Shown here in pieces: positions 1-64,000 of a stretch of 64,000 bases of DNA. Position 1 is the first letter of the stretch. Every line of letters starts with the position of its first letter. Source of the DNA: Manis javanica. Taxonomy: Eukaryota; Chordata; Mammalia; Pholidota; Manidae. Position numbers and translations under genes: made by a program. The DNA is taken from contig NC_133161.1 in the NCBI RefSeq assembly GCF_040802235.1, forward strand, positions 105,479,001 to 105,543,000, given 5' to 3'. The notes under the pieces are model-generated. The model did not search any database. It saw only the letters and a list, made by a program, of their open reading frames with translations, and was not told the origin of the DNA.

Positions 1-29
1 CCCCAAGATTCCTGCTTCCTGTTGTATAT

Positions 30-625
30 GCCCCATATAACCCCTTCCTCTTGCGTGCATGCAAGACTTGTGAATATGGTAGAATTTCATTACCACAATT
101 ATGGCAAACAATGAAGGGATTTTGCAGATGTATTTACAATTACTAATCAGTCCACTTTGAGTTCATCAAAAAGGAGGTCAGCCCAGGTGGATCTGACCCA
201 ATCAAGTGAGCCCTCTAAAAAAGAGGGTCAGCCCTTTCCTAAAGAGAGATTTCTAGCAAAATTCTCTCACAGGTCTGAGAAGCAAACAGCCATGCTGGCA
301 ATTGCCTATGGAGGGAGCCCATGGCAAAGACCTCTAGGAGCTGATAGGACTCCCTGGGCCTCAGAGAGCATGAAAACAGGGACTGCACTCTGTAATTTGA
401 AGGCACTTAATTCTGCTAAAAAACTAAAATGTCCTTGGAAAAGGTTTATTCCCTAGTCAAACCACCAGATGGAATATAGCTTGGCTAGCAAGTAGACTTC
501 AGCTGGTGAGATCTTGGGCAAAATGTGAGCTAAATCATGTCCCAACTCCTGTTCTTTGGAAACTATGAGATAATAAACGTGACTTTTAAGCCCATAAGTT
601 TGTGATAATTTTTTATACAGCAAAA
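30..625 (+). mobile_element. Old LTR remnant, MaLR/MLT1-like
   Basis: The stretch reads like a degraded mammalian LTR of the ERVL-MaLR type. Recognisable blocks are a 'gaagggattttgcagatgt' block near 113-131, a block about (g)gagccctctaaaa-agagggtc near 209-227, a block with 'aagcaaacagccatg' near 281-295, and the end block 'gagataataaacgtg...taagcccataagtttgtg' at about 567-604 that contains the poly(A) signal. Divergence is high. An open frame at 157-456 lies wholly inside it and I do not consider it a gene. The exact family is uncertain. Confidence 0.5.
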
Positions 626-2085
626 CAAAATTATCTCATTATCAAAATAACATTGAAGTTAATGATTTTCTTTTGTAAAATAGTCATTGAGAATTATCTA
701 AAGCCTTTTCTATATATATTGAGCAATACTGAGATTATAAATTTGATGAATATCCTAAAAAGTTTACTTTTAAAGACTCTGTTGAACTCAGTCAATATTT
801 TTTTAGGATTTGTGTACCTGTGCTCATTAGACAAATGGGCTTAATTTTCTTTTCTAATGTTGTCTTTATCTGATTTGAAAATACAAATGGAACCATCCAC
901 AGAAAATAAATTGCGAGGATTTCTCTCTTTTTCAACTTTACTACATGTACTGTATTTACTATATAATATGAAAATCTTCTGTTTTATAAGGCTTGGTGAA
1001 AACCTACCTAAAAATCATCTGAGAATGTGTGCATGTGTATGTGTATTTTTCTTAGAAGGTGAAAGTAACTGTCTACTAGCTTAATGTCTCCAGTATAAGT
1101 TAACCTAATCATTTTTTCTGTTTCTTGTGGTGCTACTTTTAGAACTTTGTATTTTCCATGAATATATGCATTTCCTCTGTTTTTTTTAATTTATTGTAGT
1201 TTTCATAATACTTTTTTTAAAAACACATTTTCCTTGTTTCTTTCCTATTTCTCATTCTGTGCTTCATTTCTTTTTTCTTTTTTGGTGGCCAGTCTTTCCA
1301 GAGATTTTTATATTTTCAAACAACCAGCTTTCAATATTTTTTGTATATTTATCAGATTTTGCTATCAAGATTACAAAACCTCTTGAAAAGTATGCCATTT
1401 TTCTACTTTCTAGACAAATTTGTGTAATATTGATACTATTATTCTAATTATTAAAAGAATTAATCAGTAAAGCTATGTGGATATGTACTTTTACTTTGTG
1501 AAGATTTAAAAGTTACAGCTAAGAGAACTATATTTTCTAGTTCTCTTGGTGTCAGTTTTGGCAAGATCAGGTTTTTAAAGAATTAGTCCATTTCATCTAA
1601 CTTTAAAATGTATTGGCATAATGTTGATTATAGTATCTTCTGATGCCCTTTGTAATATCTTTCTCACCACTTGAAAAGATGTTATTTATAGCATTATAAT
1701 TTTCCACTTCTGTCTGGAGATCTCAACCTGATCATCAGTTCACTAAGATTTTATTCATCAGAGTATGGTCCTTTATTTCCCCCAAAATGTATGTTTTTTA
1801 TCTGAATTATTAAATTTTTATAACAAATATTTCCATTTGGCTCTTTTTCCTGCTTCAAAACACAAAAATATTCCTCTGTCTTGCAAGGGATATGTATTGT
1901 ACTTACTTAAATTCCTAATCCTTTTTTCTTTCATTTATTCTTCCTCATGTGACATTGGCTATTCAATGCATTTTTCTTGCTCTTATACTCATTGGATATG
2001 AACACTTGTTTCTGAAAAGTTTAGTAAATGTTTATGAGGAAGAAATGAGTTTCAGGAAGGGGTAAGTGGGAGGTGGAGGAGAACA
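626..2085. other. AT-rich intergenic DNA with a possible antisense L1 scrap
   Basis: No gene is visible. The stretch about 1520-1700 resembles reverse-strand text of an old L1 ORF2 (a 'tagtccatttcatcta' block followed by a 'ttggcataatgttgat' block). The rest is AT-rich unique or unrecognisable old repeat sequence. Confidence 0.4.
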
Positions 2086-2989
2086 GATTAGGAGATCACT
2101 GTGATAAAGCCCTTGCACATATACACTGAGGGAGCAGCCACATATAATACAATTAACTTTGAAAATGATTTGAAGACCAGAGAACAGGCAGATGAAAAAG
2201 AGAAGACCACACTGAGAAGGGTGAAGGGGGAGAGCCATGATTCACTGGGATCCAAGCCATACCCCCATCCCAGCCCACAAGCAGGAGAGAGAAAAGAAAG
2301 GAGCAGAGAGGATAAAAATCTGAGGAACCCAGCGTATGTGGCCTGGAGTATCTGCTCTGGGAAGACAAGTCAATACTGCACTGGATTTTAAGATTAATGG
2401 GGCTGAGCACCAGGGAGCTGGGGAGCTGTTGGGAGCTGAGTCTCATTTATGGAGGAGTAGCATGGCCTGTTAATTCCTCTGAGACCCAACACAGAGGCAG
2501 CAGTTTGAAAGAAGATTTGTTAGCCTTGGGAAGTGTACTGGAAGGGTGGGGGTCTGAGGAAGGTCTCCGCAGAGGTGAAAGGGCTGATGGACACCATTTT
2601 CCAGCCCTCTCCCAGCGCAACTGGCCAACCGTTTGTGGGAGACGGCTCTGAAACTCTCCACCTATCCCACTTTCTCAACCCCAACATTCACCTGCAGATC
2701 TTCCCCTCCCAAAAAGCCCAGCCCAGAAGTAATCTATCATCACTGGCAGTCAGGCTGAGGGAAGGCCCTACACACAGTATACTAACAACAGTCATGGCTC
2801 AGCCACAGCAGAGAACACCCCTGGAGCGGCTGGCTCGGATGAACAGAGGAAACCCCTTTGCACTTCTGGACGTAACAGGATTTCAACTACACATAGTCAC
2901 TACTTTCAAGACCAGGAGTCATGGCAGTGGCAGATCTATGTAACAAAGAAATGAGCACGGAGCGCCAAACAAAATGAGGAGGCAAAGGA

Positions 2990-3840
2990 ATATGTTCCAA
3001 ACGAAATAACAAGACAAAACACCAGAACAAGTGAATGCAATGGAGATAAGCAATCTGTCTGATAAAAAATTCAAAGTAGTGGTCATAAAGATGATAACTG
3101 GAAAAAATAGATGATCTCAGGGAGAACTTCAACAAAGACATAGAAAATATAAAAAGAACCAGTGAGAACTGAAGAATATAATAACCTACCTGAAAAATAC
3201 AAAAGAGAGAATGAATAGTAGCCTAGAGGATGTAGCAGAACAGATCAGTGAGTGGGAAGACAGGATACAAAGTAACAAGCTGAGGAACAGAGAGGAAAAG
3301 CAATTTCTAATAAAGAGAAGATTCTAAGAGAGCTCAGTGATAACACTAAATGAAACAATATCCACATTATAAAGGTCCCAGAAGGAGAAGCGAGAGATTC
3401 TAGGGCAGAAAATCTATTTGAAGAAATAATAGCTGCAAACTTCCCCACTCTGGGGAAGGAGACAGATATCCAGGTACTGGAAGCACCCAGAGATCCTAAC
3501 AAGAACCCACGGAGATACACACCAAGACACATAGCAGTTAAAATGGTAAAGATATTAATATAGGATCTTAAAGGCAGTAAAAGAAAGGAAGACCGTAACC
3601 TACAAGGGAAACCCTATAAGGCTGTCAGCAGATTTGTCAGCAGAATCTTTATAGGCTAGAAGGGAGTGCCATGGAATATGCAAAGTGCAGAAAGAGAAAA
3701 ATCTACATCCAAGACTACCTAACAAAGTTATCACTCAAAATTGAAGGAGAGATTTAAAGTTTTCCAGACAAATGAGGGTTAAAAGAATTCATCACCACAA
3801 ACCAGCCTTACAGAATATGTTAAAGGGACTTCTTTAGATG
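2990..3840 (+). pseudogene. L1 ORF1 remnant (nucleic-acid chaperone), broken
   Basis: Scattered ORF1 text survives: a coiled-coil-like part, a segment equivalent to the 'IGIPEEEE' stretch of the intact ORF1 (about 3360-3400), a block equivalent to 'NFP.LG.E' near 3437-3460, and the C-terminal part ending in 'agaatatgttaaagggactt' (about 3811-3830). Stops and frame changes interrupt it throughout, so no functional ORF1 protein is expected. Confidence 0.7.
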
Positions 3841-4289
3841 GAAATGTTTCTAAACTTAAATGTCTTTCATCAGCAAAAACAAACCTACAGTAAAGGTACT
3901 AGACCAATACAAATTGAGTATTATGTTCAAAAAACTAAAGTAGTAAAATCAATTGCATGCAATGTAAGTGAAGGGATACACAAAATAAAAAGATGTAAAT
4001 TATGACATCACATACCTAAAATGTAGAAGAGGGAATAATAATAAAGAGGTAGTAGTTTTAGAATGTGTTTGAAACTAAATAAGCATCAACTTAATGTAGA
4101 CTGTTTTATATATATGTATATGAAACTATACATGGACATGGTAATTACAAACCAAAAGCCTATAACAGAAACACAGAAATAAAAAAAAAGGAACCCAAGC
4201 ATAACACTAAAGAGAGCCATCAAATCACAAGGGAAGAGAGCAAAAGAGGAAGAAAGGAATACAGGAACTACAGAAACAACCAGAGAACA

Positions 4290-5915
4290 ATTAAAACAAT
4301 GGCAGTAAGTACATAGCTATAAACAATTACTTTAAATGTAAATGGACAAAACACTCCAATCCAAAAACTTAGAACATGGACAAAGAAACAAGACACATCT
4401 GTATGTTGTCTGCAAGAGATTCACTATAGAACCTAAAGATATATAGAGACTAAAAATGAAGGGATAGAAAAAATATTCCATACAAATAGAAGCAAGAAAA
4501 AGCAGGAGTAGCACTATTTACATCAGACAAAATAGACTCAAAAGAAAGTAACAGGAGACAAAGAAAGGCATTGCATGATGATAAAGGGATCAGCCCCAGG
4601 AGAGGATATAACAATTGCAAATATCTATGCACCCAATACAGGAGCACCTAAATATATAAAGCAAATACTAACAGATCTAAAGGGAGAAAATGACAGTAAC
4701 ACCATAACATTAACACCATTTACAGCAGTGGATAGAGTATACAGCCAGAAAATAAATAAAACAGTGGCACTGATCAACATATGAGACCAGATTGCTTGGC
4801 AGATATATAAAGGGCATTCCATCCAAAAGCAGCAGAATACACATTCTTCCCACATTCACATGGAGTGTTCACCAGGATAGATCACATATTAGGGCACAAA
4901 ATCAGTCTCAATAAATTCAAGAACATTGAAATAGCATTGAGCATCTTTTCAGACCACAATAGTATGAAACTAGAAATGAATTCTAAGAAAAATAACGGAA
5001 AAAACACAAACATGTGCTAAACAAGATACCTCTAAATCATAATGGATCAATGAATAGATTAAAGAAGACATCGAAGAAAACACTAAGAAAGATGAAAATA
5101 GAAACACAATAGTTCAAAATATGTGGGATGCAGTACAAGTGGTTTTAAAAGTTCATGACAATACAGGCCTACTTCAAGAAACAAGAACAATCTCAAGGAA
5201 TCTAACCTTACAACTAAAGGAACTAGAAAAATAAAACAAAGCCCAAAGTTAGAAGAAAAAGGGATATGATAAAGATAAGAGCATAAATAAAATGAAATGG
5301 AGATTAAGAAAATAGAACAAAAATCAATAAAACAAGAGCTCTTTGAGAAGATAAACAAAATAGACAAACCCTTAGCCAGGCTTATCAAAAAAAATAGCAA
5401 AGAAAACAAAGAGAGAGAGAAGACACAAACAAAATCAGAAATGAAAAATAAGGTGTTACAACTGACACCACAGATACTCAAGGAATTATGAGAGAATCCT
5501 ATGAAAAACAATATGCCAATAAATCAGACAACCTATAAGAAATGGATAAATTCCTAGAAACACACAATGTTCCAAGAGTGATCCAGGAAGAAACAGAAAA
5601 TTTGAACAGACTGATTAGTAGTAACAAATTGAATTTGTAATCGAAAACTGTCAACAAACAAAATTCTGAGACCAGATGGCCTCACAGGTGAACTCTACCA
5701 AACATTAAAGAAGAGTTAATACCTATCCTTCTTAAATTCCAAAAAACAGAAGAGGAAGAAATAATTACAAACTCATTTTGAAAGCCCAGCATTACTCGAA
5801 AATCAAAAACAAAGACAATACAAAAGAAAGAAAATTATAAACCAATATCCCTGATGAACATAGATGCAAAAATCCTCAACAAAATACTAGCAAATAAAAT
5901 TCAAAAAAGAATGAA
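4290..5915 (+). pseudogene. L1 ORF2 remnant (endonuclease and early RT), broken
   Basis: The text follows L1 ORF2. The 'actttaaatgtaaatggac' start is at about 4330-4348, the endonuclease block with 'atgcacccaatacaggagca' is at 4627-4646, the SDH-like block is near 4949-4965, and the '[10 protein letters not shown]' block is at 5341-5371. The 'ccaatatccctgatgaacat' RT block follows at 5842-5861, then the abrupt jump to the 3' end. Short open pieces (4575-4784, 5297-5491) are shards of this one broken frame. Confidence 0.75.
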
Positions 5916-6432
5916 ATCTTGCCATTTGCAGCAACATGAATGGACCTGAAGGGTATTCTGCTAAGTGAAATTAACCAGGTAGAGAATGACAATACATTGA
6001 TTCCACTTACATATGGAATAAAAAGAAAAAAGAAAAAAAGAAAACAAATGAACAAACCAGAAATAGACTAACAGACATAGTAAAGAGACTGGCTGTTACC
6101 TTAGGGGAAAGAGGTTGGGGGGTAAAATAGGTGATAAGGATAAAGAGACACAAAATCTCAATCATAATATAAATTAGTCACAAGATGAAAGTACAGCACA
6201 GAGAATATAGTCAATACTGTAATATCTTTCTGTGTTGACAAATAGCAACCACACTTATTGGGGTAAACATTTAATAATGTAATAATTGTTGAATCACTAT
6301 GCTGTACACCCTAAACCAATATAATATCGTGTATTTACTATACTTCAAAAAACAATATGTATATATACTTTAAAAAATTAAAATACATATATATATATAT
6401 ATACTTTTAAAAAATTAAGAAAAGAAAAAAGA

Positions 6433-7489
6433 ATGGATAATGGATGTACACCAAAGCCTAAAATCATGGGCACAACTGCACTGATCATAGCACCACTCTG
6501 CTACAGCCACAAGCCTTGTACATATTCACTTTATCCCCTAGAGAAAGCAGCTCTGGGAAGTGACAATTTCGTTTTCCAATCACCAGGTGAGGAAATACAA
6601 GGGGAACCTGGATCTAGCTGGCTTCATTTACTCCTTACCCAGCAGTTTATTAGCACTGCCCAGAATTTCACCCCAGATAACACAATTTATATGTGACCAA
6701 AACTTGAGCCCCTAAGCACATGTGGGGTAATAGAAAGCTTTCTCCCACATAATTCCTGACCATGGAGATCTGCCCGTATTTCCCCAGATAACCAGCCCAA
6801 GCCTACACAGATTCCACCCAGACTGCCTTCTGCGGTCCAAGCAGGCCCAAAGTTCCTAAGTCAGCTCCTCAAAACTGCTCCTTTGCCACCTTTGTGGGAA
6901 GCTCTTGTCTCTACATTTGGGAGTAAAAACTCAATTGTCTCTGCTCATTTTCTGTATCACCTGCAGTCACAAACTGCAAGTCATTTCCAACACTTGGCAT
7001 TGTCAGTCTTATCAAGGCTCCAGTGAGGCTTCTTTACCTATTTTAGTAGCATCTCATTGTGGATTTTACTCTCCTTGTTTAATGTCTAATTAAAATAAGC
7101 ACCATTTAATATGCATACTAGATATGTTTTCCTCTTTTTTGAAATGTCTGTTCAGGAATATGCCCACATATTTATAACTGGATTATTTGTTTTCTCCAAC
7201 ATTCATTTTTAAGAATTTCTCCTTATCTGCAGTTATAAGTTCATTATTTAATGCAAAGTAGTATGAATTCTAATAAATCACTGGGGGACTAATCTTATAA
7301 GAACTATATCACCATTTAATAGATGTCTTAAACATATTTGTTAAAATTTAAGAGTATTTCTGTGTAAAATAAAACCTAACCATAGGAAATGAAGGAATAA
7401 AATACTAAGACTATTAACTTCAATAAACAGCCAACATCATAATAAAATGAAAAATTCAAGAAAATACACAAAAAAAAATCAAAAAAATC
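6433..7489. other. Intergenic DNA without recognised gene
   Basis: Nothing gene-like is visible. A short open frame at 6433-6696 has no recognisable domain. Possibly unidentified ancient repeat sequence. Confidence 0.4.
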
Positions 7490-8045
7490 TTGCTATATCA
7501 CGCACTGCTGGTGATGATGAGAATTGACAGGCTTTTAGAGATAATCTGGCCATTTTTTTCACCCATAAGCCCTTAAAATGATCATATCATTGACCCTCAA
7601 AATTCACTTACAGAAATTTATCCCACGAAAGTGAGAGATATTGGCTCTATAAAAGAATTTTGTTACAGTGCTATTTACAATAGTGAATTTATTGAAACAA
7701 CCAAAATGTGTAATATAGGAAAGAAGTTAAATGAACCATGCTATAGCAAAGTGATATTAGGTAAGCTTTGAAAATCACATTTTAATGACATGGGAGAATA
7801 TATCAATGTTACATATAACAAGACAGATCCTTCTAGAAATGTGGAAATAAAAAAATTTCCAAAGAAATATAAATCATATCTGATCATTTTAAAACCAGAG
7901 ATGAAGATTGCCAGCGATCTTTCTTTACATCTGCATAGAGAGAGAGAGAGAGAGAGATCTGTGATGTTTGGAGATAAATCTTTATTTGTATTATATATTA
8001 ATTTTAATACACACATATTTGATGTATATATCTTATTATGATATT
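7490..8045 (+). mobile_element. Old L1/HAL1-type 3' fragment
   Basis: The order of blocks matches the 3' third of an L1-type ORF2: 'cactgctggtg' near 7502, 'ttatccca' near 7619, 'gctatttacaatagtg' near 7671, then 'gaaacaaccaaaatgtgtaa' near 7695-7714. It is highly diverged. A pure (GA)n run sits at about 7937-7957. Confidence 0.5.
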
Positions 8046-11000
8046 GAAACCTATTGGATATGAAGTGCAAGGGTTCTGACACCTGAGGCAATGTCTTTGC
8101 CTGCCACTTTGAGAATTACTTTTTCCCTATGACGCTCAGTTAAGAACAACAGCTGCCTTACAGGTACGTGCTAAGCATTGAGAGAGAGAATGAATAAAAG
8201 ACAAAATGCCTGACAAAAAGTGAGAGGTATCTTAGTATTGGTGAAAAGGTGTGAGTTCCCTCATTATAATTTGTATTAATTATTATTACTCTAGTTATTG
8301 CTTTACATTATTATATTGTCATTGCCCTTTTATCACTGTATTTCCTTTTGCTACTGAAAAGCAATAGGGACCATTATCATCATCACCATTCTGCTAAAAC
8401 CCTCTTAGGAATCATGCTCTATATAGTGCCCTTTTTTAATACAATATTAAAAATAACTGTTAAGTATGATATTTGATGATTACATAATGTTTCCACAATG
8501 ATCGTGTCACTACTTTTTGACTCTGTGACAGGGGCGATTCCATTAGTTCAGTTCCTCCAGGAGAGCTTAGTGCAGCTGCCAGCTTCCCTCTCAGCTTCAA
8601 ACCCACTCTTCCACACTCTTCTCTGCCTGCCTGAGGCGGAAACCTGCGAACCAAATTTGTGTCTGTCATGCGGGGAGGCTGAGCCAACAGGCATTAGACG
8701 GATTCTGGAAGGGTAAGACGTGGCAAGGACTTGCTCTGTCCTGTTGGCTGTCTGTTCCCACTTTGCCTCATTTTCCCAGAGTTTCTCCAGTGAGGCTCCT
8801 TCCCCAAGGCACTGACTGTCCTGTCAGCAGGAACTGACTTCGGTTTACCCTGTTTCTGACACTCCAGAACAGGCTTCCTGCACCTCCCTCCTCCCAGACC
8901 CTGGATGAGCCCCAGGGAGCTCTGGCCCCAGCTGTCTTTTTTGGTTTCATGTCACCTACCTCTCGGTCTCTCAGTTTCCATCCAGGGCTATGCATGGCTC
9001 TGTCTCTTTTTGCTCTACCCTTTTTGGCCATCAGTTCCTTTAATTCTTATGCGATGTTGATTTCCCCCCACATAGCTTATACCTCACCAGGCGCCAAGTC
9101 CCTGCACCCTAAGACGTGTGCTTCCAGCGATTCCAACCCGGTGACTCAGCCCGCGAGCTCCCCAGGTGCTGCCAACGCAGGAAGGCTCTGCTCTGCTGTC
9201 TTCACTTCCATCACACGATCACAGAGCAGTTTCCATTCAAAACATTTTTATTAAGTACCTGCTTTGTGCCAGATACGGTTCTTAGCACTAAACAAAGAGA
9301 CAAGGAACAAATACGCACACATGTACGTATCTCATTTTGTCACATGGGATTATATCTATATTTATTCATCTATTATACGCACATTAGGTCGTTAGGAATG
9401 CGATGACCGAATGGTCCGTGTGACTAGTTAGAGAGAGCAATAAGGCCTGTGATTTTGGATGGTCATCAGAGGAAGCCTGTGTGTGCAGGCTTTGAGAAGA
9501 GGCCGAGTGGGCCTGTGGGGGAACAGCGGACAAGACAGAGGAAATTTCAGGTTTAAAGAATGTATCAGGTGAGCTTTCTTGGTGTGGTTGAGGAACAGCA
9601 CGATGACTGTGTGTTTAGTTAGAGAAGATAAAGGGACAACACAGGAAAAGACAGAGCAGAGAAATTCTCAAACATTTTGATGTCAGAACTCTTTTACATT
9701 CTTAAATATAATTGATAACCTCAAACAGCTTATATTTACATGTGGTATATGTGTTGATAGAGTATATGTAGAAATTAAAACAGGAAATATTTATTAAACC
9801 ATTCAAGGTAATATTGTATTACATGGGAAATAACCTATCTTATGAAAAATAGCCATATTCTCCAAAATAAGAAATTACTAGCAAGAAAAGTAGTATTATC
9901 ATTTTGCAAATCTCTATAACATTTGGCTTAAAGAGAACACAGCTAGATTCTCACACTCATTTCTTTCAGCACTTCAGCTCTCATAATACATTGTTTTAGT
10001 TGAAGTAGATGAAGAAAGTCCGATCTCCCATAAATATATAGTTGGAAAATAGGGAATATTTTATAAATCTTCAGGTAATTGTAGACATTCCTTTTTATGA
10101 GTATAACAGAACTCAACAACTGGTAGTATTGTGAATCTTAGTTGCATGGAATTGAAGAATATGGTGACCACTAGTACAGTATGAGCTATGACCTTGATGT
10201 CTACAAACGTGCCTGAAGTTTAACCCACTCTTGCTTTTTAACTATCTTTGAAAATGCCAGCATAATGGAAAATCCAAATAATGTATTGGTGTTACTATGA
10301 AATAGTTTGACCTCACTTGACCCCCTGAAAGAGTCCTCAGGTTCAGGTACTGCACTTTGAGAACTGGCGGATCAGAGATAGGTTCAGATCACTGAGTGGC
10401 ACCAGGAAGGCCAGGCTAAGATCAGCAATGGCCTGATGTGACTTAAATTTTGAAGGAATTACAATGGCTGCTTGTGGGGAGTGTTCAGATGGGAGTGGGC
10501 AAACGAAGTAGGAATAGAAATTCCAGCAAGGAGGGTTTGATGAGAGCCCTGGAGAGAGATGGTGGTAACTGGAACTAAGATGGTAACAAAGGACAAAGTA
10601 AGAGGTCAGTTTTGCATATATTTGAGGTAGAGCCAATATGTTTTCTTCATGGAGCGAGTGTTGAGGATGAAAGGAAGAGAGAAGTCAGGATGATGTCAAG
10701 GCTCTATCATGAAAACCCATGAGAACATTAGTGGCATTTACTGAGAGGGGGAAAGCTGAGAGAGGAGTAGGTCTGGGGTGAAAGCAAGAGTTCAGTGTGG
10801 GTTTCATTGAGTTTGGGATGCCAGGTGGATATTTACATGGAGACAAGTATACAGTCTGAAGTTCAAAGGAGAGATTGAGGATAGAGTAACAAATATGGGA
10901 GTTAACACCATATAGATGGTATTGGAAATGGTGGGGCTGGATAAAATCACTTAGTGAATGTACACAGAGCAAAAAAGAGGTAAAAAATGAAGAAAAGACT

Positions 11001-12485
11001 TCTAAGAACTGAAGCATGGAAAAAGTGACAATATACTTCATTGTCCTAACTGGTATAGTTTTGATAGTAAAAGAAGGCACTGGAAATTAATTCCAAACAT
11101 GTTTTTAAAATACTTATTTCTCAACTGACAAATTCATTTTATTGGTATTTCTGTAAAAATAATTCTATTCAAAATTATTTTCAAAATAAAACTATTTCTA
11201 AAAAAATTAAGATAACATATTTAAGTACTTCAAAGCAAAATTTTAAAAGTTTTCTATACATTGATCATCAGAAAATTAAAAATAAAAGCAGAATAATTAT
11301 TCCTGGTAATTTTCATGTATTTGAATAAACTTCTTAGCCTGCAGCCATGACATATTTCTAAACAACCTTCTTCATCTTCTGCAACTGCATGTGATAATTC
11401 ATTATCTTTGGGCACAGTCTTCTGAAAGTAACTTCTAATAAAATAACTCCAAAGATCTGTACCTATTGGTTTCATATAATCAATATCACTGTAGCACCTA
11501 GGATTAGTAAATATAAACATACATTTTAAGCAAGTTACATGTTCAAAATCAACTTTCCTGAGACATGTAGATTTCAGTATTTGTTTTTCTTTGAACACAT
11601 ACTCTGTAAAAGTCTTTTACTGCTACAGGGAACTGTTGCAAAGGATTAAAAAGTCATAAGCAATAAAATTCTGGATTCAGACCGTGCAATTAATGCCAAA
11701 ATCACTGAGCAGAAGTATTCACCCTGCTCTCTATAGCTCTGCAGAAAGACTGCCTGGCTTATATTTCTTCCACACAAATTTCAAAACCAACCATTCTCCA
11801 GAAGGAAGCTGACTTCTGGTGGCCTGAAGCATGGAGCACAAGCATAGGTCTTGAGTGGTACAAGTGGCCAGCAGGGGAAGGCTGTCCTGGGCCATGGGAC
11901 AGAGGGAGCAGCCATCTCTCTCGCCACTTGGGTTTCATCCGTAAGCATCAATCATGTCATTCTTAAAAAGGAGATACTAGTTACGCTGTATAAGCAAAGA
12001 ATCAAGAGGAGATAGCTAGGTTATTACTGATCATCTTTTAGTTTTAATTATATGATTAAGTGAAATCTGTTCACTGTGCCTGAACACAATTCTCATTTAC
12101 AGCTAGGCAAGACCATGGCAGAAGGTAGAAGTTCATGGTGAGTTATATCAAATTTATTCAACTTTTTTAATGTGACTATTAGTAATAATGTTTTTAAAAT
12201 GAAAAATCCTGGAAAAGTGTTAAGCCAGATAGGCTATATGAGTCACAAGTATAAACTGGACTATGGTGGGGTGTCAGAGAAGCCAAATGAAGAAGTGTTT
12301 TTACAATGGCATGGTAACTAAGGGTAGGTTCTGAGAAGTTGTATAAGATCCATCCTGAGGACTGATCAATAGAATTTGTCAATTCTAATCTATTGGTTAC
12401 TTAACAAAAATGATTTTCATGGAGTAATGGGCATAAAAGTTCAACAGAAACCCACAGAAAAATCCCAAATACCCATTAACCATAA
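8046..12485. other. Gene-free stretch with scattered ancient repeats
   Basis: No exon-like signal stands out. A block at about 9235-9305 ('tattaagtacctgctttgtg' and what follows) resembles the widespread old mammalian L2-type motif. The GA-rich text at about 10380-11000 resembles a known ancient dispersed mammalian repeat whose name I cannot assign. The segment 8490-9220 is less AT-rich than its surroundings but carries no convincing ORF or splice structure. The rest is AT-rich. Confidence 0.35.
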
Positions 12486-12489
12486 AATG

Positions 12490-13465
12490 GATAAATAAAA
12501 CAGACACTTCTCCAAAGAAGAAATTCAGATGGCCAACAGGCACATGAAAAGATGCTCCACATCACTAATCATCAGAGAAATGCAAATTAAAACCACAATG
12601 AGATATCGCCTCACACCAGTTAGGATGGCCAACATCCAAAAGAGAAACCACAAATGCTGACAAGGATGTGGAAAAAGGGGAACCCTCCTACACTGCTGGT
12701 GGGAATGTAAACTAGTTCAACCATTGTGGAAAGCAGTATGGAGGTTCCTCAAAACAAAATAGAAAAACCATTTGACCCAGAAATTCCACTCCTAGGATTT
12801 ACCCTAAGAATGCAGGAGCCCAGTTTGAAAAAGAAATATGCACCCCTATGTTTATTGCAGCACTATTTACAATAGCCAAGAAATGGAAGCAACCTAAATG
12901 TCTATCAGTAGATGAATGAATAAAGAAGATGTGGTACATATATACACAATGGAATATTATTCAGCCATAAGAGGAAAACAAACCCTACCATTTGCAACAA
13001 CATGGATGGAGCTAGAGGGTATTATGCTCAGTGAAATAAGTGAGGCGGAGAAAGACAAGTATCAAATGATTTCACTCATATGTGGAATATAAAAACAAAG
13101 AAAAACTGAAGGAACAGCAGCAGAATCACAGAATCCAAGAATGGACTAACAGTTACCAAAGGGAAAGGTACTGCAGAGGATGGGTAGGAAGGGAGGGAGA
13201 AGAGAGAAAAAGGGGCATTACGATTAGTACACATAATGTAGTTGGGGGGGGGACACGGGAAAGGTAGTATATACAGAGAAGACAAGTATTGATTCTATGG
13301 CATCTTACTATGCTGATGGACAGTGACTGTAATGGGGTATATGGGGGGGGAGACTTGACAATAGGGGGAGTCTAGTAACCATAATGTTGTTCAAGTAATT
13401 GTACATTAATGATATCAAAACAAAAAAATTAAAAATTAAAATTAAGTTAAATTTTAAAAAACTAG
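12490..13465 (+). mobile_element. 5'-truncated LINE-1, 3' end only
   Basis: It begins inside the last part of ORF2 (the 'agatggccaacaggcacatg' block at 12527-12546), runs through the cysteine-rich end of ORF2 (12650-12720) and the ORF2 C-terminus near 13070, then a G-rich 3'UTR and an A-rich tail at about 13412-13463. The reading frame is broken by a frameshift and stops (a 'tga' replaces Trp or Cys codons at 12657 and 12917). Only about 40 bp separate its tail from the target site of the young full-length L1. No clear target-site duplication was found. Confidence 0.85.
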
Positions 13466-13503
13466 AGCTACCCACAATAACATAAAGAAAAATTTCACAA
13501 TAT

Positions 13504-13518
13504 AAAAGTGACTGGGTG
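13504..13518. repeat. Left target-site duplication of the young L1
   Basis: The 15-bp sequence aaaagtgactgggtg occurs here and again exactly at 22251-22265 directly after the terminal poly(A). The bottom-strand nick site reads TTTT/AT, close to the L1 endonuclease preference. The pair defines one insertion that carries both the L1 and the non-L1 cargo behind it. Confidence 0.93.
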
Positions 13519-15151
13519 GAGGGGCGGAGCCAAGATGGCGGCGTGAGTAGAGCAGTGGAAATCTCCTCCCAAAAACACATAGAGCTATGAAAATATAACA
13601 AAGAAAAATCTTCCTAAAATAGAGACCACAGGACACAGGACAACATCCAGACCACATCCACACCTGCAAGAACCCAGCGCCTTGTGAAGGGGGTAAGATA
13701 CAAGCCCCAGCCCGGCGGGACCCGAGCGCCCCTCCCCCTGGCTCCCGGCGGGTGGAGAGAAACCGGAGCGGTTTTTTTTTTTTTTTTTTTGGCGAGCGCT
13801 TTTTGGAAGCCTTAGAGGGACGGGCCCCCGTTGCTGGGGAGGCAGGGTGGCGGGACCGGTGAGGAGGTGCCTGGGAACGGCGCCGGAGGACAAAGAATAT
13901 CCCGCGTTTCTCCCTGCGAGACCTGGGGGCGGGTGCCTGAGACCGGAGCCTGAGGACGGAGGAGGTCGCGCGTTTTTCCCCTTTTTTTTTTTTCTCTTTT
14001 TGGTGAGCGCTTTTTGGAAGCCTTGAAGGGACGGGGACCCCAGTGCTAGGGAGGCACGGTGGCGGGACTGGTGAGCGGGTGGCTGGGACCGGCGCCTGAG
14101 GACAAAGAATATCCCCCGTTTTTCCCTGCGGGACCGGTGGGCGGGTGCCTGAGACCGGCACTTGAGGACAGAGGAAATCGCGCGTTTTTCCCCTTTTTTT
14201 TTTCTCTTTTCTGCGAGTGCTTTTTGGAAGCCTAAAAGGGACAGGGACCCCGGTGCTAGGGAGGCAGGGCGGCGGGACTGGTGAGCGGGTGCCTGGGACC
14301 GGCACCTGAGGACAAAGAATATCCCGCATTTTTCCCTGTGGGACCGGTGGGTGGGTGCCTGAGACCAGCACCTGAGGACGGAAGAAATCGCGCGTTTTTT
14401 CCCTTTTTTTTCTCTCTTTTTGCCGAGTGCTTTTTGGAAGCCTTGAAGGGACAGGGAACCCGGTGCTAGGGAGGCAGGGCGGCGGGACTGGTGAGCGGGT
14501 GCGTGGGACCAGTGCCTGAGGACAAAGAATATTGAGCGTTCCTTCCCTGCGGGACCGGTGGGTGGGTGCTTTTTGGAAGCCTTGAAAGGACAGGGACCCT
14601 GGTGCTAGGGAGACAGGGCAGCAGGACCAGTGAGCGGGTGCCTGGGACCGACACCTGAGGACAAAAAAAAAAAAAAAAAAAAATCGCTTGTTTTTTCCTT
14701 TTTTTTCCTTTTTTTTTTCTCTTTGTTTCTGTTCCCTCTCTCATTGTTGCTGCTGTTGTTTTGGTTTGGAGAGTGCTTTTTGGAAATCTTAAAGGGGCAG
14801 GACAGGTCACTTAGACCAGAAGCAGGGAATCTGGGGATCTCTGGGCACTCTAACCCCCTGGGCAGCAGGGAGCACAGAGGCCCCTTACGGAGATAAATAG
14901 TCTCCTGGCTGCTCCCCCTCCAACGGGGCTCCACCATTTTGGAGGAACAGCCCCAGCCAGGCCAAGCCCACAGCAACAGCGGAGATAAACCCCAAAGCAA
15001 CTGGGCAGGAAGCAGAAGCCCTGTCTGCGCACAGCTGCCCAGCACAAGCTACTAGAGGTCGCTATTCTCCCAGGAAAAGGCTACAAACCAACAAGAAGGG
15101 AAGCTCTTCCAGCGGTCACTTGTACCAGCTCTGCAAACTATCTCTATCACC
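13519..15151 (+). promoter_or_regulatory. L1 5'UTR / internal promoter
   Basis: This GC-rich, CpG-rich leader starts with a gggcggagccaagatggcgg block at about 13522-13541 that includes a YY1-type site (caagatggc, 13531-13539), the usual start-site element of L1 promoters. Next comes a unique segment to about 13790, a monomer array to about 14790, and a unique segment up to the ORF1 ATG. Poly(T) (13772-13790) and poly(A) (about 14665-14683) runs interrupt it. Transcription from it is inferred by analogy with other L1s. Confidence 0.8.
13790..14790 (+). repeat. Array of about 210-bp monomers in the L1 5'UTR
   Basis: The landmark 'ctttttggaag' starts at 13799, 14010, 14220, 14430 and 14579, with a variant at 14776. 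Spacings are 211, 210, 210, 149 and 197 bp, so there are three near-identical full units plus a deleted and a diverged one. Each unit also holds an internal half repeat about 66 bp apart (for example 'gtgagcgggtgcctg' at 14281 and its variant at 14347). The layout parallels the monomer promoters of rodent L1s, but the sequence is not one I recognise from them. Confidence 0.9.
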
Positions 15152-16042
15152 ATGAAAAGGCAAAACTACAGGCAGACAAAGATCACAGAGACAACACCTG
15201 AGAAGGAGACAGACCTAACTAGTCTTCCTGAAAAAGAATTCAAAATAAAAATCATGAACATGCTGACAGAGATGCAGAAAAAAATGCAAGAGCAATGGGA
15301 TGAGATGCAGAGAAAAATGCAAGAGCAGTGGGATGAAGTCCGGAAGGAGATCACAGATGTCAGGAAAGAGATCACAGAAGTGAAACAATCCCTGGAAGGA
15401 TTTATAAGCAGAATGGATAAGATGCAAGAGGCCATTGAAGGAATAGAAGCCAGAGAACAGGAACGTATAGAAGCTGACATAGAGAGAGATAAAAGGATCT
15501 CCAGGAATGAAACAACACTAAGAGAAATATGTGACCAATACAAAAGGAAAAACATTCGTATTATAGGGATACCAGAAGAGGAAGAAAGAGGAAAAGGGAT
15601 AGAAAGTGTCTTTGAAGAAATAATTGCTGAAAACTTCCCCAAACTGGGGGAGGAAATAATCGAACAGACCATGGAATTATACAGAACCCCCAACAGAAAG
15701 GATCCAAGGAGGACAACACCAAGACACATAATAATTAAAATGGCAAGGATCAAGGACAAGGAAAGAGTTTTAAAGGCAGCTAGAGAGAAAAAGGTCACCT
15801 ATAAAGGAAAACCAATCAGGCTAACATCAGACTTCTCAACAGAAACCCTACAGGCCAGAAGAGAATGGCATGATATACTTAATGCAATGAAACAGAAGGG
15901 CCTTGAACCAAGGATACTGTATCCAGCACGACTATCATTTAAATATGATGGTGGGATCAAACAATTCCCAGACAAGCAAAAGCTGAGGGAATTTGCTTCC
16001 CACAAACCACCTCTACAGGGCATCCTACAGGGACTGCTCTAG
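15152..16042 (+). CDS. L1 ORF1 protein (RNA-binding nucleic-acid chaperone), intact
   Basis: 296 codons, ATG to TAG, no break. L1 ORF1p trimerises through an N-terminal coiled coil and coats L1 RNA in cytoplasmic ribonucleoprotein particles. Here residues about 30-125 are coiled-coil-like, about 132-215 form the RRM region (starting near 'NIRIIGIPEEEE', 134-145), and about 216-290 the C-terminal domain (with 'YKGKPIRLTSDFS', 217-229). The coiled coil contains back-to-back duplications: residues 41-51 repeat as 52-62, and 63-69 repeat as 70-76. At 296 aa it is shorter than the human protein (338 aa). The start follows a 'caccatga' context. It belongs to the L1 bounded by the 13504 and 22251 duplications. 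Confidence 0.93.
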   Translation: MKRQNYRQTKITETTPEKETDLTSLPEKEFKIKIMNMLTEMQKKMQEQWDEMQRKMQEQWDEVRKEITDVRKEITEVKQSLEGFISRMDKMQEAIEGIEAREQERIEADIERDKRISRNETTLREICDQYKRKNIRIIGIPEEEERGKGIESVFEEIIAENFPKLGEEIIEQTMELYRTPNRKDPRRTTPRHIIIKMARIKDKERVLKAAREKKVTYKGKPIRLTSDFSTETLQARREWHDILNAMKQKGLEPRILYPARLSFKYDGGIKQFPDKQKLREFASHKPPLQGILQGLL

Positions 16043-16237
16043 ATGGGAGCACCCCTAAAAAGAGCACAGAACAAAACACACAACATATGAAGAATGGAGG
16101 AGGAGGAATAAGAAGGGAGAGAAGAAAAGACTCTCCAGACAGTGTATATAACAGCTCAATAAGCGAGCTAAGTTAGGCAGTAAGATACTAAAGAAGCTAA
16201 CCTTGAACCTTTGGTAACCACGAATCTAAAGCCTGCA
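16043..16237 (+). other. L1 inter-ORF spacer
   Basis: A 195-bp purine-rich spacer between the ORF1 stop and the first ORF2 ATG. The ORF2 frame is already open from about 16211 without an ATG. ORF2 of L1 is translated by an unconventional reinitiation mechanism in other mammals. No promoter-like sequence is obvious here. Confidence 0.6.
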
Positions 16238-19200
16238 ATGGCAATAAGTACATATCTTTCAATAGTCACCCTAAATGTAAATGGACTTAATGCACCAATC
16301 AAAAGACATAGAGTAATAGAATGGATAAAAAAGCAAGACCCATCTATATGCTGCTTACAAGAAACTCACCTTAAACCCAAAGATAAGCATAGACTAAAAG
16401 TCAAGGGATGGAAAAACATATTTCAGGCAAACAACAGTGAGAAGAAAGCAGGGGTTGCAGTACTAATATCAGACAAAATAGACTTCAAAACAAAGAAAGT
16501 AACAAGAGATAAAGAAGGCCACTACATAATGATAAAGGGCTTAGTCCAACAAGAGGATATAACCATTCTAAATATATATGCACCCAATACAGGAGCACCA
16601 GCATATGTGAAGCAAATACTAACAGAACTAAAGAGGGAAATAGACTGCAATGCATTCATTGTAGGAGACTTCAACACACCACTCACCCCAAAGGATAGAT
16701 CCACCGGGCAGAAAATAAGTAAAGACACACAGGCACTGAACAACACACTAGAACAGATGGACCTAATAGACATCTATAGAACTTTACATCCAAAAGCAAC
16801 AGGATATACATTCTTCTCAAGTGCACATGGAACATTCTCCAGAATAGACCACATACTAGCTCACAAAAAGAGCCTCAGTAAATTCCACAATATTGAAATT
16901 CTACCAACCAATTTTTCAGACCACAAAGGTATGAAAGTAGAAATAAATTCTACAAAGAAAACAAAAAGGCTCACAAACACATGGAGGCTTAACAACATGC
17001 TACTAAATAATCAATGGATCAATGAACAAATCAAAATAGAGATCAAGGAATATATAGAAACAAATGACAACAACAACACTAAGCCCCAACTTCTGTGGGA
17101 TGCAGCGAAAGCAGTCTTAAGAGGAAAGTATATAGCAATCCAGGCACACTTGAAGAAGGAAGAACAATCCCAAATGAATAGTCTAACATCACAACTATTA
17201 AAACTGGAAAAAGAAGAACAAATGAGGCCTAAAGTCAGCAGAAGGAGGGACATAATAAAGATCAGAGAAGAAATAAACAAAATTGAGAAGAATAAAACAA
17301 TAGCAAAAATCAACGAAACCAAGAGCTGGTTCTTTGAGAAAATAAACAAAATAGATAAGCCTCTAGCCCAACTTATTAAGAGAAAAAGAGAGTCAACACA
17401 AATCAACATAATCAGAAATGAGAATGGAAAAATCACGACAGACTCCACAGAAATACAAAGAATTATTAAAGACTACTATGAAAACCTATATGCCAACAAG
17501 CTGGAAAACCTAGAAGAAATGGACAACTTCCTAGAAAAATACAACCTCCCAAGACTGACCAAGGAAGAAACACAAAAGTTAAACAAACCAATTACAAGCA
17601 AAGAAATTGAAACAGTAATCAAAAAACTACCCAAGAACAAAACCCCGGGGCCGGACGGATTTACCTCGGAATTTTATCAGACACACAGAGAAGACATAAT
17701 ACCCATTCTCCTTAAAGTGTTCCACAAAATAGAAGAAGAGGGAATACTCCCAAACTCATTCTATGAAGCCAACATCACCCTAATACCAAAACCAGGAAAA
17801 GACCCCACCAAAAAAGAAAATTACAGACCAATATCCCTGATGAATGTAGATGCAAAAATACTCAATAAAATATTAGCAAACAGAATTCAACAGTATATCA
17901 AAAGGATCATACACCATGACCAAGTGGGGTTCATCCCAGGGATGCAAGGATGGTACAACATTCGAAAATCCATCAACATCATCCACCACATCAACAAAAA
18001 GAAAGACAAAAACCACATGATCATCTCCATAGATGCTGAAAAAGCATTTGACAAAATTCAACATCCATTCATGATAAAAACTCTCAGCAAAATGGGAATA
18101 GAGGGCAAGTACCTCAACATAATAAAGGCCATATATGATAAACCCACAGCCAGCATTATACTGAACAGCGAGAAGCTGAAAGCATTTCCACTGAGATCGG
18201 GAACCAGACAGGGATGCCCACTCTCCCCACTGTTATTTAACATAGTACTGGAGGTCCTAGCCACGGCAATCAGACAAAACAAAGAAATACAAGGAATCCA
18301 GATTGGTAAAGAAGAAGTTAAACTGTCACTATTTGCAGATGATATGATACTGTACATAAAAAACCCTAAAGACTCCACTCCAAAACTACTAGAACTGATA
18401 TCGGAATACAGCAAAGTTGCAGGATACAAAATCAACACACAGAAATCTGTAGCTTTCCTATACACTAACAACGAATCAATAGAAAGAGAAATCAGGAAAA
18501 CAATTCCATTCACCATTGCATCAAAAAGAATAAAATACCTAGGAATAAACCTAACCAAGGAAGTGAAAGACTTATACTCTGAAAACTACAAGTCACTCTT
18601 AAGAGAAATTAAAGGGGACACTAATAAATGGAAACTCATCCCATGCTCATGGCTAGGAAGAATTAATATCGTCAAAATGGCCATCCTGCCGAAAACAATA
18701 TACAAATTTGATGCAATCCCTCTCAAATTACCAGCAACATTCTTCAATGAATTGGAACAAATAATTCAAAAATTCATATGGAAACACCAAAGACCCCGAA
18801 TAGCCAAAGCAATCCTGAAAAAGAAGAATAAAGTAGGGGGGATCTCACTCCCCAACTTCAAGCTCTACTACAAAGCCATAGTAATCAAGACAATTTGGTA
18901 CTGGCACAAGAACAGAGCCACAGACCAGTGGAACAGATTAGAGACCCCAGAAATTAACCCAAACATATATGGTCAATTAATATTTGATAAAGGAGCCATG
19001 GACATACAATGGCAAAATGACAGTCTCTTCAACAGATGGTGCTGGCAAAACTGGACAGCTACATGTAGGAGAATGAAACTGGACCATTGTCTAACCCCAT
19101 ATACAAAGGTAAACTCAAAATGGATCAAAGACCTGAATGTAAGTCACGAAACCATTAAACTCTTGGAAAAAAACATAGGCAAAAACCTCTTAGATATAAA

Positions 19201-20053
19201 CATGAGTGATCTCTTCTTGAACATATCTCCCCGGGCAAGGAAAACAACAGCAAAAATGAGCAAGTGGGACTACATTAAGCTGAAAAGCTTCTGTACAGCG
19301 AAGGACACCATCAATAGAACAGAAAGGAACCCTACAGTATGGGAGAATATATTTGAAAATGACAGATCTGATAAAGGCTTGACGTCCAGAATATATAAAG
19401 AGCTCACACGCCTCAACAAACAAAAAACAAATAACCCAATTAAAAAATGGGCAGAGGAACTGAACAGACAGTTCTCCAAAAAAGAAATACAGATGGCCAA
19501 GAGACACATGAAAAGATGCTCCACATCGCTAATTATCAGAGAAATGCAAATTAAAACTACAATGAGGTATCACCTCACACCAGTAAGGATAGCTGCCATC
19601 CAAAAGACAAACAACAACAAATGTTGGCGAGGCTGTGGAGAAAGGGGAACCCTCCTACACTGCTGGTGGGAATGTAAATTAGTTCAACCATTGTGGAAAG
19701 CAGTATGGAGGTGCATCAAAATGCTCAGAACAGACCTACCATTTGACCCAGGAATTCCACTCCTAGGAATTTACCCTAAGAACGCAGCAATCAAGTTTGA
19801 GAAAGACAGATGCACTCCTATGTTTATCGCAGCACTATTTACAATAGCCAAGAATTGGAAGCAACCTAAATGTCCATCTGTAGATGAATGGATAAAGAAG
19901 ATGTGGTACATATACACAATGGAATACTACTCAGCCATAAGAAGTGGAAAAATCCAACCATTTGCAGCAACATGGATGGAGCTGGACAGTATTATGCTCA
20001 GTGAAATAAGCCAAGCGGAGAAAGAGAAATACCAAATGATTTCACTCATCTGA
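16238..20053 (+). CDS. L1 ORF2 protein (endonuclease and reverse transcriptase), intact
   Basis: 1271 codons from the first ATG (16238). The frame is open 27 bp further upstream but lacks an earlier ATG. ORF2p nicks target DNA and primes reverse transcription of L1 RNA at the nick. Visible motifs: the apurinic-endonuclease-type domain with 'LNVNGLN' (about 12-18), catalytic Glu in 'QETH' (Glu42), 'GDFN' with Asp144 and Asn146, and 'SDH' (227-229). The RT domain has 'NYRPISLMN', 'SIDAEKAFD' and the active-site 'FADD' (699-702). A C-terminal cysteine/histidine cluster starts with 'CWRGC' (about 1129-1133). All key residues and the usual length are kept, so the enzyme is predicted to be functional, although this is not tested. 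Confidence 0.95.
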
Positions 20054-20435
20054 GGAGTATAGGAACAAAGGAAAAACTGAAGGAACAAAACAGCAGCAGA
20101 ATTACAGAACCCAAAAATGGACTAACAGGTACCAAAGGGAAAGGAACTGGGGAGGATGGGTGGGCAGGGAGGGATAAGGGGGGGGAAGAAGAAGGGGGGT
20201 ATTAAGATTAGCATGCATGGGGGGGAGGGAGAAAGGGGAGGGTGGGCTGCACAACACAGAGAGGACAAGTAGTGACTCTACCACATTTTGCTAAGCTGAT
20301 GGACAGTAACCGTAATGTGGTTGTTAGGGGGGACCTGATATAGGGGAGAGCATAGTAAACATAGTATTCTTCAGGTAAGTGTAGATTAAAAATTTAAAAA
20401 AAAAAAAAGAAAGAAAGAAAGAAAAGGGGGATTAC
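20054..20435 (+). other. L1 3'UTR and internal A-rich tail
   Basis: The 3'UTR shares its text with the other L1s in the window ('aacagcagcagaat' and 'atggactaaca' blocks). It carries a G-rich polypurine stretch at 20161-20247 with several runs of four or more G's, a known L1 3'UTR property that can form G-quadruplexes. The L1 body stops at about 20390, followed by A-rich sequence and (GAAA)n to about 20435. This internal tail is not followed by a target-site duplication, unlike the second poly(A) at 22228-22250. Confidence 0.8.
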
Positions 20436-20854
20436 TCCTTAACAGGATAAAACTATTGGTAAATCAAAGGTCAACGCATGCTTTAAATATCCTTAATGTT
20501 GATCACTTAAAGGGTGTCAGATGATCAGCTATGGAGGTACTCTTTTCTGATAATATTCCTTTCTCTTAATTAAAAAAAAAAAAAAAGCAGTTACTGTGTG
20601 CTGACCTCCAATGAGTTCTGCACAGTGGTATAGAGGGCATGTCATAGTGTGGGCAAAGGGTCTGTTTGTTTCTACGCAGAAGATCAAGGCCTAGCTTGGA
20701 TACCCAGAAAATGAACTAAGATACGATATGAGGAGGAGCTTCCGGCATCAGCACTCTCTGGAGGACTCGTGCCGGGGGATGATCATCAAAAAGCCTCCAC
20801 AGGGATCCGGACGATGCTGCGGTTGTGGCTGCATCCAGCCCACCGTCTCCTGGA

Positions 20855-21266
20855 CTTGCCATAAGAAGGAGGAGGGAGATGTCTAGGCTGGCAAGTGCAT
20901 ACAGTGAGACAACGAATCTGACTGGATCTGTACTGTTGGAACTCAACCAGGAGTTGGGAGGGGTGCAAGTTGTAGCACCCCAAAATTTCATGACTATAGA
21001 CTATCTATGGTTAAAAGAACATATGGGATGTGAACAGATCCCAGAAATGGGCTGCTTTAATTTGTCTTATGGTTCAAGTACAGTTGGACAATATCCATCA
21101 TATCATAGATAAATTTTCACAAATGCCTAGGGTGCCTAAATGGTTTTCTTGGCTTCACTGGAGATGGCTGGTAATTATAGATTTGCTTTGTTTATGTCAC
21201 CGTATTCCTATTATGTTAATATGTGTGTGCAAATTAGTTAGTAGTTTAAAACCTATACATACTTAA
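20855..21266 (+). pseudogene. Endogenous retroviral env (transmembrane subunit) remnant, broken
   Basis: A frame to 21112 holds a Leu/Gln/Glu-rich heptad-like stretch and, near 21028-21059, a cysteine cluster that resembles the loop after the immunosuppressive-domain region of retroviral transmembrane subunits. A hydrophobic stretch with several Cys residues (about 21165-21230), plausibly the membrane anchor, is in a different frame that ends at 21266. The frame change, the missing surface subunit and the lack of gag and pol mean it cannot make a working envelope. The retroviral class is uncertain. Confidence 0.5.
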
Positions 21267-21903
21267 GGTACTATACAAGAAGATATGTCAAAGAAATAAT
21301 CAATCCTCCCAAGTTTCCTTCATATGCTACATCTATAGCTTTTCTTCTTCCTTCCTAATTACAAACCTTAAATAGAATTCGTGCCTCATATCGAATTTAC
21401 CGAGTATCATAATTCCTCCAGGTGGTAAAGATACCTCGAGACAAGTGCTGGGCATAGAAGCCACAGGGCATAAATCTGCAAAGAAGTAAAAAGCTAACCT
21501 TTGCAAACAATATGGCTTCTCTCTCACTTACCAACTTTACATTTCCCTGTATGGCCCCGGAAGATGACTGGTTAGCCAGAGACGGGTAAGATTCCTCAAG
21601 GGAGGAACAACCTAAGACAGGCACAGTCGCAGGGGGGCCATCAGGTGAGAATTTGGGGATCAACAGAGGTGAGGCTCAGAACCTCACCCCCCCTGCTTTG
21701 AGAGAAATCTTCTGCATCCGTGGATGTCTTGCTGCCCTTGTCTAGCCTGGATTAATACTTAGTCCATAGGCACACACCTGATCATCTGATCATCTATATT
21801 TGCCTTCTTACAGCACTAAACTATGTTTTCTACCTTTATCTTGCATCTACCTACCACTTCAGCATTTTATTAAAAAGAAAAATAATAATAATAATAGGAG
21901 AAA

Positions 21904-22227
21904 TGTGGGATCAACATATAAATCAAGTACAAAAATCAAATGAATATTCATATTTGACCTGATGGTTTATAGGTCATATTGCATGATCAAAACCGAAAGT
22001 TTCTGTGATGAATGCCCTTGTACTGTTCACCATGTAAGAATTTATTCACTCTGTAAGAATTCGTTCACCATGTAAGAACTTGTTCGTTATGCTTCAGAAG
22101 ATTGGAGACTGACGAGAATTAGGCTTGAGATGGATTAATGATTGTACATTGAGCATTGACCCCCCCTATACTGAATTTTATTGTTGTTAACAACCATTTG
22201 ATCAATAAATATGAGAGATGCCCTCTC
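21904..22227 (+). mobile_element. ERV LTR, U3-R only, ending at its poly(A) site
   Basis: It starts with TGTGGGATCAAC right after an A/G-rich stretch, as expected at a polypurine tract-LTR junction. A tandem motif of the form (c)accatgtaagaa recurs three times at about 22029-22078. An AATAAA lies at 22204-22209 and poly(A) starts 18 bp after it. No U5 follows, so this copy came from a polyadenylated RNA, not from an integrated provirus. The family is not named here. Confidence 0.65.
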
Positions 22228-22250
22228 AAAAAAAAAAAAAAAAAAAAAAA

Positions 22251-22265
22251 AAAAGTGACTGGGTG
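22251..22265. repeat. Right target-site duplication of the young L1
   Basis: A perfect copy of the 15-bp sequence at 13504-13518. The four leading A's overlap the poly(A) tail, so the unambiguous match is 11 bp (gtgactgggtg). Confidence 0.93.
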
Positions 22266-25079
22266 AGTTAAGTCCCAAAAGAATACATAATGTGGGATAT
22301 CACCTTCATGAAGTTAATGTATGTTTTTATTACACAATGAACACAAGATTCAGTATGCCTGTTACCTCTGCTAGAGGAATTGCAGAGGAATGGGTTGAAG
22401 AAGAACCACACATTTAGATGTAAGTTATTGCCAATAGTCTATTTATATGATAGGTAGGAATTTCTGGATGCTAAATAATGGAGAGAAAGAGAAGAATAAA
22501 TTACAGGAAAGAAAAGCTCCTTCCTTTTCTTCCTAAAAAATTCATCCCCAAATCCTATAGAAAGGGCTAATTAACGTAAGTGTCCGCAAAGGAGTGGGGT
22601 GATGAGGAGGTACAGCAGCCCAGAAGGGGATGTGGAGGACCATAAGGTGGGCATATCCCTGGAGAGGGTGATGGGTGGAATCTTTGTGTTCTTCCCTAAA
22701 CCCATATGTGGAAGCCCTAACTCCCAGCGTGTTGCATTTGTGGTTGGGACCTCTACGGTCATAAGGGTAGGGCCCTGATCCAATAGGATTGGTGTCCTTA
22801 TAAGATTTATCAATGTGATCAAAGTCATGAAGTCCAGAAAAGAATGAAGAACCGTTCCAGATTGAAGTAGACTAAAGAGACATTTCAATTTAATGCAAAA
22901 TGTGATCCTGGATTTGGTCCTTTTGTTGTAACTGACATTATTTGGACAGTTGGTGAAACCTGTTTGGGATCTGAGCATCAGAGGGACATAATGTATCACT
23001 AATTTAGGTGGTTGGTTGTGTTTACACCAGAGAATACCTTTGCTTGTAGAAACCTCCCACTATAGTGTTCAGGACTCATGAACTTCAGCTCAGCAATGTT
23101 CTCTCAAATAATTCAGGAAAAAAATTTTACTTGTCCTGTACTTGAACCTTTCTGACAAATTTGAAATTGTTTCAAAGAAAATACATTTTAAAAGGAAAAG
23201 AGAGAGGAATGAGAGGAAATAGTGGCAGCAACTACAAACTACTCGTGCTTCCCCAAAAAAAGAAAAAATACCAGAGCTGGAGGGAAATGTGAAATCAGAG
23301 GAAGATTCTTTTAAAGTGGGTACTGGGTACATCCAATGTGTTTGTAAGCTATTGGGAGGGATGCTGTAAAGAAGAGTAAAAGTAGAGAAGTTGGAGTAGT
23401 GAAGTCCTTGAATAGATGAGAAGGATGGGATTCAGGCATGAGAATAGTTGTCATTACTTAAGAGCACAGAGGATAAATCTACTTGAAAGAAAGAGAAGAC
23501 AAAATCTACCAGTCTAGAGGCAATTAAGTTTGTTGATTCAGTCACAGGAGCACAAGGAGGTTCTTTGTCCAGTTTTGTCTGTTACATATCAACATGTCAG
23601 GCAAGGGAGAAAGGACAAAGGAAGTTGATTATTATATGCACCATGGAATGTAAGTTGGATAAGAAGGAAAATTTGGAGAATTAGGGTGGTGGGCCATGGA
23701 AAGGTGACTGGGTTAATGGGTTGGAGGTTTCGATGAGATAAAGTATCAGAGAGGATGTGCTTGGGAACAGAAGCAGGGAATTTAGGGATAAATTCCAAGT
23801 GGGAAGCTTAAAAATAAGATACTCATCCTGTTTGGCTACGTTTCATAAGAAATTAGAAACACTTATTCAATTATCTTAGACTTGGAGATTTATTGGTATC
23901 AGAGGTGATGTGGAAAGATAAGAATGAAAACATTTTTGAAACAATATGAGAAACAAAATTGTCAAGGAGGTGATTCTTAGGAGCATAATTCAGGAAGACA
24001 GTGGAATAAAGGAGAATCAAGCCCCTTTTTGAAATTCATATTTTAGTCAAATATATAAAGAAGGGATTTAGAAATCATAAAATGAGTAGATTTAAAAGCA
24101 TAGTCTATAAATTTCAAAAGCCTTATACAGTCTAATAGGAATCTATTCAGCCATTTTACAGTCCTTCATTATCTGTCCCTACTAGGAACAGATTTGTCTT
24201 ACTTAGGGAAGTCTGTTACTGCCTAATGGTTGCTAAAGAAAGAAACAAAACAGACTCATTTTGATAATGCCTATTTTGATCCATTTAAAAATAAACATGT
24301 CTCACCTGTTATCACAATTTAAGAATATTTTACTATTGCAGGAATATGTGGAAATCTTTATAACAATGTGGAGTATCAAATTAATTTATATTCTGTGCTT
24401 AAATTCACAAGGAATATGTTTGATGGAACAACCTGAGTCATTATCTGCCATTGTTTTACCTTCATTTGAGAGAACAGAGAACACCAACTGGGTACCTTTC
24501 TGGTCTGTGAAGTAATTGGGAAGGGAAAGACGGATGATTATGTTCTAGAACAGCTGACACTATAGGGAAATGGCTAAAGACAGGAGTATTACATCGATTG
24601 TTTCAAAATAATTCTCACAGAACATTGATGGCGAATATACACATTGTAAATGAATTTTAGGAATTTGTTTGCTCCGGACTTACGTGTGATGTATTCTTAG
24701 TTCCTTTCTTTTGGCCGTGGTTCCTTAAATGTACCTCACATTTACCAAGGAATTGTGGCTTTGTTTTCCTTTTCTTTTCTTTATAGAGCTTAAACAGATT
24801 TCTTACAATTTCCATTTGCTACATTATGCTTTAAACTGTCAGCACAAATATGTGTAAAAGCTACTTTTTAGAGCACTATTTTTCTAAATTAAATTTACAA
24901 ATCAAGTTCAGAGTATATGTAATTACAGGGTGGAGCCAGCTGTTGGGAAGACAAAGTCCTGTAAACGTGTATGGTGGTTTCCACGATTAGGAGCTGCCAG
25001 AATCATCCTGGAGACAAAGACTGGTAATCCATACCATATTCTTTAAGTTAGACGATTTAACTTAATAAAATTGAAGAAT
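22266..25079. other. Gene-free stretch with an MLT1-like LTR piece
   Basis: About 22670-22830 on the + strand reads like the 5' half of an MLT1-type LTR, with 'cccatatgtggaagccctaa' (22699-22718) and 'ggtgtccttataagattt' (22791-22808). The remainder, including GA-rich 23170-23830, has no recognisable gene and probably consists of old unclassified repeats. Confidence 0.4.
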
Positions 25080-26177
25080 GACCCAATCCAATTAATAAAT
25101 TTCTAACTTCTTAAAGTATAAAATATGTGTTGGTTTTTAAAATAAATATATGATGTATATAGCTTACCTATGGGTAAATATACAATTTTAAATTATGAAT
25201 TTTGACAAAAGAAATATATATTAAACCAACACCCAATCAGGATATAGTATGCTTCCATCACTCAGAAAATTTCCTCATTCTTTTCCCTGTCAATCCTCCC
25301 CTTCACACAGGAGAAAACCATTACTGTCCTCTATCACCATAGACTACTTTAACTTGTACCTGTACTTCCTAAAAACAGAATCATTCACTATTACACTATC
25401 ATATTTAATCTTTTTGCAGATTATTACAGCAATGTGGTTAATCCATGCTGTTTTGGACATCAGCAGTTTGCTCTTTTTGTTGTACGGTATTCTGTTATAT
25501 GAATATACCACAATTTATTTACCCCCAACTCTACATTAATGGACATTTGGATTGTTGCCTATTTGGAGCTATTAGGATGAAAGTACTAGGATCAGGTTAA
25601 TGAAAGTCCTTTGGCAGACATATTTATTCATTCACTTGGTATACTGGGTATATACCAAGAAATAAGATTGCTGAGTTATAGGGTAGGTGCATATTTAGTT
25701 TTAGAGATCCTGAAAACTATTTCCCACTTGGTTGTACCATTTTATGCTTCTACCAGCAGTGTATGCAATAACTTAAAAAATAAAAATTAATGCAAAAATA
25801 CATGTGCACCAAAACATCAAAATTTTAAGCAAACATGTGCCATGCTGATAAGGATAAGGGAAAGCCTTTATATTTTGCCATTTAGCATGCAGTTAACTAT
25901 AGGTCTTTAGTAAAAAGCCTGATAATAGATCAATTTCCTTCTGTTCTTAGTTTTTGTGCATCTATTAAGATGATCATGTTCTTTTTTCTTTCTTGATTAT
26001 TAGTTGATATTAAAATTTTAAACAAACTTAACTCTCCATTAATAAATCCAATGTTGTGAATAGCCAGCCTATTCATATATAATTCATTTCACAAAATTTG
26101 TATAGAATTTTTGTCCCTATGTTTCTGAGAGTGACTACCTGTAATTTTCCTGTCTTGTCAAGTATTGTTATCAAAAC

Positions 26178-26189
26178 CATGCTAACCTC
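26178..26189. repeat. Left target-site duplication of the nested L1 fragment
   Basis: catgctaacctc here matches catgttaacttc at 27687-27698 with two differences (both c/t). Outside this pair, the antisense L1 text continues without a gap. Confidence 0.7.
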
Positions 26190-27686
26190 CAACAGTGTGG
26201 TACTGGCACAGGAACAGACCCACAGAACAATGGAACAGAATAGACTGCCCAGAAATAAACCCACACATATATAGTCAATTAATATACAATAAAGGAACCA
26301 TGGATATACAACAGAGAAATGACAGCCTCTTCAACAACTGGTGTTGGCAAAACTGGACAGTTACATGCAAGAGAAAGAAACTGGATGACTGTCTAACTCC
26401 ATACACACAAGCACACTCAAAATGGATGAAAGACCTGAATATAAGACATGAAACTTTAAAACTCTTAGAAGAAAACCTAGGCAAAAATCTCTTGAACATA
26501 AGCATGAGCAATTTTTTTTTCAGTACATCTCCCCAGGCAAGGAAAACAAAAGCAACAATGAACAAGGGGGACTACATCAAACTAAAAAGCTTCTGTGCAA
26601 CAAAGGACACCATCAGCGGAACAAAAAGGCATCCTACAGTATGGGAGAATATATTGGTAAATTGCGTATCTGTTAAGGTGTTAACATCCAAACTGTATAA
26701 AGAATCCATATGTGTCAATACCAGAGAAACAAATAACCTGATTAAAAAATGGGCAGAGGACCTGAATGGCCATTTTTCCAAAGAAGAAATACAGATGGCC
26801 AACAGGCACATGAAAAGATGCTCCACGTTGCTAAGCACCAGGGAAATACAAACCAAAACCACAATGAGATATCACCTCACACCAGTCTGAATGGCCACCA
26901 TCCAAAGAAGAAGAAATAAGTGTTGGAGAGGATATGGAGAAAAAGGAACCCTCCTACACTGTTGGTGGGAATGTAAATTTGTCCAACCACTATGGAAAGC
27001 AGTATGTAGGTTTCTCAAAAACTAAAAATAGAAATATCATATGACCCAGTAACTCCACTCCTAGGAATTTACCTGAAGAAAACAAAATCTCTCATTAAAA
27101 AAATATATGCATCCCTATGCTTATTGCCACAATATTTACAATAGCCAAGATATGGAAGCAACCAAAATGTCTATCAATAGATGAGTGGATAAAGAAGAAG
27201 TGGTACATATATTCAGTGGAATATTTTTCAGCCATAAAAAGAAAGAAATCCTGCCATTTGCAACATGGATGGACCTAGAAGGTATTATGCTAAGTGAAAT
27301 AAGCCAGGTAAAGAAAGACAAATACCATATGGTTTTACTTGTATGTGGAATCTGAAAACAAAACAAAATAGAAGGAACAAAACAGGAGCAGACTCATAGA
27401 CACTGAGAAGTGACTGGTGGTTACCATGGGGGAGGGGTTGGGGTACATGGGTGAGGTGGCTGTGGCATAAAGAGGCATGAAAATCTCAATTATAATATAA
27501 ATTGCTCACAAGGATGGAAGTGCAGCATGGAGAATACACCCAATGATTCTGTAACATCTTTCTATGCTGACAGAAAGTAACTGCATTAGTGGGGGTGAGG
27601 ATTTAATAATATGGGCAACTGTTGAATCACTGTGTTGTATACTTGAAACCAATATAAGATATAAGATTGTATATCAACTATACAAT
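26190..27686 (+). mobile_element. 5'-truncated sense LINE-1 nested in the antisense L1
   Basis: It starts in the last third of ORF2 ('tactggcacaggaacagacc', 26201-26220), includes an open ORF2 piece of 231 codons to 26890 that stops before the Cys/His cluster, then a frame-broken C-terminus, the 3'UTR, and an A-poor tail. It is flanked by 12-bp imperfect duplications. Several indels compared with the intact ORF2 at 16238-20053 show it is older. Confidence 0.85.
26195..27350 (+). pseudogene. L1 ORF2 C-terminal remnant, broken
   Basis: It corresponds to the thumb/C-terminal part of ORF2 after the RT domain. The first 231 codons are open, then a TGA ends the frame at 26888-26890. Downstream text still matches the Cys/His region (about 26925-26990) and the final 'EYYSAI'-equivalent block (near 27219-27237) in shifted frames. 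No RT active site is present, so it is non-functional. Confidence 0.8.
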
Positions 27687-28844
27687 CATGTTAACTTCAG
27701 AAAATGAGGTGGAAGTGTTCTCATTTTTTCTATTTTCTGGAGCAATTTGTGTAAAATTGGTATTATTTTTCTTAAATGTTAGGAAAAATTCACTGATGAA
27801 GACATGTGGCATTAAAATGTCTTCAGAATCAATTTATTTATAGATACAGTATATTCAGATTTTCTATTCTTGTGTAGGTTTTCAAGGAATTTTTCCATTT
27901 TGTCTATATTGTCAAGTTTATTTGCACATAAGTGTTCATATCTTATTGTTTTGGTAGATGTAGTAGTCCCATGTGGATTTATTTAATTTTATTATTTTTT
28001 TCAAAAAATAAAGCTTTAGCTTCTTGTTTGAGTGTCTCTATTGTATGTCTCCTATTTCATTGATTTTTTTATATCTTTATATTTTTCTATTTCATATTTT
28101 ATATCTTTTGTGTTCCTAAGATGAAAGTTTATATCACTGGTTTTCAGCATTATTTTTCTTTTCTCATATATGCATTTAAAGCCATACATTTCCTTCCAAC
28201 CATTCCTTCAGCCATGTCCCACAGATTTGATATGAATTTGGGTTTTTTTTTTCATTTAAAGATACATCAAATTTTTACTGATATTACTTTGGTACTCTAT
28301 GTGTTATTAAAAGTTTCTTGCTTAATTTTCAACAATCTAGGAATTTTCTAATTACCCTTCCATTGTTGATTTCTAGTTTAATTCCACTACAATCAGAAAT
28401 TGTAATCTACATTATTCCATTCTTTTGAAATCAGTTAGGGTTTGCTTTATGGCCCTCCAGACAGTCTATTTTGGTGAAGGATCAATGTGTCTATGTGTAT
28501 TTGAAATGAATACCAATGCTACAATTGGCAGTCTGTACGTGTCAAGTGAGTCAAATTATGTAATCATGCTGTTCTAAACTCCTGTGTTTTTTACTGATTT
28601 TCAGATTGCTTGTTCTGTAACTGAAGGAGTGTGTTGAAATCTCTATGATTATGGGTTTACCTGTTTCTCTTTTTTTTGCTTCAAATATTTGGATATTATT
28701 AAACTAAAACAAACTTGTTATTTCATTTCTTCTTGTTAAATTATAAAATCTCCCTCTTTATTTCTAGAAATACTTATCAGTTTTAATTTTTCTGATTATA
28801 ATATAGCCACACAATGGTTTTATTGGTTAGTGTCTCTCAGTACA

Positions 28845-29470
28845 ACTGATTCTTGTTATTTGCAGTCTTACAGTCTGTAAAGTCACTGTGAACTCTGAGT
28901 GAGCAAATACTAAATCATTGCTCCTATAGGAAATGCAGAGTTAGGTTCCTGTGAGCCTCTAGTCACAACAGTTTCATCAGCTAATCACTACATAACCTTG
29001 TTTTATGTGTGTTCCTATTTAAATATCCCTTATTTAATATATTATTGATTAATTAACAATTCAACAACAGAACTATAATTCATGCTTGAATGAATCAATT
29101 ACAACTATTTCTCCAAAAGATATATCATAGCCTTCTTGCTGTTAGGAACATTGGACATGATTTAATCATAATCATTTAATCAAGCACACAAATCACAAAC
29201 AAGAAGTACAAAAATGCAAACAAAAAAAGTGGCACTCAATAGAATATGAAAGGACACTTGTTTACAGTTTGGGAGTTGAAACAAGAAGGTGGAGTGGAAA
29301 ACTGTTTTTCTGCTCAGCCCTGTCCAACCTCATCTGGAAAACTGGGTGTTAGAAGACTAAGAGTTTTCTGTGCTCTGCACCAGCTCACAGGGACTGCAAG
29401 AGTGGTGGGAGTATTGGTGTCAGGCTTCCAAAAACTTTAACAAGTAGGTAAATTTGGAATCTGTGAATAA
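28845..29470. mobile_element. Unassigned old dispersed repeat inserted in antisense L1
   Basis: It begins with 'caactgattcttgttatttg' (28844-28863) and includes 'ttgctcctataggaaatgca' (28918-28937) and 'cataaccttgttttatgtgt' (28991-29010), text I recall from a widespread ancient mammalian repeat, perhaps a DNA-transposon-type MER element. The antisense L1 text resumes after it. I cannot assign the family name with certainty. Confidence 0.4.
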
Positions 29471-29880
29471 TGATCACTAAGGGTACATCAATTTTCTTTC
29501 CTTTCGATTTAAATCTCTCTGTGTCCACATATCTGAAGTTTGCCTCTTTTAAATAGAGCTGTCTGGGTTATATTCCTTTTTTAATACCTAATCTTTGTCT
29601 TCTAATTCAAATTTTTAGTCCATTTAAAATTAATGTAATTACTGAGATAATTGGTTTGAGTCTCCCATATTTTTATTCACTTTTTGATTGTCCCTTTTGT
29701 TGGTGTTCCCTTATTTTGCCTTTCTTGACTTCTTTTAAATTAATTGTCATTTATATTATCTACTTTTTAGTTATTTTTTACCAACTTTTATTTAGTAGTA
29801 CCCTCTGGAGTACAATGTTAGTTATTTCCTTGTTACAGTCTATCCAAAATGAGTACTTTAAAAACTTTCCAAGCAATGCA

Positions 29881-31438
29881 AGAATCTTATAACAGTTCAC
29901 AAAAATAGTTTCATGAGACATTTCAATAATACAAGCCCCACTGAACAATGCAAAATCATTTACATTTTCTTCCCAATTCAGTTTACTGCCATCACCATGC
30001 CAAATAATGACTGGCTGTTTACAGAAAAGCTCTGTTTTAGAGGGCTCAACTGAGGATTTTACTGTGTTTATATTATATTATGCAGCTCCTACTTCAAGAG
30101 ACACTATGCAGACATGCTGTTCTTATTCTCCAACTCCAACATGTAAAAGATGAGGTAAACTTTATTATTACATAAATCCCACAAAAGAAGCTTGTGCAAG
30201 GCTTAAAAATCTCCCTTAAACCACAACTTAATTGCAGAAATAAATTATAAAATGCTTCTTAATTCTGAGCAGTTGCTGTAATTAAATTGTAATAGTTGGT
30301 AATATAATTAAGGTGTACAATTATATTGATATGAGATTAGTTTCACTCTGAAAAATTATTTGGATTCTTTTGATCTTTTCTATTTTCTGCAGCAGAAATT
30401 TTCTGGCCCTTAATACTTTAATAACAGATCTAAAACTACCAGGGGGAGATATCACCAAAGAATAGAGTGGGAGGGAAGCATATAACTAGTTTACCAATTT
30501 TTAAACATTTCTTTCATTATTATTCACTTTATTCTTTACTTGAAGACCATTTGGGAATTCATAAATTTGTAAAAAAAATTGTCTGTATTATTAGGATGCT
30601 CCTTTTTTGCATAGGTTTGTACGTATTAACTCCTTTGTATGATTTTTTATTTAAACAAATACCTTACATCTTTTGGATCATTTAATTAATAACACTGATT
30701 ATTTCCTAATCTCACACCATCTGTCACATCCTCTATTATACATTCAGATGTTTCATCTTACTTAGTTGTGTGCAAAATTGCAGTATTTCCAGAACCTCTC
30801 ACCTGAGTTTGTGCACCTCCATATCAGTAGGTGTTTTCAAGGGGTGGAGAGTAGTCCATCTCCATATCAATAGGTATATTGGGGAGCAGAGGCATATCTG
30901 GACTGGAGAGGTTGGGTGGAGTCCCTTTTTGAAGCTGGGAAGTGAGAGACACAGACTAGCAGAAGTGGACAACTGCTTGTAGGCAATAAACAGAGTGCAC
31001 ACACTTTATTTCTTCCTTTGACTGATTTCAGCTTCAAAGCCTATTTGCCCCAGGCTGGGAACATAGTTTACCTAGGTGTTACTCTCTGAGGTACTCAAAA
31101 ACGTTTTTAAAAATCAAAAAATAAAATCCAAAATCTGGCCCAAATAATGTGACAAATTCATGGAAAACTCTAATTCTCAAATCCAACTTGTACAATATTT
31201 ATAATGCCCAGTATTTTTTAAACTATTTTCTAAATTAAAGAACAATCAGAGCACAAAAGTCAGTGAAAGCCCAGAAACAGACTAAAAATTCACTCAAAAA
31301 ATCATAAAATTGTAAAATACAAACGAGAATTTTGGCTATTAAAAAAAAATTTCCCCTAATTACACTATCAAATTTTCATTATACCCACAGTTTCTTCAAT
31401 ACAATTACAAGGGTTTTGAAGAACAAATGTTTCTAAAA
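29881..31438. other. Gene-free AT-rich stretch
   Basis: No exon is recognised. Within 30816-30875 the phrase 'ctccatatca-taggt' occurs twice, about 43 bp apart. An AATAAA at about 30985-30990 in a less AT-rich context could belong to an old LTR. Nothing else is supported. Confidence 0.3.
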
Positions 31439-31891
31439 TGTGCCACTTAGGCATGTGGACTATTTTGAGCTAAAGGAAATCAATACCCAGAAGATTCAAG
31501 AAACCTTTTACCTCTCTCTTAAACTAAAAGAATTTAGCTAAAAGAATTTAGGTAGGGGCCCTCTACCAGGAAGAGTCTATTACCAAGAGATAATGTTTCA
31601 ATCTGAACAATGCATCTGTGTGGCAGGACAAATACCTAATCTCCAAGCATTTGCTCTTATCATTCTGTGACTCACCCCTCTCCCCTTTGAAGCTCCCAGC
31701 CCCCAACCCATTCCTTAGCTTAAGGTGGCATTTAAGCCTCAACTGCCCATCTTGTCCTTGGGTCCCACATTCTTATGGGACCCCCATACATACATAATTA
31801 AAGTTGCTTTTCTCCTCTTAATCTGTCTCATGTTAATTTGATTACTAGACCAGCCAAAGAAGGGTAGAAGGAAAATTGTTTTCCCCTCCAA
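31439..31891 (+). mobile_element. Old ERV LTR-like segment
   Basis: A 3' end in the style of mammalian ERV LTRs: 'ataattaaagttgcttttct' (31794-31813), 'cttaatctgtctcatgttaa' (31817-31836), 'agaccagccaaagaagggta' (31847-31866), ending 'ccaaca' at about 31891. The left end near 31439 is a guess. No 5-bp duplication was found. Confidence 0.55.
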
Positions 31892-33419
31892 CAGTTTTTA
31901 GACCACCCTTGGCAAGAGCACAGAAACTTTTCCAAGTAAAACGAACACAAAGAAAATTGTGTAGTGTCTTCCAGTTTGTTGTTAACTCTCTATAAAGACC
32001 ATTGAAATACTTTTTTCAAGGTATCTACTTTACTTGCATGTTTAAGTCATCTTACCACTGTTAGTGTAGTCCCCATACTGAATTTGATAGTGCTATGCAT
32101 CCCTACCATAGAGAAAATAGGAAAATTTACCAACTTTATTTCACACAAAAATAACCAAATGTTATGACCTATTTCCAATCCAATGAAAGAAAAATAAATC
32201 TAAAAGTTGAAGAGTCAAAGTGAATTATATTAATATTAATTTATTCATCAATGATACAATATTGTCAATAATATTTCATTCTTATGAGTCAAAAGAATAA
32301 ATATTTTAAATATTTCTAACTAATATACCCTATAAATTGTTTACTTTTTATGTGTTTGTTGGCTTTGCCAACACTGTGATTCTATTCTGGGATTTCCCTT
32401 GTTCTTAGCAGCTCATCCATTCATTTGACAAATAATATCAAGAGTCTACCTCAGCCAAGGAGCTAGGTACTGTGAATACAGAAGTAAGTAATAGATGTGG
32501 TCTTGAATTTTATATTACAGTATGAAGAAAAACGTGAAGCCAATTAAATATTACATATCTGTCATTGTGATATATCTAAAAATACATAGGGCACAGTGTG
32601 CTTATAATGAGATATGAACTGGGGTATCAAGCTGCTGAGTCATTTACATAAATCAGCCCCAGGTGCTCTGCCCAGAAAGCAATCACACATTGTGGGACAG
32701 CTGTGTCTGAATAGTTTTCTCTGAAAACAAACTGAATAAACAGAAAACTAGCAAAAATATTGGGGACATCTATAGAAAAACTTGGAGAAAACTATGCAGA
32801 CAACATAAAACTCTAGCTCATAAAAGAATATATAGCATGGAAGATACATAAAAGAAGAGCAAATTTTAGATAGTTACACTCGGTGCACTCAAATTACAAA
32901 TTAAATAAAATGTGGATTACATATAAAACACTACATTATATGATAATAGGCTGAGAGGAAAAGGCAAGAAGGCTGTGATAAATAATAACATAGTAATATC
33001 AAAGCAGAATTAAATATTTCTCTAGATGCAGGCCAACCTACTAGGCATTTTGGAGAACTGAATTAGTAATCATTAAGTGGGAATCTTAGGAAGCTACTTG
33101 AAAATGCAGCAGAGAACATCATAATGGAATATAATGAAAGAAATGATAATAGCTATGGAAGACAAAGAATAGTGACAAAATTTATTAAGAGAACTAATCA
33201 AATGGATCTGTATTATTAATCAAAGTTGTAAATGAAAAAAAAAATAGCTCTCAAGTCATAGAAAAGTGACTATATGGAGCAGAATGGCCCATCATATTCA
33301 AAACAAGAAAACAGCAAAAAAACTTACTAGTGGTTATATTCAACTTTGCATCTGCCGGTGATTCCTTAAATTTCTACAATGGATATGTAATCATTTAAAG
33401 TAACACAAAGTAGCATTTA
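31892..33419. other. Gene-free AT-rich stretch
   Basis: No gene is visible. A short block at 32410-32500 may be an L2-type motif. The rest is AT-rich and unassigned. Confidence 0.35.
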
Positions 33420-36005
33420 TTTTTAAGTAAACTTTTTATTTTAGAACAGATTAGATTTACAGAAAAAATTGAAAGATAGTAAGGAGAATTCTTATATACC
33501 CACATACAATTTCCCCAGTATTAACAGATTAGTATAGAACATTTTTATACTTAATAAACAAATACTGATAAATTATTATTACCTAAAGTTGATATTTTAT
33601 CCAGATTTCCTTAGTTCTTACCTACTCTCCTGCTTGTGTTCCAGGATTCCATTCAAGCCACCACAGCACCCGTGGCCATCACGCATCCTTAGGCTCTTCT
33701 GGGCTCTGGCAGTTTCTCGGGCTTTCCCTGCTTTTGACAGCCTGAAACGTTTTGAGTAGTACTGGCCAGGTGTTATGTAAAATGTCCCTCAATTGTAATT
33801 TATCTGATAATTTTTTCATGATTAGACTTAGGTTATAGGTTTTAGGGAGGAAGACCACAGAGGTAAAATGCCATTTTCATCATGCTATATCGAGGGTCTA
33901 TATAAGTATAGATTCCTGTATATTCATTTTATACTTTGCGTATAATACAGTATTACTTAATTTTTATTCAAATTGCCCCAGTTGAGAATTCTTTCCATTG
34001 ACTGTGTCCTTTTGACATATCCCCATCATTTGCTGTTGTCTTGAACACTTTTTTCTTTCTGATATTACAACTTTCTTTAGGTTCATCTTATATATTTCCA
34101 GTCCTAAAATCAGTCATTCCTCCAAGGATCTGTGGTTACTTTTATTGAAGAATGGTATCAGAAACCACGTTCTAAGGCATAGATGTGCTCATAGCTACTG
34201 GAGTACTCTTGCATCTGGGCCTTCCCTACTGACAGAACAAAGAAATGTAAGTGTGTGCTAACCCATACAAATACACACATATATGTTTATTTCTATGTGT
34301 AACCAATTGTATCTATATTAATATAAACATGAGTTCACTGACAGTCTCCAAATCTAACCCATTACTGCATGGGCCATTGCAGCTTTCTCTCCTTGTCTGT
34401 AACTTTCCACTCTGACAGTGAATTACCTGGCTGGCAGCTATCTTCCACCCACTCCCTCAACTGTACAGTGTTTGATGATTGTGAATGTGTGCCCTCATGG
34501 AAAACAACCTTACCAACTAGAAAACAGTGCTTGTGCATACTTTCTTTTCCCTTTAATCTCACAGAACAAATCATTTCCAAGTTCCCCTAGGTCAGCACCA
34601 TTTCCCTGACTACAGTCAGGGAAAAGTGCTTCACCCATTTGTAATAGAGTTAGATTCTTTGTTCTATTCTGCATTCCAACCTGGAATCCCCAAACTCTTA
34701 ATTGATTTTTTTAATTGTGCACATATTAAAATTCCATCTTTGGGCTGTAAAGTTATAACTTTTCAAAAATACATACTATGTATCCATCATTACAATATCA
34801 TACATAGTATTTTTAGCACCCTGAAAAACAAAACTAAAACAAATAAAAAAATACTATGCTCTCCCCTTCAACATCCCCCCACACCCTTTTTGAGCCCCTG
34901 GCAAACACTGTTTGGTTTCCAGAATGTCATATATCTGAAATCATACTTCATGCAGCCTCTTCAGACTGACATTTTTCATTTAATAATATGGATTTAAGAT
35001 TCATCTATGTTGTATGGATTACAAGTTAATTCCTTTCTCCTACTGAAGAGTATTCTATTATATAGGTATACCACAATTTCTTTATCTATTCACTTACTGC
35101 AACATATCTTAGTTGCTTCTAGCTACCATGAATGAAACTTCTAGTACCAGTTTTGTATGCTGCTTTTTGTGTAGAAATATGTTTCACGTAAGTTGGGTGA
35201 ATACCTCGAACATGACTGCTAGGTCATATAGTAAAACAATGCTCAGCTCTGTGAAAAGCTGCCAAGTTGTCTTTTCAAGTAGTTGTACCATATTCGTTCC
35301 CACAAGCAATTTATGAGATCTTTTGTTCTGCATACTCTCAGCAATTGGTATTGTTAATTTTTTTGGATTTTAGCCATTTTAATAGATGCAAATAGGTTTA
35401 ATAGACATCTCATTTTAATTTTAGTTTGCATTTATCAGGTGGCAAAGTCTGTCTTTTCACATGCTTATTTGCAATCTGCATGCCCTTTTTGCAGATACCC
35501 TCTTTGGAGTTCCTCACCTCTTTGGAGAAGTATCTGTTTAAATCCTTCACCATGTTTCAATTTGGTTGTTTCCTTATTTTTGAGATTTAAGAGTTATTTA
35601 TAGGTTAGAGATACAAGTCCTTTATAAAACATGTGTTTTTCAAATATCTTCTCCAAATCTGCAGCTTGCCTGTTCATTCTCTTAAGAATGTCTTTACAAG
35701 GGCAGACATTTTTAAGTTTAGGAAGTCCAATTTAATTATTTTTTCTTCCATAGTTTGTGCTTTTGGCACTGTATCTAAAATATAATCACAAAACCCAAGG
35801 TTGAATTGAATTCCTCCTATTTTCTTTTAGAAGTTTTATAGTTTTGCTTTTTACATTTTTATTTATCATTTTTTGATTTACAATAAGTTTTGTGGAAGTC
35901 AAAGTTCACTACATTACATATAGAGGTCCAATTATTAAAGTACTTCCTGTTGAAATACTGTCCTCTCTCCGTTGAGTTGTCTTTGTGCCTTTGTCTCTTC
36001 ATGTA
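33420..36005 (-). mobile_element. Old antisense LINE-1 (L1M type)
   Basis: A reverse-strand L1 3'UTR part comes first ('aactttttattttagaacag' at 33430-33449, 'ttacagaaaaaattgaaaga' at 33457-33476). It is followed by 'gaataccacaatt'-type text near 35065-35080 and reverse ORF2 text up to about 36005 ('cttttagaagttttatagtt' at 35825-35844). The middle (34250-34900) is poorly matched. No reading frame survives. Confidence 0.65.
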
Positions 36006-36065
36006 TTTTTTTTCACTGATGTGGATACATATTTGAAAATCTCTTGAAGTAGGAATAATAGATTT

Positions 36066-36333
36066 AAACCTGAAGGGCCCCCACCAGTAAGATGGCAAAC
36101 TTCCGGCTTCTCTTGCAGGGGGGGGGATCCTCGGTTCCCACTGGCACCACCGGAAGCCCAATCACCTCTCGCCCCCCTTCCAATCCCAGCACCTAGCCAA
36201 TAGCCACCAGTCTCGTAGAAGTTAACACCACAATCACCCCATGCCACTTCCTATATAACCCAGCACCTTTCCCTAATAAAGCGGACTTCTCCGGTAAATT
36301 GCTGCTGTGTGTAGCTCCTTTCCTTTCAAAACC
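36066..36333 (+). mobile_element. Short solo LTR (258 bp) with 5-bp target-site duplication
   Basis: The element at 36071-36328 starts TGAAGGG and ends TTTCA (TG...CA), flanked on both sides by aaacc (36066-36070 and 36329-36333). It contains a TATA-like tatataa (36252-36258) and AATAAA (36275-36280), giving a plausible U3-R-U5 order. It is clearly less AT-rich than its surroundings. It is probably a class I-like ERV LTR left after recombination between two LTRs. The family is not known to me. Confidence 0.8.
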
Positions 36334-37599
36334 TACTTCATTATTAAACAAACAATTATTTATCTTGGCAATGGTCCATAAATTGAGCCAAAAAATATGT
36401 CTAGCTTCTAGGCATGTATGTCTTAATTGTATTGTATTTACTATCCTTTCCCAAGGACCACTTTTTATTGTTACACACTGAGCAAGGTACTGAAGAAAAA
36501 ATACTGAGCAAAATAACTCAAATCTTGCACACCCAGAGCTAATAGTCTAGTAGGACAGAAGACTAAAATTACATGTTAATTATTTGATAATTAAAATTAT
36601 CAAAAGATGGGAAATTAAATAAGCAATTACCACGTAGTATGACAGCTTTTATAAGAGAAATATTATATGATTGAGAATCACAGAACAAGTGTATTCTGGT
36701 ATGAAAGGATCAGGAAGGGTATCCTGAGGGGATGTTAACATATTATCTTTATTTTGATTTAGAGTGATCTGGGGGAAAAACAGAAAGAGGGGGAGAAGTA
36801 AAAGAGATATTGCACAGAGAAAGAAAATGTCCTGTGCTGACAAAGCATAAGATGTGGGCAGGAATCTCATCATGAAAGGTGTCCTAAGCCATTATAGAAA
36901 TTATTCCAGTTTTGAATAGTGACACTTTCCGAATTGTAGTTTCAGAAACTCCCTATTACTAGAGAGGGGGAAGAAATGGAGCAGTTAAGAGTCGAGCAAG
37001 ACAATCACATTCAGAGGTGGTCTAGCAATCCAGGCAAGGGATTGTAGTGACAGGTGTTGAAGATAAGGTTTGAAATTCAAGAAATAATAGCCAGTAAAAT
37101 CAACTGTACTTGTTGACATTCATGTTTCCTGCAGTTAAATAAAAAGTTAAGCAACAAGAAATTCAAAACCATTATCATTGAACTGACATCATTAAACATT
37201 CATTTCACCAACCTCAAATGGCCCTTTATGATGCCTGTAACTATAATTTTTGTAGTAATAATACAAAGTTATTACTTTCCTAGTTGAAGTGTCTATTACT
37301 ATTTCAAAATTTTATCAGCTTCCTCAAACCTTCAACTCAAGAGTTTCCCTTTTAGGAAGTGGAAATACCCTCTATTTTCACTCTGAATATTAAATAGAAA
37401 CTATCAAAAGAAAAGCTCATCCAAGTTTCTATCGCCAAACACACAAACATACCTGAATGACTGAAGTTAGAGAGGGCAGGTTTATCAGTTAAGAATTAAA
37501 TTTTGCTCAGTGATGAAACTCCCCACATCATAATACCTTAGGCAAGATTGAACTTCATCTGTCTGTAAACAATGTCTAGATCTAAATAAATGAGAACAC
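36334..37599. other. Gene-free stretch
   Basis: No gene or certain repeat is seen. Around 36490-36900 the text resembles an old mammalian dispersed repeat that I cannot name. Confidence 0.35.
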
Positions 37600-38660
37600 T
37601 GTCGTTTCTATTGAATGGAAAACAAATTAATGGATCTATGCAATTGTGATCAAGATGTCAAAATGTCATTTGTGGTAATTGATGAGCTGATTTGAGATTT
37701 CTTTTGGGAATTTTTGAACATAAAAATAACAAAGATTAAAAAAAGAAGAGAAATGAAGACTTGATCTACTAAATATATTAAGACAGTATAAAAAAGTTTA
37801 AGGTCATCACATTAACATGATTACAAATGGACAAATTAAATTAAAATAGAGAATCTAGAAATCTTCCTGTGTATATATGGACTTTTACATGCATCAATGA
37901 TTTGATTTCAGATAAATGGTCAAAGTAAGATCTTTTCTATCAGTGATAGTTGGTCAATTGACTATCTACATGGAATAAAGGGAAACATAGTCCCTAATTT
38001 AACACAGAAAAAAACCCAGATTGATTATGATCTAAATGTGAGCATTGAAACATTAAAGTTTCTAAAAGATAGTACAGGAGAAAAGCCTTCTAATTTTGAT
38101 ACAGAGAAAGATTGCTTCAACAGGGCACAAAAGCATTACCATGAAGATTGGTAAACTGGATTTCATTAAAATTGAGAAGTTCTATTCACCAAATCACACC
38201 ATTACTTAAGAATGAAAGACAGAATGGAACAGAAAATTGGAACACATATAATGAACAAAAAGTTCATATCCAGAATATATAAAGAGTTACCATAAATAAT
38301 AAGAAAGGCATACTGCTTTTTAAAATGGGCAAAAGACTTTACATTTCACTTCACAAAAGAGAATAAAGGTCAGTAAAAATATGAAGAGATGTTAAATTTC
38401 TTTAATAGTAATGTAATACAAATGGAAAGCACAATGAGATAGAATTACACCCCATTAGAATAGTTAAAATTAAAGAAATTGATATTCCTAAGTGTTGCCC
38501 TGAAGGTGATGCAATATAGAAAAGCTCATATGATTAAGTGTGAGTAGTACCAAATCGGCACTGACAATTTGAAGCACAGTTTGACATATCTATTATGTTT
38601 AAGATGTACTTACATTATGAACTCAAATTCCATTCCCATGTACATATATGACAAGAACTG
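37600..38660 (+). mobile_element. Old sense L1 ORF2 fragment
   Basis: Diverged sense L1 text: 'tctaaatgtgagcattgaaa' (38031-38050), 'agattgcttcaacagggcac' (38110-38129), 'catatccagaatatataaag' (38265-38284), 'aaaatgggcaaaagacttta' (38322-38341), 'cacaatgagatagaattaca' (38430-38449). These blocks correspond in order to the ORF2 C-terminal half of the intact copy. It is full of stops. Confidence 0.65.
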
Positions 38661-38689
38661 TGTATATGTACACTAAAAAAGATGTTGTA

Positions 38690-39250
38690 TTTGTTAGTTT
38701 TCTTTGATGTTTGATATATGAATATACCACAATTTATTTATCTATTCCTCTGTAGATAGACATCTGGTGTATTTCCAGCTGGAGTTACCAAAGGTAATGC
38801 TACTGTGAATATTCTTGCATAAGTCCATATATACAAAACATTGCTTATAAATTCTGACAATTTATCTTTAGATTCTATATTTTCCATAGAAATATAAAAT
38901 ATACAATCATATCAACTACAAATATTGTAACCTTTTTATCCTTACATATTTTATTTCATTTTCTTGACTTAATTCATTAGATAGCACCTCCAGTACAATG
39001 TTGGCAGTATTGAAGATTTTGGGCATCTTTGTCTAACTCTCAAACTCAGAGGTACACATTGCCATTTTGCTGTTAAACATGATATTTAATATTGGTTTTT
39101 AATAGATGTCCTTCATAAGATTAAAGAAGTTCTTTTATATTCCTTGTGTGCTATGGGATTAATTTTACAATAATCATAAGTGGATATTTAATTTTATCAC
39201 ATGTTTATTAATTTATCAAAATGCTTCACTAAATGAGATTCAGGATTTAA
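38690..39250 (-). mobile_element. Old antisense L1 fragment
   Basis: Reverse-strand L1 text: 'aatataccacaatttattta' at 38721-38740, 'ctccagtacaatgttggcag' at 38988-39007, and a 'catgatatttaatattggtt' block at 39078-39097. Together with the preceding sense fragment it forms a head-to-head inverted arrangement, probably two independent insertions or an inverted old L1. Confidence 0.6.
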
Positions 39251-39259
39251 GATGTTAAC

Positions 39260-39862
39260 ATCCAACACTGAAAATGACTTTAAGAGTTTATTTGGCTAGT
39301 TGACTAAAAATTGTATTTAAAAATGGCCTATATTCAATGAGATCCAAATGATGACCTTCCATGATAGAATGTGAGGAAGATATCTAATGGTTTAAGAACA
39401 CAGGAATGTTGTGGATGTGTTATGTGAAACTCAATAACCTTTAACCTATCTCCTGAGAGGGCTCAGAAAACAACCTAATCACTAAGGTATTGCAAATACT
39501 TTAGAAAAATATCACCAGTGCTCATTAGACTGGTTTTATGGGGTCATTCTCCCTAAGGCACCACTGTAATGAGCCTCTTTTCACATGGGAGTGATTACTT
39601 GGTGGCAGTTCTTAGCCCACAAAGGGAAGCAAAATAATATGCCAAAGAAATTCCTGGCAATCAGAGGGCCTTGACTTCCAGGGATGGCTGATTATGGCCA
39701 ATTAATCATGATGGCCCTAAATATTAAATAGATGACTAGTCTTTCAAAATATTACTCAATCTATACAACTGGAGAAGAAAAAAACACTATATCTGATGAG
39801 CAGAAACAAGATTTAGGTCATTACCAGAAAAAAAAAATCCTCTCACCAAATTCCCACAGTTA
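39260..39862. other. Unassigned old repeat-like sequence left of the second L1
   Basis: No gene is seen. The text is mildly conserved-looking and may be internal sequence of an old ERV ('ctaaggcaccactgtaatga' at 39553-39572), but I cannot prove the family. Confidence 0.3.
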
Positions 39863-39876
39863 AAAATGGGATCTCA
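39863..39876. repeat. Left target-site duplication of the second full-length L1
   Basis: aaaatgggatctca recurs exactly at 45803-45816, just after the A-rich tail. Confidence 0.9.
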
Positions 39877-40510
39877 GATGGATTAAAGATGGCGGCATGA
39901 GAGGAGAGATAGAGGCTTCCTCCTAAAACTGGATACAATTAGAAAATTTAATTGGCACAACTAATCCTGAGAGAGCAACAGGAAAGAAGACACGTCAGAC
40001 TGCACACACCTGGAGAAAAGAGCAGACCTCAGCGAACGGGGTAACTACCAGAGCTGTAGCTCCACGGGACCCTCCCCCCTCCCCCACCCCAGCTCACCGG
40101 CAGGAGGAAGAGAAACGGAGCAGGGAGGGAGTGGAAGGCTTGGGACTGCTAAATACCTAGCTCCGGAGATCTGCCCTGGGAGCACAAACCTACATTTCAT
40201 GGTGCTTTCATGAGACTCGCCTGACTACCGGATTGGAAAGTTAATACAGGCAGAGTTCCTGGAGAAACTGGGATTCCAGCCACTTGTGGAAAGCAGGGAT
40301 CCATATCTGGCTGCTCTGGGACAAAAACTAACTTATACCTGTGTGCCCGGCCCACTGGCTTAGGCAGTGGAGACAGGCACAGGAGCCAGGAGGCAGGGAA
40401 CAGCTCTTTCCTACCCCCAGTACCACTCCCCTGCAACCCCCAACATTGCTTCAGGGGCTCAGCTGCTCCAGTATAGAGCTTCTGAACACTAGAGGGTGCC
40501 ATATACAAAC

Positions 40511-41360
40511 ATGAAATGCCGAAGGAACCTTGTCCAGAGTAAAATTGTTAATACAACTCCTGTGAAAGATTTAAATGATATGAACCTCATGACTCTTCCT
40601 GAAAGGGAGTTCAAAATAAAAATAATCAACATCCTAATAGAGGAACAGAAAGACGTCCAAGAACTCAGGAATGAATTTAGGTCAGAGATCCAATTATTGA
40701 AGAAGACGATGGAGGATATTAAAAGCAGGTTGGATATGGTGGAGTAGACAATAAATGAAATAGAAACTAGAGAAGAAGAATACAAAGAAGCTGAGACACA
40801 GAGAGAAAAAAGGATCTCTAAGAATGAAAAAATATTGAGAGAACTATGTGACCAATCCAAGTGGAACAATATTCTCATTATAGGGATCCAGCAGAAGAAG
40901 AGAAAGAGAAAGGGATAGAAAGTGTCTTTGAGGAGGTAGTTGCTGAAAACTTCCCCAATCTGGGGAAGGACATAGTCTCTCAGGCCATGGAGATCCACAG
41001 ATTCCCCCACACAAGGGACCCAAGGAAGACAACACCAAGACACATAGTAATTAAAATGGGAAAGATCAAGGATAAGCTCAGACTGTTAAAAGCAGGCAGA
41101 GGCAGAAATATGATCACATACAAAGGAAAGCCCATCAGACTAACATCAGACTTCTCAGCAGAAACCTTACAGGCCAGAGGGAGTGGTATGATGTATTTAA
41201 TGCCATGAAGCAGAAGGGCCTGGAACCAAGATTACTTTATCGGGTGAGATTATCATTTAAATTTGAAGGAGGGATTAAACAATTTCCAGATAAGCAAAAG
41301 CTGAGAGAGTTTACCTCCCACAAACCATCTCTGCAGTCTATTTTGGAGGGACTGCTATAG
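40511..41360 (+). pseudogene. L1 ORF1 remnant, broken
   Basis: The ATG at 40511 opens 79 codons before TAG at about 40745-40747. The text then continues as ORF1 ('IGIPEEEE'-type region near 40880, 'FPNLGKD' near 40950-40970, 'YKGKPIRLTSDFS' near 41120-41158) with further frameshifts. The coiled coil lacks the 11-residue and 7-residue duplications seen in the intact ORF1 at 15152. Confidence 0.85.
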
Positions 41361-41657
41361 ATGGAAGTGTTCCTAGGGGTGGATAGCTGTCACCAGAGGT
41401 AGGAAAATTATGGTAGGGAGGGTGGAGCAGCTGATTGCAAGGCAAATGCAAAATTAAATTGACTATCCCCAAAGCCAATCAAGGGATAGACAAAAAGTAT
41501 AGAATCTGATACCTAATATATAAAGAATGAAGGAGGAGAAACAGAAAAGAACCTTTAGATTATGTTTGTAACAGCATACTAAGTGAGTTAAGTTAGACTC
41601 TTAGATAGTTAGGAAAGTAACCTGGAACCTTTGGTAACCACGAATCTAAACCCTGAA

Positions 41658-44600
41658 ATGGCAATAAGTACATACCTATTGATAATCACCCTAAATGTAA
41701 ATGGACTGAATGCACCAATCAAAAGACATAGAGTCACTGAATGGATAAAAAAACAAGACCCATCTATATGCTGCTTACAAGAGACTCACCTCATACCCAA
41801 AGACATGTACAGACTAAAAGCCAAGGGATGGAAAAAAGATATTTCATGCAAACAATAGGGAGAAGAAAGCAGGGGTTGCAGTACTAGTATCAGACAAAAT
41901 AGACTTCAAAACAAAGAAAGTAACAAGAGATAAAGAAGGACATTACATAATGATAAAAGGCTCAGTCCAACAAGAGGATATAACCATTCTAAATATAATG
42001 CACCCAACACAGGAGCACCAGCATATGTGAAACAAAGAATTAAAGGAGGAAATAGAATGCAATGCATTCATTTTGGGAGACTCAACACACCATTCACTCC
42101 AAAGGACAGATCCACCAGACAGAAAATAAGTCAGGACACAGAGGCACTGAACAAAACACTAGAACAGATGGACCTAATAGACATCTATAGAGCTCTACAT
42201 CCAAAAGCAACAGGATACACATTCTTCTCAAGTGCACATAGAACATTCTCCAGAATAGACCACATACTAGGCCACAAAAAGAGCCTCAGTAAATTCCAAA
42301 AGATTGAAATCCTACCAACCAACTTTTCAGACCACAAAGGTATAAAACTAGAAATAAATAGTACCAAAAAAGCAAAAAGGCTTACAAACACATAGAGGCT
42401 TAACAACATGCTCTAAATAATCAATGGGTCAATGACCAAATTAAAATGGAGAGCCAGCAATATATGGAAACAAATGACAACAACAACACTAAGCCCCAAC
42501 TTCTGTGGGACGCAGCAAAAGCAGTCTTAGGAGGAAAGTATATAGCAATCCAGGCACACTTAAAGAAGGAAGAACAATCCCAAATGAATAGTCTAATGTC
42601 ACAATTATTGAAATTGGAAAAAGAAAAACAAATGAGGCCTAAGGTCAGGAGATGGAGAGACATAATAAAGATCAGAGAAGAAATAAATAAAATTGAGAAG
42701 AATAAAACAATATAAAAAATTCAATGAAACCAAGAGCTGGTTCTTTGAGAAAATAAACAAAATAGATAAGCCTTTAGCCAGACTTATTAAGAGAAAAAGA
42801 GAGTCAACACACATCAACAGAATCAGAAATGAGAAAGGAAACATCACAACAGACCCAACAGAAATACAAAGAATTATTAGAGACTACTATGAAAACCTAT
42901 ATGCTAAGAAGCTGGAAAACCTAGAAGAAATGGACAACTTCCTAGAAAAATACAACCTTCTAAGACTCACCAAGGAAGAAACACAAAATCTAAACAAACC
43001 AATTACCAGAAAAGAAATTGAAGCAGTAATCAAAAAACTACCCAAGAAAAAAAACCTCTGGGCCAGATGGATTTACCTCGGAATTTTATCAGACATACAG
43101 AGAAGATATAATACCCATTTTCCTTAAAGTTTTCCAAAAAATAGAAGAGGAGGGAATACTCCCAAACTCACTCTATGAAGCCAACATCACCCTAATACCA
43201 AAACCAGGCAAAGATCCCAGCAAAAACGAAAACTACAGACCAATATCCCTGATGAATGTAGATGCAAAAATACTCAATAAAATATTAGCAAACCAAATTC
43301 AAAAATATATCAAAAGGATCATACATCATGACCAAGTGGGATTCATCCCAGGGATGCAAGGATGGTACAACATTCGAAAATCCATCAACTTCATCCACCA
43401 CATCAACAAAAAGAAAGACAAAAACCACATGATCATTCCATAGATGCTGAAAAAGCATTCAACAAAATTCAACATCTATTCATGATAAAAACTCTCAGCA
43501 AAATGGGTATAGAAGGCAAGTTCCACAACATAATAAAGGCCATATACGATAAAACCACAGCCAACATCATACTGAACAGCGAGAAGCTGAAAGCTTTTCC
43601 TCTGAGATCGGGAACAAGACAGGAAGACCCACTCTCCCCACTAACATAGTACTGGAGGTTCTAGCCACGGCAATCAGACAAAACAAAGAAATACAAGGAA
43701 TCCAGATTGGTAAAGAAGTTAAACTGTCACTATTTGCTGATGACATGATATTGTACATAAAAAACCCTAAAGACTCCACTCCAAAACTACTAGAACTGAT
43801 ATCGGAATACAGCAAAATTGCAGGATACAAAATTAACACACAGAAATCTGTGGCTTTCCTATACACTAACAATGAGCCAATAGAAAGAGATATCAGGAAA
43901 ACAATTCCATTCACAATAGCATCAAAAAGAATAAAATACCTAGGAATAAACCTAACCAAAGAAGTGAAAGACTTATACCCTCAAAACTACAAGACACTCT
44001 TAAGAGAAGTTAAAGTGGACACTAACAAATGGAAACTCATCCCATGCTCTTGGCTAGGAAGAATTAATATTGTCAAAATGGCCATCCTGTCCAAAGCAAT
44101 ATACAGATTTGATGCAATCCCTATCAAATTACCAACAACATTCTTCAACGAACTGGAACAAATAGTTCAAAAATTCATATGGAAACACCAAAGACCCAGA
44201 ATAGCCAAAAGCAATCCTGAGAAAGAAGAATAAAGTGGCAGGGATCTCACTCACTCCCCAACTTCAAGCTCTACTACAAAGCCATAGTAATCAAGACAAT
44301 TTGGTACTGGCACAAGAACAGAGCCACAGACCAGTGGAACAGATTAGAGACTTCAGACATTAACCCAAACATATGCGGTCAATTAATATTCGATAAAGGA
44401 GCCATGGACATACAATGGGAAAATGACAGTCTCTTCAACAGATGGTGCTGGCAGAACTGGACAGCTCATGTAAGAGAATGAAACTGGATCACTGTCTAAC
44501 CCCATACACAAAAGTAAATTCAAAATGGATCAAAGACCTGAATGTAAGTCATGAAACCGTAAAACTCTTAGAAAAAAACATAGGCAAAACTCTCTTGGAT

Positions 44601-45436
44601 GTGAACATTAGCGACTTCTTCATGAGTATATCTCCCTGGGCAAGGAAAACAAAAGCAAAAATGAACAAGTGGGACTATATCAAGCTGAAAAGCTTCTGTA
44701 CAGCAAAGGACACCATCAATAGAACAAAAAGGTACCCTAGAGTATGGGAGAATATATTCATAAATGACAGATCTGATAAAGGCTTGACATCCAAAATATA
44801 TAAAGAGCTCACACACCTCAAAAAACAAAAAGCAAATAATCCAATTAAAAAATGGGCAGAGGAGCTGAACAGACAGTTCTCCAAAGAAGAAATTCAGATG
44901 GCCAACAGACACATAAAAAGATGCTCCACATCGCTAGTTATCAGAGAAATGCAAATTAAAACCACAAAGAGATATCACCTCACACCAGTAAGGATGGCCA
45001 CCATCCAAAAGACAGTAACAAATGTTGGCGAGGTTGTGGAGAAAGGGGAACCCTCCTACACTGCTGATGGGAATGTAAATTAGTTCAACCATTGTGGAAA
45101 GCAATATGGAGGTTCCTCAAAATGCTCAAGATAGACATACCATTTGACCCAGGAATTCCACTTCTAGGAATTTACCCTAAGGATGCAGCATTCCAGTTTG
45201 AAAAAGACAGATGCACCCCTACGTTTATCGCTGCACTATTTACAATAGCCAAGATATGGATGCAACCTAAGTGTCCATCAGTAGATGAATGGATAAAGAA
45301 AATGTGGTACATACACACAATGGAATATTATTCAGCCATAAGAAGAAAACAAATCCTATCATTTGCAACAACATGGATGGAGCTAGAGGGTATTATGTTC
45401 AGTGAAATAAGCCAAGCGGAGAAAGACAAATACTAA
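41658..45436 (+). pseudogene. L1 ORF2 remnant, multiple frameshifts
   Basis: From the ATG at 41658 the frame breaks near 41855, 42000, 42080, 42395, 42712, 43060, 43438, 43640, 44215, 44467 and 45050. Recognisable parts are the endonuclease SDH block (about 42327-42335), '[10 protein letters not shown]' (about 43336-43365), FADD-equivalent text (about 43733-43744) and the C-terminus near 45436. It is non-functional. The largest open pieces are 213 codons (44442-45083) and 162 codons (43745-44233). Confidence 0.9.
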
Positions 45437-45802
45437 ATGATTTCACTCATCTGTGGAGTATAAGAACAAAAGGAAAACTGAAGGAACAAAACAGCAGCAG
45501 AATCACAGAACCCAAGAATGGACTAACAGTTACCAAAGGGAAAGAGACTGGGGAGAATGGGAGGGTAAGGAGGGATAAGGGTGGGGAAGAAGAAAGGGAG
45601 TATTATGATTAGCATGTATAATGTTGAGGGTTGGGGAAAGGGGAGGGCTTTGCAATACAGAGAAGACAAGTAGTGATTCTACAGCGTCTTGCTATGCTGA
45701 TGGACAGTGACTATAATGGGGTTTGTGGGGGGGACTTGGGGTAGGGGAGAGCCTAGTAAACATAATGTTCTTCAAAAAAATATAAATAAATAAATTTAAA
45801 AG

Positions 45803-45816
45803 AAAATGGGATCTCA
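45803..45816. repeat. Right target-site duplication of the second full-length L1
   Basis: Exact copy of 39863-39876. Confidence 0.9.
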
Positions 45817-45820
45817 TACA

Positions 45821-46065
45821 TACTGGAGTTATACCAAAGCTTTTTCTCTGACATAACTTCACGCTAGATAGAAGACAGCTAAATCAAATATAGAGCTCTA
45901 GCCCTTGGCCTCCTTCCTACATACATTTCATGAACTGTCTCAGTGCCCTAGGGTATTCTTTTGTTTTCTCATTTTGAACTAACTCTAGTTTTTTCTCTCA
46001 AGTATTAGTTCTTTTTTCCCCCAGATTATAAATGACTGCAAAACACTCCTTTGTTAATGGAGTCT
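45821..46065 (+). repeat. Copy A of a roughly 250-bp homologous pair
   Basis: It matches 48085-48330 in the same orientation. Both begin with tactggag, followed by accaaagct(t/c)tttc, later a 'cattttgaact/ttgttttgaact' block and 'gttcttt..t.cc.ccag/ccaat' blocks. Clear but diverged similarity. The family is unknown. Confidence 0.6.
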
Positions 46066-48084
46066 CTGGGTCTTCTTCAATGAGTACTTTGACACACCAC
46101 TACCTGGGGAACTCTAATGTTACCACAGTTCACCAGATGAAAGACACGGAAATCATACACAGCATCTTGGGTCTGATGAGTCTTCAAATCATCCCTGGGG
46201 CTGTTACCCTTCCTTCTGAATGAATGGTAGGATAAACATACTTAGAAACTTGCAGAACCCTTAGATTGGCTCCTTGACATAGCAAATGAGGCTAAGACTG
46301 GTTTAAGTGATAGCACACTGAACCTACATTTGAGAGGGAAGGAAGTGAAGACAGGAGTAAGATGACATATGCAGAAATGTCAGAGAAGAAATGGGTGGAT
46401 TTTGTGAAATAGTTGACCAACTAATCTTGTGAGAGTAGTGAAGTAAAATAATTAAAAATAAAAGATTTTGATAAGTGATAGGGTCTTTAAATTTATTATT
46501 ATTAGGTAAAACAGTTCTAGGAATGAGGAAATAGAAGTGTGTGGTCGAAGTAGGGTGAACAATACTTTCATTTTATATGAAATTACACTTTGAAATATCA
46601 GTATTTTGAAAGCATCATCCAACTGAAGGTTGAAGTGAGGGATGATGGAAGGTCACAGGTTAGAGATTAAGAGATGAAGTGTTGAGCCCTCAACAAATTA
46701 AGGAGATCATCTGTAAATAAGAAAAGAGATGTGCACTAAGTTGAACAACATGAGCTTGAAGGGTATGTGGGTTAGTTCAAGGTGGAAAAATCAGGTTGGG
46801 AATTTCTGATCTTTAGTTATTTGAAGTGTGATAGCGAAAATGGTCTCCACCATAGGCAAAGATGTTTCTTAGTGGTACGATGTCAGTTGGAGAGAACCAG
46901 GCTTTTATTAAGTATTGAATGTGCAAAAGAAAAAAATTGATGAAGAGGGTGAAGAAGTAGACAAGTTTGTCACCTTAGAAAAGAGAACTCTAAGCCACAG
47001 TAGAGAGAACCAATGGAGAATGTCGGTTAGAGCATAGGAATGAGAGCTCCGAAGAGTAGAAAAGGCTTGCAGTTTCCACAGAGAACCAGTGGATACAACA
47101 TTGGGTCCAATAAAGTCCTCAGGTGGAAAGATTGCAAGAGAATTAGTCCAAATCCAGCTACATATTTTCTTTTGAAACTGTGTTTATTACCCTTTCCCAT
47201 GTTTTTTTCTACCCTTGAATTTCATTGTTCAAGCACTCTGTACCTGCATGCACACACACGCACACCCCTGCCTCTGCTCTCAAAATGGGAAAGTGAACAC
47301 ACTTTTCATACTTGCCAATCAACCCCTCCAAATACACAGCACATTCAGGAAATTGTAAAGACCTCCTTGTCTTTTCCTTCTTAAGCTGCAAAGCAGTTTT
47401 CCAAAGCATAGTTTCCTGTACTCAAGCTCCCTTAACCTAAAGCCTTTCTGCTCCTTCTTAGCAATTACCAAGACTCATTGATGATTCAGCCCAGCCATCA
47501 GGGGCTACTCCCACAGAGCCTGTGGGTCTCTCTCCAAAGTGACTGTGAGCTGACTCCTACTCTCTGAATTTAGAACATTCTGACTTGGGATCAGCTTTTT
47601 CTTTCACCCAACCTCACATATCCTCACAAGTAAATCCTGAGCATTGGGTCTCTTAAATAATCTTTAGCATTGTGCCTTGAAAGTTACCCAGTCATGATCC
47701 TGAACTTGATACTAATTTAAGGGCTTCATATTCCTCTTCAACAAAGGTGGTCATATCGTTTATCACCCAAAGAGGGATGCTTTGAAAGCAAAAGCACACT
47801 TTGTTAATAATTATGGTGAGACAATTGACATGATCCAACACCATTCCAGTGCAATCAAAATATTTTTAACCAACCTAGGACTTGTGTGATGCTCCCTTAA
47901 AAGGCTCAGGAGTCTGAGTTGGGGAAAGCACAAAGTTCTCATGATGGCAGGAATCCCTATCTAAGTTACTGAGCCCTTCCTACTACATCAGACTAATAAA
48001 CTAAGTTTATTAACACACACAATCACTTAAAGCTGTGCATTAACCTGGATTAGTTTTCTTGGAGTTGGTTGGGACCTCTAGGCA
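46066..48084. other. Gene-free stretch between the repeat pair
   Basis: No gene is recognised. A frame at 47040-47384 lacks domain or splice support. GA-rich text at about 46620-47050 resembles old dispersed repeat text. Confidence 0.3.
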
Positions 48085-48330
48085 TACTGGAGTGGGACCA
48101 AAGCTCTTTCCCCAGTATAACTCTGTGCTAGAACATTGCTACATCAGCTATAGAACTCTGACACTTACATTAGGACCCTTTCATAACATCTCATGAATAT
48201 AGCCTCAACATCCTATTGTATTTTTATTTAATCTTGTTTTGAACTCCAGTTTTTCACTCAAATGCTAGTTCTTTATTCCTCCAATACAAATGGTTATAAC
48301 TTACCACCATTTGCCTCTGGAGAATACTTC
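48085..48330 (+). repeat. Copy B of a roughly 250-bp homologous pair
   Basis: Direct-orientation partner of 45821-46065, about 2.26 kb downstream. Together they could be two copies of one old dispersed repeat or LTRs of a decayed element. Confidence 0.6.
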
Positions 48331-48454
48331 CATACATTCCTGGTTAAAAAAAAAAAAAACATCACTATGGTTTAAGGAGACTGCTCTTTTCATTCAGTCT
48401 GAATTTTATAAAACCTTAGCTTCTTCAGGCAACAATAGGGATAAATGACAATAA

Positions 48455-48625
48455 AAATAATTCTTAGCTTTTATTGAACACCTATATATACCTGACATTG
48501 CCCTCACGAAATATAAAACAAGAACTTGTTATTTACAGGAAAACTGGGAGACATCTTGGGAAGATAAGTCCCTTGGTTAAGCACACAAGAAACTAAGCTT
48601 GAACTGAAGAGAAGCTTTAACACAG
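48455..48625 (-). mobile_element. MIR-type SINE (antisense)
   Basis: Reverse-strand MIR text: 'ttattgaacacctatatata' (48471-48490) at the 3' side of the element, then the 'ttatttacaggaaaactggg' block (48529-48548) and 'aagtcccttggttaagcaca' (48566-48585) that match the conserved MIR core in reverse. Diverged, as expected for this ancient family. Confidence 0.55.
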
Positions 48626-51600
48626 TTCAGGACTACTCGATTAATTGGCAAACATGTATAATTTTTTAAAAACGTAAGGCTAGCTAAATGTTTAGAAATT
48701 GTTTCGCTTCTCGAAAGATGTTCAACAGCATTTTTATAAGTTATTGTTTACTTTCATTCAAACTGTAAATGTGAGCAAAGAACCATGGACAATATTAGAA
48801 ATTATAGACTCTACCAAAAATTGCTGCTTCTCTTGTATTTTGGTTTTCTCTCCCAAAATAATTATCTGTTGCACAAAAATAGATGTAGAATATAGTTATT
48901 CATGTCAAATCAAACCCACAGAATTTTTAATGAAAAAAGCATATAGTGAAATTAATAAACATTACAAAATCCCAAGTTTCAGCTGCAACATAATTTTGAA
49001 GCCAGAACAAAGCCTGAGCTACACCATCCTCAGCTTTTCTTAGTTTGTTGCTTCTTGCTATAGATTTTTTAGTAGGGGATGGACACATAATATCTATGTT
49101 CACCTTTTTTTCACAAAGGCAAGAACTAACAGATAGTTTATACTTGAACACCAGCCCATTTTAATACCTTAAAAGAAGAAAAATAAATGTAAGGGTCCAC
49201 TTTATACAGGGCATCTAAGCAGATTGTCTATTAACTTTCACAGAAAATGTGAAGCTTCCCTTTGCTGTTTCCAGAAGGCACCTCTAGCTCGAACATGACA
49301 GTTTTAAAATGACGAAAAATGACCTCATGAATAATTTGAGGACTAACTTCATGAACTTCATTTGCAAAGTTACAGTTCCACAAGGTATCAGCTAGATCTA
49401 GATAATTTACGTTTCATTCATGGATAAAAGGAAAAGATAAAAGGAGAAATGTTGTCTGGAAGATTAAAATGAACAGTAGCCATACAATGGGCAGTTAAGA
49501 GTCCATATGGGCCACCTGGCTATTTAAAATGCTCCATCATTTCCAATGACCACCACTATTCTTTCTCTCTGAATTGTTTACTTCCTAACACAAGAGATGA
49601 GACAACCAGAAATTGTGTGAAAGAGATAAGAAGAGTATTCTCAGAGTCTGGAATTTCACGTGACTTGTGTACTAGTGTCCAGGAAAGAGTTTGGGTGCAA
49701 TCTTGTTAAAAACTAAAAGGGATTACTTTTCCAGTAGAGCTGAAAGAATGAAAAGCATAAGCAAGTTTCATTTTTTGCCTTAAAATTTAATCTTCTCACC
49801 TTCATTTTAGCCATTGTAGATCGTGTAATCTTGGAGAATTGAAGTCTGGACTTGATTTTGTGACATAGGTGGCGGGCCCTCACTAACAGCTGCTGGTCTG
49901 TCATATGTGAAATGAGAAATTCAGATTAATAATTCGAGTTCTGAAATTCACTCATTTTATGAAGACATCCTGTGTATGTGTATGGAAAGAGGTATTATTT
50001 ATGGTGTTTCTTCTGTCATTATCTCTCCTTGACTCTCTCTCTCTGAATCTGTGGTGTGGAGGAGACAGGTAAACCTACCAAGCCACTGGCAACTGTAAAA
50101 GAGTGGAAAACAAATTTTGAAAGCTCTTCTTTAGTTGGTATGCTTTAGTGACTTCCCCTTGGATTCCTACTTTCTTTAGTTGAAATGGGGTTTCTCTGTG
50201 TATTTTATATATTGCTTCTATATTTAAAGACTGTAATATTTTATTTCCTCCAGTGAGAAAAAAATAATGTAGGCCTGAGGTTACAGGTGATGGTTTCCCT
50301 CAGTATCCTGAAATATTGTCTCCTACGCACTTTTGATCTTCTCCAAGGAATGTTCAAGAACACAGTAAGAGGCCCCTCTAGGTGCACGCAAGGGAAAGCC
50401 CACATCGTTCAATTAACCCAGTAAGATGCCTGCAAGACAGGTGAAGAAATTAAACATTATGCTTCTGGATTCGTTAGGACTGTCTTCCAGTCCCCAGAAT
50501 GGAATTATATTAAAGGTTATTTCTAAAAAAAATACACAATTGTGTGGCTTCCAGTTCAGAAAATTTTTAAAGTTTACATTGGGCACTTAATCCCCAATTT
50601 AGGACATTATGAAAATGGAAAATGGAAAGTCATTCTATCAGGAGCCTATGGGCATGAAATATGGTGATACAGTGATCCCCATCAAGCTCAAGATGCACCA
50701 ATGCCCCCAAAGCCCTCTTAGGAGAAAGGGATGATGTATTCTATCATCACAGAACTTAAGATCCTCTGTCCCTTTTACTTCTTGGACAGATCAACAACTG
50801 TGAGAACTTATGTAAAAGTCTGAGGACATCATAAGAGAGCAGTGTTTAAAGCAAATTTAAACAAGTTTTTGTACATGAGAATAAAATTCAATCTAAATTA
50901 CATACCAGAGGAAAACAAAGCAATAGATTCAAACCAATTGAATTAAGCCTGAGGAGGGAGAATATTCAAATGAGCATTCCTACTATAAATTTCAGGTGAA
51001 AAATAGCTATGATACAGGTATCAAAATTTAAAAAAAAAACAAACACACACCTAAAGCTAATTTAAAAGGTAAGAAAACAGAAACTGAGATTGTGAAGTTT
51101 TATTTTTGGTGCATTCATTCATAAATAGGTATTTAAAAGATGAGATTTGCAGTCATTTTTATACGATAAGGCATCAGTGATCATTCTGAGGAAGGAGGAA
51201 TGGACAGGAAACATCTCTCTCACATCTGCACATCTGAATGCAGACAACTTGTCTTTCCTGATAAGTTACCTCCAGTCTTGTAGGAGAATATAGTGTTTTA
51301 CAAGGACTTATTGAAAATAGTGGGACATAGTCTCAGAACTGTCATTTGATGTATTGGATATATATATATATATACTTTTTAATTAAACTTTCTTATCACT
51401 TCAAACTGTTAATATAGAGATATTTGCCTTTAATAAAGCAAATGTTCGAAAGGAGATAATGTAAATGTGTTTACCAGCAGTATTTACAGCCCTTGAGATG
51501 ACATAACAGACATTTAAGACACAAGTTCTGGACTACACTAGCAAACCTGAAGATAAAATATCTTCCAGGCACTCCCATAAGAAAAAGAACATGAATCCAT

Positions 51601-53239
51601 TTCAATTTTATCATCCTTCTTTCTTCATTTCTTACTTTATCCACTTTCCCTCCCTTCCTTCTTTTTTTGTTTTCTCTTTCCTTCCTTCCTTCCCTCCCTC
51701 CCTCCTTCCCTTCTTTTCTTCCTTCCTTTCTCCCTTTCTTTTTCTTTCTTTTTACTTGAATGATTTTAACTTGCTGTTTAAAGTAGCTTGATGGTATGTC
51801 TGCCCTATAAAAGCTCTTCTCATACTTGAACACTTTTAAACTTATTTTTGTTGTACTTTGGCAGTTCCAGTGATCAAGTTCCCCTTAAAAGAAGTTGAAG
51901 TGCTTGCTAAATTAATTAAGAACTTGCTTGCTTAAAATGCAAGCCCTTTTCTTTATATTGGCAACTGTTCTAATAGCAGATAACCTTTAAGTCAGGTCAT
52001 TTTTACGGCATGGCACGTTATTGTAATGTTTATGTTAAATGTTCAAAGAAAGCTAAAACCCTGTAATAAATGTTGAGCATATCCTTTAGGCATAAAATTG
52101 AAAGCTAGAGATGACTAACCTCTGAGGATATTTTACCTGCAAAGCCTTGTTTACTTTCCAAATAATGTTAGGTATGGGGTAGACTATTAGTTTACATTTG
52201 TTCCTATACTCTGAACACATTCTCCATGAATGAGTGTTTGGGCATACACTTATTTTCTTCAAACGACATTATTCAGAATCCTTTTCTCAGTACAAGAGGG
52301 ATGTGGAGTCTTGTTGGGGCCTAAACATAAACAGATGTCAAATATCACCCACAACTTTCTCCAAATCATATGCTGTCTCTACCCATAGGGAAAAATAAAT
52401 ATATCCTTAGAAAATAAACGATATTGTTTTGAAGTTATTGTGTCTTCGTTTTCTATTCGTTTGAGTTACTGCTTCATTCAGCTGAGGAAGGGTAAGTGGT
52501 TTAAAAATCCACAACTATTAAGGTTAATTTTTTCTGGTCAGTGAAGGAATTAGTCAACTACCAATTCTTTATCAGTAAAATGAAAATGCATATACTGCAT
52601 TGGTTTCCTGACAGTGCTGTTAAGACTAAATCATACTTCCAAATAAAATTGAAGATTTGTGGTATAGTTGCATGGAAATAACAATGGGAATAAAATAGCT
52701 GTTACTCTGCGTAGATTAAAAAAGTTATTTTAATTTTGTTAAAAATTTAAATTCACTAATGGTTGGATTTCAAGAGTTTTTAACATGATGAATAATGTTT
52801 TTATATTCTTAATAAGAAACAGAAAAGATATATCAAACCTTCTCTAGGGCAGATAACTAGATATTTTCCAAATTCTAAAACTTATTGTGCTTTATATTCC
52901 TAAAACTGTATTCCTTATTCTTATAATTCTAGGGAACATTAAATGATTACTGTGATATGCAAGAGAAAAGCAAATAAACAAAACAAATCATGCAAGGAAA
53001 TCTTATTAGTATTTAAAACCCCTCCCCCACTCCAAAATACGTGTGAGAAGGAAGAAGCAGGGAAGGCAGAGGAGTATATAAATTTTAAAAATAAAGTAAA
53101 CGTAGTATGGTGGGCTTTTCTTTCTGGAACATTCTTTCAATACGTGACTTTCTGCACTTTCTGTCTTTTCCACTTGCCAGCAGAGCGGCTGCCTGCCTCC
53201 GCTGCTTCCCTTCCACTGGAGGCAGTTCAGCAATAAATC
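48626..53239. other. Intergenic DNA upstream of VSTM2A
   Basis: No exon is recognised. It holds a (TA)n run at about 51358-51374, a CT-rich microsatellite (51640-51762) and a possible MIR fragment near 52565-52690. The rest looks unique or unassigned. Regulatory elements of VSTM2A could lie here but none can be named from sequence alone. Confidence 0.4.
51640..51762 (+). repeat. (TTCC)n/(TTTC)n-type pyrimidine microsatellite
   Basis: About 120 bp of nearly pure C/T made of ttcc, tccc and tttc units. The matching open frames on both strands are low-complexity artefacts. Confidence 0.85.
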
Positions 53240-53299
53240 CGGGTGCAATAATAGCATGTGATCACTCTGGTTAGAGCACTTAGTAACTGGGTAAGCGAC

Positions 53300-54066
53300 G
53301 TTCCCCTCGAATGGCTGTTTTCATCGCCCCAGAGCAGTCTCACCCCACCCCGAGCCTCCCCTCCTGTTCCACGAACCCCGACTTCCTCCTCCGGCGCCCG
53401 GCGCCCAGCCCCGGGCAGTCCCACACGCGATCCTACGGCGACATCGCCCTCCGAGGCCGCGAGCGACCCGACCCGCCGAGGCGAGGAAGATGCAGCCGAC
53501 GCGGGGAAGCAGCAAATCGGAAGAGATAAAGGCCCTGCTCCCCGGGGAGCGCGCCGCCGAGCCCGCGCCCGTGCCCGAACCCGCACCCGCGCCGTAGCGG
53601 GCGGCCCGCGTAGTCCCGGCGGCGAGAGCCGCCGGCGCGCACGGGGTTAACGGCATCATCGCAGCCATTAGAGGGAAAAGTTGCGGCGCGGCGAGCCGGC
53701 GGAGTCCTGGCGCCCGCCCCCTGCGCACTCCCCACTCGCGAGCCGGCTCGGCGCGCAGGCAGGGCAGTGATCGCGCAGCCGGAGCGGCGGGTTGACGTGG
53801 CCGAGCGCCGGGAGAGGACGCGCCGCCGGCAGCCGAGGCACTCCCCGCGCCGCCCGCCCGAGCCCGGACGCGCAGCCCGGCCCCGCCGCCGATTTCCGTG
53901 CGCGAGCTGCACCCCTCCGCGCGGCCAGTCCTCGCCCGGCGCGGCGGGATGGCGGCAGTGCTGCGTCCCGGGCTCTGAGACCCAGCCTCGGATACATTTG
54001 CCTTCCGTTCTTTTAGGGCTTTTGGCTGTTGGTCACACTGATGTGACCCGCCCTCCCCTTTTTGGA
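53300..54066 (+). promoter_or_regulatory. VSTM2A: CpG island, VSTM2A promoter and 5'UTR
   Basis: Base composition switches sharply from AT-rich to GC-rich with very frequent CpG. The island ends at the start codon of VSTM2A, so it almost certainly holds the transcription start and 5'UTR. No TATA box is visible, as usual for CpG-island promoters. The exact start site cannot be placed. The frame of the start codon is open upstream to about 53767, but that open stretch starts without an ATG, so the ATG at 54067 is kept. The many open frames on both strands are consequences of the high GC content. Confidence 0.8.
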
Positions 54067-54145
54067 ATGATGGGGATCTTTTTGGCCTATGTTGGATTTG
54101 TTTTCTTTTCCGTTTTATATGTACAGCAAGGGCTTTCTTCTCAAG
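54067..54145 (+). CDS. VSTM2A: VSTM2A coding exon 1 (signal peptide)
   Basis: It encodes residues 1-26 plus the first base of codon 27, then the donor G|GTAAGT at 54146. It starts with two consecutive ATGs (54067 and 54070). The sequence [20 protein letters not shown] and the six residues after it form a classical secretory signal peptide, nearly identical to human VSTM2A as I remember it. VSTM2A is a V-set immunoglobulin protein, reported as secreted and linked to adipocyte commitment through BMP signalling and to WNT regulation, and expressed in brain. It lies at the edge of a CpG island. The following intron is 1816 bp and starts with GT-rich microsatellites. Confidence 0.93.
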
Positions 54146-54189
54146 GTAAGTCTGCGTTCACTGGCAAATGCACATTTGCTTGCGGTGTG

Positions 54190-54210
54190 CTTGCGTGCGT
54201 GCGTGCGTGT

Positions 54211-54242
<32 letters not shown>
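54190..54242 (+). repeat. (GT)n microsatellite in intron 1
   Basis: Gcgt and gtgt repeats starting 45 bp after the exon 1 donor. The purest (GT)n run is at about 54218-54242. Confidence 0.9.
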
Positions 54243-54424
54243 TGTCTACGTTCAAGGAAAGGCCAGGCAGATGTAGTAAGATTCCTAGCAAGTAAGTGCA
54301 ATCGTGTCCTGTTTGACATTTTTCTTTTAAGTTTATTACATAGTAGGTAAGCTGGATTTGAGAGCAAATCTGGTTGGTGCCTGACGACGAGGTGGGTTCC
54401 TGGGTGAGCACCAACACAGGGGCG

Positions 54425-54472
54425 TGTATGTGTGTGTGTGTGTGTGCGTGTGTGTGTGCGCGCGCGCGCGCG
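54425..54472 (+). repeat. (GT)n-(GC)n alternating purine-pyrimidine tract
   Basis: Alternating gtgtgt passes into gcgcgcgcgcgc (about 54458-54472). Such long alternating tracts are the classic Z-DNA-forming type. Confidence 0.85.
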
Positions 54473-55961
54473 CCTTCCATCTGTGTGCAAGCACAGAGTA
54501 GCCACTCATGCATACATAATCATTGCAAACAAACAGACCTGGGTCTTGGGGCACTCCACTGCAGTCCTCAGTCCTTAGTGGGCAAGATGGGTCTGAGTTT
54601 CCCTTTTCTGGGTCCGTGTGACTTCGTCTGCATGTGTGTTTCTCAGAGGACAGAATCTTCTGAGGACCCACACAAAGGCAGGTTGCATTACAAGCAGCAG
54701 CAGCCTGCTGGATCCAGTTGTTCAGGACCTCGCAGGCTGCAGTGATCGTTTCAACAGATCCGGCAGTAGGATCTCATCTCTGCTGCCAGAAGACCGCATC
54801 ACTTCTGGAAGCAGAAATGCCATAGTCCTCCTTCCAGCTTGAACGGAGGAGTCCTTTTCAGATCGCACTGTGTTCTAACATCTCCCATTTCCTCTAAGTA
54901 GAGATATAGTTACACTTCAATAAAGATCATTTTGGGATTACATAAAATTTTGAACAGAGACACTACTGATGTATCTGTTTAAGCAGTGGGGGGGGAGGGG
55001 GGCCGGGTAGCGCGTCCACCCTGAGACAGTCCTGCGGCCGCCATCCTCCGCTCCGTAGGTGCGCGTCGGAGTCAGTCACAAATCTAGGACTACTTTTAGG
55101 GACCCATCAGCTCTTTGCAAAGTGTCCCTTAGACAGAATGATAACATTCATCCAAAGCATTCCATGTTACAAGAAATGCGTTTGAGAGAAAGGGAGCATT
55201 TTATTTTTGAGTTTCTCCTTGACTCCGTGAGTCTTGCAAACTAGCAGTATCAAGACTGACAATGAAAAGCCTGAAAAAAACCTTACCGGAGAGAGGTAAA
55301 GCGAGATGTGTGGCTCTTAAAGACCCTGATGCCTGGTAATTTACAGTACAATGGCTTGATGGGCACATGTATGAAGATAAATCTGAAGAAAAGGAAAGAT
55401 TCGCAGCTTAGAAAGTGTGAAACTTGTTTCACTGCTGTAGCCTCAGAATCACAATTGCTAACAATTGTTTTAATATACCCGGAATGTGCATTTTGACAGG
55501 TAATCATGATGCATTCTCTATTTCATGGAACATCCATTTAGTCAAAGATTGTTTAGAAACTTGGAGACAAGAGGCTCTTGTCATGTACCAGTTTGACAGA
55601 TTTGTCTGAAATGTACCCCCACTGAATCCCTCTCTATGTTTGGGGGAGTACTACAGTCTGACAGAAGGTATCGGGATCTAACTGGGCAGCTTGGCTAACA
55701 GAGGGGACGGGCTGGCAAGCTGGTTAACCTTTTCATTATCTGGACCTGATCAAAAACAATGTGCTTTAGGCAGGAGACCAAAAGAAGGCAGGCAGGAGGC
55801 AAAAGAAAGGAAGGTGGGTGGGGGCCAGGCAAAGTCGGGGATGTCATACAGGGTTTTTGTTCTTGTTTAAGTCCAAAAAAAAAAAAATGTAGGCAGCTCT
55901 CAAGAGAAGACACTGAAAGAGTGGTGTGGATATTCCAACAGGACTCGTTTCTGTTTTGCAG

Positions 55962-56128
55962 CAAAATTTACCGCGTTCCCGCGGAACGTGACGGCGACCG
56001 AAGGGCAGAATGTGGAGATGTCCTGCGCTTTCCAGAGCGGCTCCGCCTCAGTGTACCTGGAGATCCAGTGGTGGTTCCTGCGGGGGCCCGAGGACCTGGA
56101 GCCCGGGGCCGAGGTGGCCGGTGCTCAG
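55962..56128 (+). CDS. VSTM2A: VSTM2A coding exon 2 (first half of V-set domain)
   Basis: The acceptor is ctgttttgcag|CAAA and the donor CAG|GTAGCC, a weaker-than-consensus donor. With the last base of exon 1 the frame continues for residues 27-82 and ends in phase 0. Visible features are an N-glycosylation sequon NVT (35-37), the first Ig cysteine in 'VEMSC' (Cys48) and the tryptophan core 'IQWWFLRGP' (61-69). The V-set fold of this secreted protein depends on Cys48 pairing with Cys127 in exon 4. High GC and CpG content continues through the exon. Confidence 0.93.
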
Positions 56129-56499
56129 GTAGCCGCGTCGCGCCGCCCGCAGCGCTTTTCCCACTCGCTCCCTTATCTTCCGAGTGTCCAGTCAGGGGCC
56201 CTGGAACCGCCTGGCGGTCCCGGCGTGAGTGATGCCCGCTGTTGCAGGAATGCCAGTGAGTGAGCGGAAAGTGGTGGTGACACTAAGGGGAAATCATGTC
56301 CAGTCGGTCCCAGTTAAAACTGGGAGGGATGTCGTCCTCCTTTTAGTACCGGTTAGGGTCAAGCTGTCGGCGAGGGCGCTGCGGTATCGGTACATCCCAG
56401 GACACTCGCTCCCTGGCCCCTGTCCGGGACCGCGAGCGGGGAGAATTCTGTGGATTCCCCATCACCCCCGCCGGGCATCCTGTCACTCCTGAGGTTGGC

Positions 56500-57210
56500 A
56501 GGAAAGACGCTGGAGTGAGGGAGAAGGAAAGACAGAGGGGGCGGGAGGGGGGACACAAGGGGAGGGAGAGACGGGGGGGCACGAGAGACAGAGAGGGAGA
56601 CAGGGAGAGGGACCGAGTGAAGGGAGAGGGCATGTTGGGAAGGGGGGAGAGGGAGGGGGAGAGGGAGGGGATGGGAAGGAGCGGGGAGAGGGGAGACGGG
56701 CCGGGAGAGGGACGGAAAGGGGGCGTGGGAGAGGGGAGGGAAGGGGGCGGGGAGGGAGAGAGGGAGGAAAGACAGGGGTGGAGGAGGGGAGGGGGAGGGG
56801 GGAGGGAGGAAAGGGGGAGGGGGGAGGAAAGACGGTGGAGGAGGGGAGGGGGAGAGGGAGGAAAAGGGGGAGGAGGAAAGACGGGGAGGGGGAGAGGGAG
56901 GAAAAGGGGGAGGGGAGGGGGAGGAAAGACGGGGTGGAGGACGGGAGGGGAAGAGGGAGAGGAGAGACTACGGGTGGGGGAGAGGAGGGAGAGAGGGAGA
57001 AAGAGCCCGAAGGGAGTGAGGGGAGCGGGAGCGGACGACAGGGAGCAGGAGCAGGGCGGGGAAAGAGCCGGGGGAGGGGCGGAAGGCAAAGGAAGCCCTG
57101 GGAGAAACGGGAGAGCAAAGGAGGGTCAGAGCGGAAACTGGACCCAGAGTTCAGCCAAAGAGGCGGAAGACGCGTCGAAGCGAGAGAGGACAAACCGGTG
57201 GAAGAGACCG
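56500..57210 (+). repeat. Purine-rich (GGGA/GGAG)n tract in intron 2
   Basis: About 700 bp with almost only G and A on the + strand, built from irregular gggaga/gaggaaag/ggggag units. Open frames of 390 codons on + and 381 codons on - run through it and beyond, with extreme Arg/Gly/Glu or Pro/Ser bias. I treat them as low-complexity artefacts. The strand asymmetry and G-runs allow triplex or G-quadruplex formation. Confidence 0.9.
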
Positions 57211-57430
57211 GGAGGGGGACGCGGAGCCTCATCCCGGCACACTGCGCGCCCCCGCGCCCCCGCCCTTCCCGCGCTTCCCCTTCCCCGCGACCGGACGCCC
57301 CGAGCGCGCCCTGGGCAGCGTGCCCGCCGGGAGTCGCCCCGCCGGCGAGGCGCCGACCCCCGCGGGCGCGGCTCGGCGCGGAACGGGGTCTGCGGTCCCG
57401 GGCCTGAGCGTTCGCCTCTTCTTCCCGCAG

Positions 57431-57481
57431 GTGGAGCTCGTGCCCGACCGAGACCCGGACAACGACGGGACCAAGATCAGC
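57431..57481 (+). CDS. VSTM2A: VSTM2A coding exon 3 (17 codons)
   Basis: A small 51-bp exon, phase 0 at both ends, with acceptor cttcttcccgcag|GTGG and donor AGC|GTGAGT. It encodes residues 83-99 (VELVPDRDPDNDGTKIS), an acidic loop of the V-set domain. Because it is a multiple of three it could be skipped without a frame change. The alignment with human VSTM2A from memory is close (single conservative substitutions). Confidence 0.92.
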
Positions 57482-58879
57482 GTGAGTATCCCGACAGCAG
57501 GCGACAGGGGGCGCCTCCCGGCAGCTGCCGCGCGGCCCGTGGGGCAAAGGAGCTGAGGAGCGTGGGGCCCCGAAAGCCCTCAGTGTGTCTGTCGTCCCCG
57601 AACGCGGCAGCTCCACGACGCAGGGCAAGGGCAGATTTCTTCACCGGGTACATAAAAATTGAACCACATATACAGTTGACACAATAAAATCATTTAAATA
57701 TTTAAGCAATTACCACAGAATCATTTTGTTCCCCAAGGAGGTGTGTGACACTTGTTTTCTTTCTCTCTTTAACAATTACGTAACTGTAAAAGTAAGGATT
57801 ACAACCATAATATCTATTCAAAAATCATAGAAATAATTATTCTGTAATAGGAAGTAAAACACTACCGCATGAAAATCTAGGCAAAAAGAAGTTAAAGCAT
57901 CCAATAGGATATTGAAATTGTAATGAAAACTGTTTTCAAAGTCATTCTTAATGCATGCAATGCCAACGTTCAAAAATCATAAAATTAAACATAAAACCAA
58001 AAGCCAGTGTAAATATAAAAGCGTTATTAGAATTAGTACTTTTAGTAATTGTGTTTGAAATTTTTTTAAAAATGAAAGTCTTGCTCTTCTTTACCTCAAA
58101 GAAGCCTCATACAATCACTTTATATTAATAGAACTTAACTTGTTCATAAAAAATAAGTTTATATTACTAGAAATGAAATAGTTACATAATAAAGGATGAG
58201 GTCTGCCAGCTTAATATGTTATATTTATGCATATATATTAATATATAATAGGAACATATATGCTCTTATTTATTTTATTCATTTGTTTAAGGAATCTAAA
58301 AATCCAGTGACTTTTACTTAAAAAGTAAATGTATTCTGATGCTCTACAATAGCAAAAAAGTGGTGTAAGATTGGGGTTACAACATAAATAAAAGTTTAAA
58401 AGTATATTGTATTCATAAAATCAAATTCTGTGATCTAAGTGTATAATTTCAACATGGAAGAAGATATCAAACAAAAATAAGATATGAACCAAAAATTTCC
58501 ATTTATTTTCATAAACTCACTGACTTTTTAGACTATTTCAATTCAATGACTCATATATAATAGAAACTATTGTTTTCATACAATGTTAGAAGCTTTACTG
58601 GTAAGATCAATTGTTGACAGTATTTTTCTTAAATGTTTCATTTTTTATATACATGTATAAATGACTAGACTGTTTATTGCCCATCCATCTTTCACCCTTC
58701 AGGTATGCCCATATCTTCCAAAGACCAGCAACAAAAATAACCTTTCCTGTCCAGGCCCAGGAAAGCATACACTTAAATACACAATCACACCCACAACTAC
58801 TAACAGGATTATCTATGCCAATAGTTCATAAAATATGGTGAATTAGAAAAAGTCCTAGATGCAAATTGAGGTAGAAAGT

Positions 58880-59165
58880 AGTTTGTTCATATTTACCTAC
58901 TGTGTGACTTTGGACATGTGCCCTAAACCAGCAGATGTTAACTTAGAACCCCCTGGAGAGCTTTTATAAAACGCTGATAGGAGCTTAGCCCCCTGGAGAT
59001 GCAGACTAGTAATTTCTAACAACTCCCAGATTATTCTAATGTACAGTCAATGTTGAGAATCACAGACCCAAACCTCCTACACCCCAGTTTACTGTAAAAC
59101 AGGATAATAATCAGTACTCTGGCTACCTCAAATGTTATTAGGAGGCTCAGCTGAGAATATATTTG
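58880..59165 (+). mobile_element. MIR-type SINE split by a MER5A-like DNA element
   Basis: MIR core text 'ctactgtgtgactttggaca' (58897-58916) is interrupted at 58929-59066 by MER5A-like sequence. It then resumes with 'cagtttactgtaaaacagga' (59085-59104). The interruption is flanked by ccctaaac (58921-58928) and acccaaac right after it, an imperfect 8-bp duplication as expected for hAT elements. The whole lies in VSTM2A intron 3. Confidence 0.65.
58929..59066 (+). mobile_element. MER5A-like hAT (Charlie) non-autonomous transposon
   Basis: It shows the typical inverted organisation: 'cctggagagcttttataaaa' near the left end (58951-58970) and 'gattattctaatgtacag' to 'gttgagaatcaca' at the right end. 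It is short, old and not coding. Confidence 0.6.
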
Positions 59166-59524
59166 AAACTATTAATTTCCATTATTTTTATAGTTACAGT
59201 TGTATGTATTATATAGTACATTTATATATAATTTTGCATGCACATAAATATGGTTGTGGTTCAAGTGTTGAAAACTATTTGTACATACAACTCTATATGT
59301 AAAAACTAAATGAACACTTCCCAAATTTTCTTAATTATTTTTGGCCATTTGAAAATGTAGTGGCCAGTAGCAGAAAAACTTTCTGCCCTCTTCACTTTTC
59401 TCTACCTTTCAAAATCATTCAAATCCTTAAATCCTAAATGTCTTACAAAATCCATCATTGTGTTACTCATGGATAATATATGCTATGTATTTAAATCTCA
59501 CTGTTCTATAGTAAAAATGCTTAT

Positions 59525-59552
59525 GGATATATATATATATATATATATATTT
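59525..59552 (+). repeat. (TA)n microsatellite in intron 3
   Basis: Pure alternating T and A at about 59527-59552, followed by an (AC)n stretch. Low-complexity, no function inferred. Confidence 0.85.
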
Positions 59553-60300
59553 ACACACACACTTATACAGAATACAGAATTTTATTATACATAATCATAT
59601 GTATTACATAATTTTGCTATTAATCTGGCATAAAATTATTAGAAAAAGTAAGAGAGCCAATTTCACTTTTGACAGTCAAACTAGAGTTCAACTGATAGTA
59701 TCTCCAGTCCCAGCAGCATAAAGACCTCCAGCAGTGTGTACTCTGATCTGTTGCAACTTCAAGTGATGTTAATACCCTGAGCTGAGAAGAATTTTCAATA
59801 CCCAAGTCCATTTTGTCAGTACCATTATCAGTCATCCCAATGTAGGGATAAAGGCACATTCTCATTGAAACTCTGTTGTGACCGACAAAATATTTTTGTG
59901 GTCTCCCACGCCCATGGTGAAGAAAAGAGGCTGTATTAACTATAAACCTGGCCTCCTTAGGTACATGCTTCATTCAGACGAGCTAATCAGCAGAGGCCAA
60001 TTCCGTGATTGGAAAATGGCAGAGCTGCTCCCAGAACATGAGAAATGGGGACCACATGGCTAACAGAAACTGGTCCTGCTGGTTTGAACTAATTACTCCA
60101 TGATTTTGTGAAGCCAGTTGTTAGGAGAATGGTATAAATAAGACCTTCAGATTACTCTATTGAGAAAATAAATACCTCCCTGATTGTGGCTATAAGGGCA
60201 TTAAAACCCTTTAATTTTCCAATATTAGCAAGGTCAGTAATAAGTATGGTAACAAAGTCATGTCATGTTGCACCTTATCTTTTTACCTGCAATTTTTCAG

Positions 60301-60637
60301 ACAGTGAAAGTCCAAGGCAATGACATCTCTCACAAGCTTCAGATTTCCAAAGTGAGGAGAAAGGATGAAGGCTTATATGAGTGCAGGGTGACCGATGCCA
60401 ACTACGGAGAGCTTCAGGAACACAAGGCCCAGGCCTACCTGAAAGTCAACCCCAACAGCCATGCCCGGAGGATGCAGGCCTTCGAAGCCTCCCCCATGTG
60501 GCTGCAGGATATGAAGCCTCGCAAGAATGCCTCCGTGGTGGCTCCCAGCGGCATCCACAGCTCAGCCAACCAGCAGATGCACTCCACCTCAAGCCCTCAA
60601 GCGGTAGCCAAAATCCCCAAACAAAGTCCTCAATCAG
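60301..60637 (+). CDS. VSTM2A: VSTM2A coding exon 4 (end of V-set domain and tail)
   Basis: The acceptor is caatttttcag|ACAG. The exon encodes residues 100-211 plus one base of codon 212. It holds the D-x-G-x-Y-x-C motif of V-set domains (Asp121 to Cys127), the last strand to about residue 148, then a hydrophilic Ser/Pro/Lys-rich tail with an NAS sequon (175-177). There is no transmembrane segment, so secretion is expected despite the gene name. The probable donor is CAG|GTATGG at 60638, in the phase needed for alternative last exons. If not used, the exon reads on to a stop at 60709-60711. Confidence 0.9.
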
Positions 60638-60737
60638 GTATGGAAACCGTTTTGAGCCTTTCATTTTCCCACTCACAAGCCCTCCACAGGAAGATCAGTC
60701 AAGTAGAGTAGACAGATTTGTATATGACAGGTTTTAA
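60638..60737 (+). other. VSTM2A: Read-through end of exon 4 (alternative C-terminus, apparently frameshifted)
   Basis: Reading past the donor, the VSTM2A frame adds GMETV... and stops at 60709-60711 (total 235 aa). In the +1 frame, codons resembling the end of the human read-through isoform as I remember it (FEPFI.PLT and SRVDRF) continue to a stop at 60735-60737. A one-base loss just after 'gaaacc' (about 60643-60650) would explain this. It may be a real lineage change, an assembly error, or proof that only spliced isoforms matter here. Confidence 0.5.
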
Positions 60738-61002
60738 GTTTGGAGGCCTAGTGCAGCTGGAATGAGGGTGAGACACAGGGAGCCTGGCTGGCCCTTCGCA
60801 CATCAGTTGCTGGCAGTCCTTCCTGTCCTGGGGACCTGAGAGCTGGACTTTTTTTTTTCCCTCTGTATTTGCAGATTACAAAAACAATAATGTTACTTGC
60901 ATTATAAATGCATGTTCATTTTCCATATGGTTTATGTATCCATAATGGTCCAAACTAAGGGACTTTCACCTAAGGTAAATGAAGGAGACACCACATTTTC
61001 AG

Positions 61003-61109
61003 CAACCCATAGCTTTAAGCAGGACTTTTCTCCAAGGCCTTTGATTTCAGCTGCCTGGGATGAAAGCGATAATGATAATGGGGGAAGTGAGGAGGGTTCA
61101 AAGCAGTAA
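61003..61109 (+). CDS. VSTM2A: Candidate alternative last or cassette exon of VSTM2A
   Basis: A weak acceptor cacattttcag|CAAC precedes a stretch open in exactly the phase exon 4 leaves (one base of a codon). It encodes THSFKQDFSPRPLISAAW followed by an acidic, Ser/Gly-rich end and a TAA at 61107-61109. A good GCA|GTAAGTG donor overlaps the stop (61106), so it may instead be a 103-bp cassette exon. The acidic end looks protein-like, but I cannot recall this isoform with certainty, so it is a prediction only. Confidence 0.35.
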
Positions 61110-61499
61110 GTGGCGCAGAGACCAGTTTGAAAGCGTAGTCACACGTTTCCTAAGTCAGCTGTGCAAGTTAAAGCTTTTCTGAATAGCATTAATTTATACA
61201 TCATTCAGCCAGTGGCAGCTCCCTGAAGTTTTAAACTTGATGAGGGATAAGGCTTCCTGGAATGAGCAGTACTCACATGACCCATGACTGTTCTGTATTT
61301 TGCCCAAACACTTGATGTACTATTAAAAGAGGAAGGGAGCATAAACATATTTAATATATCATTCTTTAAGCTTTCCCCTCTATAGTTTTATCATTGAAGA
61401 ATTACTGATACTACTATAGGTAACAGAAAATTGCATTGCTAACATTCAGGTTCTCTTTAATTCATTAAATTTTAAAAAATATGTTCATTTCATCAGGAT

Positions 61500-61620
61500 G
61501 ATTTCATTCACCCACATATGTATATATATATGTATATAGAGAGATTCATTCACATATTCACATATAGATTTTATATATACATAAAGAGAGATAAATATGT
61601 ACACATACATCTTTAAATCC
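61500..61620 (+). repeat. AT-rich low-complexity stretch in intron 4
   Basis: Irregular tatata/acatat repeats in the intron after exon 4. Confidence 0.7.
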
Positions 61621-61906
61621 TTGTTTATGAATAACACTTGTAAAATAAATGTGTGCCAACCTAGGTTTCCTCCTTATGCTTCATGTACAAGTGGGTATGA
61701 TTTGCAGAGAGCTTGACTAAGGGTCCCTGAGAGTTTTCACTGCCTTTAAATATGAGTGAGCAACTATTCCAGCATGCCTCGGCCATGGCAATTTATGTCA
61801 GTCTAATGAATATATAGCTTAGCCTCTGTGAAGCACGGTTTGTGTGACTAAGTCTCACTTTCCTCTTTATCATCTCTCTTGTTTCCCAAAATAACAAAAC
61901 CATAGC

Positions 61907-62122
61907 TCGAATATATAAACATATATATATATCTATTGAATAGATACATATATAACATATGAATGTTGCATATATAATGTGTGTGTATACATATATATGC
62001 ACCTACAGGTTATAATTTTGTAGATACATATATAACATATAGAATGTTATATATATAACACAGATATATATGTGTGTGTGTGTATATATATATATATATG
62101 TACCTACTGGTTATAATTTTGT
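61907..62122 (+). repeat. AT-rich microsatellite containing a tandem duplication
   Basis: The phrase 'tagatacatatataacatat' starts at 61941 and 62021, and 'ggttataattttgtag' closes each copy. The unit is about 80 bp, with the second copy expanded by extra tata/gtgt repeats to about 100 bp. Confidence 0.8.
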
Positions 62123-62685
62123 AGCCCTTACTTGATAAACATTTCATATCTTTGGAGGCATTGACCACTCCCTTTCATGTTATCAAAAGAAGAAACTAGA
62201 CACTATATGGAAAATTTCCCAATAGCCGCAGCAGACACTTTCCAGCCTCATTACTGAGAACTCCAAATCATGGAAATGAGTGTATTAGCCTACATAGAAT
62301 ATTCCAAGCCAGTGATTGTAAATCGGCTCTGTGGAATAAAATTAAATTGATTACCTATTCCAATGAAGGAAATGGTAAACTCTAGGTATCTTCTAATCAT
62401 TTTCAAATGAACATCACTGCTCGCTTTTCACCCAACCACCAGTCTCACTCATTGCTTTTTCTAAAGCAAGGTGAGAGGAGAGAAGGGTGCTGAGTCATTA
62501 GCCTGTACAGTGTCATGTAGTGCATGAGCCTTTATTCATTAAAAGCCATCTTCACTAAAAATTATCTGCTTTATAGCAAAGATTCATCTGAAATATATCA
62601 CAATTTTTAGTTTCTATTTTTTCTACCAGTGAATACTGGAAATATTTTATATACATTTAGCAACATTTTCTGACTTCTATTTCAG

Positions 62686-62753
62686 AAGCTGGGATGGCCC
62701 AGCCACCCATCTATTTGTGTGTAAGTTTCTGTGCTTGCACAATTACTATGTAA
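62686..62753 (+). CDS. VSTM2A: Candidate terminal coding exon of VSTM2A
   Basis: A strong acceptor (branch-like ttctgac, then ttctatttcag|AAGC) is in the phase exon 4 leaves. The frame continues as EAGMAQPPIYLCVSFCACTI plus two residues and stops with TAA at 62751-62753, giving a 233-residue protein. A poly(A) signal AATAAA lies 98 bp after the stop (62851-62856). A good internal donor (TGT|GTAAGT, 62721) could turn it into a 35-bp microexon instead. The combination of acceptor, short frame, stop and poly(A) signal supports a last exon, but there is no transcript evidence here. Confidence 0.45.
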
Positions 62754-62850
62754 ATACATTGTCTGGGATGGATATTTACATATATTATATTCACTGTAAA
62801 CCCACATCCTGATTCATATTTTTGCTTTATAATTTTTCAGGTTATATTCA

Positions 62851-62856
62851 AATAAA
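62851..62856 (+). terminator. VSTM2A: Poly(A) signal, probable 3' end of a VSTM2A isoform
   Basis: AATAAA in the context attcaAATAAAgctgatttca, with cleavage expected about 15-25 bp later. It is the first clear signal after the candidate terminal exon. Confidence 0.45.
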
Positions 62857-62879
62857 GCTGATTTCAATACCCATGCTTC

Positions 62880-64000
62880 ATTTATTCATTCATTTAATCA
62901 CCCTTCATCCTGTCGAGCTTACATGCCAGGCAGAGTGACACAGAATGGAAGATACATTTCCTCTCTTCAAAGAGTTTATGTGTTAGTTGTGGGAAAGTAA
63001 AATATGGGTAAACTCCATTGCTCATGCATCTTTCCTTTCTTATTTTATTGAGGAAAAGCATGAGGAAGACACAAAAATTAAACTCTTGCTTTTACAGGCC
63101 AAGAACTACCCAGCCTCCTATCCATGTTCTCTTGGTACCAGGAGGCATGTTTCGTCCCTGGTATATATGACTCTTATCAGCCTGTGTTACAATAGCCTGG
63201 TCTACTTCGCTTTCATCATAGTCTTTGACTTAGTTTACTAAGTTAGGACAAAATAGCACGTAATTCATACTACTTTTCTGTCAAAGAATTTGTGTCTCTA
63301 TGAAGGAAAAGTATTAACCTGAAAACTCTGTATATGTATACAAAAATATAATATTCAAATTGTTATACATTCCCCTTAACCAGTTTTTCTAAAGCAGAAA
63401 TTAACATGAATAAAAGAAGATGGAAAAAGATAGTCTAATACCACCTGCATATCACAAGATAAAAAGATTTCATCATGATTTAATATAGGTAGTCCTTTAT
63501 TTTTTCAGATGTTTCGCCAAAAGTCGATGAGCATGTGACTGTCCCCTCCTGCTTGAAACTGTTTTTCTTTATTACATCTCTCTTTAATTATTTTAGTTCT
63601 ACTTCCATTTGATAATCCACAATTGAAACTGTAATAATGAAGATAAATGATAAGGCGAACAGAGAAACAAAACTTGGCTTTTGTAATCCCTTCATTGTTT
63701 CTCATCTCCAGTCCTCTGAACTGCCTTCAGTTTTGTGTACCCATAACCACCATGGAAGAATGTCCCACAGCTGTTATGAGGAGGAAGAATTCGTGATTCT
63801 AGCATAGATGGCTTCTTTCTGTCTTCACTGGGCATGCAGAGTGCTCCCTCCCCTCCACCTCATCCCCAATACCTCAGTGTCTCCTCCTGTCTCATCAATG
63901 CTACATCCACTCCTTTCAGAGCCCAGACACCCAAACCATTAGCCCCCCTCCTGTCTTCATTCCTTTCAACTGGCGCCCTTGTCCCCCAGCCCCTGCCAAC
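62880..64000. other. Downstream region without recognised gene
   Basis: A short MIR- or L2-like block is possible at 62885-62950. The last 200 bp are C/T-rich. No further VSTM2A exon is recognised to the window end, though a distal exon outside the window cannot be excluded. Confidence 0.35.

Follow-up and report, generated by a model that had tools for sequence, protein, structure and literature searches.

A young L1 in the pangolin Manis javanica that probably belongs to a lineage carrying a retroviral 3′ end

One insertion in the Manis javanica genome joins an intact LINE-1 (L1) to about 1.8 kb of endogenous retrovirus (ERV) sequence and is, with a probability of roughly 0.85, a young member of an L1 lineage that has a retroviral 3′ end and is copied as a whole genome-wide. 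The insertion lies in the 64,000-nucleotide stretch of DNA analysed here (the window), where the whole unit, L1 plus retroviral segment, is enclosed by one perfect 15-bp target-site duplication (TSD) that starts with AAAA. That an L1 transcript reading through into an ERV founded the lineage is less sure than the lineage itself; the retroviral end would supply termination and perhaps RNA handling. The parts of the unit are as follows.

13504–13518, + strand: left TSD, AAAAGTGACTGGGTG, an exact match to 22251–22265
13519–15151, + strand: L1 5′ UTR of the full-length type, with the start motif GAGGGGCGGAGCCAAGATGG at 13519
13757–14598, + strand: about four tandem units of ~210 bp each in the L1 5′ UTR, from a repeat search
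15152–16042, + strand: L1 ORF1, 296 aa, open (PF02994, E 2.5e-25; PF17490, E 3.2e-20)
16238–20053, + strand: L1 ORF2, about 1271 aa, open (endonuclease PF03372, E 3.3e-24; reverse transcriptase PF00078, E 5.8e-47)
20054–20395, + strand: L1 3′ UTR, with ATTAAA at 20385 and no AATAAA
20396–20425, + strand: fossil L1 tail A13(GAAA)n plus the join AAAAGGGGGATTAC, common to family copies
20426–20720, + strand: C-terminal part of a retroviral integrase, broken, including an internal A15, from matches to integrase pieces of other ERVs in the same genome
20695–20886, + strand: short open frame, a candidate env leader with no Pfam match
20783–21112, + strand: open frame of 109 aa, env transmembrane (TM)-like, from matches to the ASLV Env TM chains 4jpr and 5h9c
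21446–21651, + strand: most conserved 200-site stretch, between env and LTR, from a fixed-difference scan
21906–22227, + strand: LTR U3 and R, starting TGTGGG after a purine-rich stretch, with AATAAA at 22204–22209; borders drawn by eye
22228–22254, + strand: terminal A27 tail, directly after the segment end
22251–22265, + strand: right TSD, AAAAGTGACTGGGTG, its AAAA shared with the tail end

The borders bear out the original prediction that L1 and ERV segment entered the site as one insertion, with a duplication at 13504–13518 and again from 22251 and none after the L1's own tail. The two copies match exactly, and the 11-base core of the duplication, taken without the A's, has no further occurrence on either strand of the window; therefore no duplication follows the L1's own tail either. 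The left flank contains ATAAAAGTG, which fits the nick motif of the L1 endonuclease. The L1 had been called intact, and both of its reading frames are indeed open: Pfam recognizes the ORF1 RNA-binding domains and the ORF2 endonuclease and reverse transcriptase domains that mark a LINE-1, and a 333-aa endonuclease piece of ORF2 matches a protein named for Manis javanica at 100% identity. The other mark of a LINE-1, a poly(A) tail with an A-starting TSD (~7–20 bp), is seen in the window copy, in the truncated copy L004 and in 7 of 10 further copies. The 3′ end in use is that of the LTR, as proposed: the segment stops at 22227, 18 bp past AATAAA, and the A27 run follows. Its proposed start at 20436 needs a small correction, the retroviral part beginning nearer 20422–20426 (AAAAGGGGGATTAC). 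From 20054 to 22227 a single AATAAA is present in the window copy, at 22204, along with ATTAAA at 20385, 20569 and 21869; the internal A15 (20572–20586) lies within integrase-derived sequence and is no L1 tail.

Two older L1s in the window, at 12499–13428 (82%) and 41535–45806 (90% identity to the L1), end without a retroviral tail. Mouse L1 elements have monomer promoters. The tandem units in the 5′ UTR recall these promoters of mouse L1, which the accessible part of one source describes (PMC9022269).

Elements with the same end are scattered over the genome. A pattern for the LTR end (R end), allowed at most one mismatch, finds 19,771 places (9,900 + 9,871) and its reversed control finds 0 + 0; the figure counts LTR ends, the join itself being seen in sampled copies. 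Searching with the segment gives 40 of 40 scored matches, the best of 2288 first-look candidates, at full length and 99–100% identity (one further row is a fragment of 29 bases). Thirty best matches, the window's own locus included, were fetched: all 30 contain the segment. In 29 it is preceded by the L1 3′ end with the (GAAA)n-AAAAGGGGGATTAC join, two of them with one join base changed; the thirtieth, L004, breaks off inside the tail and is flanked by a separate 16-bp TSD. Where 5′ ends were fetched, for 10 copies, the L1 match begins within the first 10 bases in all 10; the 5′ UTR is the same as in the window L1 in eight (97.8–99.7%), has a deletion in L040 and is different in L033. Perfect, A-starting TSDs of 13–19 bp surround L1 plus segment in 7 of these 10 further copies, as in the window, and in the other three no TSD was found, the longest match being 6 bp. 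The reading of the 10 as single elements is based on distance, 5′ match and TSDs, with the L1 middle lying outside the sequence read, and the reading frames were followed from end to end for the window copy alone. In L003, L009, L014, L016, L027, L029 and L030 the terminal tails are broken by short non-A stretches and followed by a second A run, possibly through renewed read-through or tail variation.

A second sample approaches the family from its LTR ends. It comprises 34 copies drawn, non-randomly, from listed places with a base other than A after the R end, on contigs 1–3 only; an A-rich tail still follows in 17 of 18 such ends. Twenty-three of the 34 reach the L1, 20 of them with the join (in some with point changes in it) and three with a deletion that spans the join; another 10 break off within the segment, and one (L053) was read at the LTR end only. 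The sibling copies with the same L1–cargo join that the original prediction called for are thus present in both samples. Truncation at the 5′ end is common among L1 copies. Among the 30 best matches and the 34 LTR-end copies none that reaches the join is free of L1, and an ERV-only retroposon was rejected on that ground; a segment standing alone at many sites, the result that had been named as contrary to a single insertion, is absent from the samples, where copies carry the L1 unless truncated on the 5′ side. Four 9-kb stretches at fixed genome positions contain one 5′-truncated copy (L089, 93.4%), in keeping with ~20,000 LTR ends. Five L1 3′ ends were found independently of the segment, in a comparison of few copies that leaves out L041: the segment is attached to the closest of them (96% identity) and missing from the other four (74.6–84.7%).

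The copies differ widely in age. Identity to the window element is 80–99.4% in the first 18 LTR-end copies; L1-reaching copies diverge from the window copy by as much as 13.4% (substitutions only, segment from 20590), old copies are about 5% different from their nearest fellows, and the 30 best matches, a sample biased to the youngest, show a mean difference of 0.26%. L070 stands outside the distance tables, since it has no overlap with L042 and was left unjoined. Divergence of the L1 3′ UTR and of the segment go together over 30 copies (Pearson 0.96, Spearman 0.85). Because the copies span the range from near-identical to ~13% diverged, the join is read as one old event inherited by the L1 lineage. 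The mammalian substitution rate is about 2.2e-9 per site and year; at this rate the old and young copies would have split, on a rough estimate, ~20–30 million years ago.

Inheritance has not been strictly linear. L005 is a mosaic, in which the L1 part is about 5% off up to ~20263 and one mismatch follows beyond; tails are therefore exchangeable, and strict descent as a single unit is not universal. Both L005 and L033 combine a distinct L1 body (~5% off, with a different 5′ UTR) with a young retroviral tail, the break lying near 20263. In L061 and L064 (also L060) the stretch around the join is lost (window about 20389–20573 or more), which perhaps marks a sub-lineage or slippage between two A-rich tracts.

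Most likely, an env-deleted ERV received an ancestral L1 in its integrase region, in sense orientation, at AAAAGGGG, a sequence typical of L1 endonuclease targets. The transcript of this L1 would have passed the weak L1 signal and stopped at the AATAAA of the LTR, and its polyadenylated product, L1-integrase-env-U3-R, would have founded the lineage. Later copies would call for no special step, only ordinary target-primed reverse transcription of an L1 RNA with a retroviral 3′ UTR. The parent provirus or founder locus, which would have ERV sequence before the L1 and U5 beyond R, was not found: none of 5 sampled from the best 150 integrase places is close. These places, which match the integrase DNA-binding domain, are the best 150 of 2335 candidates scored; many share one score and many have a 144-aa open frame, and the group may possibly be a high-copy young retroviral family.

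A nearly identical product would come from template switching, in which the reverse transcriptase first copies an ERV mRNA, 5′-truncated in the integrase, and then jumps to an L1 RNA at its poly(A) end. Switching by LINE reverse transcriptases is described in the accessible parts of two sources (PMC13174262; PMC6500023), but as the origin of the founder it seems unlikely: the (GAAA)n of the internal tail is also found in old copies and suits an aged genomic tail, and the start of the ERV side, AAAAGGGG, looks like a target of the L1 endonuclease, though neither point is decisive. The original prediction, a 3′ transduction from a source L1 upstream of an ERV, agrees with read-through as a single old founder event; what has to be given up is an event at one source locus, since young and old copies share the join. 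A single recent transduction from one L1 beside an ERV would explain the one TSD around L1 and segment and the end of the segment at the LTR poly(A) site, but with the same join in 29 of the 30 best matches and in old copies ~10–13% diverged it is very improbable. That an ERV retrocopy landed later in the poly(A) tail of the L1, as a nested insertion, is hardly credible at all: both joints do lie in A-rich sequence, which is able to hide a nested duplication, but the whole unit sits in one TSD at 7 of the 10 further sites and the join recurs. The old common join and the TSDs thus lead to the rejection of both.

An L1 lineage founded by read-through shares with known L1 3′ transduction families a transcript that continues beyond its own signal and takes along what lies downstream, and descendants that have the carried sequence in common; as in those families, several copies here have the same 3′ flank beyond the L1 tail. 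By contrast, the carried sequence is retroviral, 1.8 kb long and lineage-fixed, with ~20,000 LTR ends and sampled copies from 0 to ~13% diverged.

The carried segment is a fragment of an ERV. A provirus would have two LTRs with U5, whereas here U3-R is the only LTR part and the end is the poly(A) site; there is no second copy of the segment within the 64-kb window and no shared U5 downstream of R in 18 sampled LTR ends. When pieces between stops were compared with the genome's other ERVs, a small comparison, the C-terminal integrase piece alone matched from the window copy (E 6e-4), and both the integrase start and the C-terminal pieces matched from older family copies (E 3e-5 to 4e-4); the short integrase pieces have no Pfam match, and searches of solved structures (PDB) with three of them gave nothing meaningful. 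The TM-like frame, which has no Pfam match, resembles the avian sarcoma/leukosis virus Env TM (4jpr, E 4.6e-5; 5h9c, E 4.9e-5), and 25 of 33 candidates from the protein database match it at E ≤ 0.001. The env surface subunit is absent between the leader-like frame and TM; P0124, a 107-aa database relative, has, judged by eye, the same leader–TM arrangement without a surface subunit. A search for the full ERV with PF03708 (avian-type surface glycoprotein) gave 0 matches, but with its controls likewise silent it is uninformative. In IMG/VR two window patterns had no match and the TM piece had one weak match, 53% over 27 residues. Rfam assigns no family to the window at gathering scores and gives two matches on the segment (E 2.8 and 3.7, far under the cut-offs), and the tRNA scan is empty.

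Rates of change along the segment were compared in 15 old and 10 young of 37 aligned copies, CpG sites excluded, by counting fixed differences (master-lineage changes) and singletons (copy decay); the 10 young copies include 8 of the 29 fetched best matches other than the window. Left out of the 37 were the mosaic L005, the intermediate copies L066, L068, L071, L079 and L084, L085 with an internal deletion, and the truncated copies L075–L078 and L080. Singletons per non-CpG copy-site amount to 1.5–1.7% across most of the segment and 2.07% in the 5′ integrase piece, and outside the segment to 2.42% in the L1 3′ UTR and 3.44% at the ORF2 end. Fixed differences stand at 12.3% for the integrase/env-leader part, at 7.4% for both TM and the 5′ integrase piece, at 3.4–3.6% for the env–LTR interval and at 3.9–5.1% for U3-R; in the L1 3′ UTR they are 8.0% and at the ORF2 end 2.1%. 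A scan that needs no borders finds, in the 200 sites at 21446–21651, a single fixed difference (p 0.0016 from 5000 permutations) and, at 20669–20886, an excess of 30 (0 of 5000); singletons at 21446–21651 number 47 against 48.2 expected, and the scan has no singleton trough (p 0.64). Compared with the 3′ part of the segment, the ORF2 end changes more slowly (p 0.0015).

The slow stretch between env and LTR hints at a functional signal, on the evidence of substitution patterns. An explanation without constraint, which traces the slowness to swapped tail modules or to the 5′ part having changed in a burst, is compatible with the lineage reading and has close to an even chance. L005 shows that tails are exchanged, the excess at 20669–20886 is significant, and, measured against the L1 3′ UTR, it is the 5′ part that is faster (p 0.025) and not the 3′ part that is significantly slower (p 0.31). 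Against it, singletons are about even along the segment and fixed differences are not (63:158 in the 5′ part vs 33:206 in the 3′ part, Fisher p 1.4e-4, with borders chosen after the data were seen), and the border-free scan points the same way. Retention of the tail for its usefulness is a more doubtful proposal, made by analogy: the LTR would provide a strong poly(A) signal and ~21446–21651 a putative RNA transport element for the L1 RNA, which is long and without introns; the lineage would then have an advantage over L1s lacking the tail, and the tail would be a swappable module, as in L005. The support for a transport element is its position, between env and LTR, which is also that of the MPMV transport element. 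The SERV-K/MER11 retroviral RNA transport element likewise lies between env and 3′ LTR, according to the accessible part of PMC11379458, and its likeness to the conserved stretch is one of position alone: the predicted RNA fold of 21440–21740 is unremarkable, with a z-score of -1.09 and 14 of 100 shuffles folding equally well.

Among described elements a close parallel is SVA, whose SINE-R part is an ERV 3′ end (env + 3′ LTR) serving as the element's own 3′ end (PMC12593883, in the part accessible) and which is mobilised by L1 (PMC7353768, likewise in part). As far as these sources describe it, SVA consists of hexamer, Alu-like and VNTR parts with a HERV-K10-derived end; the pangolin element has a SINE-R-type end from ERV env + LTR too, but from another kind of ERV, with an alpharetrovirus-like TM, and where SVA has its hexamer, Alu-like and VNTR parts and lacks coding capacity, it has an L1 body whose ORF1 and ORF2 are open. 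Chimeras of L1 and other RNAs, reported in the accessible part of PMC13174262 as 5′ additions in the human genome, similarly unite L1 and foreign RNA in one insertion; the pangolin case is a 3′ addition turned lineage. Successive L1 subfamilies are known to swap 5′ UTRs (same source and part). In the open literature, with repeat databases, preprints and subscription papers outside the scope of the search, no earlier account was found, in pangolins or elsewhere, of an L1 lineage whose 3′ end derives from an ERV; a repeat model for this pangolin L1 tail may already exist.

The pangolin element would represent a coding L1 lineage that kept a retroviral 3′ end while it expanded over a long time, a parallel to the SINE-R end of SVA with a different ERV as its source and a coding element as its carrier. 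The lineage spreads LTR sequence, with its putative promoter role, to very many sites of the pangolin genome, and it makes testable the idea that a borrowed retroviral terminator or RNA-handling element may drive the success of a non-LTR retrotransposon.
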